From: Flavobacteriaceae bacterium
Lineage (GTDB): Bacteria; Bacteroidota; Bacteroidia; Flavobacteriales; Flavobacteriaceae
DNA: 49,038 bases
Assembly (NCBI GenBank): GCA_947461795.1
Contig: CANHMG010000007.1
Location: 1-49,038 of the forward strand
Direction: 5' to 3'
Positions 1 to 49,038 of the stretch are shown here, piece after piece. Every line of letters begins with the position of its first letter. Position 1 is the stretch's first letter. The translations under genes and the position numbers were made by a program. The notes beneath the pieces are model-generated. The model saw only the letters and a list, made by a program, of their open reading frames with translations, searched no databases and had not been told where the DNA came from.

Positions 1-109
1 CTTAAGGTGGTTATTGCGGCGGGGCTCACCTCTTCCCATCCCGAACAGAGAAGTTAAGCCCGCCTGCGCAGATGGTACTGCAATTTGTGGGAGAGTATGT
101 CGTCGCCTT
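1..109 (+). rRNA. rrf: 5S ribosomal RNA (5' end at or just before the window edge)
   Basis: The sequence carries the conserved 5S core, including CCCATCCCGAACAGAGAAG (loop B/C region), followed by GATGGTACTGC and GGGAGAGTA. The end GTCGTCGCC pairs with the beginning GGTGGTTAT to close helix I. The length of about 109 nt fits a Bacteroidota 5S; at most a few 5' bases are missing. It is the last gene of an rRNA operon entering from the left, and the terminator array follows directly. Confidence 0.95.
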
Positions 110-117
110 TTTTAGAG

Positions 118-151
118 AACCCCAGCTTGAAAAAGCTGGGGTTTTTGTTTT
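118..151 (+). terminator. rrn terminator 1
   Basis: The stem CCCCAGCTT (120-128), loop GAAA and AAGCTGGGG (133-141) is followed by TTTTTGTTTTT. It is a perfect 9-bp stem on a GNRA-type tetraloop, a textbook Rho-independent terminator just after 5S. Confidence 0.92.
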
Positions 152-200
152 TATTGGAGCGACGCTGTCGGCTAAAGCCTCAAGTCGTCGCCTTTTTAAG

Positions 201-237
201 AAAAACCCGTTGTGAAAACAACGGGTTTTTTGTTTTT
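201..237 (+). terminator. rrn terminator 2
   Basis: The stem CCCGTTGT (206-213), loop GAAA and ACAACGGG (218-225) is extended by an A-run/T-run pairing and followed by TTTTTTGTTTTT. The stem sequence is unrelated to terminator 1, but it sits at the same offset in the 85-bp unit. Confidence 0.9.
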
Positions 238-287
238 ATCGGTACGACGTGTTCGCCTAGCGGCTCGGTTCGTCGCCTTTTTTAGAG

Positions 288-322
288 AACCCCAACCTGT
301 AAAGGTTGGGGTTTTTGTTTTT
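288..322 (+). terminator. rrn terminator 3
   Basis: The stem CCCCAACCT (290-298), loop GTAA (again GNRA) and AGGTTGGGG (303-311) is followed by TTTTTGTTTTTG. It is the third consecutive terminator of the array. Confidence 0.9.
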
Positions 323-542
323 GTTCAAAATTTAACGTTCCTCGTTCAACATTCAAAATTTTAAAAAGTTGAATGTTGATTAACGAATATCGAACGTTGA
401 AGTTTTACTACAGTCTACAGTAGAATAATTTATCCCTCGCAAAGACGCTAAGGTAAAACGCAAGGATCGCAGAGAAATAATAGAAATAAATTGTGTTGAT
501 TGCTATAATTTTTACTTTTATTAAAATATAAAATAAATTGCC
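323..542. other. Intergenic, degraded repeat sequence
   Basis: AT-rich, with no gene seen. Bases 325-405 hold several variants of TTGAATGTTGA / TTCAACATTC in both orientations. Bases 433-470 carry CGCAAAGACGCTAAGG followed by AAAACGCAAGGATCGCAG, a decayed member of a short repeat type whose other trace is near 26938. Confidence 0.5.
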
Positions 543-780
543 ATGATAAATTACTATTTCACCATAATCTCAATCTAAGTTTTAGTATTAACCTCCTGTT
601 CTAACGAAGATACCAAAAAACAATACCAACTAGTTGCTCGACCAACTGTCTCTATAAAAAATAGCGAAGTACAGATAGGATTGCAAATTTGGATGACGAG
701 AAACTTAAATGTAGGTCGCTAGAGAAATTGAGTCCCAATTCCTTAAGTTACGGAGGGGCTGTGAATATTTATTAGTATGC
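543..780 (+). pseudogene. Broken FISUMP-domain lipoprotein gene
   Basis: Reading from ATG 543 gives a lipoprotein-like signal with an in-frame TAA at codon 12, then TSCSNED, then EVQIGLQIWMTRNLNV, ending at TAG 720-722. This aligns with QVKIGNQVWTTKNLNV of the intact gene 886-1551. Beyond the stop, and after a frameshift with loss of sequence, GGAVNIY*YA (about 751-780) resembles the family GKLYNWYA motif with Trp (TGG) mutated to TAG. At least two nonsense mutations, one frameshift and the loss of the whole C-terminal half make it non-functional. It is best read as a decayed tandem duplicate of the next gene. The extension past 722 is less certain than the first part. Confidence 0.75.
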
Positions 781-885
781 TTTTTTAAACAAGATTTCGT
801 TAGTATAATTAATTACATAAAAAAAGCAAAAAGTTTTCTTTTTTATGATTTTTTTTTATTTTTAAAAAAAAGATAAGTTAAGAAT

Positions 886-1551
886 ATGAAAAATTATTAC
901 GCTTTGTTATTTTTAATTTGTACTACTAATATATTTCTTTTGTCTTGCTCAAAGGAAGAAAGTAATACAAATAAAAGTTTAGCCATGAAAGTCAGACAGC
1001 CAGTTACTGTTTCGCAAGTAAAGATTGGTAATCAAGTGTGGACTACTAAAAACCTGAATGTTACGGTTTATAGAAATGGTGATCTTATCCCGCAGGTGCA
1101 AGATGCTGCTCAATGGGTCAATCTGACTACAGGAGCTTGGTGCTATTATGGAATCTATGGTGGAACCTATGGAAAATTATATAATTGGTATGCAGTTAAT
1201 GATCCAAGAGGATTGGCACCTGCGGGATATCACATACCAACAGATTCAGAATGGGAAATTCTAGTTTCATACTTAGGTGGACCCAATGTTGCGGGTGGAC
1301 GCATGAAAACATTTACTAATTGGCTTTTCCCAAACTATGGGGCAACTAACGATTCTGGTTTTTCTGGGCTTCCAGGAGGTTCACGTAGTTATGAGAAGTT
1401 TGTTGGTTTAACTGCTTATGGTGCTTGGTGGACAGCTTCAGATTCAATAGGATACCCCTTGTATCGGAGTCTACATTACGATGGCGAATATGTAGGTCGA
1501 GGTTTTGTCTTTGATACCAAAGGATTTTCAGTTCGTTGTATTAAAAATTAA
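886..1551 (+). CDS. FISUMP-domain surface lipoprotein
   Basis: This 221-aa protein starts with a lipoprotein signal peptide ending in LLSC, with the lipid-bearing Cys at residue 21. The residues after Cys (SKEE) are acidic, as in Bacteroidota lipoprotein export signals for surface display. The remainder is a Fibrobacter succinogenes major paralogous (FISUMP) domain: KIGNQVWTTKNLNV at 47-60, YGKLYNWYAVNDPRGLAPAG near 100-120, the HIPTDSEWE motif, GFSGLPGG, and the terminal SVRCIKN. The function of FISUMP proteins is not established. A very AT-rich leader precedes the ATG. It follows its own pseudogene copy and appears monocistronic. Family assignment is firm; role unknown. Confidence 0.9.
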   Translation: MKNYYALLFLICTTNIFLLSCSKEESNTNKSLAMKVRQPVTVSQVKIGNQVWTTKNLNVTVYRNGDLIPQVQDAAQWVNLTTGAWCYYGIYGGTYGKLYNWYAVNDPRGLAPAGYHIPTDSEWEILVSYLGGPNVAGGRMKTFTNWLFPNYGATNDSGFSGLPGGSRSYEKFVGLTAYGAWWTASDSIGYPLYRSLHYDGEYVGRGFVFDTKGFSVRCIKN

Positions 1552-1584
1552 TATGTCAAAATTTCCGTGAGGGATTGCTTCGCC

Positions 1585-1700
1585 AATTCGCTATCGCTCG
1601 TGTGCAGCGGAAATCGTTTGTTGCCTATTTTCGGCTACAAAGATTATCTCACAAAATACTTATTATAAAATGTGTTCGCTCGATTCGCTTCGCTCGTGTG
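1585..1700. repeat. Pair of related 19-20 nt direct repeats
   Basis: Two near-copies, AATTCGCTATCGCTCGTGTG (1585-1604) and GATTCGCTTCGCTCGTGTG (1682-1700), lie about 97 bp apart in the gap between the FISUMP gene and msrB. A similar CTTCGTCTGTTCGCTC occurs near 28401. ORF calls across this gap look like artefacts of the repeats. Confidence 0.45.
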
Positions 1701-1727
1701 TGGCAGATAGTCCGACGGCACGCCCCA

Positions 1728-2114
1728 CTACTTAAAATCGACCGACAACGAATTGACACAATACCGCTGTCCCGTTTCCGTAGGTCCGTCATCGAAAACA
1801 TGTCCAAGATGACTGCCACAGTTGGAACACAAGATTTCTACGCGTAACATGCCGTGCGTCGTGTCTTTGATATATTCTACCTTTCCGGGAATCGATTCAT
1901 CGAACGACGGCCATCCGCAATGTGCGTTGAATTTAGAATCGCTTTCAAACAAGGCTTCCCCACAAGCACCACAACAATACGTCCCTTTTTCGAAATGAAG
2001 GTTGTATTGGCCAGAATGTGGAAACTCTGTTCCTTTTTGGCGTAGGATTTTGTAGCGCTCGAGACCCAATTGCGCTTTCCATTCTTCTTCGGTTTTTGTT
2101 GTGGGATATTTCAT
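1728..2114 (-). CDS. msrB: Peptide-methionine (R)-S-oxide reductase MsrB
   Basis: It reduces methionine-R-sulfoxide in proteins, repairing oxidative damage. The 128-aa frame contains the four zinc-binding cysteines in two CxxC pairs (C48/C51 in CCGAC, C96/C99 in CSNC), HCGWPSF (residues 65-71), LGHVFDDGP (103-111) and the catalytic Cys in RYCVNS (C119). The ORF track starts 15 codons upstream at MRIRPACRSK, but that extension has no family similarity. The start at 2114 (MKYPTTKTEEEW) gives the normal length and follows an AT-rich leader. There is no signal peptide, so it is cytoplasmic. It is a solo MsrB, not fused to MsrA. Confidence 0.95.
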   Translation of the reverse strand: MKYPTTKTEEEWKAQLGLERYKILRQKGTEFPHSGQYNLHFEKGTYCCGACGEALFESDSKFNAHCGWPSFDESIPGKVEYIKDTTHGMLRVEILCSNCGSHLGHVFDDGPTETGQRYCVNSLSVDFK

Positions 2115-2170
2115 CTTTATAATTTTAAATTTAGATCTGCATGCTGGTCTAATTCTCATTCTTATTTTTC

Positions 2171-2293
2171 AACCACATAGAAACATAGTTAATATCAAAA
2201 TCAGCAAGGCATTTCATTTTATCATAACAAAGCATAGCTATGTGAACCAATAATTGGTCTTTAAAATCTTTTTTTCTATGTTTCTATGTGGTT
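2171..2293. repeat. MITE-like element with 18-bp perfect terminal inverted repeats
   Basis: AACCACATAGAAACATAG (2171-2188) is exactly complementary to CTATGTTTCTATGTGGTT (2276-2293), with 87 nt between. A partial internal copy, CATAGCTATGTGAACC, lies at 2233-2248. There is no coding capacity. It occupies the gap between divergently placed msrB and the hydrolase gene end. Confidence 0.8.
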
Positions 2294-2455
2294 TGTTTTG
2301 AAAATTTTGAATTTTTATATTATTGCCCCCAACGGATTAGGTATTTTTTTTGCCGGGGATTTCAAAGAATTTTACGAATTATTTTAAGCGGATTATAAGC
2401 TATTTGGTTATTCACTAGTTTTAGAATAATCTATTAGATCATAGAAGTTACCCAT
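2294..2455. other. Intergenic remainder, possible tiny coding relic
   Basis: No gene is seen. The plus-strand frame ending at TAA 2385-2387 reads APNGLGIFFAGDFKEFYELF, which looks protein-like, but it has no start and runs into repeat sequence. It could be the tail of a lost gene; no family is recognised. Confidence 0.25.
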
Positions 2456-3343
2456 CTATTTCACTGAATTTTGTTTTTCTAATTGAATAGTGAAATTAAT
2501 GGTTTTTTCAATGACTTTCGCATCTCCTAAAATCTTACGGTGTCCTACGTTTTGGGTAATCATTAATTCTCCATTTTTTAGATTTTGATGAATGTGATGC
2601 GCACAACTCACCGGCACTTCATCATCATTTTCATCATGAATCACCAACACCGGAATCGATACCGATTTAGCAGCATAATGCGAAGAATAACTATCCATGG
2701 TTCGATTGGATTTTTTTTCAAAGTGAATGCGCAACAAGTCGCTGATTTTCGAATCGAGCTGTAGGTTTTGAACAAAGTCGTCGATGATGTCCTTCACGAT
2801 ATCACCACTTCCGATAATCGTTAACCGTTTAATTTTGAATCCTTCTTTAACAGTGTTCAACAAAGACATGCCACCTAAAGAATGCCCAACCGCGGCTTCA
2901 AACGGACCGAATTGCTTTTCGATTTCTAGGATTGATGCAATAAATTCAGGCATCAATGTAGTATTTCCTGGTGATTTTCCATGGGCAGGTGCATCGAAAC
3001 TTACGATTTGAAAACCTAGTTTTTCAAATGCTTCGGCAAACTTTACGAGTTGTGTTCCGCGCCCAGACCAGCCGTGAACCAACAATATTTTCTTTAAACT
3101 GGTGCCAGAATGATATACGTTAATCCTCTTCTGTATCGATGGGATGAGTAATACTTCTTGTCGCGTCAACCGATCCATTTCTAATTCTCGTTTTGGAATC
3201 GGATGTTTAATAGGAGAAGTAAATAATCTGGCTGCAAATTGCACTACTAATTTTGTTGAAATAAACGACAAAAATTGACCAACCACAATGATAATTTTAG
3301 GAATTTTCAAACTTTGGGTGGGTTTTTTGGTTTTCTTTGTCAT
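2456..3343 (-). CDS. Alpha/beta-fold hydrolase
   Basis: This 295-aa serine hydrolase has unknown substrate. The oxyanion-hole motif HGWSGRG is at residues 90-96 and the nucleophile elbow GHSLGG has Ser155. An acidic residue in HDENDDEVP (D240 or D241) and His268 in VGHRK complete the expected triad. Residues 15-40 are hydrophobic and could be a membrane-associating N-terminal segment rather than a cleaved signal. The fold resembles monoacylglycerol-lipase or dienelactone-hydrolase-like enzymes, but nothing in the sequence fixes the substrate. It stands alone between repeat-rich gaps. Confidence 0.88.
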   Translation of the reverse strand: MTKKTKKPTQSLKIPKIIIVVGQFLSFISTKLVVQFAARLFTSPIKHPIPKRELEMDRLTRQEVLLIPSIQKRINVYHSGTSLKKILLVHGWSGRGTQLVKFAEAFEKLGFQIVSFDAPAHGKSPGNTTLMPEFIASILEIEKQFGPFEAAVGHSLGGMSLLNTVKEGFKIKRLTIIGSGDIVKDIIDDFVQNLQLDSKISDLLRIHFEKKSNRTMDSYSSHYAAKSVSIPVLVIHDENDDEVPVSCAHHIHQNLKNGELMITQNVGHRKILGDAKVIEKTINFTIQLEKQNSVK

Positions 3344-3442
3344 TTCAATAAATTTTAACGCAAGGTATTGTTTTCTTCAAAAAGTTGAAACTTATTTTGA
3401 AAACGAAAAAAGGCGTTAAACTAGTTGGCACTGAAAATCTGA

Positions 3443-3607
3443 TATATTGATGAATATCGGTTACTGCAAGTGAATTGATTTCTTGTTGAAATATTTTTGT
3501 TAGAAAAAGCGGTGTATGAGTTGGACTATAAACTCAGTTCTCGTCCGCGATGGGAGGTCATTCCGTTGACAGGCATTGCGAGTATTATGGAGTTTACCGA
3601 GAATTAA
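3443..3607 (+). pseudogene. Relic C-terminus of a trehalose synthase/maltokinase-like gene
   Basis: A plus-strand frame reads FLLEKAVYELDYKLSSRP followed by RWEVIPLTGI and stops at TAA 3605-3607. The pattern (F)LLEKA-YEL-YE----RP-W--IPL-GI is the characteristic C-terminus of maltokinase and of TreS-fused maltokinase proteins. Upstream, the same frame is interrupted by TGA at 3476, and a second frame reads IDFLLKYF, implying a frameshift. Nothing of the roughly 1,000-residue N-terminal part remains. The position just upstream of glgB fits, since treS/maltokinase and glgB genes often neighbour each other. Identification is from the motif only. Confidence 0.7.
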
Positions 3608-3635
3608 AAATTACGAATTAGGAATTACGATGATT

Positions 3636-3716
3636 TTTAGGAGCTGGTTCCCGCTGTCCATTATATCTTTGCCGACGAACGCCGCCGCCAAAGGATGCCA
3701 TTGCCATCGGGGCTAG
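3636..3716 (-). repeat. Hairpin element family 1, copy R1
   Basis: It contains TTAGGAGC ... CCCGCTGTCC ... ATCTTTG ... CAAAGGATGCC ... ATCGGGGCTAG, the reverse-orientation form of the element seen again near 22.05, 28.4, 30.1 and 42.2 kb. The apical stem here is short (CTTTG 3667-3671, CAAAG 3689-3693) with a GC-rich loop, so this is the most degenerate copy. Confidence 0.75.
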
Positions 3717-3757
3717 TGGCATAGGTAGTTAATCCTATTCTCGAATGAAAACGTATA

Positions 3758-3786
3758 TTGTCCTCCCGAGCGCAGTCGAGGGATTT
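3758..3786 (-). repeat. Palindromic family 2, lone right arm (A)
   Basis: TTGTCCTCCCGAGCGCAGTC plus GAGGGATTTT matches the right arm of the full units, but no left arm occurs at the required spacing. It lies tail-to-tail with the following unit. Confidence 0.85.
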
Positions 3787-3801
3787 TAGAATGGAAGCAG
3801 T

Positions 3802-3877
3802 ACCCCTCGACTGCGCTCGGGGAGACAAAAAGTTGAATCGTAGCCGTTGTCCTCCCGAGCGCAGTCGAGGGATTTTT
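3802..3877 (+). repeat. Palindromic family 2, full unit upstream of the GIY-YIG gene (B-C)
   Basis: The left arm ACCCCTCGACTGCGCTCGGG plus GAGACAAAAAG (3802-3832, 31 nt) is followed by a 14-nt loop (3833-3846) and the right arm TTGTCCTCCCGAGCGCAGTC plus GAGGGA. The arms are complementary, giving a long stem. The left arm is identical over 31 nt to the one at 4212-4242, and the loop length is also identical, so the GIY-YIG gene sits between two direct copies. Confidence 0.9.
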
Positions 3878-3898
3878 TAAATAAAATATACACGCCAC

Positions 3899-4207
3899 AT
3901 GAAATTCTATTATGTTTACATCCTAAGGTGCAAAGACAATTCATTATATACAGGCATAACTCATGATTTGGAAAGAAGAGTAAATGAACATAATGACGGA
4001 AAATTATCTAATGCATACACGTTCAAACGAAGACCGGTTACATTACAATTTTATCAAGAATTTACAGAACCAAATCAAGCAATATATTTTGAAAAAAAAT
4101 TAAAACATTGGTCCAAAGAAAAAAAGGATGCGCTAATAAAAGGCAATTTCGATTTGATTCAAACATTAGCAGAATGCAGAAATGCAACACATTCAGATTA
4201 TAAATAA
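3899..4207 (+). CDS. Small GIY-YIG nuclease-domain protein
   Basis: This 102-aa stand-alone GIY-YIG domain of the UvrC/Slx1/URI-like type begins with YYVYILRCKDNSLYTGIT (GIY motif as VYI, YIG as YTG). It continues with LERRVNEHN, where Arg is the family catalytic position, and a helix containing the conserved Glu in YFEKKLKHWSKEKK. The family cleaves DNA phosphodiesters; the role of the solitary short versions is unknown. The start at 3899 sets the standard N-terminus. Both flanks, 21 bp before the ATG and 4 bp after the stop, are full units of palindromic family 2 in direct orientation. This suggests a nuclease-repeat association or mobile cassette (inference). Confidence 0.88.
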   Translation: MKFYYVYILRCKDNSLYTGITHDLERRVNEHNDGKLSNAYTFKRRPVTLQFYQEFTEPNQAIYFEKKLKHWSKEKKDALIKGNFDLIQTLAECRNATHSDYK

Positions 4208-4211
4208 GAAA

Positions 4212-4282
4212 ACCCCTCGACTGCGCTCGGGGAGACAAAAAGCTTCATTACAGCACTTGTCTTACCGAGCGAAGTCGAGGTA
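4212..4282 (+). repeat. Palindromic family 2, full unit downstream of the GIY-YIG gene (D-E)
   Basis: The left arm (4212-4242) is identical to that at 3802. A 14-nt loop (4243-4256) of different sequence follows, then the right arm TTGTCTTACCGAGCGAAGTC plus GAGGTA, which is slightly diverged. It begins 4 bp after the GIY-YIG stop and ends 18 bp before glgB. Confidence 0.9.
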
Positions 4283-4299
4283 TAAAAAATAATTCAACC

Positions 4300-6201
4300 A
4301 TGAGCAAAGTACAATCCCATTCTCTTTTCACTGATTTCGATATCAATTTATTCAAAGCCGGAAAACACTTCCGTCTCTACGAAAAACTAGGCGCACATCT
4401 GATAGAAGTGGATGGTGTCAAAGGCACTTATTTCGCTGTTTGGGCGCCATCGGCACGGTCGGTTTCTGTCGTTGGTGATTTCAATTTCTGGATTCAAGGC
4501 GAACATCAACTCAACGTTCGTTGGGATGGCTCCGGCATTTGGGAAGGTTTTGCTCCTGGTGTTGAAAAAGGATCCACCTACAAATACAAAATACAATCCA
4601 ACAATGGCGGTATCATTACCGAAAAAGCCGATCCTTTTGCTTTATACTGTGAACATCCGCCACATACCGCTTCTGTCATTTGGGATCTCGATTACCAATG
4701 GAAAGACGACAAATGGATGAAGTCCCGAAAAGAAACCAATGGACTCGACAAACCGTATTCTGTTTATGAAGTGCATTTGGGTTCATGGAAAAGAAATGAG
4801 CAAGGAAAATTCTTAACCTATCTCGAACTCGCGGATCAATTGGTGAGTTACGTCAAAGAAACTGGTTTCACACACGTCGAGTTTATGCCCATCATGGAAT
4901 ATCCTTACGATCCGTCTTGGGGCTATCAATTAGTGGGATATTTTGCACCGACTTCCCGTTTTGGAAAGCCACAAGATTTTATGGTGTTAGTAGATAAATT
5001 GCACCAAGCCGGAATTGGAGTTATCCTAGATTGGGTTCCGTCACACTTCCCAGATGATGCACACGGATTGGGTTATTTCGACGGTTCCAATTTATACGAA
5101 CATCCAGACAGAAGAAAAGGTTATCACCCAGATTGGAAAAGTTTGGTATTCAATTATGGTCGCAATGAAGTGCGGTCGTTTTTGATTAGCAATGCGCTTT
5201 TTTGGTTGCAACATTATCATGCAGATGGACTACGAGTAGATGCCGTTGCCTCGATGTTGTATTTGGATTATTCGAGAAAAGACAGCGAGTGGGAGCCAAA
5301 CATGTTTGGCGGAAGAGAGAATTTAGACACGATTAGTTTCTTGAAAGATTTCAACGAAGCAGTCTATTCTAATTTTGAAGGTGTTCAAACGATTGCTGAA
5401 GAAAGTACTTCTTTTCCAATGGTTTCTCGACCAACATTTGCCGGCGGTTTGGGCTTTGGCATGAAATGGATGATGGGTTGGATGCACGATACGTTGCAGT
5501 ATTTTCAAAAAGAGCCTGTCTATAGAAAATACCATCAAAACGATTTGACTTTCTCTGCAACGTATGCTTTTTCTGAAAACTTTATGTTGCCATTATCGCA
5601 CGATGAAGTCGTATATGGAAAGAAATCCATCGCAGGAAGAATGCCTGGAGACGAATGGCAGAAATTCGCCAATTTACGTTTGTTATACGGCTATATGTTT
5701 ACACATCCTGGAACTAAGCTCTTGTTTATGGGGTCTGAATTCGGGCAAAGTGCTGAGTGGAATTTCGAAGGTAGCCTTGATTGGTATTTACTACAATTTG
5801 GCTATCATGAAGGCATTAAAAAAGTAATTACAGATTTGAATGCTTTGTATAAATCGAAACCAGCATTGTATGAAAAACAATTCAGCCCAGAAGGTTTCGA
5901 ATGGATCAATTATTCCGATCATCAAAATGCCGTGATGTCCTATATCCGCAAAGGAAATAACCCAAAAGAAGATTTGGTTGTTGTTTGTAATTTTACTCCA
6001 GTGGTACGGGAACATTATCGAATTGGTCTTCCTAAGAAAGGAAAACTGAATCAAATATTCAATTCCGATGAAACCCAATACGGAGGAAGCGGCATAACAA
6101 ATCCTAAAACTGTAAAAATTGAACTCGAACCATGGAATGGCAGAGATTTTTCAGCAGTTTTGGTTTTACCTCCATTGTCAGTTATCGTATTTAAATTTTA
6201 A
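4300..6201 (+). CDS. glgB: 1,4-alpha-glucan branching enzyme GlgB
   Basis: It transfers alpha-1,4-glucan segments to form alpha-1,6 branches in glycogen. The 633 aa comprise an N-terminal CBM48 domain (about 30-120, GTYFAVWAPSARSVSVVGDF), a GH13 TIM barrel and a C-terminal beta domain (from about 535). Catalytic residues are visible: nucleophile Asp314 in DGLRVDAVASM, acid/base Glu367 in TIAEESTSFP and Asp435 in LSHDEVVYGK. EFMPIMEYPYDPSWGYQ is the typical branching-enzyme motif. It lacks the extra N1 domain of the E. coli type, so it is a shorter-type GlgB. It is preceded by a TreS/maltokinase relic and followed at a distance by a GH31 alpha-glucosidase, giving an alpha-glucan locus without GlgA or GlgC in view. 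Confidence 0.97.
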   Translation: MSKVQSHSLFTDFDINLFKAGKHFRLYEKLGAHLIEVDGVKGTYFAVWAPSARSVSVVGDFNFWIQGEHQLNVRWDGSGIWEGFAPGVEKGSTYKYKIQSNNGGIITEKADPFALYCEHPPHTASVIWDLDYQWKDDKWMKSRKETNGLDKPYSVYEVHLGSWKRNEQGKFLTYLELADQLVSYVKETGFTHVEFMPIMEYPYDPSWGYQLVGYFAPTSRFGKPQDFMVLVDKLHQAGIGVILDWVPSHFPDDAHGLGYFDGSNLYEHPDRRKGYHPDWKSLVFNYGRNEVRSFLISNALFWLQHYHADGLRVDAVASMLYLDYSRKDSEWEPNMFGGRENLDTISFLKDFNEAVYSNFEGVQTIAEESTSFPMVSRPTFAGGLGFGMKWMMGWMHDTLQYFQKEPVYRKYHQNDLTFSATYAFSENFMLPLSHDEVVYGKKSIAGRMPGDEWQKFANLRLLYGYMFTHPGTKLLFMGSEFGQSAEWNFEGSLDWYLLQFGYHEGIKKVITDLNALYKSKPALYEKQFSPEGFEWINYSDHQNAVMSYIRKGNNPKEDLVVVCNFTPVVREHYRIGLPKKGKLNQIFNSDETQYGGSGITNPKTVKIELEPWNGRDFSAVLVLPPLSVIVFKF

Positions 6202-6237
6202 AATAACTCACAAAAAAAATAAAAGACACGGCGCATT

Positions 6238-6276
6238 GGTTGGGTAAAGAATTAAAAAAAGATTCTTAACTCAACC
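6238..6276. terminator. Hairpin between convergent glgB and a small ORF
   Basis: GGTTGGGTAAAGAAT (6238-6252) pairs with ATTCTTAACTCAACC (6262-6276) with one mismatch and one G-U. There is no long T-run after it on either strand, so it is at best a weak bidirectional terminator. Confidence 0.4.
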
Positions 6277-6425
6277 TAAATTCCGAAATCTGGATAATAG
6301 TCGTTATTGTCATGCGGTCTCCTCATTTCAATGACATGAAGTTCAGTATCTTCAAAAGCTGGATCTAATTCTGGTTTTTGAATAATTTGTCGATGTACAA
6401 CTCTAAGGGTAGGAATCATTTTCAT
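6276..6425 (-). CDS. Possible 49-aa small protein, unknown
   Basis: An ORF below the track's cutoff reads MKMIPTLRVVHRQIIQKPEL, then DPAFEDTELHVIEMRRPHDN, ending NDYYPDFGI, with TAG at 6276-6278. The composition is balanced and soluble, rich in charged residues, and lacks the low-complexity look of the random AT-rich frames nearby. ACTTTAGA upstream resembles a weak -7 box. It is convergent to glgB. No family is recognised; it may be a genuine small protein or chance. Confidence 0.45.
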   Translation of the reverse strand: MKMIPTLRVVHRQIIQKPELDPAFEDTELHVIEMRRPHDNNDYYPDFGI

Positions 6426-6744
6426 AATAATAAGGTTTAAGATTTTGGTAGGTCTAAAGTAATAAACCCGATTTTAAGTTGAACTATTTAATCGATAGGA
6501 AACCTGTATTTCAGTCAAAGTGACTGATTTCGATACTAATAAGCGGTTTTTTGATGTGAGAAATAGCTCAATATTTAATTTAATATTTTTTAAAATTGCA
6601 GGGAATGGTTTCTTTTTGACCATTCCAACAACGAAAACGTATGTTTTAAAAATAGTAAAATTCACTTCAATTCATTGACAATTTTTGTAAGTTTGAAGCC
6701 TATGTGACTTGCCAAATCAGTTACAATGAACCTAATAAAAAATT
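6426..6744. other. Intergenic region upstream of the GH31 gene
   Basis: No convincing gene; the 63-aa minus ORF 6474-6665 is AT-driven. Two small palindromes occur: TCAGTCAAAGTGACTGA (6512-6528) and GGAATGGT ... ACCATTCC (6602-6626). Both could be protein or RNA sites, without direct support. A -7-like box lies at 6688. Confidence 0.4.
6688..6695 (+). promoter_or_regulatory. Candidate -7 box for the GH31 gene
   Basis: TAAGTTTG matches the Bacteroidota -7 consensus TAnnTTTG. It lies 50 bp before the ATG. No clear TTTG is seen at -33. Confidence 0.5.
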
Positions 6745-9144
6745 ATGATTACAAATACAGACTTAGAATATAAAGGCGACTTATATCCATCGAATATTGT
6801 TGAATTTAAAAAAGATGTAGACAGTGTTTATTTCTATACCGATAACAGCGTTATTTTAAAAATCACAGTACTTCGCGATAGTTTAATTCGTTTTCGTTAT
6901 ACCACCAAAGGCTATTTTAGTAAAGATTTTTCGTATGCTATCGATAAGACACAATCGCATGGCTATAATTTCCTAGAAGTTACAGAAGAAAAAACCTGTT
7001 ATAAAATAACCACAAGTAAAGTAGTTTGTTCAATCGACAAGATCGATTTGCGTGTAGCTATTTTTGATTTAGATAAAAATTGTATTCTAGAAGATGAACT
7101 TGGTTTCCATTGGGAAGAGAGTTATCATTATGGTGGGAATATTGTCAAAATGAGCAAAGCTTCTAAAGAAGGAGAATGCTTTTATGGAATGGGAGATAAA
7201 GCTTCTCATGCCAATCTCAAAGGGAAACGTGTAGAGAATTGGGCTACGGATCAATACGCTTTTAGTAAGGACCAAGAACCGTTATATAAAGTGGTTCCTT
7301 TTTATATTGGATTGCATCATAAACATGCTTATGGTGTTTTCTTCGACAATACGTTCAAGACAACTTTCGATTTTTGTCATGAAAAAAGAAACGTAACCAG
7401 TTTTTGGGCAGATGGTGGCGAAATGAATTACTACTTTGTTTACGGTCCACAAATGCAAGATGTGGTTACAACCTATACGCATTTAACTGGAAAACCTGAG
7501 TTGCCGCCACTTTGGGCTTTGGGATATCATCAATGTAAATGGAGTTATTATCCTGAAAGTAAAGTGAAAGAAGTCACGTCTAAATTCCGTGAATTGAAAA
7601 TTCCTTGCGATGCGATTTATCTCGACATCGATTATATGGAAGGTTTTCGTTGTTTTACTTGGAATAAAGAATATTTTCCCGACCCGAAAAGAATGGTTGC
7701 CGAATTGGCCGATGATGGTTTCAAAACGGTTGTTATCATCGATCCTGGAATCAAAATCGATAAAGAATATTGGGTTTATAAAGAAGCTTTAGAGAAAGAT
7801 TATTTCTGTAAAAGAGCCGATGGCCCTTATATGAAAGGTAAAGTTTGGCCGGGAGAATGTAACTTCCCAGATTATACTAATCCAGAAGTTCGCGAATGGT
7901 GGGCCGGACTGTTCAAAGAATTGATTTCAGATTATGGCGTAAAAGGTGTTTGGAACGATATGAACGAGCCTGCCGTAATGGAAGTTCCAGGTAAAACATT
8001 TCCCATGGATGTTCGTCATGATTATGATGGAAACCCTTGCAGTCATAGAAAAGCTCATAATATCTACGGAACACAAATGGCACGAGCAACCTATGAAGGT
8101 GTGAAGCAATTTGCGTATCCAAAACGTCCTTTTATTATCACACGTTCAGCATATTCCGGAGCACAACGATATACCTCTTCTTGGACCGGCGATAATGTGG
8201 CTTCATGGGAACATTTATGGATAGCCAATATTCAAATGCAGCGCATGTCAATATCTGGAATGGGATTTACTGGTTCGGATATCGGTGGATTTGCTGAGCA
8301 GCCTTCGGGTGAATTGTACGCGCGTTGGATTCAATTGGGTGTTTTTCATCCTTTCTGTAGAACACATTCTTCTGGCGATCACGGTGATCAAGAACCTTGG
8401 TCGTTCGATATAGATGTGATTAATATTACTAGAAAGTTTGTGGAACTGAGATATCAATTGTTGCCCTATTTGTATACCATGTTTTGGGAATATATCAACG
8501 ATGGTATACCAATGTTGAAGCCATTATTTTATTTCGATCAGGAAGATAATCATACGCATTATCGTACGGATGAATTTATTTTTGGGAATCAAATTTTGGT
8601 TTGTCCAATTTTAGAACCCAATGCTCAAGGGCGAAGAATGTATATTCCAATTGGAAATTGGTATAACTACTGGACTGACGAATTGGTTTCTGGACGAAAA
8701 GAACTTTGGGTGAAAACCGATTACGATCAAATTCCAATTTTTGTAAAGGAAGGTGCTATTATTCCAAAATATCCAGTGCAACAGTATGTGGGTGAATTGG
8801 ATTTTGAGGAAATTTCTTTGGATATTTATTTCAAACTTGGGAAAGAAAAATCCGTACTTTATGAAGATGCTCAAGATGGTTACGATTATAACAAAGGTCG
8901 CTTTAGTTTGGCAACATTTACATTAAGAGGTAAAGAAACCGATTTGATTATTCAACAACACAAAGAAGGAAAGTTCGAAACAAATTATACTAAATTTAAA
9001 ATCAATTTACACGGATTACCATTTAAGATTAAGAAAATTGAAATTGATAATGAAACTATTCCTTTTGAAAATATAAATTTTGATGGAAAAAATACGTTAA
9101 CTATTGATAAAGATTTTTCGGAACTTCATTTCATTGGAGCTTAA
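6745..9144 (+). CDS. GH31 family alpha-glucosidase
   Basis: This 799-aa glycoside hydrolase releases glucose from the non-reducing ends of alpha-glucans or oligosaccharides. Order: N-terminal beta-sandwich (about 1-230), TIM barrel (about 250-600), then C-terminal beta domains with a DUF5110-like tail. The nucleophile Asp405 is in GVWNDMNEPAVME, the acid/base Asp483 in SSWTGDNVASWEHL, and the barrel opens with PPLWALGYHQCKWSY. There is no signal peptide, so a cytoplasmic enzyme acting on imported maltodextrin or stored glucan is likely. Its neighbour glgB supports glucan turnover. Substrate preference cannot be read from the sequence; alpha-xylosidase or other GH31 activities are less likely. 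Confidence 0.93.
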   Translation: MITNTDLEYKGDLYPSNIVEFKKDVDSVYFYTDNSVILKITVLRDSLIRFRYTTKGYFSKDFSYAIDKTQSHGYNFLEVTEEKTCYKITTSKVVCSIDKIDLRVAIFDLDKNCILEDELGFHWEESYHYGGNIVKMSKASKEGECFYGMGDKASHANLKGKRVENWATDQYAFSKDQEPLYKVVPFYIGLHHKHAYGVFFDNTFKTTFDFCHEKRNVTSFWADGGEMNYYFVYGPQMQDVVTTYTHLTGKPELPPLWALGYHQCKWSYYPESKVKEVTSKFRELKIPCDAIYLDIDYMEGFRCFTWNKEYFPDPKRMVAELADDGFKTVVIIDPGIKIDKEYWVYKEALEKDYFCKRADGPYMKGKVWPGECNFPDYTNPEVREWWAGLFKELISDYGVKGVWNDMNEPAVMEVPGKTFPMDVRHDYDGNPCSHRKAHNIYGTQMARATYEGVKQFAYPKRPFIITRSAYSGAQRYTSSWTGDNVASWEHLWIANIQMQRMSISGMGFTGSDIGGFAEQPSGELYARWIQLGVFHPFCRTHSSGDHGDQEPWSFDIDVINITRKFVELRYQLLPYLYTMFWEYINDGIPMLKPLFYFDQEDNHTHYRTDEFIFGNQILVCPILEPNAQGRRMYIPIGNWYNYWTDELVSGRKELWVKTDYDQIPIFVKEGAIIPKYPVQQYVGELDFEEISLDIYFKLGKEKSVLYEDAQDGYDYNKGRFSLATFTLRGKETDLIIQQHKEGKFETNYTKFKINLHGLPFKIKKIEIDNETIPFENINFDGKNTLTIDKDFSELHFIGA

Positions 9145-9182
9145 TTTATCAGTAGATAGTAGCAATATACTTTATAGAGTTG

Positions 9183-9190
9183 TATTTTTG
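9183..9190 (+). promoter_or_regulatory. Candidate -7 box for the M48 protease gene
   Basis: TATTTTTG (TAnnTTTG) lies 18 bp before ATG 9208, implying a very short leader. No matching -33 box. Confidence 0.45.
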
Positions 9191-9207
9191 TACTTCTAAA
9201 ATTTAGT

Positions 9208-10023
9208 ATGATGAAAAAACATTTGATATTTATAGGAATCGTTAGTTTAATTCTTTCCTGTGCTACTAATCCGTTTACTGGTAAAAAAAATTTAAATTTT
9301 GTTTCCAATAGTGAATTATTCCCAACGGCATTTCAACAATACGGTGCGTTTTTGAAAGAAAACAAAGTGATTTCAGGAACATTAGATGCTAAAAGTGTAG
9401 AAACTGTTGGAATGAAGATTAAGAATGCTGCTGAACGATATCTAAAAGCTAATGGCAATCCACATTATCTGGATGACTATCAATGGGAATACAAATTAGT
9501 GGAAAGTAAAGACGTAAATGCATGGTGTATGCCAGGTGGTAAAATTGTAGTGTATTCTGGTATTTTACCTATAACCAAAGATGAAGCAGGTTTGGCAACA
9601 GTAATGGGACATGAAGTTTCTCATGCTTTAGCGAATCACGGTGCACAACGAATGAGTGCTGCTCAATTGCAACAATTAGGAGCCGTTGGAGTTGCTGTTG
9701 CTACTTCAGGTAAGACCGAACAAACACAGGCGATAATACAACAGGCTTATGGATTAGGATCTCAAGTAGGAGTGATGTTGCCTTTTAGTAGAAGCCACGA
9801 AAGCGAAGCGGATCAAATTGGACTCACTTTAATGGCTATAGCAGGTTACAATCCTGATCAAGCGGTTTTTTTCTGGGAACGTATGTCAGCCAAAGCTGGA
9901 GGACAAGCACCACCTGAATTTATGAGTACACACCCTTCAGATGCTACTCGAATTGCTAATATTAGAAAATTGATTCCTGAAGCTAAAGCAGAAGCTGCAA
10001 AATTTGGAGTAGTGTTTAAATAA
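9208..10023 (+). CDS. M48-family zinc metalloprotease, lipoprotein
   Basis: It is a 271-aa envelope protease of the BepA/LoiP-like group that degrades or processes outer-membrane and periplasmic proteins. A lipoprotein signal ends at ILSC (Cys18). CATNPFTGKKNLNFVS is the recognisable N-terminus of this family in Bacteroidota. The zinc motif HEVSH has H135, E136 and H139; the third ligand is E198 in SRSHESEADQIG. There is no TPR domain, so it is the short form. Start: Met1-Met2 are adjacent and either could serve. It converges with the serine hydrolase gene, sharing a terminator. Confidence 0.92.
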   Translation: MMKKHLIFIGIVSLILSCATNPFTGKKNLNFVSNSELFPTAFQQYGAFLKENKVISGTLDAKSVETVGMKIKNAAERYLKANGNPHYLDDYQWEYKLVESKDVNAWCMPGGKIVVYSGILPITKDEAGLATVMGHEVSHALANHGAQRMSAAQLQQLGAVGVAVATSGKTEQTQAIIQQAYGLGSQVGVMLPFSRSHESEADQIGLTLMAIAGYNPDQAVFFWERMSAKAGGQAPPEFMSTHPSDATRIANIRKLIPEAKAEAAKFGVVFK

Positions 10024-10029
10024 AAGTGT

Positions 10030-10066
10030 AAAAAAAACCATCAACTAAGAATGGCTTTTTTTTTAA
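10030..10066. terminator. Bidirectional terminator between convergent genes
   Basis: AAAAAAACCAT (10030-10040) pairs imperfectly with ATGGCTTTTTTTT (10051-10064) around a 10-nt loop, with A-run and T-run on the two sides. It serves the M48 gene (+) and the serine hydrolase gene (-). Confidence 0.6.
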
Positions 10067-10068
10067 TT

Positions 10069-11373
10069 TTATTTTTTGATTAGCTTTTGTATTTGGGTAT
10101 GATTTCCTTGTCGAACCAAAATCATATAAACACCAGACGAAAGTTTTGTAATATCAATCGTATTTTGATTAGACACCTTCATTACTGAATTACCAATTAT
10201 ATTGAAGATTTCGCACTCGTAGTTTTCAGACATAATATTTGTGATGGTAATTGAATTTGTTGCAGGATTTGGTCCAATCGCAATATTTGTAAGTTGTTGT
10301 TCATAAATTGCTAAATTGCAATCAAGCTCATTTATTTTTTGCCAAATTTGATTGCAAAATATTGTTGGAACTGAACTTGTCGAACTCGGTGCTTCTCCCA
10401 TTCTGATAAAGACTAAACCTGAACTTTGTGAAATACTGACTATTTGTCCATCTCTTCCCAATCCTGCAATCATATCTGATGGTGCATCCGCAGCATATGA
10501 ACCAGGGAAAATCAGTTGAGTAGTTGGCAACATGTAATTTGGTTTTCCATTCAGCCACCATAAGTAACCATAAGATTTATTGAGATTTTGAGAGGTGTTG
10601 ACCATTTCACTATAATAGTTTGGGTTAATGAGTTGATTGCCATTCCAAACGCCGTTTCCTTGAATTAATAAACCAAAACGCGCCATACTTCTGACAGTAC
10701 TAAAATAAACATTGTTGTAATCAATGGTTGTCCAACCTCCGGTCATTCCCGTTGGGTTTTTAAGTTTTAGTTGTGTGTAGGTGTTTAGGTTTACCGTTGT
10801 TGCGCTTTGCAATACATCGTCAAGCAAAGTATAAGGTGCATTGTGATAAGCCCAGCGTGTACCTGCATCTGCCAAATAATCTAGGCAAATTGGGTCGGTA
10901 CAATCATTTTCGATTACACCATCATCTAAACCTGATGTCATCGTCAATTGGTTTTTAATGGTAATGTTGTTTTCTTGTGGTAGTGTGCAGTTGGTCCAAC
11001 CTGCGCCTAAGTAAATTGAAGTTCTATCATTGATATTCAAAAGGTTTTCTTCTTGCGCTTTTCCAACCAAAAAAGAGGTGATGGTTTTCCCTGCAGATGC
11101 CCAATACCATAAACCCTGATCCGTAAAAGTTCCGAAGTACTGTTCTAAAGCAATTTTCCCGTCTTTTAAAATGATAAACCCTTTGGTGTTTTCCTGTTCA
11201 AGAAAAGTATACAAATTGTTGATTCGTTCCGGACACCAACCTAATGTACTTGGATCAGTTGTTTCCCAAGTTGCGGAAGTACTAATTGGTGGATAATACA
11301 GAGGCTGAGCTTTTGTATTTATTGAGAATACAAACAAAATGAAGATATAAAGTAGTGCTAGTTTTTTCATCAT
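10069..11373 (-). CDS. T9SS-exported beta-lactamase-fold serine hydrolase
   Basis: This 434-aa secreted enzyme of the class C beta-lactamase/esterase (DUF/AmpC-like) superfamily has unknown substrate. A Sec signal peptide (residues 1-22, ending TKAQ) is followed by the catalytic domain with SxxK in WASAGKT (Ser93, Lys96) and the YxN-type motif YHN (176-178). Residues about 365-434 form a T9SS type A sorting domain: IAIGPNPATNSITI, then EIFNIIGN, LSSGVYMILV and the terminal QIQKLIKK. It would cross the outer membrane by the type IX system that also uses PorQ (encoded at 18874). It could be an esterase or peptidase; beta-lactam resistance is not implied. Confidence 0.9.
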   Translation of the reverse strand: MMKKLALLYIFILFVFSINTKAQPLYYPPISTSATWETTDPSTLGWCPERINNLYTFLEQENTKGFIILKDGKIALEQYFGTFTDQGLWYWASAGKTITSFLVGKAQEENLLNINDRTSIYLGAGWTNCTLPQENNITIKNQLTMTSGLDDGVIENDCTDPICLDYLADAGTRWAYHNAPYTLLDDVLQSATTVNLNTYTQLKLKNPTGMTGGWTTIDYNNVYFSTVRSMARFGLLIQGNGVWNGNQLINPNYYSEMVNTSQNLNKSYGYLWWLNGKPNYMLPTTQLIFPGSYAADAPSDMIAGLGRDGQIVSISQSSGLVFIRMGEAPSSTSSVPTIFCNQIWQKINELDCNLAIYEQQLTNIAIGPNPATNSITITNIMSENYECEIFNIIGNSVMKVSNQNTIDITKLSSGVYMILVRQGNHTQIQKLIKK

Positions 11374-11525
11374 TGTACGTTTTTAGTTTAGCTTAAGATG
11401 TTCTTAACCAGTTAAAGTTTAATATCCGCAGAAAATATAATATTTAATTCTAAAATAACACGGTTTAATCTTTTGTAAACAAATTTAAAATAAATTCGCT
11501 TTATCAATTCATAAAATCGTTGAAC

Positions 11526-12857
11526 ATGGCAAACTTACAAAAAGGAGAAAAGAAATTATTGAACGCCTGGGCTTTTTATGATTGGGCGAATTCGGTTTAT
11601 CCTTTAGTAATCTCTTCAGCAATATTTCCGATATTTTATGAGGCGATTTTCACAGAACGCAATCATTATATTCATGTGTTTGGAACTGAAATCAAGAATT
11701 CGGCATTGATTAGTTTTGTTACTGCGGCTGCTTTTTTAGTGGTTGCCTTTATTTCTCCTTTGTTATCTGGGATTGCTGATTATGTTGGAAATAAGAAAAA
11801 TTTCATGCGTTTCTTTTGTTATTTAGGAGCGATTTCATGTATCGCTTTATATTGGTTTAGTCTAGATTCAATATATAGTAGTCTACTTTTTTACTTTTTA
11901 GGGTTGATTGGATTTTGGGGAAGTTTGGTTTTTTATAATTCCTATTTGCCAGATATTGCTTTCCCTGAACAACAAGATAGTATTAGTGCAAAAGGATATT
12001 CTTTAGGTTATATAGGAAGCGTTATTTTATTGCTATTTAATTTAGCTATGGTAATGAAACCCCAACTGTTTCACATTACAGGAACCGAGGGAGAAGCGGC
12101 AATGAAAGCTATGCGTTATTCTTTTGTAACTGTTGGAATTTGGTGGATTGTTTTTAGTCAATATACGTATTTCTATTTACCGAAAGGAAATGCTAATTCG
12201 GATAGAAAAGTAACCAAAAATGTCCTGCTTAATGGATTTAAAGAATTGAAAAAAGTAGGGCATCTATTAAAAGAGAATTCTATTTTAAAAAAATATCTAT
12301 CGGGATTCTTTGTGTATAGTATGGCGGTGCAAACAGTAATGTTGGTAGCTACTTATTTCGGTGCTCAAGAAATATCTTGGGAATCTAAAAGTCAAAGTAC
12401 AATTGGTTTGATTGTTTGTATTTTATTAATTCAGCTAGTTGCTATTATCGGTGCTGTTTTTACTTCAAAAGCGTCAGCAAAATTCGGTAATATACCAACA
12501 TTAATCGTAGTCAATTGTTTTTGGGTTGTACTTTGTGGTTTAGCCTATTTTATGACTTTGCCGATTCATTTCTATGTCATGGCTACATTAGTTGGATTGG
12601 TCATGGGCGGCATTCAAGCTTTATCACGTTCTACTTATTCTAAATTGTTACCAGAAACGGAAGACACTGCTTCCTTTTTTAGTTTCTTTGATGTAGCCGA
12701 AAAAATTGGAATTGTCATCGGAATGTGTGTGTATGGAATCATCGATCAAATTACGGGAAGCCCGAGGTTTGCCATCGTTTTCTTGGGAGTGTTTTTTATT
12801 ATTGGAGTGGTGTTGCTTCGAAGAATACCAAAAGAAAAAAGCACTTTAAATCAATAA
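11526..12857 (+). CDS. UMF1-family MFS transporter (Atg22-like)
   Basis: It is a 443-aa integral membrane transporter with about 12 hydrophobic segments. The N-terminus WAFYDWANSVYPLVISSAIF is diagnostic of the UMF1 family related to yeast vacuolar amino-acid effluxer Atg22. GGIQALSRSTYSKLLPE near residue 360 is the second conserved block. The ORF track starts at TTG 11520; ATG 11526 is preferred, because it removes only two residues and follows an AT-rich leader. Substrate is unknown, with amino-acid export the family-level guess. It is monocistronic. Confidence 0.9.
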   Translation: MANLQKGEKKLLNAWAFYDWANSVYPLVISSAIFPIFYEAIFTERNHYIHVFGTEIKNSALISFVTAAAFLVVAFISPLLSGIADYVGNKKNFMRFFCYLGAISCIALYWFSLDSIYSSLLFYFLGLIGFWGSLVFYNSYLPDIAFPEQQDSISAKGYSLGYIGSVILLLFNLAMVMKPQLFHITGTEGEAAMKAMRYSFVTVGIWWIVFSQYTYFYLPKGNANSDRKVTKNVLLNGFKELKKVGHLLKENSILKKYLSGFFVYSMAVQTVMLVATYFGAQEISWESKSQSTIGLIVCILLIQLVAIIGAVFTSKASAKFGNIPTLIVVNCFWVVLCGLAYFMTLPIHFYVMATLVGLVMGGIQALSRSTYSKLLPETEDTASFFSFFDVAEKIGIVIGMCVYGIIDQITGSPRFAIVFLGVFFIIGVVLLRRIPKEKSTLNQ

Positions 12858-12889
12858 AACGCCTTTGTAAATTCACCTTCCTTTTTCAT

Positions 12890-13345
12890 TTAAACTTTAT
12901 AAATATCGCCTGAACCAGTCACTTTCGTGTCTTTTTTTATAGGATTTCCATAATATTCAATATCTCCAGAGCCAGTAACTCTTGCTTCAAGATTTTGAAA
13001 TTCTGATTGAATAGACATTTCTTCCTCGACTTTATAGAGTACTCTATTTAATTCTTCCAAGTGAAAACTAATGTTATTCTTATAAAAATCGATGCTGTTG
13101 TTAATAATAATGCGTTTCAACCAAGCTCCAAATGCAACTTCTTGGCGGTAATCATTTAAATTTAAAAAAGCTTTTAAAAATCCTTCTTACATCACATCCT
13201 CAGCATAATGTTCATCTTTCACAATACGAAAGGCCACATTACACATCGCTTTTGAAGAACGATTGTATATCTCGAATTCAGCTTTTTTTAATTTTTTTAC
13301 TTGCAAAGAGCAATTAAATCTTCAATATTTAGTGGTGAAAAACAC
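12890..13345 (-). pseudogene. Decayed ECF sigma factor joined to the tail of a GIN/DUF2807 gene
   Basis: On the minus strand the sequence reads NIEDLIALCK, then after a frameshift in an A-run AEFEIYNRSSKAMCNVAFRI, then VKDEHYAEDVM, a stop where family members have Gln, and EGFLKAFLNLNDYR to AFGAWLKRIIINNSIDFYKN. This is region 2 of an ECF (sigma-70-like) factor. Region 4 is missing. After SEFQNLEA the frame runs straight into RVTGSGDIEYYGNPIKKDTK and VTGSGDIYKV, the repeat pattern that ends head-GIN-domain (DUF2807) proteins. A deletion has therefore fused two genes. The ORF track's 76-aa ORF (12890-13120) is part of this relic and probably not expressed as a functional protein. Confidence 0.85.
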
Positions 13346-13430
13346 AATTAGGATTTTATTAATTTATAGCAAAGACAAATTATTTTTTGATATGTTACAG
13401 TTTTAAAGAAATAATAGTATTTTTTTTAAA

Positions 13431-13457
13431 TTGCATTCCTTGAAATAATTATATTTG
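13431..13457 (+). promoter_or_regulatory. Promoter of the first FN3-like lipoprotein gene
   Basis: TTG (13431-13433), 16 nt and TATATTTG (13450-13457) fit the Bacteroidota -33/-7 pattern. The ATG follows 21 bp later. Confidence 0.6.
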
Positions 13458-13478
13458 AAAATTAATTAAAAAAACGCA

Positions 13479-14846
13479 ATGAAATCAATTAAATTAATTT
13501 TTCTCCTAGCTATTTTCTCCATTTTTATTTTTAATTCATGCACAGGTGAAGACGAGCCTATTGACCCGTTATTACTAGAAGAAGTGCCGGCTCTTTGCAG
13601 TCAACCAGCCTTTTTTAGTGTGAGTTCTTTTATTAATGGAAATACTGTTCGAATTGATTGGGACAAAACTTCTGGGGTAGAATGGGAAATTCAATACGGA
13701 ACCAACGGATTTGTCCTAGGAAATGGAACTATAGTAAATTTTAATACTACAAGTAGTCTTATTACGGGATTAACGTCTACAATTAATTATAGTTTTTACA
13801 TACGTACTAAATGTGATACAAATGAATATAGCCAATGGATTGGACCAATTGCTCCTGGTTCAAGTGTAGATGTTTGCGAAAATCCTACCAATTTGACAGC
13901 GGTACGTTCGGCAACTGACGCAACTAAAATTACAGCAACATGGTTAGCTAATGGCGATGAAAATTCCTGGCAAGTGCAATATGGAACTTCTGGTTTTATT
14001 ATTGGTAGCGGAACAATTGTAGCTACTGCTTCTAATACAAAAATAGTTTCTAATCTTTTAGAAAATGTGGCCTATGATTTTTATGTGCGTTCCAATTGTG
14101 ATGCCAATCAAAATAGTGGATGGGTTGGACCAGTAACAGTCAATGCAGTAGGTGCTCTTGGATGCACTACCCCAACAAATTTAGCAGTAGTTCGCAATGC
14201 CACTTTATCTTCTCAAGTGAATGTTAGTTGGACTGCAGGTGGAACTGAAACTTCCTGGGAAATTCAATACGGTAATACAGGATTTGCTGTGGGAACAGGA
14301 ACTTCAAGTGTTGCAACAACAAATCCTAAAATTATTTCAGGATTATTAGATACTTCCTATGATTTTTACATACGTGCGAAGTGTTCGGCTACACAAAATA
14401 GTAGTTGGTTTGGTCCAATAAATATTCCAACAACAGGTTCCTCAGGTGGGAATTATTACTTAAGAATGAAAGTTGATGGAGTTTTAAAAAACTTTCCACT
14501 TGATCAAACAGGTTCAAACCTTAATGCTTTAGATTTACAAATTTTATCAAATGATAGTGCTCTCATTAATTACTTTACTTTACAAATTGCCCAACTTCAG
14601 GCGCCTGGCGTATACGCTTTTGCTGATCCAGATGTAACTGCACTCTGTTCCTATATTGAAAATGATGTAATTTTTTCTTCTAGTTATGATGATTTTACAG
14701 ATAGTCCAGGAAACATAACGATTATTGATCTAGATTTAATAAACAATAGAATCAAAGGAACTTTCAACTTTATTGGAAAAGACGACAGTACCCCGCCTCA
14801 AGCTAGAGTAATTACCGTGGGGGAATTCTATCTGCCTTTGCAATAA
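13479..14846 (+). CDS. Surface lipoprotein with three FN3-like repeats
   Basis: This 455-aa lipoprotein has a signal peptide ending FNSC (Cys21) followed by acidic TGEDE, typical of surface export. Three FN3-like repeats of roughly 95 aa follow (about 40-130, 131-225, 226-315). Each starts with C-x-P-x-NL/F, carries W-E/Q-I/V-QYG--GF in the middle and ends YDFY(I/V)R--C----SSW-GP. Each repeat has conserved cysteines near its ends, suggesting disulfides. A distinct C-terminal beta-rich domain (about 325-455, YLRMKVDGVLKNF to RIKGTFNFIG) follows. The domain layout suggests a binding or adhesion role, but no ligand is known. The next gene is a paralog with one repeat fewer. Confidence 0.85.
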   Translation: MKSIKLIFLLAIFSIFIFNSCTGEDEPIDPLLLEEVPALCSQPAFFSVSSFINGNTVRIDWDKTSGVEWEIQYGTNGFVLGNGTIVNFNTTSSLITGLTSTINYSFYIRTKCDTNEYSQWIGPIAPGSSVDVCENPTNLTAVRSATDATKITATWLANGDENSWQVQYGTSGFIIGSGTIVATASNTKIVSNLLENVAYDFYVRSNCDANQNSGWVGPVTVNAVGALGCTTPTNLAVVRNATLSSQVNVSWTAGGTETSWEIQYGNTGFAVGTGTSSVATTNPKIISGLLDTSYDFYIRAKCSATQNSSWFGPINIPTTGSSGGNYYLRMKVDGVLKNFPLDQTGSNLNALDLQILSNDSALINYFTLQIAQLQAPGVYAFADPDVTALCSYIENDVIFSSSYDDFTDSPGNITIIDLDLINNRIKGTFNFIGKDDSTPPQARVITVGEFYLPLQ

Positions 14847-14866
14847 TAATAGTATAATGAAATTTA

Positions 14867-14893
14867 AAATCCGTCGTGTGGCGGATTTTTTTG
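14867..14893 (+). terminator. Terminator after the first FN3-like lipoprotein gene
   Basis: AAATCCGTC (14867-14875), loop GTGT, GGCGGATTT (14880-14888, one G-U pair) and a T-run. Confidence 0.85.
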
Positions 14894-15011
14894 TTGCAAA
14901 AAGGTAATTTTTCTTGTCTCTAATTTATTTTTTTAAAGCATTAGATTAAAGAAATTTTAAATATGAATTTTATTTTAATACTTTATATTTCGTTAGAAGT
15001 AAAGGATTAAA

Positions 15012-15019
15012 TATATTTG
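15012..15019 (+). promoter_or_regulatory. Candidate -7 box for the second FN3-like lipoprotein gene
   Basis: TATATTTG, the same octamer as in front of the paralog, lies 29 bp before ATG 15049. TTTCG at 14987-14991, about 20 bp upstream, is a possible -33 element. Together with the terminator at 14867, this suggests the two paralogs are transcribed separately. Confidence 0.6.
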
Positions 15020-15048
15020 TTATCTCATTAGAAAAAAATATTCCTATT

Positions 15049-16113
15049 ATGATTAAAAATAAAATCATTCTTTTCATAGCTATTATTACAATGTTTGGTT
15101 TTGTATCATGTGAAGATGAGCCTGTTGATCCAGATTTTTTAGTTGAAGTACCAAATCCTTGTAACGAACCTTCTTTATTTACAGTTAGTTCTTTTATCAA
15201 TGGAAATACAGTAAGAATTGATTGGGACAAAGCTTCTGGAGATGCTTGGGAAGTACAATACGGAATAAATGGTTTTGTTTTAGGAACTGGAATTACAGTA
15301 AATTTCACGAATACAAGTAGCTTAATTAGCGGATTGACAGATACGATATCCTATCAATTTTACATACGTACCAAATGTGCCAATAGCAAATACAGTGCAT
15401 GGGTTGGACCAGTTTCACCAGGCAGTAGTGTTACTTCTTGTGCACTTCCTACTAATGTCACAGCAGTTCGTTCTTTAACTGATACATCGATGGCAACCGT
15501 AGCTTGGACAGTCAATGGAGATGAAAATTCATGGCAAGTAGAATATGGGAATCATGGGTTTGTATTAGGTTCGGGAACTATTCTTGCTTCTTTGTCACCA
15601 ACTAAAACCATATCCAATTTAATTGAAAATATAAGCTATGATTTTTATGTTCGATCGAATTGTACTTCCAATCAAAATAGTGATTGGGTTGGGCCTATCA
15701 CTATTAATGCTTTTGGTGTCGTAAGCACGGATGCTTTCTCTGCTTTAATAGATGGAGTGGAGTTTTTCGAGACAGATATTAATATCAATCCAAATGCTCT
15801 TCACAATGGGCTTCCTTCAATTAATATTATTGCAACTAATGCCAATAATGATGTAATTGATATTAATGTAGAAAATGATGTTGTTGTCGGAACTGAATAC
15901 TTCAATACGGATCCTCTAACAGATAAGTTTAAATTTATTTATTTTGAACCCATACCAATAGAATTTGAGACTGATACTGATGGATCGATTATTATTACAG
16001 AAAGAACCGCTACAAGAATAAAAGGAACGTTCTATTTTAATGCAATTGGACCTGCACCTACTTTTCTAATTCGAAATGTTACTGTAGGGACTTTTGATGT
16101 AGCGATTCCATAA
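15049..16113 (+). CDS. Surface lipoprotein with two FN3-like repeats (paralog)
   Basis: This 354-aa protein is paralogous to the preceding gene: signal peptide ending FVSC (Cys21), acidic EDE after the Cys, and the shared stretch SSFINGNTVRIDWDKASG. It has two FN3-like repeats (about 40-130 and 131-225) instead of three. The C-terminal domain (about 228-354, FSALIDGVEFFETDI to RIKGTFYFNA and VTVGTFDVAIP) is related to that of the first paralog but strongly diverged. The pair is best explained by gene duplication followed by gain or loss of one repeat. Role unknown. Confidence 0.85.
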   Translation: MIKNKIILFIAIITMFGFVSCEDEPVDPDFLVEVPNPCNEPSLFTVSSFINGNTVRIDWDKASGDAWEVQYGINGFVLGTGITVNFTNTSSLISGLTDTISYQFYIRTKCANSKYSAWVGPVSPGSSVTSCALPTNVTAVRSLTDTSMATVAWTVNGDENSWQVEYGNHGFVLGSGTILASLSPTKTISNLIENISYDFYVRSNCTSNQNSDWVGPITINAFGVVSTDAFSALIDGVEFFETDININPNALHNGLPSINIIATNANNDVIDINVENDVVVGTEYFNTDPLTDKFKFIYFEPIPIEFETDTDGSIIITERTATRIKGTFYFNAIGPAPTFLIRNVTVGTFDVAIP

Positions 16114-16160
16114 ATTAAAATCCAAAAGCTATTTTTATTCTATAATTCAATGAACTTAAT

Positions 16161-16191
16161 TAAGCCTAAATGATTCAATTTAGGTTTTTTT
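16161..16191 (+). terminator. Terminator after the second FN3-like lipoprotein gene
   Basis: CCTAAAT (16165-16171), six-base loop, ATTTAGG (16178-16184) and TTTTTTT. Confidence 0.88.
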
Positions 16192-16252
16192 ATGGCATAA
16201 AAGTTGACTTTTTATAGAACCTAACGAATTATAGTGTAGTACATCGATTATA

Positions 16253-16284
16253 TTGTATTTTATAATTAACTTCTACTACATTTG
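16253..16284 (+). promoter_or_regulatory. Candidate lon promoter
   Basis: TTG (16253-16255), 21 nt and TACATTTG (16277-16284, a TAnnTTTG match). ATG is 46 bp downstream. No heat-shock operator such as CIRCE was seen. Confidence 0.5.
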
Positions 16285-16329
16285 TTTATCCAAATAACAA
16301 TTTAATGTCATTTTGACCTGCCAAATCTT

Positions 16330-18780
16330 ATGTCACATCATAATATACTTTCCTTTGACACATTGTCACTGCAAGAATTCGATACCGAAGCAGATTTAAT
16401 TCCACTTTTAACTCCAGAGGATGAAGAGGAAATGAATAACGAAGAATTGCCTGCTTCATTACCCATTTTGCCTTTACGAAATACCGTATTATTTCCCGGT
16501 GTTGTTATACCGATTTCTGCAGGAAGAGATAAATCAATTAAGTTGATTAATGATGCTAATGCAGGAAATAAAATAATCGGCGTTGTCTCTCAAAAGAATG
16601 AAGGCGATGAAGATCCAACCAAAAATGATATTCATAAAATTGGTACAGTGGCACGTATTTTAAGAGTTCTTAAAATGCCAGACGGAAATATTACTGTAAT
16701 TCTACAAGGAAAAAAGCGTTTTGAAATAGATGCTGTTACTTCTGAGAAACCGTATATCAAAGCCTTAGTAAAAGAAGTTGAAGAAAAAAAACCCGGAAAA
16801 CATGATACGGAGTTTTTAGCAATTTTAGAATCTATTAAAGAACTCGCCATTCAAATTATTAAGGAAAGTCCAAATATTCCTACGGAAGCAACCTTTGCTA
16901 TAAAAAATATAGAAAGTCAATCTTTCTTGGTCAATTTTGTTTCTTCAAACATGAACTTAACCGTTAGTGAAAAACAAAATTTGTTAGCGATAAATGCTTT
17001 AAAAGAAAGAGCACTAGAAACACTACGTTTTATGAATGTAGAGTTGCAAAAATTGGAATTAAAAAACGACATCCAATCTAAAGTTCGTTTTGATTTAGAC
17101 CAACAACAGAGAGAATATTTCTTGCATCAACAAATGAAAACCATTCAGGAAGAATTGGGTGGTGTTTCTCAAGAGGAAGAAATGGATGAATTTCGTCAAA
17201 AAGCGAAAACAAAAAAATGGGACGAATCTACTCAAAAACATTTTGAAAAAGAGTTGTCTAAAATGCAACGCATGAATCCACAAGCGCCAGATTTTGGGAT
17301 TCAAAGAAATTATTTAGAATTATTTTTAGACTTACCATGGAATAATTTTTCTAAAGATAATTTCGATTTGAAACGCGCTCAAAAAATACTCGATAGAGAT
17401 CATTTCGGATTGGAAGATGTAAAGAAAAGAATGATAGAACATTTAGCAGTTTTGAAATTGCGAAATGATATGAAATCACCAATTATTTGCCTTGCAGGGC
17501 CTCCAGGAGTTGGTAAAACTTCTATTGGTAAATCGGTTGCAGAAGCTTTAGGAAGAGAATACGTCCGCATTTCTTTAGGTGGATTACGTGATGAAGCAGA
17601 GATTCGAGGTCATCGAAAAACTTATATTGGTGCCATGCCTGGAAGAATTATTCAAAGTTTGAAAAAAGCAGGAACATCTAATCCTGTCTTTGTTTTGGAT
17701 GAAATCGATAAGTTATCCAATAGTAATCAAGGGGATCCCTCCTCAGCTTTGTTAGAAGTTTTAGACCCTGAGCAGAATAATGCCTTTTATGATAATTTCC
17801 TAGAAATGGGTTTTGATTTGTCTAAAGTCATGTTTATTGCAACTTCAAATAATATGCAAGCCATTCAACCTGCTTTAAAAGATAGAATGGAAGTGATTAA
17901 AATGTCGGGTTATACCATTGAAGAGAAAGTTGAAATTGCTCGTCAACACTTATTCCCAAAACAATTGAAAGAACATGGTCTAACTTCAAAAGATTTAGTC
18001 ATTGGCAAAAAACAATTGGAAAAAATTGTCGAAGGATACACTCGTGAATCTGGAGTCAGAGGTTTGGAAACAAAAATTGCACAAGTCATCCGAAACATTG
18101 CTAAATCAGTGGCAATGGAAGAAGTATATGATAAAAAATTAACCGACGAAGATGTTGTCAAAATTCTCGGAGTTCCAAGAATGGAAAGAGACAAATCAGA
18201 GAATAATGAGGTTGCAGGTGTGGTTACTGGTTTGGCATGGACAGCAGTTGGTGGTGATATTCTTTTTATTGAGTCCTTATTATCTCCAGGAAAAGGAACC
18301 ATGACAATAACAGGAAATTTAGGGACTGTTATGAAAGAATCAGCAACAATTGCTTTAGAATATATCAAAGCTAATACTGCTTTATTAGGTTTAGATTCGG
18401 ATATGATTTCTAAATACAATATTCACTTACACGTTCCCGAAGGTGCCACTCCAAAAGATGGTCCAAGTGCTGGAATTGCAATGTTAACGTCTTTGGTTTC
18501 TTTATTAACTCAAAAACGAGTTAAAAAAAGTATCGCCATGACAGGAGAAATCACGTTACGTGGAAAAGTATTGCCTGTTGGTGGAATAAAAGAAAAAATA
18601 TTAGCTGCGAAAAGAGCTAATATTAAAGAAATCATCATGTGTTATGAAAATAAACAAGATATCGATGAAATCAAACCAGAATATATTGACGGCTTGACTT
18701 TTCATTATGTCAAGGAAATGAGCGAAGTTTTGAAGTTTGCACTGACAGATCAAAATGTAAAAAACGCTAAAAAATTATAA
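16330..18780 (+). CDS. lon: ATP-dependent protease Lon
   Basis: This 816-aa cytoplasmic AAA+ serine protease degrades misfolded and regulatory proteins. The N-terminal LON substrate-binding domain (about 44-240, [15 protein letters not shown]) is followed by the AAA+ module with Walker [10 protein letters not shown] (Lys396) and Walker [11 protein letters not shown]. The protease domain follows, with Ser713 in [11 protein letters not shown] and Lys756 in GGIKEK, the Ser-Lys dyad. The length is slightly above E. coli Lon because of an acidic N-terminal extension ([15 protein letters not shown]), as is usual for Bacteroidota. It is followed by porQ and cmk in the same direction, with its own terminator. 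Confidence 0.98.
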
Positions 18781-18786
18781 TAAAAA

Positions 18787-18819
18787 AAAAACGGTTCATT
18801 TAATGAGCCGTTTTTTTAT
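18787..18819 (+). terminator. lon terminator
   Basis: AACGGTTCAT and ATGAGCCGTT (one G-U) pair around TTA, flanked by A-run and T-run. Confidence 0.9.
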
Positions 18820-18873
18820 TAAAAATAATATCTTCGCATTTGCGTTATACTCTCAGAAATAGCGAAGATAAAC

Positions 18874-19899
18874 ATGATTCGAACTCTCCTTTTTGGTTCC
18901 CTTTTTTTATTTTGTACTGTACTATACGGTCAAGTAGGAGGTAAATCAGTATATCAATTTTTAAATTTAGTAACTTCACCTAGACAATCTGCACTGGGTG
19001 GAAAGACTTTGACGATTTATGACCAAGATGTCAATCAAGCGCATTTTAATCCTGCAACCATCAATCCAGAAATGGATAACCATATGTCCTTAAATTATGG
19101 AAATTACTTCGGGGAAGTTACCTACGGTACCGCATCTTATGCCTATACTTTTGATCGCCATGTACAGACTTTTCATTGGGGTGTCAATTACGTAAATTAT
19201 GGAACATTTGATGGTTATGATGAAAATGGAACACCAACTACTAGTTTCACAGGAAGTGATATTGCCTTGTCGTTTGGCTATGCTTATAATGTTCCTTATA
19301 CTGATTTGCATATAGGTGTCAATACCAAATTAATAAATTCAACTTTAGAAAGTTATTCTTCTTTTGGAGGTGCTATAGATTTAGGTGCACTCTATATTGA
19401 TGAATACAATTCAATCAATTATGCATTTGTTGTTCGAAATATCGGGACACAATTTACAACTTATGCAGGTACTCAAGAAAATTTACCTCTTGAAGTAATA
19501 GCTGGTATTTCTCAAGAAATTGAAAATGTCCCGATCCGTTGGCATTTAACATTAGAAAATCTCCAACAATGGAATGTTACGTTTTCGAATCCAGCTCGTG
19601 CTCAAAATTCGATTGATGGATCCTCAACTCCTGAAAAAACTTCTTTTTTTAATAACGCCTTGCGACATGTTATTTTTGGAATCGAACTCTTTCCTCAAAA
19701 AGGATTTAATTTGCGATTGGGTTACAATTTCAGAAGAGCCGAAGAACTTAGATTGTTAGAACAACGAAATTTTTCCGGAATTTCAGTGGGATTAGGATTA
19801 AAAATGGGTCGCCTTAAATTTGATTATTCTTATTCTCGATATACTTTAGCCGCTAACACGAGTTTATTTGGATTGACAATAAATTTTAATGAACAGTAA
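18874..19899 (+). CDS. porQ: Type IX secretion system protein PorQ
   Basis: This 341-aa outer-membrane beta-barrel of the PorV/PorP-like (FadL-related) fold helps deliver T9SS cargo at the cell surface. A signal peptide (1-19, ending LYGQ) is followed by SVYQFLNLVTSPRQSALGGK, the diagnostic PorQ N-terminus, FNPATINPEMDNHMSLNYG, and a C-terminal strand-rich region ending FGLTINFNEQ. It lies between lon and cmk, an order I recognise as common in Flavobacteriia. Immediately upstream, TATCTTCGC (18829-18837) and GCGAAGATA (18862-18870) form a 9-bp inverted repeat across the likely promoter/leader. At least three likely T9SS cargo genes lie in this window. Confidence 0.93.
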   Translation: MIRTLLFGSLFLFCTVLYGQVGGKSVYQFLNLVTSPRQSALGGKTLTIYDQDVNQAHFNPATINPEMDNHMSLNYGNYFGEVTYGTASYAYTFDRHVQTFHWGVNYVNYGTFDGYDENGTPTTSFTGSDIALSFGYAYNVPYTDLHIGVNTKLINSTLESYSSFGGAIDLGALYIDEYNSINYAFVVRNIGTQFTTYAGTQENLPLEVIAGISQEIENVPIRWHLTLENLQQWNVTFSNPARAQNSIDGSSTPEKTSFFNNALRHVIFGIELFPQKGFNLRLGYNFRRAEELRLLEQRNFSGISVGLGLKMGRLKFDYSYSRYTLAANTSLFGLTINFNEQ

Positions 19900-19947
19900 G
19901 TTTAAGATAAAAGAACTTTGTGAATTACGCCTCTCGGGCATTTATAT

Positions 19948-20640
19948 ATGAAAAAAATCACCATTGCCATTGATGGCTATTCTTCTACTGGGAAAAGTAC
20001 TCTAGCCAAGCAACTAGCCAAACACTTGGGATATGTTTATGTAGATACAGGTGCTATGTATCGTGCGGTGACTTATTTTGCTATGGAGCATGGTTATATC
20101 ACTGCGGATTCTTTTGACAAGCAAACTTTGATTTTAGCTTTACCCGCTGTGCAATTAGAATTTCATTTTAATGCCGAATTGGGCTTTGCAGAAATGTTTC
20201 TTAATGGAGTAAATGTCGAAAATGAAATTCGCACGATTGAAGTCTCGAATTTCGTAAGTAAAATTGCTGAGGTTTCTGAAGTGCGTTCTAAATTGGTGGA
20301 GCAACAACAACAAATGGGTAAAGGCAACGGTATCGTAATGGATGGCCGCGATATAGGAACCGTTGTATTTCCTAATGCGGAACTCAAAATATTTATGACA
20401 GCAAGCGCTGAAACAAGAGCTCAAAGACGTTATGATGAATTGCAAAGTAAAGGACAAAACGTACCTTATGAAGATGTACTCAAAAACGTTCAAGAGCGAG
20501 ATTATATTGATACGCATCGTGATGATTCCCCATTAATAATTGCAGATGATGCGATTGAAATTGACAATTCATACCTGAATCGTGAAGAACAATTTGAAGC
20601 GGTTTTGGACCTTGTTGATGAGTTAATGAAAACGATGTAA
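19948..20640 (+). CDS. cmk: Cytidylate kinase
   Basis: It phosphorylates CMP and dCMP with ATP in pyrimidine nucleotide metabolism. The 230 aa have the P-loop GYSSTGKST (residues 10-18), YVDTGAMYRAVT (NMP-binding), the MDGRDIGTVVFPNAE motif and RAQRRYDEL with the lid region after it. The family length of about 225 aa fits. It follows porQ by 48 bp and is probably co-transcribed. Confidence 0.97.
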   Translation: MKKITIAIDGYSSTGKSTLAKQLAKHLGYVYVDTGAMYRAVTYFAMEHGYITADSFDKQTLILALPAVQLEFHFNAELGFAEMFLNGVNVENEIRTIEVSNFVSKIAEVSEVRSKLVEQQQQMGKGNGIVMDGRDIGTVVFPNAELKIFMTASAETRAQRRYDELQSKGQNVPYEDVLKNVQERDYIDTHRDDSPLIIADDAIEIDNSYLNREEQFEAVLDLVDELMKTM

Positions 20641-20749
20641 ACTTTTGCTTTTCTCATTTTTAATGTTAGATTTACATTCTATTTACATTAAAAACCAACC
20701 CGAGGGCTGCCGAATTTTAGGAAGCGTTGCGGAATAAAACCAAAAATTT

Positions 20750-22003
20750 ATGAGTATCAAGTTCAAATTGACAGTAATGAGTTTTCTCCAATTCTTTGTT
20801 TGGGGAGCATGGTTAATCACAGTAGCCAATTATTGGTTCGGTACGAAACAATGGAGTGGCGCCGAATTCGGAGCCATTTTTTCAACCTTAGGGTTGTCTT
20901 CGATTATTATGCCGGCTCTCACTGGGATCATTGCCGATAAATGGATGAATGCTGAGAAACTCTACGGAATCCTTCATATTCTTAGCGGAATAGCTTTGTT
21001 GTATATCCCACAAGTGGATAATCCTACCACTTTTTATTACGTAATTTTTGCAGCCATGATTTGCTATATGCCGACCATTTCTTTGTCGAATTCAGTGGCG
21101 TATACGATTCTGAAAAACAACCAATTCGATGTCGTAAAAGTGTTTCCGCCAATACGAGTTTGGGGAACCGTTGGTTTTATTGTCGCGATGTGGATTACGA
21201 ATTTATCTGGGAACAAGGCATCCGCTAACATGTTCTACTTCTCAGCGATAGCTGCGTTTGTTTTAGGAATTTACTCTTTCACATTACCTAAATGTCCACC
21301 ACAGAAATTAATTTCTGACGAGGCTTCTTTGACAGAAAAGCTAGGATTAACGGCTTTCAAACTTTTTGGAACTTATAAAATGGCCTTGTTCTTTTTGTTC
21401 TCGATGTTTTTAGGAGCAGCATTGCAATTGACCAATATGTACGGTGATGTGTATTTGTCTGAATTTGCTAATATGCCTGAATATGCAGATTCGTTTGTAG
21501 TCAAATATTCAACGATTATCATGTCGATTTCGCAAATTTCGGAGACCTTATTTATTTTGGCGATACCGTTTTTTTTGAAACGATTTGGAATTAAACAAGT
21601 GATGCTCATTTCGATGTTTGCGTGGGTATTGCGTTTCGGTTTATTTGCCTACGGAAACCCTGTGGATGGTTTGTGGATGATTATCATGTCGTGTATTGTT
21701 TACGGAATGGCATTCGATTTCTTTAATATTTCAGGTTCACTTTTCGTAGAAACTACCACCGATTCTAAAATACGTTCCTCAGCACAAGGTTTGTTTATGA
21801 TGATGTCAAACGGATTCGGAGCCTTCTTCGGCGGTTTGCTCAGTGGAATGATTATCGATACCTATTTTACGCATGACGGGCAACGCGATTGGCACAATAT
21901 CTGGCTGACTTTTGCAGGTTATGCGCTTGTCATAGCGCTTGCATTTGCGGTGTTGTTTAAACACAAGCATGATCCGAAAGCGGTGGAAAATGTGAATCAT
22001 TAG
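20750..22003 (+). CDS. Nucleoside:H+ symporter family MFS permease (NupG-like)
   Basis: This 417-aa permease has 12 predicted membrane segments. The N-terminal LTVMSFLQFFVWGAWLITVA and loop ADKWMNAEKL followed by VFPPIRVWGTVGFIVAMW are characteristic of the NHS (NupG/XapB) family in Bacteroidota. QGLFMMMSNGFGAFFGG lies in the C-terminal half. It probably imports nucleosides with protons. It lies 109 bp after cmk; the gap contains GC-rich GAGGGCTGCCG without a clear promoter. A nucleotide-metabolism link with cmk is plausible but could be coincidence. Confidence 0.88.
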   Translation: MSIKFKLTVMSFLQFFVWGAWLITVANYWFGTKQWSGAEFGAIFSTLGLSSIIMPALTGIIADKWMNAEKLYGILHILSGIALLYIPQVDNPTTFYYVIFAAMICYMPTISLSNSVAYTILKNNQFDVVKVFPPIRVWGTVGFIVAMWITNLSGNKASANMFYFSAIAAFVLGIYSFTLPKCPPQKLISDEASLTEKLGLTAFKLFGTYKMALFFLFSMFLGAALQLTNMYGDVYLSEFANMPEYADSFVVKYSTIIMSISQISETLFILAIPFFLKRFGIKQVMLISMFAWVLRFGLFAYGNPVDGLWMIIMSCIVYGMAFDFFNISGSLFVETTTDSKIRSSAQGLFMMMSNGFGAFFGGLLSGMIIDTYFTHDGQRDWHNIWLTFAGYALVIALAFAVLFKHKHDPKAVENVNH

Positions 22004-22017
22004 GAACTAGTAAAAAT

Positions 22018-22051
22018 AAAAGCCCAATACGTGATGGTGTCGGGTTTTTTT
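22018..22051 (+). terminator. Terminator after the NupG-like gene
   Basis: AAAGCCCAATAC and GTGTCGGGTTTT pair imperfectly around a short loop, followed by a T-run that directly adjoins repeat R2. Confidence 0.65.
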
Positions 22052-22052
22052 T

Positions 22053-22131
22053 AGCCCCGATAGTAGCGGTTATCCTTTTGCGACGGCGTTCGGCGCAAAA
22101 GATTAGAGCGTATAGCGGGAATTGCTCCTAA
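22053..22131 (+). repeat. Hairpin element family 1, copy R2
   Basis: AGCCCCGATAGTAGCGG ... ATCC, then the apical stem CTTTTGCG (22075-22082) with CGCAAAAG (22094-22101), then GAGCGTATAGCGGGAATTGC and TCCTA. The outer AGC-CCC and GGG-GCT segments can close the element. Confidence 0.88.
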
Positions 22132-22178
22132 TCCAAGAAAATCTTGCTTCTTTTCTCTTAAATTTCTCACCGTAAAAG

Positions 22179-22209
22179 TTTGCATTTCAAAAAAATAGCC
22201 TTACTTTTG
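22179..22209 (+). promoter_or_regulatory. rpsA promoter
   Basis: TTTG (22179-22182), 19 nt and TACTTTTG (22202-22209) give the best consensus Bacteroidota promoter in the window. Confidence 0.8.
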
Positions 22210-22215
22210 CCCACC

Positions 22216-22324
22216 TTTTGGCGGAGAAGCATTTCCATTAGGGATCAACAAATTATAACCAACAACTTCTGTTTTTTTATCCGCGACACGAAATTCAAAG
22301 AGAACAGAATACAAATTTTTAAGC
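22216..22324 (+). promoter_or_regulatory. rpsA leader: Long rpsA 5' leader, possible autoregulatory element
   Basis: The predicted start just after 22209 leaves about 109 nt before the S1 ATG, unusually long compared with the 10-50 nt leaders nearby. GCC/GGC pairing around CACCTTTT (near 22209-22222) can form a small hairpin. Autoregulation by S1 is known in Gammaproteobacteria; a comparable role here is inference. Confidence 0.35.
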
Positions 22325-24100
22325 ATGTCTGAATTATTAAAATCACAAGCAGAATTTTTAGAGAATTTTAACTGGCACAATTTCCAAGAAGGTATTGACG
22401 CGGTTGACGAAAGTAACTTACAAGAATTTGAAGAATTAGTATCGAAAACTTTTATCGACACTGATCAAGAAGAAGTAGTAGTAGGTGTTGTTGTTCGTAT
22501 TACGGACCGTGACGTTATCGTTGACATCAATGCAAAATCAGAAGGTGTTATTTCTTTGAATGAATTCCGCTACAATCCAAGTCTTAAAGTTGGAGACAAA
22601 GTAGAAGTATTGATTGATGTTCGTGAGGACAAAACAGGTCAATTGGTATTATCTCACAGAAAAGCAAGAACAATTAAATCATGGGATCGCGTTATCTCTG
22701 CTAATGAAACGGGTGAAATCGTGAACGGTTTCGTGAAATGCAGAACTAAAGGTGGTATGATCGTAGACGTTTTCGGAATCGAGGCGTTCTTACCAGGTTC
22801 ACAAATTGATGTGAAACCAATCCGTGATTACGATGTATACGTAAACAAAATGATGGAATTCAAAGTGGTGAAAATCAACCACGAATTCAAAAACGTTGTA
22901 GTATCTCACAAAGCGCTTATCGAAGCAGATATTGAAGTACAGAAAAAAGAAATCATCGGTCAATTACAAAAAGGACAAGTATTAGAAGGTGTGGTGAAAA
23001 ACATTACTTCTTATGGTGTGTTCATTGACTTAGGTGGTGTTGACGGATTAATTCACATTACCGATTTATCTTGGAGTAGAATCAATCACCCAAGTGAAGT
23101 ATTGGAATTAGACCAAAAATTAAACGTGGTTATTCTTGATTTCGATGACGAGAAAACAAGAATCCAATTAGGATTGAAACAATTGAACGCTCACCCTTGG
23201 GATGCTTTGGATGCTAAATTAGCAGTAGGAGATAAAGTGAAAGGTAAAGTAGTAGTAATCGCTGATTACGGTGCATTTATCGAAGTAGCTGAAGGTGTTG
23301 AAGGTTTGATTCACGTTTCAGAAATGTCATGGTCTACGCACTTGCGTTCGGCTCAAGATTTCGTAAAAGTAGGTGATGTAGTTGAAGCGGTTATCTTGAC
23401 TTTAGACAGAGACGATCGTAAGATGTCTTTAGGTATCAAACAATTGTCACAAGATCCATGGACAGAAATTACAGCGAAATATCCTGTAGGTTCTAAACAT
23501 ACTGGTATCGTTCGTAACTTCACTAACTTCGGAATCTTTGTAGAATTGGAAGAAGGGATTGACGGATTGATTTACATCTCTGACCTATCATGGACTAAGA
23601 AAATCAAACACCCATCTGAATTCGTAAACGTTGGTGAAAAACTAGACGTTGTTGTTTTAGAATTGGATGTTGAAGGCCGTAAATTGTCATTAGGTCACAA
23701 ACAAACGACTGCTAATCCTTGGGATCAGTATGAGGATTCTTTCGCAGTAGGAACGGTTCATACCGGAACTATTTCTGAAATCGTTGACAAAGGAGCTACT
23801 GTAGAATTTGGTGATGATATCGTAGCTTTCATTCCTACACGTCACTTAGAAAAAGAAGACGGTAAGAAATTGAAAAAAGGCGAAGAAGCTGAATTCAAAG
23901 TAATCGAGTTCAACAAAGAATTCAAAAGAGTTGTAGCTTCTCACACGGCTATCTTCCGTGAAGAAGAAGAGAAAAATGTGAAAGCAGTAACTGAAACTGT
24001 AGCGAGTGCAACCAATGCACCTGCTGCAACGTTAGGAGATAACAATGACATTCTTGCTGGTTTGAAAGCAAAAATGGAAAAAAGCGAGAAAAAGAAATAA
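22325..24100 (+). CDS. rpsA: 30S ribosomal protein S1
   Basis: This 591-aa RNA-binding ribosomal protein brings mRNA to the 30S subunit. It holds six S1 (OB-fold) domains: the repeated signature G-V--I-DYG-FIEV-EGVEGLIHVSE-SW occurs in domains 3-5, with variant domains 1, 2 and 6. Runs such as LEGVVKNITSYGVFIDLGGV and VKGKVVVIADYGAFIEVAEG mark successive units of about 85 aa. The C-terminal tail (about 555-591) is Ala-rich then Lys-rich (KAKMEKSEKKK). Codon use is more biased than in the neighbours, as expected for a highly expressed gene. The strong promoter at 22179 and the terminator at 24121 make it a single-gene unit. Confidence 0.97.
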   Translation: MSELLKSQAEFLENFNWHNFQEGIDAVDESNLQEFEELVSKTFIDTDQEEVVVGVVVRITDRDVIVDINAKSEGVISLNEFRYNPSLKVGDKVEVLIDVREDKTGQLVLSHRKARTIKSWDRVISANETGEIVNGFVKCRTKGGMIVDVFGIEAFLPGSQIDVKPIRDYDVYVNKMMEFKVVKINHEFKNVVVSHKALIEADIEVQKKEIIGQLQKGQVLEGVVKNITSYGVFIDLGGVDGLIHITDLSWSRINHPSEVLELDQKLNVVILDFDDEKTRIQLGLKQLNAHPWDALDAKLAVGDKVKGKVVVIADYGAFIEVAEGVEGLIHVSEMSWSTHLRSAQDFVKVGDVVEAVILTLDRDDRKMSLGIKQLSQDPWTEITAKYPVGSKHTGIVRNFTNFGIFVELEEGIDGLIYISDLSWTKKIKHPSEFVNVGEKLDVVVLELDVEGRKLSLGHKQTTANPWDQYEDSFAVGTVHTGTISEIVDKGATVEFGDDIVAFIPTRHLEKEDGKKLKKGEEAEFKVIEFNKEFKRVVASHTAIFREEEEKNVKAVTETVASATNAPAATLGDNNDILAGLKAKMEKSEKKK

Positions 24101-24120
24101 TTTTTCTGCTGCAGATATGA

Positions 24121-24150
24121 AAGCCTCGAAGTGATTCGGGGCTTTTTTTG
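24121..24150 (+). terminator. rpsA terminator
   Basis: AGCCTCGAA, loop GTGA, TTCGGGGCT and TTTTTTT; nine pairs with one G-U. Confidence 0.93.
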
Positions 24151-24224
24151 TTTATAAAGTTTCGAATTCTAAATGAAACCCATCGAATTCTAATTGGCAA
24201 AGAAATAAATTAATTTATAGTACT

Positions 24225-24232
24225 TATATTTG
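24225..24232 (+). promoter_or_regulatory. Candidate -7 box for the LRR-protein gene
   Basis: TATATTTG (TAnnTTTG) 45 bp before ATG 24277. Confidence 0.55.
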
Positions 24233-24276
24233 AATCACTAAACTTGAAAATAGTCTAATTTTTAAATTGCTTCCTT

Positions 24277-26859
24277 ATGAAAAAGATATTTGCAACATTG
24301 TCAGTTTTGGTTTCTTTTACTTTATTCAGCCAGATTATTAATTTTCCGGATCCGAATCTCAAAACGAAATTGCTTACTGCAAGTCCTACGAACACAAGGG
24401 CGAAAAATCTTTCGGGCTCCTTTTTCAAAATTGATGCTAATAATGACGGAGAAATTCAGGTGTCTGAAGCAACACAAGTCAGTTATATTGATGTAGACTG
24501 CACGCAAAGTACTTGTCAACCAGGAACAAAAATAACAAACTTACAAGGGATATCATCATTTGTGAACCTTGAATTCCTGAATTGCGGTTGGAATTCACTC
24601 ACTACAACTAATATACTTTCCAATACTTCCTTATTGCCAAACCTTAAAACACTTAAGTGCTATTGCAATAACCTTTCAGGAGTAATGAATGTTTCAACGT
24701 TTACGAGTCTTGAATCCCTGGATTTCAGCGGTAATTACTATATAACCGATGTTAATGTTTCTGGTTTGCTCAATTTGAAAGAACTTAATTGCGGTCAAAA
24801 CAATATCAGTCAGCTTAATCTTAGCAATACTCCAAATCTTGAATATTTGAAATGCTACATTAATCAACTAACGACATTAGATGTATCAGCTTTAACAAAC
24901 CTAAAAGAACTTGAATTTTACAGTAATACGATCTCATCAATTAATCTAAATGGTTTGACTAATCTCGAAAAATTGAGCTGCAGATACAATCAACTAAGTA
25001 GTCTTGACCTAAGCGGACATGCTAGCTTTCGATATCTGGATTGCCAATACAATGCGATTAATACTATCAATATTCAAGGTTCTCCAAATATCTTGTACTT
25101 ACAATGTGACAACAATCAAATTAGTAATTTAGATGTTTCCGAATGCACACTTTTGACGTATCTAAAATGTGATAATAATTTGATTGCCAACTTAAATATT
25201 ACTACACATGATTTAGATGGTATAGAAGTTCATAACAACCAACTTACGACTTTAGACATTGCAGGAAATCCTAATATCATGACCATGAACTGCAGGAATA
25301 ACCAGTTGGTTTCCATTTTTGCTAAGGGTTCTATTTTTACCGACGTTGATATGGGCGATTTTTTTAGTAGTTGGTACTTTAATGGAAATCCAGGACTTCA
25401 ATACTTTTGTTGCGATGATTCGAGGGAAGCGCAGGTTAGAGCTAGAGTTGTTTCTTATGGTTATGCAGATTGTGTTGTGAATTCTTATTGTTCCTTTGTT
25501 CCCGGCGGTGAATATTATACCCTACAAGGAAACCATAAATTCGATGGTGATAACAACGGATGTGATGCTTCAGATGCTTTGCTTCCTTATTTAAAGTATA
25601 ATATAACCGGGGGTTCAGCTACTGCTACCATCGTATCTAATGCGTCGGGGAATTACTTTATTCCGGTTCAAGCTGGCTTATATACTTTAACACCAATAAT
25701 TCAAAATCCAGCTTTTTTTACGATTTCTCCAAATGCAGTTAATGTTAATTTTCCAACTCAAGTTAGCCCAGTAATCCAAAATTTTTGCATTGCGGCATCG
25801 GGTATTCATCCAGATTTAGAAATTGTTTTACTGCCACGAATTGCACGACCAGGCTTTAACGTAACGTACTCAATCATCTACAAAAACAAAGGAACCCAAA
25901 CACAATCTGGTGCTATTAGTCTAACATTTAATGATGCTGTTTTAGATTTTGTTACTTCTAACCCAGCAGTTACTTCACAAGTTATAGATAATCTTACTTG
26001 GAACTTCACCAATCTGCAACCTTTTGAATCGAGAGCAATTGTAGTGACTTTGAATGTAAATTCTCCTTCAGAAGTGCCGCCGATAAGTGCTGGCGATATT
26101 TTAAGTTTCACTACGTCAATAAACAGTTCATTGATAGACGAAATGCCAAATGATAACACTTTTGTACTTAATCAAACCGTTGTCAATTCCTTCGATCCCA
26201 ACGACAAAACCTGTCTCGAAGGCAACACCATCACGCCCGAAATGGTCGGTAAAGAAGTGCATTATCTGATTCGTTTTGAAAATACCGGAACTGGTAACGC
26301 TGAAAATATCGTTGTTAGAGATTTGATTGACACCACAAAATTCGATATCAATTCATTAATTCCTATTGATGGCAGTCATCCTTTTGTCACCAAAATTTCC
26401 AACACCAACAAAGTCGAGTTTATTTTTGAAAACATCAACTTGCCTTTTGATGATGCGAACAACGATGGTTATGTTGCTTTTAAAATCAAAACCAAACCCA
26501 ACTTAGTTCTTGGCAATACTTTCAGCAATACGGCAAGTATTTATTTTGATTATAACTTTCCCATTGTTACGAATACAGCGACTACAACAGTGGCACTTTT
26601 AGCAAAATCCGATTTTGTGTTTGAGAATTATTTCAGCATTTATCCGAATCCAGCGAATGATGTTTTAAATATTAATACGAAGCAAGCCATAGAAGTAACT
26701 TCTATCAATATCTACAATGCGTTAGGGCAAGTTGTTTTGGTGATACCCAACGCGCAACAAACTATGTCGGTAGATGTTTCGAGTTTGAAAACGGGGAATT
26801 ATTTCTTGAAAATCAATTCTAATAGAGGAAGTTCGAGTGTGAAGTTTTTGAAGATGTAA
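24277..26859 (+). CDS. T9SS-secreted leucine-rich-repeat protein
   Basis: This 860-aa secreted protein has a signal peptide (1-19, ending LFSQ) and an EF-hand-like loop DANNDGEIQVSEA (near 53-65). At least ten LRRs of about 21 aa follow (about 85-375), of the pattern L--L-C--N-I--L-LS--. They carry recurring Cys (LKELNCGQNN, LEYLKCYINQ, LQCDNNQ). The middle contains a prealbumin/SdrD-like fold (about 425-510), then a DUF11/DUF7619-like beta domain with FDPNDKTCLEGNTITPE and YLIRFENTGTGNAENIVVRD (about 640-780). Residues 785-860 form a T9SS type A sorting domain: FSIYPNPANDVLNI, IYNALGQVV, LKTGNYFLKI, SSVKFLKM. A ligand-binding or adhesive role is likely from LRRs; target unknown. Confidence 0.9.
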   Translation: MKKIFATLSVLVSFTLFSQIINFPDPNLKTKLLTASPTNTRAKNLSGSFFKIDANNDGEIQVSEATQVSYIDVDCTQSTCQPGTKITNLQGISSFVNLEFLNCGWNSLTTTNILSNTSLLPNLKTLKCYCNNLSGVMNVSTFTSLESLDFSGNYYITDVNVSGLLNLKELNCGQNNISQLNLSNTPNLEYLKCYINQLTTLDVSALTNLKELEFYSNTISSINLNGLTNLEKLSCRYNQLSSLDLSGHASFRYLDCQYNAINTINIQGSPNILYLQCDNNQISNLDVSECTLLTYLKCDNNLIANLNITTHDLDGIEVHNNQLTTLDIAGNPNIMTMNCRNNQLVSIFAKGSIFTDVDMGDFFSSWYFNGNPGLQYFCCDDSREAQVRARVVSYGYADCVVNSYCSFVPGGEYYTLQGNHKFDGDNNGCDASDALLPYLKYNITGGSATATIVSNASGNYFIPVQAGLYTLTPIIQNPAFFTISPNAVNVNFPTQVSPVIQNFCIAASGIHPDLEIVLLPRIARPGFNVTYSIIYKNKGTQTQSGAISLTFNDAVLDFVTSNPAVTSQVIDNLTWNFTNLQPFESRAIVVTLNVNSPSEVPPISAGDILSFTTSINSSLIDEMPNDNTFVLNQTVVNSFDPNDKTCLEGNTITPEMVGKEVHYLIRFENTGTGNAENIVVRDLIDTTKFDINSLIPIDGSHPFVTKISNTNKVEFIFENINLPFDDANNDGYVAFKIKTKPNLVLGNTFSNTASIYFDYNFPIVTNTATTTVALLAKSDFVFENYFSIYPNPANDVLNINTKQAIEVTSINIYNALGQVVLVIPNAQQTMSVDVSSLKTGNYFLKINSNRGSSSVKFLKM

Positions 26860-26881
26860 TTGGAAAACATGCAAAATAAAG

Positions 26882-26934
26882 CCGCAGATTCACAGATTTT
26901 TTAAATTAATCTGCGAATCTGCGGTTGTTTTTTT
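26882..26934. terminator. Bidirectional terminator built from a palindromic repeat
   Basis: CCGCAGATTCACAGAT (26882-26897) pairs with ATCTGCGAATCTGCGG (26909-26924), one mismatch, T/A-rich loop, then TTGTTTTTTT. It stands between the convergent LRR gene and purB. The following ACTTAGCAACCTTCGCGGTA (26939-26958) resembles the decayed 8-nt-period repeats seen at 30.1 and 42.1 kb. Confidence 0.75.
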
Positions 26935-26963
26935 AAGACTTAGCAACCTTCGCGGTAAAAACC

Positions 26964-28310
26964 CTAAATCCCCAAATAATTACTCGGACTAATCGCCAAC
27001 AATTCCTTCTTGATCGCTTTCGAAACGTCTAAAGTTTCAATAAAGTCGTGAATCGCTTTTTTGTCGATGGTGGTGTTGGTTCGCGTCAAACCCTTCAACG
27101 CTTCATACGGATTCGGATAACCTTCACGACGTAAAATCGTTTGAATGGCTTCGGCAACTACCGCCCAGTTTTTGTCTAAATCTTCCGCAATTTTAGATTT
27201 GTTTAATAGTAGTTTGTCTAATCCTTTCAAGGTCGATTCAAACGCAATCAACGTATGTCCGAACGGCACGCCAATGTTTCTCAAAACCGTACTATCCGTC
27301 AAATCACGTTGCAATCGAGACAGTGGCAATTTCGCAGCAAGATGTTCGAAAATCGCATTGGCGATTCCTAAGTTTCCTTCTGAATTTTCAAAGTCGATGG
27401 GATTGACTTTATGTGGCATCGCCGATGAACCAATCTCTCCAGCTTTGATTTTTTGTTTGAAATAATCCATCGACACATACGTCCAAATGTCACGATCTAA
27501 ATCGATGATGATGGTGTTAATTCGCTTTAACGCATCGAAAAAAGCCGCAAAATGATCGTAATGTTCTATTTGTGTCGTAGGAAAAGAATGATGCAAACCC
27601 AACGTGCTTTCTACGAAATCGTTTCCGAATTTTCGCCAATCCACTTCTGGATACGCCACATGATGTGCGTTGTAATTCCCAGTAGCACCACCAAATTTAG
27701 CTGCAAATGGCACGTTGAATAACAAACGCATTTGTTCTTCCAAACGTTCTACAAAAACGGCAATTTCTTTCCCCAATCGAGTAGGAGAAGCAGGTTGCCC
27801 GTGGGTTCGAGCCAATAGAGGAATGTCGCTCCATTCGTCACTCAAATCCTTCAATTTGCTTACCAAAGCAATCAACGATTTTAAATAGACCTCCTGAAAT
27901 GCCTCTTTGGTCGATAATGGAATCGCAGTGTTATTAATATCTTGAGAAGTTAGTCCAAAATGAATGAATTCTTTATACGCTTCTAATCCCAACGCATCAA
28001 ATTTGTTTTTGATGAAATACTCCACTGCTTTTACATCGTGGTTGGTAACTTTTTCGGTTTCTTTAATTACTTGTGCGTCCTCACTAGTGAAATTCAAATA
28101 CAAATTTCGCAACAATTCAAAAGCACCCACATGAATTCCTTTGAGTTGAGGCAACGGCAATTCACATAGCGCGATGAAGTATTCAATTTCCACCAAAACA
28201 CGGTATTTAATTAAGGCTTCTTCTGAAAAATATTTAGAAAGAGATTCAGTTTTATTACGGTATCTACCATCAATAGGTGATACGGCGTTGAGTTCGTGTA
28301 GCGGATTCAT
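26964..28310 (-). CDS. purB: Adenylosuccinate lyase
   Basis: It catalyses two steps of purine synthesis: SAICAR to AICAR plus fumarate, and adenylosuccinate to AMP plus fumarate. The 448-aa fumarase/aspartase-superfamily enzyme shows TSQDINN (121-127), the general-acid region THGQPASPT (His170) and the signature GSSAMPHKVNPIDFENSEGN with catalytic Ser295/Ser296. The long form beginning MNPLHELNAVSPIDGRYR is the E. coli-like PurB subtype. It is complete and cytoplasmic. It converges with the LRR gene and is followed upstream on the same strand by repeat R3 and cobB. Confidence 0.97.
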   Translation of the reverse strand: MNPLHELNAVSPIDGRYRNKTESLSKYFSEEALIKYRVLVEIEYFIALCELPLPQLKGIHVGAFELLRNLYLNFTSEDAQVIKETEKVTNHDVKAVEYFIKNKFDALGLEAYKEFIHFGLTSQDINNTAIPLSTKEAFQEVYLKSLIALVSKLKDLSDEWSDIPLLARTHGQPASPTRLGKEIAVFVERLEEQMRLLFNVPFAAKFGGATGNYNAHHVAYPEVDWRKFGNDFVESTLGLHHSFPTTQIEHYDHFAAFFDALKRINTIIIDLDRDIWTYVSMDYFKQKIKAGEIGSSAMPHKVNPIDFENSEGNLGIANAIFEHLAAKLPLSRLQRDLTDSTVLRNIGVPFGHTLIAFESTLKGLDKLLLNKSKIAEDLDKNWAVVAEAIQTILRREGYPNPYEALKGLTRTNTTIDKKAIHDFIETLDVSKAIKKELLAISPSNYLGI

Positions 28311-28338
28311 TGTAGTCGTTGTGTTGTTTTTGAAAGCC

Positions 28339-28346
28339 CAAAGATA
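28339..28346 (-). promoter_or_regulatory. Candidate purB -7 box
   Basis: On the minus strand TATCTTTG (TAnnTTTG) lies 28 bp before the purB ATG. Confidence 0.5.
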
Positions 28347-28387
28347 AAGAGAATTATCGGGAAATGAATTTTAGATTTTCAATTTTT

Positions 28388-28500
28388 AAGGAGCTGATTG
28401 CTTCGTCTGTTCGCTCTTTAGGAGCACGGGTCCCGCTATCCGCTATATCTTTTGCTGGCTAAAGAAGCCAGCAAAAGGATGCCGCTGTTATCGGGGCTAG
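28388..28500 (-). repeat. Hairpin element family 1, copy R3 (with a duplicated end)
   Basis: In reverse orientation: AGGAGC ... GGGTCCCGCTATCCGCTATA, then the apical stem CTTTTGCTGGCT (28449-28460), loop AAAGA and AGCCAGCAAAAG (28466-28477, perfect 12 bp), then GATGCCGCTG and ATCGGGGCTAG. A second AAGGAGC end with CTTCGTCTGTTCGCTC is attached at 28388-28416, as if another repeat had joined the element. Confidence 0.88.
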
Positions 28501-28520
28501 AGAAACAAACAACCCTCAAC

Positions 28521-29210
28521 TCATACCAACTTCCCCAACTCTTTCGCTACGATTTCCATTCCCTTAGAACCTGTAGTTGCAATCACTTTAAGATTTGCTA
28601 GGTTGGGAATCGTCGTTGGATTAGGATCGATATAATAGATTGGAATATTTTCCTTGACATAATGCATCAGCCCAGCGGCTGGATAAACTTGAAGTGAGGT
28701 TCCAATGATAATTAGAATGTCTGCCTTTTGAACCAATTCTACGGCTTCGTCGAGTGCAGGAACCGCTTCGCCAAACCACACAATATGAGGTCGTAATTGA
28801 TGACCGTGGCTATCTTTGTCGCCCCATAGCAAATCATGTTCCCAGTGCAGAATGTCATTTTCATTGTTGTCGCTACGGACTTTAAAAAGTTCACCATGCA
28901 AATGCAATACGCTGCTACTTCCAGCTTGTTCGTGAAGGTTATCGACGTTTTGAGTGATGATTTGTACCTCGAAATGGTTTTCTAAATCGGCAAGAATTTG
29001 ATGTCCAAGATTGGGTTTTACTTCATGCAACTGACGTCGACGTTGATTGTAAAAATCGAGAACTAGTTCAGGGTTTTTTCTCCATCCTTCAGGCGTGGCA
29101 ACATCCAATACGTTGTGACCTTCCCACAATCCGTCGCTATCGCGAAACGTTTTGATTCCACTTTCTGCGGAGATACCGGCGCCTGATAGGATAACGAGTT
29201 TCTTTTTCAT
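28521..29210 (-). CDS. cobB: NAD-dependent protein deacylase (sirtuin, CobB-like)
   Basis: It removes acyl groups from lysines with NAD consumption. The 229 aa show GAGISAESGIKTFR (NAD-binding, 10-23), ITQNVDNLH (85-93), catalytic His105 in LHLHGEL, and IIGTSLQVYPAAGL. DFYNQRRR contains the Y-x-x-R pair (Tyr54, Arg57) of class III sirtuins that favour succinyl or malonyl lysine. The protein contains no cysteine at all: where CobB-type enzymes have the zinc-binding Cys pairs after HGELFKVR, here the segment is SDNNENDILHWEHDLLWG. It therefore lacks the structural zinc site. The gene begins close to a 13-bp inverted repeat and is transcribed away from trmH. Confidence 0.93.
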   Translation of the reverse strand: MKKKLVILSGAGISAESGIKTFRDSDGLWEGHNVLDVATPEGWRKNPELVLDFYNQRRRQLHEVKPNLGHQILADLENHFEVQIITQNVDNLHEQAGSSSVLHLHGELFKVRSDNNENDILHWEHDLLWGDKDSHGHQLRPHIVWFGEAVPALDEAVELVQKADILIIIGTSLQVYPAAGLMHYVKENIPIYYIDPNPTTIPNLANLKVIATTGSKGMEIVAKELGKLV

Positions 29211-29231
29211 GAGATAAAGATAGGAATTTTA

Positions 29232-29368
29232 GACACGCTTCGCTTTGGATTATTAGACGCGGCTGCTCCTTTCAGAACATTCAATGATAAAGGTTACGAC
29301 TATAGTTCAGGGTTCAAATCTAAAAGCCCTTAGGGCTAGTCTATAGCGAAGCGTGTCCAAAGCGAAGC
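29232..29368. repeat. Inverted-repeat element between cobB and trmH
   Basis: GACACGCTTCGCT (29232-29244) is exactly complementary to AGCGAAGCGTGTC (29345-29357). The overlapping GCTTCGCTTTGG (29237-29248) is complementary to CCAAAGCGAAGC (29357-29368). Two alternative pairings are therefore possible. AGCCCTTAGGGCT (29327-29339) is an inner palindrome. No coding capacity. Confidence 0.75.
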
Positions 29369-29428
29369 TTTTCTAGCAGGCGCAGCGGTATCCAAAAAAA
29401 AACTATTTTTACCAAAATTAATTCTCCT

Positions 29429-30094
29429 ATGATTGACTTGGAATATTTAAATTATCTCGAGGGAATTTTAACGGATAATAGAAAAGAAAGATTTCTAAAC
29501 GTATTGGCAACAAGAACCAATCATTTTACGGTGGCTATTGAAGATGTTTTTCAACTGCACAATACGAGTGCGGTCATGCGAAGTTGTGAGGTTTTTGGTA
29601 TTCAACAATTGAATGTTGTAGAGGAGAAATTTGGAAAAAGCATCGACAAAGAAATTGCCATGGGTGCTCAGAAATGGGTAGACGTGAATCGCTTTGAAAG
29701 TATATCGGCCTGTATTGATAATCTAAAGTCAAAAGGCTATCAGATTATAGCCACAACGCCTCACGAAAAGGATTGTTTGTTAGATGATTTTGATATTTCG
29801 AAACCGTCAGCCTTATTTTTTGGAACAGAACGCGATGGACTGTCTCAAGAAGTGCTTGAACAAGCGGATGGATTTTTAAAAATACCGATGGTTGGTTTTA
29901 CGGAGAGTTTGAATATATCGGTTTCGGCGGCTATTATTATTCAGAATTTAATGAGCAGATTGCATAAATCGGATATTGTATGGCAATTGAGCGACCATGA
30001 AATTTTAGAAAAAAGATTGGATTGGGCTCGAAAAACTATCAAAGACATTAAGCGTATTGAGGCGCGGTATTTTGAAGAGAAAGCTGCTAAGTAA
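29429..30094 (+). CDS. trmH: TrmH/SpoU-family RNA 2'-O-methyltransferase
   Basis: This 221-aa SPOUT-class methyltransferase transfers a methyl from SAM to a ribose 2'-OH, most likely tRNA Gm18. The three SpoU motifs are present in order: HNTSAVMRSCEVFG (motif 1, about 44-57), ALFFGTERDGLS (motif 2, about 130-141) and GFTESLNISVSAAI (motif 3, about 156-169), the trefoil-knot SAM site. The C-terminal Arg/Lys-rich helix (EKRLDWARKTIKDIKRIEAR) is typical of TrmH. The last codons run into an 8-nt-period array that contains the stop codon. Confidence 0.88.
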   Translation: MIDLEYLNYLEGILTDNRKERFLNVLATRTNHFTVAIEDVFQLHNTSAVMRSCEVFGIQQLNVVEEKFGKSIDKEIAMGAQKWVDVNRFESISACIDNLKSKGYQIIATTPHEKDCLLDDFDISKPSALFFGTERDGLSQEVLEQADGFLKIPMVGFTESLNISVSAAIIIQNLMSRLHKSDIVWQLSDHEILEKRLDWARKTIKDIKRIEARYFEEKAAK

Positions 30095-30117
30095 CTAAGG
30101 TTCTGAGTTGCTGAGTT
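30082..30117 (+). repeat. Degenerate 8-nt-period array overlapping the trmH stop
   Basis: Successive octamers AGCTGCTA, AGTAACTA, AGGTTCTG, AGTTGCTG and AGTT follow the consensus AGTTNCTG. The TAA of trmH is inside the array. Confidence 0.75.
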
Positions 30118-30137
30118 CGTTCAGCGTATGCGGAAAC

Positions 30138-30247
30138 CCTAGCCCCGATTGCAGCGGTTATCCTTTTGTGCTGCAGATATGCCCCTCGACTGCGCTCGGG
30201 GTGACAAGCACAAAAGATAATAGCGTAAAGCGGGAAATAGCTCTTAA
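30138..30247 (+). repeat. Hairpin element family 1, copy R4, carrying a nested family 2 arm
   Basis: CTAGCCCCGATTGCAGCGG ... ATCC, then the apical stem CTTTTGTGCT (30163-30172) with AGCACAAAAG (30207-30216), then ATAATAGCGTAAAGCGGGAA and ATAGCTCTTA. The loop between the two stem arms contains GCCCCTCGACTGCGCTCGGG plus GTGACAA, a left arm of palindromic family 2. Confidence 0.9.
30181..30206 (+). repeat. Palindromic family 2, lone left arm nested in R4
   Basis: GCCCCTCGACTGCGCTCGGG plus GTGACA matches the left arms at 3802 and 4212 except GGAGAC is GGTGAC. It sits inside the loop of the R4 hairpin. Confidence 0.88.
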
Positions 30248-30251
30248 AAAA

Positions 30252-30287
30252 ACTTAGCAACTCAGCGACATAGTAACTCAGTAACTA
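30252..30287 (-). repeat. Degenerate 8-nt-period array, inverted, overlapping the 30285 gene stop
   Basis: Octamers on the plus strand read ACTTAGCA, ACTCAGCG, ACATAGTA, ACTCAGTA and ACTA, the reverse complement of the AGTTNCTG pattern. It includes the TAG stop of the minus-strand gene at 30285. Together with 30082-30117 it brackets R4 in inverted orientation. Confidence 0.75.
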
Positions 30288-31052
30288 TTTTTTCTTCAAA
30301 ATTTTATAATCTTCATAACAACCACTGATGGCGTCCATGATTTGAAGGTCGTTGGCGGTTTTGATGAAGGATTCTGAATAATTGCAATGGTCTAGAATTT
30401 CAGCAATTTCCTTTTTGTCGATACCTAAAAGTACGGCAAGAGTTTCTCGGTCGAATTTGGATTCGAGCAAATTTCGAACGGTTTCATCTTTTTTAATTTG
30501 TTTCAACCTTTTCAATTCTTTGCCTTTCTTGCCGAAAAAATTATACAATTTATCGGCGGGATTAAACATAGAACCTAGTATGTTTCCAAAGGCATTAGGA
30601 GCATATTCGCCAGCTTCATACCCTTGAGGAAGCCCAGAAATACTGTATCTATAATTGTTTGGAGAGGGAATTAATTTCGAATCGACTTCTAAATAACCCG
30701 TCAAATAATAAGGTTGAATAATGATTTCTTCTAAGGCGATTGCCTTTTCCGTCATTTGAATTTTGGTAGTTTTATTTTTTACCCAATCGTTGGTAACTTT
30801 AATTTTTAAGGTTTGGAATCCGATATAGGAAAGTAATAAAGTATCGCTAACACTGACATTAATTTCAAAAAAACCTTTTTCATCTGAAACTGCGCCTGTC
30901 ACTTTGTTTAAGTTGATGATGTTTACATTAGCAACTGGCAGATTGAAATTATCATTGGTAATAGTTCCTGTAACTTTTGAAACTTCTTCTTTATTTTGAG
31001 AAAAAGAAATTTGGGAGAGCAATAAAAAGAAGAAGACTACAAGATATCTCAT
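30285..31052 (-). CDS. CarboxypepD_reg-like domain protein, secreted
   Basis: This 255-aa protein has a signal peptide (1-19, ending SFSQ) and a carboxypeptidase-regulatory-like domain of the TonB-receptor plug-associated type (about 25-110, KVTGTITNDNFNLPVANVNI, VSDEKGFFEI, LLLSYIGFQT). The rest (about 115-255) is Lys-rich and alpha-helical without a barrel, so it is not a SusC receptor. Stand-alone proteins of this kind are common in Flavobacteriia, with unknown role in the periplasm or envelope. It lies 87 bp downstream of the helicase gene on the same strand and could be read through from it. Confidence 0.85.
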   Translation of the reverse strand: MRYLVVFFFLLLSQISFSQNKEEVSKVTGTITNDNFNLPVANVNIINLNKVTGAVSDEKGFFEINVSVSDTLLLSYIGFQTLKIKVTNDWVKNKTTKIQMTEKAIALEEIIIQPYYLTGYLEVDSKLIPSPNNYRYSISGLPQGYEAGEYAPNAFGNILGSMFNPADKLYNFFGKKGKELKRLKQIKKDETVRNLLESKFDRETLAVLLGIDKKEIAEILDHCNYSESFIKTANDLQIMDAISGCYEDYKILKKK

Positions 31053-31139
31053 ATGGGATTTTAAAAGTTTAAAAGTAATAAAACGCCCTAAGATATTTTG
31101 TAGTCTTCCTTATTATTATAAGAAAATTAACAAAAAAGT

Positions 31140-33149
31140 TTAGCTTTTTCTTGGTCTTCTTTCTCTTGGAGTATCCGAAGAACCTTCGGAACGTCTTGGA
31201 GCTCTTTCTGAAAATCCTTCTGGTCTAGGAGCATCTGATCTTCTTGGAGCACGATCGGAAGAAAAACCACCTTCACGTCTAGGTGCAGATGAACCTCTTG
31301 ATTCGCTTCTTCCTCCAAAACCACCTTCACGAGACGCTCTGTCTGAAGAACCACCTTCTTTTCTAGGGCCAAAACCACCGCTTCTAGGAGCTGAGCTTCT
31401 GTCGCTTCTGAATCCGCCACCTGAATTTCTATCGCCGCCGAAACTTCTTCCACCGCCAGAATTTCTATCTCCGCCGAAACTTCTTCCGCCACCAGAACTT
31501 CTTCCGTTATGGTCACGTCTTCCACCACCGTCATTTTTAGAAATCTCCACATTGATACGTCTTCCTTCTAAAGTAACATTGTTTAATGTGTCCATTACTT
31601 TATCCGTAAATTCTGGGTCCGTATTAAAGAAAGAAAATCCTTCTTTGACATCTACTTTATAAACATCATCACGACCTAAATCTAAGGTTTCTTTTAGATA
31701 ATCTTTCAAAGTCATCCAATCGAAATTGTCTCTAGATCCGATGTTGACGAAATAACGCACGGCACCACCATTATTATTTTCTCTTGGTTCACGATCGTCT
31801 CTTTCGCGACGGTCGTTTCCAGAAGATTGAGAAGACAAATCACGTGTCTTTTTATAGTAATTGATAAAACGATTGAATTCAACCGATACCATTTTCTTAA
31901 TCAATTCTTCTTTAGACAATCCTTCTAAAACGTTATTAATTGCTGGAAGATAGTTGTCAATTTCGTGATCTACATCCGTGTCTTTAATCTTATTGGCTAA
32001 GTGCAATAATTGAATTTCGCAGATTTCAATTCCAGATGGAATTGTTTTCTCTTCAAATTTTTGTTTGATGATTCTTTCGATAGAAGAAATCTTACGTATT
32101 TCACTTTTAGTCACAATCACGATAGAAGTTCCTAATTTACCCGCACGACCAGTTCTTCCAGAACGGTGGTTGTAGGTTTCTATTTCGTCTGGCAATTGAT
32201 AGTTTACTACGTGTGTAATGTTGTCAACGTCAATTCCACGTGCAGCAACATCAGTTGCAACAAGCATTTGAATTTGTCTACCTCTAAAAGATTTCATGAC
32301 AGAATCACGTTGTGCTTGAGATAAATCTCCATGCAAAGCTGCTGCGTTATAACCATCTTCGATTAATTTTTCGGCTACTTGTTGTGTATCTCTTTTGGTT
32401 CTACAAAACACCACAGAAAAAATATCTGGATTTGCATCGGCTAAACGTTTTAGCGCTTCGTAACGATCTCTAGCATTTACCAAATAAAATTCGTGAGAAA
32501 CAGTAGCAGAACCTGAGTTCTTAGTTCCAACCGTAATTTCGATTGGATCGTGCATGAATTGTTTAGCGATACGCGAAACTTCTTGCGGCATTGTGGCTGA
32601 AAACAACCATGTGCTTTTTTCGTCTGGAGTTGTGGAAAGGATGTTTACGATGTCTTCGTAGAAACCCATGTTCAACATTTCATCCGCTTCATCCAATACG
32701 CAATAGTTAATCTGAGTAATATTGACCAAACCTCTATTGATCATGTCTTGCATTCTACCAGGAGTAGCTACAATAATTTGAGCACCTCTTTTGATGTCTC
32801 TGGCTTGATCGGTAATACTTGCGCCACCGTATACGGCAACTACATTAATTCCTTTTTCGTATTTCGAGTAATTTTTTATCTCGTTGGTAATTTGTAAGCA
32901 AAGCTCACGGGTCGGGGATAAAATTAACGCTTGTGTATTTCTATTGTCAGCATCAATTTTTTGGATAAGCGGAAAACCAAATGCAGCGGTTTTCCCAGTT
33001 CCTGTTTGGGCTAACGCTACTAAGTCTGTGTCTTGTTCCAATAGCATTGGAATCGCTTTCTCTTGTACTTCGGTCGGATTCTCAAATCCTAGATCGATAA
33101 TCGCACGTTGTAGCGATTCACTCAATCCTAATTGTTCAAATTTGTTCAT
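31140..33149 (-). CDS. DEAD-box RNA helicase, DeaD/CsdA type, with Gly/Arg/Ser-rich tail
   Basis: It unwinds RNA with ATP, most likely in ribosome assembly and mRNA turnover, especially in the cold. The 669 aa show the Q motif and AQTGTGKT (Walker A Lys53), PTRELCLQ (79-86), DEAD (153-156), SAT (184-186) and HRSGRTGRAG (near 330). A DbpA-type RNA-binding domain follows (about 465-545, VNIGSRDNFDWMTLKDYLKE), then a disordered basic tail (about 548-669). The tail includes two near-perfect copies of the 12-residue unit GGGRSFGGDRNS and RAPRRS/APRRE variants. The 141-aa ORF at 31127-31552 is a shadow of this low-complexity DNA. Tail length is repeat-encoded and may vary between strains. Confidence 0.95.
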   Translation of the reverse strand: MNKFEQLGLSESLQRAIIDLGFENPTEVQEKAIPMLLEQDTDLVALAQTGTGKTAAFGFPLIQKIDADNRNTQALILSPTRELCLQITNEIKNYSKYEKGINVVAVYGGASITDQARDIKRGAQIIVATPGRMQDMINRGLVNITQINYCVLDEADEMLNMGFYEDIVNILSTTPDEKSTWLFSATMPQEVSRIAKQFMHDPIEITVGTKNSGSATVSHEFYLVNARDRYEALKRLADANPDIFSVVFCRTKRDTQQVAEKLIEDGYNAAALHGDLSQAQRDSVMKSFRGRQIQMLVATDVAARGIDVDNITHVVNYQLPDEIETYNHRSGRTGRAGKLGTSIVIVTKSEIRKISSIERIIKQKFEEKTIPSGIEICEIQLLHLANKIKDTDVDHEIDNYLPAINNVLEGLSKEELIKKMVSVEFNRFINYYKKTRDLSSQSSGNDRRERDDREPRENNNGGAVRYFVNIGSRDNFDWMTLKDYLKETLDLGRDDVYKVDVKEGFSFFNTDPEFTDKVMDTLNNVTLEGRRINVEISKNDGGGRRDHNGRSSGGGRSFGGDRNSGGGRSFGGDRNSGGGFRSDRSSAPRSGGFGPRKEGGSSDRASREGGFGGRSESRGSSAPRREGGFSSDRAPRRSDAPRPEGFSERAPRRSEGSSDTPRERRPRKS
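31420..31500 (-). repeat. 36-bp tandem repeat inside the helicase tail
   Basis: Two copies of a 36-bp unit (including CCGCCGAAACTTCTTCC and GAATTTCTATC) encode GGGRSFGGDRNS twice, plus partial copies at each side. Confidence 0.75.
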
Positions 33150-33170
33150 TATTTATTTTTAAATTCGGTG

Positions 33171-33178
33171 CAAAAGTA
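33171..33178 (-). promoter_or_regulatory. Candidate -7 box of the helicase gene
   Basis: TACTTTTG on the minus strand, the same octamer as the rpsA promoter, lies 22 bp before the ATG. No -33 box is clear. Confidence 0.5.
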
Positions 33179-33335
33179 AGGCGAATAAATGGAATAATCT
33201 AATGGAAAAATGAGATTTAGTATTTTATTAATTATTGAAAATCAATGAGATAAGATTATTATTTTGAATTCTGAATTTTGAATTTTGAATTTGGGGTTCA
33301 CTATGAAGTACTTGGAATTGATTTTTGATTTGAAA

Positions 33336-33920
33336 TCAATGTTCATAACTCAAAAAATCAAGGAGTTGTTTCGTTGCTTTTCCGCGATGGCTAATTTGCC
33401 CTTTTTGTTCGAGTGATAATTGTGCAAAGGTTTCTGAAAATCCATCAGGTTGAAAAATGGGATCGTAGCCAAAACCTTGATTTCCAATTTTTTCTAATAC
33501 GATTTTGCCATTAGCGATTCCAGTAAAAAGATGTTTCTTTCCGTTGAGGTTTAATGCAATTACGGTTTTGAATTGGGCATTTCTGTTGGATTGATTTTCC
33601 AGATTTTTCAGAAGTTTATCCATGTTGTCATTAGCGTTGCGTTGTTCGCCTGCATAGTGCGCCGAATCTACGCCCGGCTCGCTATGTAAAGCTTCTACTT
33701 CTAAGCCAGTATCGTCTGCAAAACAATTATAGCCATATTTTTCGGTGACGTAATTGGCCTTTTGAATGGCATTGCCTTCTATTGTTTCGGATGTTTCTGG
33801 GATTTCTTCCAAACAACCAATACTTTCTAGACTCATGATTTGAATTGAAGGCGGTAGCATCGATTGTACTTCTTTTATTTTATTAAGATTGTTGGTTGCG
33901 AAGACGATTTTAATTTCCAT
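33336..33920 (-). CDS. rdgB: XTP/dITP diphosphatase (RdgB/HAM1)
   Basis: It hydrolyses non-canonical purine triphosphates (dITP, XTP) to monophosphates, cleaning the nucleotide pool. The 194 aa have the substrate loop FATNNLNKIKEV (7-18), catalytic acid region FADDTGLEVEAL with Asp69/Asp70, YAGEQRNANDNMDKLL, GFGYDPIFQPDG and the terminal ISHRGKA motif. It is complete and cytoplasmic. It is read in the same direction as the helicase, with an intervening 186-bp gap holding a GAATTTTGAATTT short tandem repeat and the helicase promoter. Confidence 0.96.
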   Translation of the reverse strand: MEIKIVFATNNLNKIKEVQSMLPPSIQIMSLESIGCLEEIPETSETIEGNAIQKANYVTEKYGYNCFADDTGLEVEALHSEPGVDSAHYAGEQRNANDNMDKLLKNLENQSNRNAQFKTVIALNLNGKKHLFTGIANGKIVLEKIGNQGFGYDPIFQPDGFSETFAQLSLEQKGQISHRGKATKQLLDFLSYEH

Positions 33921-33952
33921 ATGAATTGGAATTAGTTAGTAGATACAATAAA

Positions 33953-33983
33953 AAAAGGTGCTTGGTTAAGAAGCACCTTTTAG
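33953..33983 (-). terminator. Terminator after the 34002 gene (minus strand)
   Basis: AAAGGTGCTT (33955-33964) pairs with AAGCACCTTT (33972-33981); on the minus strand it is followed by a T-run. Confidence 0.88.
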
Positions 33984-34001
33984 AAATTATTTAGTAAAGT
34001 A

Positions 34002-34928
34002 TTATTTCACGATTAATTTTCTTGTTACACCAATACTAGTTTTGATGAAATAGATTCCAGAGTGGAACGATTTTGTGTCTAAACTGTTAGTGTTTTTCGC
34101 TGTTAAAATCAATTTGCCTAAAGTATCGAATACTTCAATATCAAGCGTTTGATTGAAAGTTACGACTTCTTTGTTGGAAGGATTTGGAGACACTTTAAAA
34201 TCATTTGAATTGGCTTCAAATTGAGAAACGCCTAACGTAACATTACTAGTGATAGTTGCCATGTCAAAACGAACAGTTCCGCCTGTTCCTGCAGAATAAA
34301 CATTGGAAGAGCGTGAAGCAACATAATCACCAACAGTTGGATCAAAAGCGCTTACGATTTTGAATGCTACATTTGGATTGTTATCTAAAGCGGTTACTGT
34401 TGAAACATCTACAGTTCTTCCGTTATACCATGTATCTCCTGTTCCTGTTGGAGCTGGAGTAAAAGTAAAAGTTTGCGCTTCAACCCAATTAGGAATTGGA
34501 GCTCCATTATCGTCTGTATACATCACTACATAAGTATTGTTTGCAGAATTGCTTAAACGTTGTTCAAATTTAAAAACAATTCCAGCTTGTCCGACTGTAC
34601 TTATATTGAATTGAACACCTCTTAGTTTGTTATCTGTTCCTGTAGGAGCATAACCTGCAGTATTCCATCCATAATTTGGTGGGCTTAATGTTTCAGTTTC
34701 AATAGTTCCAACAGTTGTGTTTCCGGCAGCGAAAGTTGCTGTAGTTCCTCCAATTAACTCAGCGGTTCCAACTCCAACAGAAACTAAAGGGGAAGTTCCT
34801 CCTCCAGGAACATCAATAGCAGAAGCGCCATTAAAATTCCATTGTGCTATTGTAGCTTGTCCCCAAGAAGTGGTTGAAACCAATAAAGTAAGGGCGATAA
34901 TTTTTACTACATTGTAATTTGTCTTCAT
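34002..34928 (-). CDS. T9SS-secreted protein with type A sorting domain
   Basis: This 308-aa protein has a signal peptide (1-23, ending TSWG-Q). A beta-rich passenger of about 210 residues (IAQWNFNGASAIDVP, then GVQFNISTVGQAGIVFKFEQ and VRFDMATITSNV) of the jelly-roll-like kind often found at the N-terminus of Flavobacterial secreted proteins follows. The C-terminus (about 235-308) is a T9SS type A sorting domain: FKVSPNPSNKEVV, IEVFDTLGKLIL, FHSGIYFIKT, GVTRKLIVK. No enzymatic motif is seen. It is divergent from the giant protein gene at 35286. Confidence 0.88.
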   Translation of the reverse strand: MKTNYNVVKIIALTLLVSTTSWGQATIAQWNFNGASAIDVPGGGTSPLVSVGVGTAELIGGTTATFAAGNTTVGTIETETLSPPNYGWNTAGYAPTGTDNKLRGVQFNISTVGQAGIVFKFEQRLSNSANNTYVVMYTDDNGAPIPNWVEAQTFTFTPAPTGTGDTWYNGRTVDVSTVTALDNNPNVAFKIVSAFDPTVGDYVASRSSNVYSAGTGGTVRFDMATITSNVTLGVSQFEANSNDFKVSPNPSNKEVVTFNQTLDIEVFDTLGKLILTAKNTNSLDTKSFHSGIYFIKTSIGVTRKLIVK

Positions 34929-35285
34929 AGTATACTCTTTTAAATTTTCGGCTAAATTATTAATAAAAATCGAAATGTAATTTATTTTCGATGTACTAGA
35001 TTATATATTACTATGAACAACTTTTTTAACAATTAATTGAATTGTAAAATCATACCCACTTTTTTTGCGATTTCAATTATAAAATCTATAAAAATTTGTT
35101 GATAACTGCTTTTTTTGATAATAAATTGAAATTATATTGCATGTTAAATTTTCGTTATCATCGATAAAATACCGATAAAACCGACTAACTATAAATGTTG
35201 ACAAAAATTAACAATTACTTCCTATAAACTACTTCCTTTCAGATAAATAATCTATATTTTTGTCGCAACTCAATTTTAATACTTT
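34929..35285. other. Divergent AT-rich regulatory region
   Basis: This 357-bp gap between two divergent secreted-protein genes contains no ORF, is extremely AT-rich, and holds promoter-like boxes on both sides. GTTATCATCGATAAAATACC and GATAAAACCGA (35153-35183) repeat the word CGATAAAA/CCGATAAAA and could be a protein-binding site. No terminator-like hairpin is seen. Confidence 0.4.
35255..35262 (+). promoter_or_regulatory. Candidate -7 box for the giant secreted protein gene
   Basis: TATTTTTG (TAnnTTTG) 23 bp before ATG 35286; -33 unclear. Confidence 0.5.
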
Positions 35286-38200
35286 ATGAAAAATACGCTA
35301 CTTTTTAAGAAAGTAAACACCTTTATGTTTTGGTGTGTTGCTTTGTTGCTGTTATCCTTCTCAAATAAAGGATATGGACAATTGCTGGTGGAGAACTTTA
35401 GTTACACAACCGCTGGGCCATTACAAACTGCTTCAGGTACTTGGGCTGTTCACAGCGGCGCCACTCCTTTTGTTCAATATTCTAATACAGGGCTTACCTA
35501 TGCTGGGCATGCAGGATCTGGTGTTGGAGGCTCCGCTACTTTTGGGACTGGAACAGCCGATCATAACCGAACTTTTACAGCTCAAACTACAGGAACAGTT
35601 TATATGAGTTGTTTGGTTAATATTACTTCTGTTTCTGCAACTGGGGATTATTTTTTGCATTTTAATTCAACTGGTACTTTTGCTGCAAGAATTGCTGCTA
35701 CAACTAGTGGTACTAATTTAAGATTTGGTGTCAGTAAATCAGCTGCGCCAGTTGCGGCAACTACTAATTTCGTTTTAGGAACTACGTATATGCTTGTTGT
35801 CAAGTATACTTATATTGCTGGATTAACAAATGATCAAGTTGATTTGTGGGTATTACCTGCTTTCGCTTCTACGGAAGCATTGGCTGGAACACCTTTGCAA
35901 ACGACTACTACGGGGACTGATGCTACCACTTTAGGTGCTATGGCTATTCGACAAGGTTCCCCATTACCAGTAGGATCTGTTGATGCGATTCGTGTTGGAA
36001 CAAGTTGGGCAGATATTGCACCTGCCGCAAGTTTGATCAACAGCGGAAACAATTATTCAGCAACAGCTTTTTCAAATACATACGGGACTGCGTCAGCTAC
36101 TCAATCATTTGTAGTAGCTGGATCTTTATTAACAAACGATGTAGTGGCAACTGCTCAAACTGGTTTTGAAGTTTCTAGAAGCGATGTGGTTTCTTACGGC
36201 GCAACAGCAACTTTTACCGCTGCTGAGGCGAATGCAGGAACATTTTCTGTTTTGGTGCGTTTAAAAAATAATGCCAATGCAGGAAATTATAATGCACAAA
36301 ATGCGGTCGTACTTTCGAGTAGCCCCGCTGCTAATGTGAACATTGTTACGTCGGCATCTGGAAATACAGTTAGTACATTAGGATTGAATATTAGTGGAGT
36401 TTCAGCACAGGATAAGACTTTTGATGGTAATAATACCGCAACATTAACAGGAAGCGCTTTACTCAACGGCGTTTTGTTTTCTGATGATGTTGTTTTAGGA
36501 GGTACGCCTTCTGCTACTTTTTCATCAGCAAGTGTAGGAACATGGCCAGTAACGGTAATAGGTTATGCTATTAGCGGAACTAAAGCTTCTAATTATAGCT
36601 TGAGCCAACCAACAGTGGCGAATGCTACTATTAATCCTTCAGCATTGATTGATCAGGTAATTACTTTCACTGCTTTGAGTTCAGTTCCTTATGGTACAAC
36701 CAGCGTATCTTTGTTGGCTACATCTGACAATCCGGGAGGTAATCCAATCACTTATGTAAGTTCAAACACAAACGTCGCTACAATTTCAGGTAGCTCGGCG
36801 ATTATTGTGGGTGCAGGAACAACAACAATTACTGCTTCACAAGCAGGTGATGTAACACACAATCCAGCTATTGATGTGCCGCAGTCATTAACAGTAACGC
36901 CTTTAGCAATTTCCTTAAATGGAATTTCTGCAGTAGATAAGCTTTATGATGGCACAACAACGGCTACTTTAACTGGAACACCTGTATTAAGTCCAGCACC
37001 TATTAATGGAAATGTAGTTACGATTGGTGGCACACCAGTAGCAAATTTTGCAACGGCTAATGTTGGAACACAAGCGGTAACCATTACTGGGTATACGATT
37101 GGTGGTGCCAATGCTGGAAATTACTCATTTACACAACCAACCGTTGCTAACGCTACGATTAACCCATTAACACAAACAATTACCACCTTTAGCACAATTC
37201 CAACGCTAACGACTTTGACGCCTGCGGTAACGTTGACTGGAATTGCCTCTTCGGGATTGACGGTTTCTTTTGAAAGTTCCGATACCAACGTAGCGACTAT
37301 TGCAGGAAATGTACTTACTATCGTTGGACCTGGTTCGGTTACGATAACCGCCAAACAAATTGGAAATACCAATTATGCAGCGGCGACTGAACTGACACAA
37401 ACGAGATTGGTCGAAACTGCTTTGTACTTGAACCAATTTACGGGCTCTGTTTCTGCTTGTCCGACACAAGGAAACGTAGCGACCGTTGTAGCCAATACCA
37501 CAGGAGCAATTGCGACTCGTTCTACAATAACTTGTGCTCAATTAGCGAATTTCTTTAGTTCGACAACTATCAATGCAACTGCAAGTATCAATAACAATTC
37601 GTATGTAGAATTCTCAGCAACTGCTGCTGCAGGTTATCGATTGAATTTGACAAAAGTATCTTTTGTTCGTTCAGGTAGCGGAACCTGTCCAAACCAATTG
37701 GAAGTGCGTTATAGCACCGATGGTTTTGTAACTTCTACTGCGATGAGCAACTCGGCTTTAACGACTACAACAGCAACCACTTTAACATGGGATTTTGCTG
37801 ATTTTAATACCCCAATTTCAGGAACGATCACTTTCAGATTGTATCCTTACGGAACACAACGTGCCGATTTAGCAGGAACTTCTGCAACTACTGGTACGTT
37901 TAGAATAGACGATGTTACGATATACGGAACTGTTGTAGTTCCTCCACCAACGGTAACAACTACGACGCCACCAGCAGTGATTAATGATTTATCTGCTACT
38001 TTAGGAGGTAATGTTACGAATACCGGCGGTTCGGCAATTATAGGAAATGGAGTAGTGATTTCAGTTGCTACTGCAAATACAAATCCTACCATTGGCGGAT
38101 TTGGAGTTACAAATATTGTTAATGGCAGTTTTTCAGCAGGAACAGGTACTTTTTCAGTACCATCAGGAGCATTGGATCGAGATACTCAGTATTACTATGC

Positions 38201-41200
38201 TGCTTATGCTGCTAATGACCAAGGGACTTCTTATGGTAGTGTAGCCTCGTTTTATACGTTGGCATCCACGCCAGTAAATGCTCCTTTTTTAGGGAATGAA
38301 ACGACGACAACTTTAACGCTTTTCATCTTTGATGTTTCAAGTCCAAATTATTATTATACACAATTTTTGATTCGTGTAATTAGTGGCGCAAATACCTATT
38401 ATTTGCAAGCTAACGGTACTTTGGGAGTTAATCCAGTTTGGCAGACAGCAATGCAATGGGAAAATTCTGCCACTACCTTAACTGTAAGTGGTTTGACTAA
38501 TAATACTGCTTATACTTTTGATGTAAAATCACGAAATACAGCAGGTGTTGAAACAGCCTTCGGACCAAGCACTACAATTTCAACATTAGAGGATTTAGAT
38601 CCTAATTTAGTACTAACTAGTGCAGCGCCAACATTTGGTAACGTCTGTACGACAGGAGCTACTAATTTTGCTAAGACAAGTTTTACTTTGAATGGTTTTT
38701 ACCTTGATTTTGCTGATTTTTCAGTAGCGTCAGCAGCAGGTCAATTGTCATTTTCAACATCAGAAAACGGAACCTATTCTAATCCTTTGGCTGTTTCACA
38801 CACAAGTCCAACGATGACGGGTCAAGTCATTTGGGTACAATTCACTCCAAGCGTTACAGGAGCTTTTTCAAGTACGATAGCGATTACAGGCGGTGGTTTG
38901 GCTAGTTCATTTGATGTAGCAGCAAGTGGTACAGGAATTAATACGCCAGCTACAGCCACAACAGGAACTATTTCTGCTATAACTGTTGTGGGAGCAACTA
39001 TTGCAGGTTCGACTGTTGCAGGTTGTTCTGCAATCATCGCTAACGGCATTGAATATAGTACCGCTAGTAATTTTACAGGAGCTACACAAATAGCGGGTGG
39101 TTTTCCAGTTACTTTAAATACGTTGTCTCCAAATACTTTATATTATGTAAGAGCCTACGCAACCGATTCGTCTGCAGCGGGAATTGCTTACGGAAATTCT
39201 GCTTCGTTTACGACTTTAGGATTAACTACTGCACCTGTTGCTGATCCAGCAACTACAGTAGAAGCCACAAGTTTTGTTGCGAATTGGCAAGCAGTTACAG
39301 GTGCTGAATCGTACTTGTTAGATGTTAGCACTAATATTAATTTCGCAGGACCTTTAACAACTATTGCCAATTGGAGTTTCCCAAATGCTACTGACGATGC
39401 TGTTATAGATGCTGGTATTGCTGCTAATAGTAGCAATGTATTGACTACGGTTGGTGGTGTTGGAACCATTACTTATGTGCCTACTTCTAGTAGCACCACC
39501 AGCGCTGCTTCGGGTGCAGGTTGGGATTCTGGAAATGGTACGAAATATTGGCAAATTGATATTGCCACAACAGGGTATTCTAATTTAAAATTATCTTCCG
39601 CGCAACGCTCTTCAGGAACAGGTCCAAGAGATTTTAAAGTGCAATATAGTGTCAATGCAGGAGCGAATTGGTTTGATGTTTCTGGGGCAACAGTAACCGT
39701 TGGAAACAACTGGACGACTGGAGTATTAACGGACGTCGCTTTACCTGCGGCATGTAATAATCAAACATCCGTTCGTTTGCGTTGGATTATGACTTCAAAC
39801 ACGAATGTAAATACAACAGCAGTAGCGGGAACTGGAACGAGTGGAATAGATTCCATTTTAGTAACAGGTAGTACCTCTAGTTTTGTTCCTGGTTATGAAG
39901 GTTTATCTGTAAATGGCTTGTCTCAATTGGTAAGTGGATTGACAGAATTGACTCAATATCATTATAGAGTGAGAGCATTTAGTACAAATAGCACTTCGCC
40001 AAATTCAAATGTGATATCGGTAACAACTGCAGCTGCACCGCCTACTTTTGACTCCGTTTCTTACACTGGAAGTACTGTTTGTGATGGTTCTGTTGGAACT
40101 TTTGATGTAGCTGGTTTGAGTCCAAATGTTGCTTCTAGATTATTTTATAATATTGGTATTGGAGCAACACAATCTGTAGTAACAACAGTTGCTGATGGCA
40201 GTGGAGCTGCTACTTTTAGTATCGTCCTACCTTTAGCAGTTGATGGGGAAATTCTTACTGTTACTTTGGTGGAACGATTGGACGCATCTTCTTCTACAGC
40301 AGTTGAATCAAATAATCAAGTATTTATCAATTTTATAGCGGCTAACGTAGGGTATTATGAAGATGCAGATGGGGATTCATACGGTAATCTATTAGTAACT
40401 CAAGTATCTTGTACTGGTGCGCCTGTAGGTTTTGTAAGTAATAGTACTGATTGTGATGATAGTCTTGCTACGGGTGCACTTGTTTATCAAAGTGCTACTT
40501 TATATACAGATGTCGACGGTGATACTTTTACAGTAGGTACAGGAAGTGTTGTTTGTTATGGTGCGACTTTACCAGTTGGAACTACATTGACCCAATCTGG
40601 AACTAATGATTGTGATGACAATGCCTTTAGTTTGACTAATAATTGTAATACAGCATCAATAGTAAACCTTACCTTATTTGTAGAAGGTTATTATACAGGA
40701 GCAAGTACAATGAACTCTGTGAAATTCAATCAAGATGGAGTTTCTCCAATAACAGACGTAGAAGACATGACCATTGAATTGCATGATGCTACAACGTATG
40801 AATTACTTCATACTACAACAGCTACTTTACATACAGATGGTTCGCTTTCAGCATCATTTGCTGGCGCACCAAATGGTTCATTCTATATCGCTGTGAAAGG
40901 AAGTAACATGCTTCAAACCTGGTCGGCTGAACCTCAAACTGTAGGTACTACACCATTAAGCTATGATTTCTCAAGTGCCGCTACACAATCATATGGCGAG
41001 GTGAGAGAAATGGAGTCTGGAGTGTTTGCTTTCTTTAATGGAGATCTTAACCAAGATGAAGTTATCGATAACGTAGATACGGATACATTGTTTTTAGACA
41101 TTGATGCTTCAAACTTTGGAGTATTAGCCACAGATTTGAATGGAGATGGAGTAGTAGATAACGTTGATACTGATAATGTATTTCTTAGTATTGATGCTTC

Positions 41201-41222
41201 AAGATTTTCAAATCACCCTTAA
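35286..41222 (+). CDS. Giant (1978-aa) secreted multi-domain adhesin-like protein
   Basis: This is a surface or extracellular protein of 1978 aa. Signal peptide: 1-31 (ending KGYGQ). In order: N-terminal lectin/jelly-roll-like domain (about 32-250); YDG/MBG-type beta repeats (about 365-455 and 540-640, e.g. ISAVDKLYDGTTTATLTGTP and TINP); Big/cadherin-like segments between; a CPTQGNV-type domain (about 725-880); FN3-like domains (about 885-1320); a jelly-roll (about 1325-1510); Ca-binding DCDD motifs (about 1720 and 1775). Then comes a conserved C-terminal module (from about 1795) ending in two dockerin-like EF-hand loops, DLNQDEVIDNVDTD and DLNGDGVVDNVDTD. No T9SS type A motif is visible at the end (RFSNHP), so the export signal is unclear. 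Ala/Thr/Ser-rich; probably a matrix or attachment protein. Confidence 0.85.
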   Translation: MKNTLLFKKVNTFMFWCVALLLLSFSNKGYGQLLVENFSYTTAGPLQTASGTWAVHSGATPFVQYSNTGLTYAGHAGSGVGGSATFGTGTADHNRTFTAQTTGTVYMSCLVNITSVSATGDYFLHFNSTGTFAARIAATTSGTNLRFGVSKSAAPVAATTNFVLGTTYMLVVKYTYIAGLTNDQVDLWVLPAFASTEALAGTPLQTTTTGTDATTLGAMAIRQGSPLPVGSVDAIRVGTSWADIAPAASLINSGNNYSATAFSNTYGTASATQSFVVAGSLLTNDVVATAQTGFEVSRSDVVSYGATATFTAAEANAGTFSVLVRLKNNANAGNYNAQNAVVLSSSPAANVNIVTSASGNTVSTLGLNISGVSAQDKTFDGNNTATLTGSALLNGVLFSDDVVLGGTPSATFSSASVGTWPVTVIGYAISGTKASNYSLSQPTVANATINPSALIDQVITFTALSSVPYGTTSVSLLATSDNPGGNPITYVSSNTNVATISGSSAIIVGAGTTTITASQAGDVTHNPAIDVPQSLTVTPLAISLNGISAVDKLYDGTTTATLTGTPVLSPAPINGNVVTIGGTPVANFATANVGTQAVTITGYTIGGANAGNYSFTQPTVANATINPLTQTITTFSTIPTLTTLTPAVTLTGIASSGLTVSFESSDTNVATIAGNVLTIVGPGSVTITAKQIGNTNYAAATELTQTRLVETALYLNQFTGSVSACPTQGNVATVVANTTGAIATRSTITCAQLANFFSSTTINATASINNNSYVEFSATAAAGYRLNLTKVSFVRSGSGTCPNQLEVRYSTDGFVTSTAMSNSALTTTTATTLTWDFADFNTPISGTITFRLYPYGTQRADLAGTSATTGTFRIDDVTIYGTVVVPPPTVTTTTPPAVINDLSATLGGNVTNTGGSAIIGNGVVISVATANTNPTIGGFGVTNIVNGSFSAGTGTFSVPSGALDRDTQYYYAAYAANDQGTSYGSVASFYTLASTPVNAPFLGNETTTTLTLFIFDVSSPNYYYTQFLIRVISGANTYYLQANGTLGVNPVWQTAMQWENSATTLTVSGLTNNTAYTFDVKSRNTAGVETAFGPSTTISTLEDLDPNLVLTSAAPTFGNVCTTGATNFAKTSFTLNGFYLDFADFSVASAAGQLSFSTSENGTYSNPLAVSHTSPTMTGQVIWVQFTPSVTGAFSSTIAITGGGLASSFDVAASGTGINTPATATTGTISAITVVGATIAGSTVAGCSAIIANGIEYSTASNFTGATQIAGGFPVTLNTLSPNTLYYVRAYATDSSAAGIAYGNSASFTTLGLTTAPVADPATTVEATSFVANWQAVTGAESYLLDVSTNINFAGPLTTIANWSFPNATDDAVIDAGIAANSSNVLTTVGGVGTITYVPTSSSTTSAASGAGWDSGNGTKYWQIDIATTGYSNLKLSSAQRSSGTGPRDFKVQYSVNAGANWFDVSGATVTVGNNWTTGVLTDVALPAACNNQTSVRLRWIMTSNTNVNTTAVAGTGTSGIDSILVTGSTSSFVPGYEGLSVNGLSQLVSGLTELTQYHYRVRAFSTNSTSPNSNVISVTTAAAPPTFDSVSYTGSTVCDGSVGTFDVAGLSPNVASRLFYNIGIGATQSVVTTVADGSGAATFSIVLPLAVDGEILTVTLVERLDASSSTAVESNNQVFINFIAANVGYYEDADGDSYGNLLVTQVSCTGAPVGFVSNSTDCDDSLATGALVYQSATLYTDVDGDTFTVGTGSVVCYGATLPVGTTLTQSGTNDCDDNAFSLTNNCNTASIVNLTLFVEGYYTGASTMNSVKFNQDGVSPITDVEDMTIELHDATTYELLHTTTATLHTDGSLSASFAGAPNGSFYIAVKGSNMLQTWSAEPQTVGTTPLSYDFSSAATQSYGEVREMESGVFAFFNGDLNQDEVIDNVDTDTLFLDIDASNFGVLATDLNGDGVVDNVDTDNVFLSIDASRFSNHP

Positions 41223-41238
41223 TTAGTAACCGATTTTA

Positions 41239-41278
41239 AAAAAAAAGCATCTTCATTTTTTGAAGAGGCTTTTTTTTA
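41239..41278. terminator. Bidirectional terminator between the giant gene and the NYN gene
   Basis: AAAAAAAAGC-A-TCTTCA, TTTTT loop, TGAAGA-G-GCTTTTTTTT; one internal mismatch, A- and T-runs both sides. Confidence 0.88.
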
Positions 41279-41279
41279 T

Positions 41280-42068
41280 TTAACTAAATCGCAATCGAAC
41301 ATATACATGTTTGATTCCTTTCTTGTCGGAATCACGTTCGTCGATTTCGAGAATATCGGTGAGTGATTTAAGCATTGGTGTAAGTTTGGAAAAGCCATAA
41401 TTTCTAGGATCGAATTCTGGTTTTTTCTTTACGATTAGGTTTCCAACATCGCCAAGGAATGCCCAGCCGTCATCATCACCAATCGCTTCAATCGTTGCTT
41501 CGATGAGTTCGATGGTTTGCAAATCGACTTTGTTTAAGGCTTTTTCTGCAGGTTTTTCGATAGGTTTCTTATTGTCATTAGGTGTATTCGGTGTATTTTT
41601 TTTAGGCAGTTTTTTTGGTTTTGCACCTTCTAAAACTTCGATGTAGATAAATCGATCGCAGGCGACGATAAAGGAGTTAGGAGTTTTCTTTTCTCCCAAT
41701 CCGATGACTTTCATGCCAGATTCACGCAAACGAATTGCCAATCGCGTAAAATCGCTATCACTGGAAACAATGCAGAATCCATCTACTTTTCCGGAGTAAA
41801 GCAAATCCATGGCATCTATAATCATTGCGGAGTCGGAAGAGTTTTTTCCTACGGTATAACTGTATTGCTGAATCGGTGTGATGGCATGTTCTAAGAGTAC
41901 GCTTTTCCATCCACCGGCATTGGGCTTGGTCCAATCGGCATAAATTCTTTTGGTGGTTGGAGTTCCAAATTTGGCGATTTCTTCCATCATTCCTTTGACA
42001 TTGCTATAGGGAACGTTGTCGGCATCGATGAGTACGGCTATTTTTAGTTCTTTGTTGGGTTGTGACAT
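41280..42068 (-). CDS. NYN-domain (PIN-like) protein with C-terminal OST-HTH/LOTUS domain
   Basis: This 262-aa predicted RNA-processing protein has two parts. NYN domain (about 8-150): acidic metal-binding residues in LIDADN (Asp15, Asp17), SSDSAMIIDAMDLL (Asp79, Asp85) and VSSDSDFTRL (Asp104, Asp106), as in LabA/limkain-type nucleases. A Pro/Lys linker (about 152-180) leads to an OST-HTH/LOTUS domain (about 183-262, WAFLGDVGNLIVKKKPEFDPRNYGFSKL). The same two-domain plan occurs in eukaryotic MARF1-like RNA regulators; here the target RNA is unknown. The reading direction is convergent with the giant gene. An octamer array and repeat R5 lie directly upstream of the start. Confidence 0.9.
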   Translation of the reverse strand: MSQPNKELKIAVLIDADNVPYSNVKGMMEEIAKFGTPTTKRIYADWTKPNAGGWKSVLLEHAITPIQQYSYTVGKNSSDSAMIIDAMDLLYSGKVDGFCIVSSDSDFTRLAIRLRESGMKVIGLGEKKTPNSFIVACDRFIYIEVLEGAKPKKLPKKNTPNTPNDNKKPIEKPAEKALNKVDLQTIELIEATIEAIGDDDGWAFLGDVGNLIVKKKPEFDPRNYGFSKLTPMLKSLTDILEIDERDSDKKGIKHVYVRLRFS

Positions 42069-42072
42069 TTTG

Positions 42073-42108
42073 TGTTACTGAGTTGCTGAGACGCTGATTT
42101 ACTGAGTT
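42073..42108 (+). repeat. Degenerate 8-nt-period array upstream of the NYN gene
   Basis: Octamers TGTTACTG, AGTTGCTG, AGACGCTG, ATTTACTG and AGTT follow the AGTTNCTG pattern seen at 30.1 kb. The array begins 4 bp before the NYN start codon (minus strand). Confidence 0.72.
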
Positions 42109-42163
42109 TTGAATTTTGGTATAGCAGCATTTCACATTAAGTTGCGAAGATACGGAGTTTATC

Positions 42164-42277
42164 TCTAGCCCCGATAGTAACGGAAATCCTTTTGTGTTTT
42201 ATAAAAGTCACTTGACAGTGCATGCGACGACAAAAAACACAAAAGATTGGAGTGGATAGCGGGAATAAGCTCCTAAA
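42164..42277 (+). repeat. Hairpin element family 1, copy R5
   Basis: CTAGCCCCGATAGTAACGG ... ATCC, then the apical stem CTTTTGTGTTTT (42189-42200) with AAAACACAAAAG (42234-42245, perfect 12 bp), then ATTGGAGTGGATAGCGGGAA and TAAGCTCCTAA. It lies between the divergent NYN and alpha-oxoamine synthase genes, upstream of both. Confidence 0.9.
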
Positions 42278-42317
42278 AATAAATGGAATTATACCATTAA
42301 TATCCCATAGAAATAAT

Positions 42318-42325
42318 TAATTTTG
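42318..42325 (+). promoter_or_regulatory. Candidate -7 box for the alpha-oxoamine synthase gene
   Basis: TAATTTTG (TAnnTTTG) 35 bp before ATG 42361. Confidence 0.55.
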
Positions 42326-42360
42326 CGCCAGTAAAAAAAACGTTTTATACACTGATTATC

Positions 42361-43620
42361 ATGGTGAAAGATTTATTCGAAAGAATTCAAAACAATAAAG
42401 GTCCTTTAGGAAAATGGGCCTCTCAAGCGGAAGGGTATTATGTTTTTCCAAAGTTAGAGGGAGAATTAGGGCCGAGAATGCAGTTTAAAGGAAAAGATAT
42501 TTTGAACTGGAGTTTGAATGATTATTTGGGATTGGCGAATCATCCGGAAGTTCGAAAAGCAGATACGGAAGCGGCGATGCAATATGGAGCTGCGTATCCT
42601 ATGGGAGCGCGCATGATGAGTGGACATACAGATGCTCATGAACAATTGGAAAACGAATTAGCTGCTTTTGTGATGAAAGAATCTGCCTATTTGTTGAACT
42701 TTGGGTATCAAGGAATCTTATCTACAATTGATGCGTTAGTTAGTAAAAATGATATTATTGTATACGATGTAGATGCACATGCGTGTATTATAGATGGTGT
42801 TCGGTTGCATATGGGAAAACGTTTTACGTATCGTCATAACGATATTGAAAGCATGGAGAAGAACTTGCAACGCGCCACTAAAATGGCTACAGAAACAGGT
42901 GGTGGAATTCTATTCATCACGGAAGGTGTTTTTGGAATGCGAGGTCAACAAGGCAAGTTGAAAGAGATTGTTGCTTTGAAAGAAAAATACAATTTCCGAT
43001 TGCTGGTGGATGATGCTCATGGGTTTGGAACTTTAGGAAATACAGGTGCTGGAGCAGGTGAGGAGCAAGGATGCCAAGATGGAATTGATGTGTATTTTTC
43101 TACGTTTGCCAAATCGATGGCGAGTATCGGAGCTTTTATTGCTGCGGATAAAGACATTATTGATTATTTGAAATACAATTTACGTTCACAGATGTTTGCC
43201 AAAGCGTTGCCGATGATTCAAACTCTTGGAGCATTGAAAAGATTGGAATTGTTGCGTAATCACCCTGAATTGAAAGATAAATTGTGGGAAAACGTCAATG
43301 CATTGCAAAACGGATTGAAATCACATGGGTTTAACATTGGAGATACGAATACGTGTGTGACGCCAGTATATTTAGAAGGAAGTATTCCAGAAGCGATGGT
43401 GATGGTGAATGACTTGAGAGAAAATTACGGAATTTTTCTTTCAATTGTTGTGTATCCTGTGATACCGAAGGGAATTATTTTATTGAGAATGATACCGACT
43501 TCATCACATACGTTAGGCGATATCGATGAAACATTGACTGCTTTTGATGCGATTCGTGAAAAATTAGAGAATGGCACTTACAAAGCGATTGCAGAGAAAA
43601 CTACTGTTGATGTAAGTTAA
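42361..43620 (+). CDS. PLP-dependent alpha-oxoamine synthase (serine/cysteate acyltransferase type)
   Basis: It condenses an amino acid with an acyl-CoA/ACP and releases CO2. The 419-aa fold type I enzyme has the PLP-stacking His140 in DAHACIIDG, the D217-D-A-H220 motif in LLVDDAHGFGTLG and the Schiff-base Lys251 in STFAKSMASIGAF. Candidates are serine palmitoyltransferase, cysteate fatty-acyltransferase (first step of capnine/sulfonolipid synthesis, established in F. johnsoniae), KBL and BioF. The absence of biotin genes and the FAKSMASIGAF motif favour a sphingolipid or sulfonolipid role; substrate cannot be read directly. It converges with the GNAT-like gene at 43670, sharing a terminator. 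Confidence 0.88.
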   Translation: MVKDLFERIQNNKGPLGKWASQAEGYYVFPKLEGELGPRMQFKGKDILNWSLNDYLGLANHPEVRKADTEAAMQYGAAYPMGARMMSGHTDAHEQLENELAAFVMKESAYLLNFGYQGILSTIDALVSKNDIIVYDVDAHACIIDGVRLHMGKRFTYRHNDIESMEKNLQRATKMATETGGGILFITEGVFGMRGQQGKLKEIVALKEKYNFRLLVDDAHGFGTLGNTGAGAGEEQGCQDGIDVYFSTFAKSMASIGAFIAADKDIIDYLKYNLRSQMFAKALPMIQTLGALKRLELLRNHPELKDKLWENVNALQNGLKSHGFNIGDTNTCVTPVYLEGSIPEAMVMVNDLRENYGIFLSIVVYPVIPKGIILLRMIPTSSHTLGDIDETLTAFDAIREKLENGTYKAIAEKTTVDVS

Positions 43621-43639
43621 AAAAAATAAAAAATAAAAT

Positions 43640-43667
43640 TAAAACCGTTTCAGTAATGAAGCGGTTT
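43640..43667. terminator. Bidirectional terminator
   Basis: AAAACCGTTTCA, loop GTAA, TGAAGCGGTTTT; 12 bp with one G-U, A/T-runs both sides. Confidence 0.92.
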
Positions 43668-43669
43668 TT

Positions 43670-44788
43670 TTATAAATCCTTACGAAAAGTTCTTCTTCGT
43701 CGGTTGATTTTTGAGTCGAAATTTTTCCAAAGATTGTGAATGGCATGATTCTCTTCTAATTCAGGAGTTCGTATGCATTTAAGGATTCCTTTTTGACTAA
43801 AAGTTTTATAATATTCGTCAAAAATGATAGCGGTGACACCTTTGCTTTGGTATTCTGGTAAAATTCCAATAAGATAAAACAGAACTTCTTTACTATGTTT
43901 TCGAGCTTGAAGAAGATGGTACCATCCCAAAGGAAATAATTTGCCTTTAGATTTTTGCAAGGCTTCAGAAAAAGAAGGCATTACGATACTAAATGCTACT
44001 AAATTTTCGTCTTTGTCGATTACAAATTTGATGTACTCTGGATTGATAAATGGAATGTATTTCTTTTTAAAATATTCTTTTTGAATGTCAGTAATTGCTA
44101 CGAATGAAGATAAATTTGCATAGGAGGTGTTGAATAAATCAAACATTTTATCTACATAAGGAAGGATGTCTTTAGTGCGATTGAAAGTTAGAGATGTTAA
44201 TTGATATCGTCTTTTGATTAATTCTTGTGCTTTGACATAGACTTCTGGTTTGACATTGCTAAAGGAAAAAGTACTTTCTTGGAATTCTTTTTCTTTTACA
44301 TAACCCAATTCAACTAAATGTTGAGCATAATAAGGATGATTGTACCAAGTAATCATGGAGCCAATAAAATCAAATCCTTCAGTTAACACGCCGACTTTAT
44401 CTAAATTGGAAAAGCCAATTGGACCTTCAACATATTCTAAAGAATTAGCTCTTCCTAATTCGTAAACTTTTTCTAATAATGCTTTGGTAACTTCAATATC
44501 GTCAATGACATCCCACCAGCCAAAACGGACTTTCTTTTTTTGTTGGATATTGACTTCATTCCAATTGATTATAGCAGCAATTCTTCCTACAATTTTACCT
44601 TCTTTATAGGCCAAATACAAATGAGCTTCTGCTGTTTCGAAAGCAGGGTTTTTGGTAGTGTCAAAACTATCCATTTCATCTTGGATTAAAGGAGGAACCC
44701 AATAAGGATGGTTTTCATATAAAGAAAACGGAAAAGTAACGAACGTTTTTAGTAATTTTTTAGAAGTAACTTCTTGAATGGTAATCAT
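43670..44788 (-). CDS. GNAT-fold acyltransferase-like protein
   Basis: This 372-aa predicted acyltransferase of unknown substrate has start ATG 44788 (MITIQEVTSKKLLKTFV). The ORF track's extra 12 residues overlap the upstream gene and look spurious. Motifs: VPPLIQDEMDSFD and ENHPYWVPP near the N-terminus, EGPIGFSNLDKVGVL (about 125-140), GSMITWYNHPYYAQHLVELGY, and the C-terminal GNAT-like YLIGILPEYQSKGVTAIIFDEYY (acyl-CoA pocket, about 310-333). The gene starts 1 nt after the stop of the beta-barrel gene, an operon junction. It is next to an alpha-oxoamine synthase, so an N-acylation step in sulfonolipid or sphingolipid synthesis is attractive but unproven. Confidence 0.75.
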   Translation of the reverse strand: MITIQEVTSKKLLKTFVTFPFSLYENHPYWVPPLIQDEMDSFDTTKNPAFETAEAHLYLAYKEGKIVGRIAAIINWNEVNIQQKKKVRFGWWDVIDDIEVTKALLEKVYELGRANSLEYVEGPIGFSNLDKVGVLTEGFDFIGSMITWYNHPYYAQHLVELGYVKEKEFQESTFSFSNVKPEVYVKAQELIKRRYQLTSLTFNRTKDILPYVDKMFDLFNTSYANLSSFVAITDIQKEYFKKKYIPFINPEYIKFVIDKDENLVAFSIVMPSFSEALQKSKGKLFPLGWYHLLQARKHSKEVLFYLIGILPEYQSKGVTAIIFDEYYKTFSQKGILKCIRTPELEENHAIHNLWKNFDSKINRRRRTFRKDL

Positions 44789-44789
44789 T

Positions 44790-45785
44790 TTATTTCTTTT
44801 TTTCATCCTCGCCAACAACATCAAGACGTTTTTTCTTTTTTGATTTACTCTTATCTTTACTCTTGTCTTGTTTTTTATCTTCTTTACTACGTGTATCCTC
44901 TTTAGGAATTCGAAGCATTAGTTCACTATAATTCGCATCAAAGCGCCAAGAAACACCAAGTCCTCCAAAAATTAAATTGGGTGAAGCTTGAAAATTGCTC
45001 CCAATGGAAGCATCTATTTGAATGTTTTGTTTTACTAAATAGGCAGCGCCAGTTCTGAAAAAATGCTCTTTATAATAGTTGTTGTTAAATCCTTGTATTT
45101 CAATAAATCCTGAAACTCTTGAATTGAAACCTCTTGTCATTGTTAACACATAATCAATCGAATTTCTTTGAGATGGAAATTTATCTAAAATAATATTGGT
45201 AAGAAAAGTATACCTGCCGAATTGATTTTGAGTAAGTATCATTCCTTTTAAACTAAAAGCTTCTTCTCTTGGGATTTCAGGTCTTAAAAATTTATTTCTA
45301 TCAAGGTTGATATTTACGCCTCCATATAAAGCAACAGCAGGTATGAATTGTCGAAAATTAAATTTATGATTGGCTTTCCAACTATACAGATTGGGCTTGT
45401 CTTCATAATTTTTTACAGGATCATAAACCAAGAATTTTGCTCCTAAAAGAGTTCTATTTAAGCCGCTTTCTTTGGTGTCGAAATAAGGAGTGGTTATTTT
45501 TTCATTTTGATATTCAAAGTTGGCAATAAGCTCCAATTGTTCATAAAAAATCCCATAACGTAGCGTCAGATCACTCGACCAAATGTCAGCTTTATAGTCC
45601 GCATCATCGAATTTTTCTTTAGCATAATTAACTCCCAATTCTGCTTGAATAACAGTCAATCCTACAGAAAAAGCAGCCATTGATTGTCCAGGACGATTCG
45701 AATTGATAACATCTGTAAACTGTCCGTAATTTAAAGTTGAATAAAAAATTAGAATTGTAAAAGATAAAGTCTTGATTTTGAACAT
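44790..45785 (-). CDS. Outer-membrane beta-barrel protein, transporter-like
   Basis: This 331-aa protein has a signal peptide (1-20, ending LNYGQ) and a barrel-like alternation of aromatic and polar strands (FGRYTFLTNIILDKFPSQRN; GVSWRFDANYSELMLRIP near the end). SNRPGQSMAAFSVGLTVIQAELGVNY is the N-terminal signature of the MetA-pathway/phenol-degradation-like porin group. The tail (about 296-331) is a Lys/Asp-rich run, KSKDKSKSKKKKR, unusual for a barrel and likely periplasmic or cytoplasm-facing. Its stop TAA (44790-44792) is 1 nt from the ATG of the GNAT-like gene, so the two are translationally coupled. Confidence 0.82.
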   Translation of the reverse strand: MFKIKTLSFTILIFYSTLNYGQFTDVINSNRPGQSMAAFSVGLTVIQAELGVNYAKEKFDDADYKADIWSSDLTLRYGIFYEQLELIANFEYQNEKITTPYFDTKESGLNRTLLGAKFLVYDPVKNYEDKPNLYSWKANHKFNFRQFIPAVALYGGVNINLDRNKFLRPEIPREEAFSLKGMILTQNQFGRYTFLTNIILDKFPSQRNSIDYVLTMTRGFNSRVSGFIEIQGFNNNYYKEHFFRTGAAYLVKQNIQIDASIGSNFQASPNLIFGGLGVSWRFDANYSELMLRIPKEDTRSKEDKKQDKSKDKSKSKKKKRLDVVGEDEKKK

Positions 45786-45883
45786 ATATTTTTGTTTTTA
45801 GCACTCTAAAAGCTGTTTTTCAAATGTACTATAATTTATTATTTATTTAAGATTCATATTTTATTTTTGAAACTTTGATTTAT

Positions 45884-45891
45884 TAAATTTG
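45884..45891 (+). promoter_or_regulatory. Candidate -7 box for the DUF4834 gene
   Basis: TAAATTTG (TAnnTTTG) 17 bp before ATG 45909; a second match, TATTTTTG, lies at 45862-45869. Confidence 0.45.
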
Positions 45892-45908
45892 TCAAAATTT
45901 ATCTGATT

Positions 45909-46187
45909 ATGGAAACGGCCTCTTTTAGTGGAATTCTAGAAACCCTTTGTTACATTATAGCATTTTATTATGTATTTAAATTTTTAGCTCGATTGTTTCT
46001 CCCAATCTTAGTGAAAAAAGTGGTTGAAAAAGCGGGAGCTAATTTTCAACAACAGTATCAATCCCAATACAATTCAAATACTTCTACTTCCAATCAGGAT
46101 GAATTTAGTACTCCATCTCCTAAATCAGACAAGCCACGAGAAACTAAAAAAGTTGGCGAGTATGTAGATTATGAAGAATTAGAGTAA
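45909..46187 (+). CDS. DUF4834 small membrane protein
   Basis: This 92-aa protein has one hydrophobic segment (about 8-35, ILETLCYIIAFYYVFKFLAR), then a Gln/Ser-rich stretch and an acidic end (KKVGEYVDYEELE). The terminal GEYVDYEE motif is typical of DUF4834 proteins in Flavobacteriia. Function unknown. It lies directly before the YfhO gene in the same orientation, a common pairing. Confidence 0.85.
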   Translation: METASFSGILETLCYIIAFYYVFKFLARLFLPILVKKVVEKAGANFQQQYQSQYNSNTSTSNQDEFSTPSPKSDKPRETKKVGEYVDYEELE

Positions 46188-46228
46188 AATGTGATTCAAT
46201 TTCGATGTTTCATATGCTCTTTTTTAAC

Positions 46229-46236
46229 TATTTTTG
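46229..46236 (+). promoter_or_regulatory. Candidate -7 box for yfhO
   Basis: TATTTTTG (TAnnTTTG) 45 bp before ATG 46281; suggests a start independent of DUF4834. Confidence 0.5.
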
Positions 46237-46280
46237 GCTGATAACAATAAACGAATTAGCCCAATAGCTCACTTCTTATT

Positions 46281-48710
46281 ATGAATTTAATCAAAAAACT
46301 ATTCCCTCACGCTCTTGCTTTAGTAGGTTTTATACTCATTTCTTGTATTTATTTTTATCCTGTGCTACAAGGAAAAAAGATTTTTCAATCGGATATTGTA
46401 CAATATACCGGAATGGCTAAAGAACAAAATGACTTTCGTGCTTCTCAAAATGTGGAACCTTATTGGACAAATGCAGCTTTTGGAGGCATGCCAACCTACC
46501 AGTTAGGAGCCAATTATCCGCATGAATATATTAGTAATTTAGACCATATGCTGCGTTTTTTACCTCGACCAGCAGATTATTTATTCCTATATTTCATAGG
46601 TTTTTATATTTTACTTTTAGTATTGAAAATAGATCCGTTGCAGGCTTTCTTTGGAGCTTTAGCTTTTGGTTTTTCAACCTATTTAATTATTATTCTCGGA
46701 GTAGGTCATAACGCTAAAGCACATGCAATTGCTTATATGCCCTTAGTAATTGCGGGTATAATTTTGGTTTATAAAAAGCGATATGTCCTCGGTGGAATAC
46801 TAACAATGCTTGCAGCAGCTTTAGAAATTAATGCGAATCACTTTCAAATGACGTATTATTTGCTTCTTTTACTTTTGGTTATTTCTTGTTTTTTTATCTA
46901 TCAATTTATTAAAGATAAAGAATACCTTACCATTGCAAAAGTGTTGGGAGTTTTTGTTGTTGCTGGAATTCTAGCTATTGGAGTCAATGCAACCAATTTG
47001 TTAGCCACTTCGGAATATGCGAAATACAGCACTCGTGATAAAAGTGAATTAAATTTTAATGCAGACGGAACAAAAAACACGACCAAAAATGCAATGTCAA
47101 ATGATTATATAACGGAATACAGTTATGGAATTGTTGAGAGTTTGAATTTAATTGCGCCTCGTATTTTTGGAGGTTCCAATAGTGAAAATGTAGGCACAGA
47201 TGGCGCTATGTATGAATTTATTTTAAGTCAAAATGTACCCGAAGATCAAGCAAAAGATTTTGTGTCAGCGATGCCTACCTATTGGGGAGATCAGCCGATA
47301 GTTGCTGCTCCAGCGTATATTGGTGCTGTAGTTTTCTTTTTGTGTATGATGGCATTATTTGTTGTCAATCGAAGAATTAAATACGCCTTTCTAATTGCTG
47401 CTTTACTTTCTTTGTTGCTTTCATGGGGTAAAAACTTTCCAGCTTTAACAGATTTCTGTATCGATTTTGTTCCTATGTATAATAAGTTTAGAGCGGTTTC
47501 TTCTATTCAAGTTATTTTAGAATTGTGTGCTCCGGTTTTAGCCATTTTAGGATTGCACTATTTTATTAAAGCAGATAAAACAAAACAATGGAAAGTCTTA
47601 TGGCAATCGAGTGCAATAGGATTGGGGATTTTAGCATTACTGTTCATTTTTAAAGGATCGTTTGATTTTTCAGGAGGATCGGATTCATATTTTAAAGAAA
47701 GTTATGGACCTCAATTTTTGGATGCTTTAAAATCGGATCGTAAAACAATGTTTTCAGCTGATTTATTGCGTTCTGGATTTTTTATTATAGTGGTTGCGGG
47801 TATGTTTTGGTTGTATACAAAAGAGCGTTTAGCAAAAAATACGACTATAATATTAGTGGGTTTACTAATGGTAGCCGACCTCTTTTTTATGGATAAAAAT
47901 TATGTAAATAGTTCTGATTTTGTAAGTGCTAGAGAAGTAGATGTCCCATTTCAAATCACAGAAGCAGATGATTTGATATTGCAAGACACTACAAATTATA
48001 GAGTTTTCGAAGTTGATGGTAATTTGTCTAGCGCACGAGCATCCTATTTTCATAAGTCGATTGGTGGTTATCATGCTGCAAAACCAAGAAGAATGCAACA
48101 ATTGTTTGATTATCAAATTGCAAAAAACAATATCGAAATATTGGATATGTTGAATGTAAAATATGTTATTCAAACGGATAAAGAAGGAAAAGAAATTCCA
48201 ACTCAAAATCCAATGCATAATGGAAATGCATGGTTTATAAATAATGTAAAATGGGTTTCCAATGCAGATGAAGAAATGAAAGCATTGGATAGTTTGCCTA
48301 CCAAAAATGTTGCTGTAATCAATAAAAAAGAATTCGGATCGATACTTAATAAATCAGTTTTCTTAAAAGATAGTTTGGCAACGATAACACTTCAGAAATA
48401 CAAATCAAATGATTTAAAATACAGTTCCAATAACTCCAATGATGGTTTAGCAATTTTTTCAGAAATGTATTATGCAGAAGGTTGGAACGCCTATATTGAT
48501 GGACAAAAAACACCTCATCTTAGAGCTGATTATGTCTTGAGAGCACTTCCAATTCCTGCAGGTGCACACACTATAGAGTTTAAATTTGAACCACAAGTTG
48601 TAAAAACAGGTAGTACAATTTCATTGGCAAGTTCATTAGGAATGGTTTTATTTATTGTTGGTGGATTGTATTATGAAAGAAAAAAAATATGGTATGCTAA
48701 AAAGGACTAA
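46281..48710 (+). CDS. YfhO-family membrane protein (GT-C-like)
   Basis: This 809-aa integral membrane protein has about 12-13 hydrophobic segments and a C-terminal soluble beta-rich region (about 540-770). The N-terminus has FYPVLQGKKIFQSDIVQYTG, and AFGGMPTYQLGANYPHEY carries the acidic/aromatic loop typical of GT-C glycosyltransferases. SEMYYAEGWNAYIDGQKTPH and AYVLRALPIPAGAHTIEFKF-like text near the end is the YfhO C-terminal signature. In Firmicutes YfhO is needed for glycosylation of lipoteichoic acid; in Bacteroidota the acceptor is unknown. A glycosyltransferase gene begins 38 bp downstream, so the pair likely acts in surface glycan assembly. Confidence 0.88.
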   Translation: MNLIKKLFPHALALVGFILISCIYFYPVLQGKKIFQSDIVQYTGMAKEQNDFRASQNVEPYWTNAAFGGMPTYQLGANYPHEYISNLDHMLRFLPRPADYLFLYFIGFYILLLVLKIDPLQAFFGALAFGFSTYLIIILGVGHNAKAHAIAYMPLVIAGIILVYKKRYVLGGILTMLAAALEINANHFQMTYYLLLLLLVISCFFIYQFIKDKEYLTIAKVLGVFVVAGILAIGVNATNLLATSEYAKYSTRDKSELNFNADGTKNTTKNAMSNDYITEYSYGIVESLNLIAPRIFGGSNSENVGTDGAMYEFILSQNVPEDQAKDFVSAMPTYWGDQPIVAAPAYIGAVVFFLCMMALFVVNRRIKYAFLIAALLSLLLSWGKNFPALTDFCIDFVPMYNKFRAVSSIQVILELCAPVLAILGLHYFIKADKTKQWKVLWQSSAIGLGILALLFIFKGSFDFSGGSDSYFKESYGPQFLDALKSDRKTMFSADLLRSGFFIIVVAGMFWLYTKERLAKNTTIILVGLLMVADLFFMDKNYVNSSDFVSAREVDVPFQITEADDLILQDTTNYRVFEVDGNLSSARASYFHKSIGGYHAAKPRRMQQLFDYQIAKNNIEILDMLNVKYVIQTDKEGKEIPTQNPMHNGNAWFINNVKWVSNADEEMKALDSLPTKNVAVINKKEFGSILNKSVFLKDSLATITLQKYKSNDLKYSSNNSNDGLAIFSEMYYAEGWNAYIDGQKTPHLRADYVLRALPIPAGAHTIEFKFEPQVVKTGSTISLASSLGMVLFIVGGLYYERKKIWYAKKD

Positions 48711-48748
48711 TTTGAAATAGACTTTAAATTATTTACGAATTGAATCCA

Positions 48749-49038
48749 ATGAAGAAAGTCTTGATAATCACGTATTATTTTCCACCAGCTGGAGGTCCAG
48801 GAGTGCAACGTTGGCTAAAATTTGTCAAATATTTACCTGATTTCAATATTCAACCAATTGTTTATATTCCTGAAAACCCAACGTATCCTATTCTTGATGA
48901 AGATTTAGTTCAAGAAATACCGAATCAAGTTATTGTGCTTAAAAGGAAAATTATGGAGCCGTATTCTATGGCTTCTTTTTTTTCAAAAACTAAAACAAAA
49001 AAAATAAGCTCTGGAATTATTCCAACGACCCATAAACA
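48749..49038 (+). CDS. Glycosyltransferase (family 4-like), 5' part only, cut by the window end
   Basis: The ATG at 48749 opens a frame that runs to the window edge: MKKVLIITYYFPPAGGPGVQ, then RWLKFVKYLPDFNIQPIVY. This is the N-terminal Rossmann strand and Gly-rich donor/acceptor loop of GT4-like enzymes such as those in exopolysaccharide and O-antigen clusters. It is missing from the ORF track because no stop lies in the window. It follows yfhO at 38 bp, probably in the same operon. At least 96 codons are present. Confidence 0.85.
   Translation, partial: MKKVLIITYYFPPAGGPGVQRWLKFVKYLPDFNIQPIVYIPENPTYPILDEDLVQEIPNQVIVLKRKIMEPYSMASFFSKTKTKKISSGIIPTTHK

Follow-up and report, generated by a model that had tools for sequence, protein, structure and literature searches.

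A variable array of tandem terminators and 5S-end copies at rRNA operon ends in Flavobacterium

Introduction

Why should an rRNA operon end in three terminators of different sequence, equally spaced and separated by copies of the last few bases of the 5S rRNA gene? Tandem intrinsic terminators are a familiar way of ending rRNA operons, as in T1 and T2 of Escherichia coli rrnB. In the locus studied here, each terminator beyond the first comes as part of a longer repeated unit. A sequence-only reading of this DNA saw in these units a strict 85-nt period and stems that change while still pairing; it proposed selection on RNA structure in each unit, and either a processed small RNA or a staged termination and processing device. 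We found no prior account of such a 5S-end array in the open-access literature searched, nor any paper there combining Flavobacterium with Term-seq.

We therefore ask what the array consists of, how it varies between rRNA (rrn) operons and between species, and which processes could have kept its stems paired. Our starting point, referred to as the window, is a stretch of 49,038 nucleotides from a Flavobacteriaceae bacterium, which forms the first contig end of a draft assembly. Many of the loci compared with it also come from metagenome assemblies, and similar arrays are found in isolates and complete genomes; Myroides guanonis DSM 26542 and Flavobacterium macacae are two cultured species that have one.

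Results

Anatomy of the array

The window starts two bases upstream of a 5S rRNA gene on the forward strand (positions 3-111; Rfam RF00001, 82 bits). The last helix strand of this gene, CGTCGCC at 101-107, forms the 3' side of the 5S terminal helix, and six T residues come after it at 108-113. The same word followed by five or six T residues recurs at 186 and 271, so that one instance lies within the 5S gene and two are downstream copies. A repeat search places the starts of the repeat copies at 99, 184 and 269, in register, with spacings of 85 and 85. A second CGTCGCCTTTTT appeared in the downstream segment in one of 20,000 shuffles.

Three terminators follow the 5S gene on the forward strand, each with GTTTTT after its stem: terminator 1 at 115-146 (stem core CCCCAGCTT/AAGCTGGGG), terminator 2 at 200-231 (CCCGTTGT/ACAACGGG) and terminator 3 at 285-316 (CCCCAACCT/AGGTTGGGG), which closes the array. 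All are perfect hairpins with 14-bp GC-rich stems and T-tails, arranged in tandem on the same strand directly 3' of the 5S gene, and the terminator scan yields four terminator-like sites where shuffles predict 0.7.

Between successive terminators lies a second kind of hairpin. Linker hairpin 1 (153-198, forward strand) is composed of GGAGCGACG at 156-164, a loop containing a GGC/GCC mini-hairpin, the copied 5S strand CGTCGCC at 186-192, and five T residues. It scores 49.4 bits against R1, a covariance model of the linker built from pattern-selected sequences, and has a predicted folding energy of -15.9 kcal/mol (z -2.4). Linker hairpin 2 (238-283, forward strand) has the same form, with GGTACGACG at 241-249, a GCC/GGC mini-hairpin in the loop, the second copy of the 5S strand at 271-277 and six T residues; it scores 64.7 bits, and its predicted fold includes the CGACG/CGTCG stem, with a stability no better than that of shuffles. 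That is, each linker is closed by CGACG paired with CGTCG (160-164 with 186-190, and 245-249 with 271-275) around a small GCC/GGC hairpin. An added unit therefore reads, in order, as a copy of the 5S 3' strand with its T-run, a GC-rich terminator hairpin, and the 5' arm and loop of the next linker hairpin. The sequence-only reading was right about the repeat positions (101, 186 and 271), the three perfect stems with their sequences, and the pairing of an arm with the start of the next unit, which we see at both linkers.

As a whole, the array region is predicted to fold much more stably than shuffles (z -6.8). The same scan found no promoter-like site inside the array and none before position 397, and the Rfam search returned no family above its cut-off other than 5S. 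We rejected the idea of a duplicated or pseudo 5S gene, since Rfam detects one 5S only and the homology among the repeats begins at the 3' strand.

Just beyond the array, at 327-404, lies an inverted repeat (TTCAAAATTTAACGTTC...GAACGTTGAAG) that is also found after the single terminator of another rrn end of this genome (L003) and elsewhere in the genome (L005).

Copy number and spacing vary between rrn ends

At the other two rrn ends of the same genome (L002 and L003), the 5S gene is followed by a single terminator and its end is not copied. Of 61 Flavobacterium rrn ends taken without selection, 17 have at least one downstream copy, where shuffling predicts 0.6 hits in all, and 44 have no intact copy. 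The number of terminators and copies differs between operons of one genome, and it differs at a single locus as well: where relatives share the sequence downstream of this rrn operon, the window has three terminators and each of three relatives (L107, L154 and L155) has two.

Spacing is also variable. Copies mostly lie 78-99 nt apart, with outliers at 62-67 and 104-218; within one genome some arrays are regular (L123, for instance, with spacings of 88, 88 and 88), and others are irregular. We therefore reject a strict 85-nt period: the equal spacing of 85 is confined to the window array, with values from 62 to 218 elsewhere. The comparison of rrn ends that the sequence-only reading had proposed thus went largely against it at the level of DNA, in that two of the three rrn ends of the genome lack an array and unit lengths vary.

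At one rrn end of genome G022 (L053, about 153-770), an insertion resembling by eye a group II intron lies right after the first terminator, at the point where the sister operons continue with array units.

Terminator stems look like exchanged modules

Each of the three stems of the window is present once in its own genome, and on this ground we rejected genome-wide terminator families as their source. In arrays of other species, by contrast, the stems are reused whole: within the set examined, and counting the window, CCCCAGCTT occurs ten times, CCCGTTGT four times and CCCCAACCT three times. At the same rrn locus in relatives the terminator stems are reshuffled. The second linker of the window lies downstream of the CCCGTTGT terminator here, and upstream of the same terminator in another array (L142).

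The recurrence of whole stems in other species, together with their reshuffling at the same locus, points to exchange of modules rather than stepwise compensation. What had been taken for compensatory change in the terminator stems looks like whole-module exchange between rrn ends, and its stepwise version is unsupported. A general caution follows: differing stems that all pair within a tandem array may be swapped modules, and are no proof of stepwise compensation.

The linker hairpin is found at 5S ends

Pattern and model searches of the window's own genome find R1 in the two window units only. In five complete or near-complete genomes (G010, G022, G036, G360 and G354), all 25 of 25 R1 matches lie at 5S ends, within about 310 nt downstream; in draft genomes the matches examined adjoin 5S genes or contig ends, where rrn operons break assemblies. 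The hairpin occurs in 30 of 150 sampled Flavobacterium genomes, a count that is probably too low, given that rrn ends go missing from drafts, and R1 found none in about 199 other genera of the family, sampled at one genome each.

These results led us to reject a dispersed mobile palindrome or REP-type repeat, as the full hairpin occurs only at 5S ends and the other matches in the genome proved unrelated on inspection. The sole dispersed part of the hairpin is the loop word GTTCG..CTCGG. A mini-hairpin of the form CAGTTCG, short stem, CTCGGGT is scattered through the window's genome (L169-L198), often nested in larger intergenic repeats, and it also sits inside terminator loops at three other loci (L057, L058 and L111). 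The loop of the linker hairpin is similar to its core, which suggests that loops may be swapped with this mini-hairpin.

The arms of the linker hairpin co-vary

In contrast to the terminator stems, the linker stem does show compensatory change across species. We scanned 85,462 species genomes for a 5S end, a facing arm and a second 5S-like end, leaving two variable positions per arm free; the pattern required GG and CC stem ends, and hence we make no claim of conservation for those ends. The scan returned 67 loci, nearly all in Flavobacterium. At 63 of the 67, the copy and the adjacent host 5S end carry the same variable dinucleotide, in three versions (TC, CC and CT), and the facing arm carries GA, GG or AG to match (GA/TC 25, GG/CC 14, AG/CT 8).

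Flavobacterium-type 5S ends with arrays also lie on contigs binned as Sphingobacterium, Chitinophaga, Chryseobacterium, Rhizobium or Lentimicrobium (L121, L128, L136, L138, L158 and L161), which are probably misbinned or mislabelled.

Over 39 sequences, pairing between the arms stands at 97.8%, versus 92.7% when shuffled, and the cells in which both sides have changed number 24, versus 7.9. A stratified permutation, in which copies were permuted within loop classes over 91 units including the later units of each array, gives 33.7 ± 3.3 units expected to have an upstream arm complementary to their own copy; the observed number is 55, and none of 20,000 permutations was as high, although this test, like the pair counts, leaves shared ancestry in. 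Since neither removes shared ancestry, we built a tree of the Lon proteins from 28 genomes that have an array. On this tree the arm-pair types need seven changes in total, and well-supported branches force three for each of GA/TC, GG/CC and AG/CT. The rarest pair, AG/CT, appears in three separate places (G018; G287 with G293 and G322; and G315), and the sister of the last, G349, carries GG/TC, a G-U intermediate. The claim that pairing in the linker is kept through compensatory change thus holds up across species.

If such change reflected selection on the transcribed strand, its strand-specific sign would be an excess of G-U over A-C among one-sided arm changes. That sign is absent: there are 8 G-U changes and 7 A-C changes, which lend no support to selection on the transcribed strand, and such selection is not demonstrated. 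Pairing is not universal either. In F. saccharophilum, F. cupreum and a metagenome contig labelled Salinimicrobium, the copy has no complementary 5' arm and adjoins a palindrome of the type CCCCGATAGYTATCGGGG.

Discussion

What, then, is the array for? We think it probable, judging from sequence comparison, that it is a tandem intrinsic terminator array closing the rRNA operon, whose units are exchanged by recombination and kept like the host 5S end. Polymerases that pass terminator 1 would meet terminators 2 and 3. Units would be gained, lost and swapped through recombination between the repeated 5S-end and terminator segments of several rrn operons, and the same recombination would keep each copy identical to the host 5S end. 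When the 3' arm changes, the 5' arm of the linker would follow, so that pairing is kept. The linker hairpin itself may act as a weaker, additional stem with a U-run, or may shield the copied 5S end from the 5' strand of the real 5S; mispairing of this kind appears in the predicted fold of the whole transcript. Seen in about a fifth of Flavobacterium species, it is most likely a fail-safe array that grows and shrinks, and not a new small RNA.

Several observations favour a terminator array: three canonical hairpins with T-tails right after the 5S gene and no promoter-like site among them; linker matches that sit at 5S ends in 25 of 25 cases in the complete or near-complete genomes; copy number that varies between operons and at the same locus among relatives, with reshuffled modules; and a copy that agrees with the host 5S end at 63 of 67 loci, with the 5' arm following it through repeated changes on the Lon tree. 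It must be weighed against these that most rrn ends of the genus manage with one good terminator (44 of 61 have no intact copy), that the linker stem of 5-7 bp with a large loop is weak as a terminator, that the complementary arm is missing beside the copy in several arrays, among them those of F. saccharophilum and F. cupreum, and that G-U changes are in no excess over A-C.

The last point would be expected if the stems were maintained at the level of DNA. Template switching during replication is documented to create and repair hairpin stems, producing multi-base compensatory changes without stepwise selection (PMC8794818); those stems share whole-stem compensatory changes with ours, although they are documented in reconstructed histories of RNA genes and not in 5S-end arrays. 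The array could then be a mutational by-product that expands by slippage or recombination and whose linker stems are kept perfect by such quasi-palindrome correction, while whatever lies past the first terminator would do little. The highly variable copy number, the lack of an array at most rrn ends and the movement of terminator modules as wholes agree with this. On the other hand, pure decay would erode the hairpins, whereas roughly one-fifth of the genus has them at the same site with their architecture kept (loop mini-hairpin, T-run and strong terminator), and we judge a by-product possible but unlikely. On the narrower question of the linker, its compensatory change may stem from RNA selection or from DNA template switching; both fit.

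The close match to the host 5S end admits a further interpretation, in which the linker hairpin is a mimic of the 5S terminal helix, sharing its GG...CC end, its 3' strand and its T-run. The enzyme responsible for 5S 3'-end maturation would then cleave the mimic, and read-through transcripts would be cut up one unit at a time. In favour of this, the 3' arm tracks the host 5S end in all three versions (63 of 67 loci), and the hairpin is confined to the vicinity of 5S genes; the same match would, however, result from concerted recombination with the neighbouring 5S end, and some copies have no complementary arm. We consider this cleavage very unlikely. Slightly better odds, though still long ones, attach to the broader proposal of a functional mimic re-tuned whenever the host 5S end changes, which would recruit a 5S-maturation nuclease or protect the 5S fold and make the array a staged termination and processing device specific to Flavobacterium rrn operons. 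Least credible of all is the idea that the 85-nt units are each processed as regulatory small RNAs. The units are repeated and structured, as the z of the region attests, but their terminator stems and loops are freely swapped, the array is missing at most rrn ends, and, with neither an internal promoter-like site nor an Rfam match above the cut-off beyond 5S, they are very unlikely to be small RNAs.

Among known systems, the array is like E. coli rrnB T1/T2 in placing at least two GC-rich hairpins with U-runs directly after the last rRNA gene, but here a copy of the 5S 3' strand, held within a second hairpin, comes before every additional terminator, operons have from none to several copies, and units are shared across species as modules. 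REP and REPIN-type repeats are dispersed palindromes; the linker hairpin resembles them as a short, imperfect palindrome with co-varying arms and a loop like the dispersed Flavobacterium mini-hairpin, but the complete hairpin is found only at 5S ends. A truncated or duplicated 5S gene would likewise carry a 5S 3' end and T-run, whereas here about 7 nt of the 5S and the T-run are copied, and no 5S domain is detected in the array.

The array offers a natural system, within a single genus, in which a copied 5S 3' end would change by recombination and the short arm opposite it has repeatedly changed to match. It makes testable whether compensation in RNA stems reflects selection on RNA or template switching in DNA. 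It also accounts for variable repeats at rrn ends that may break assemblies.

Two further features of the window deserve mention. A stretch just after the array, at about 507-750, looks interrupted and has its homologue in the gene that lies downstream of this rrn locus in two relatives (L107 and L155); after it comes, at 886-1551, an intact small gene of similar, lipoprotein-like type. Finally, the 49-kb window contains five Flavo-1 RNAs (RF01705), at 3643-3718, 22049-22126, 28425-28502, 30137-30241 and 42163-42270.
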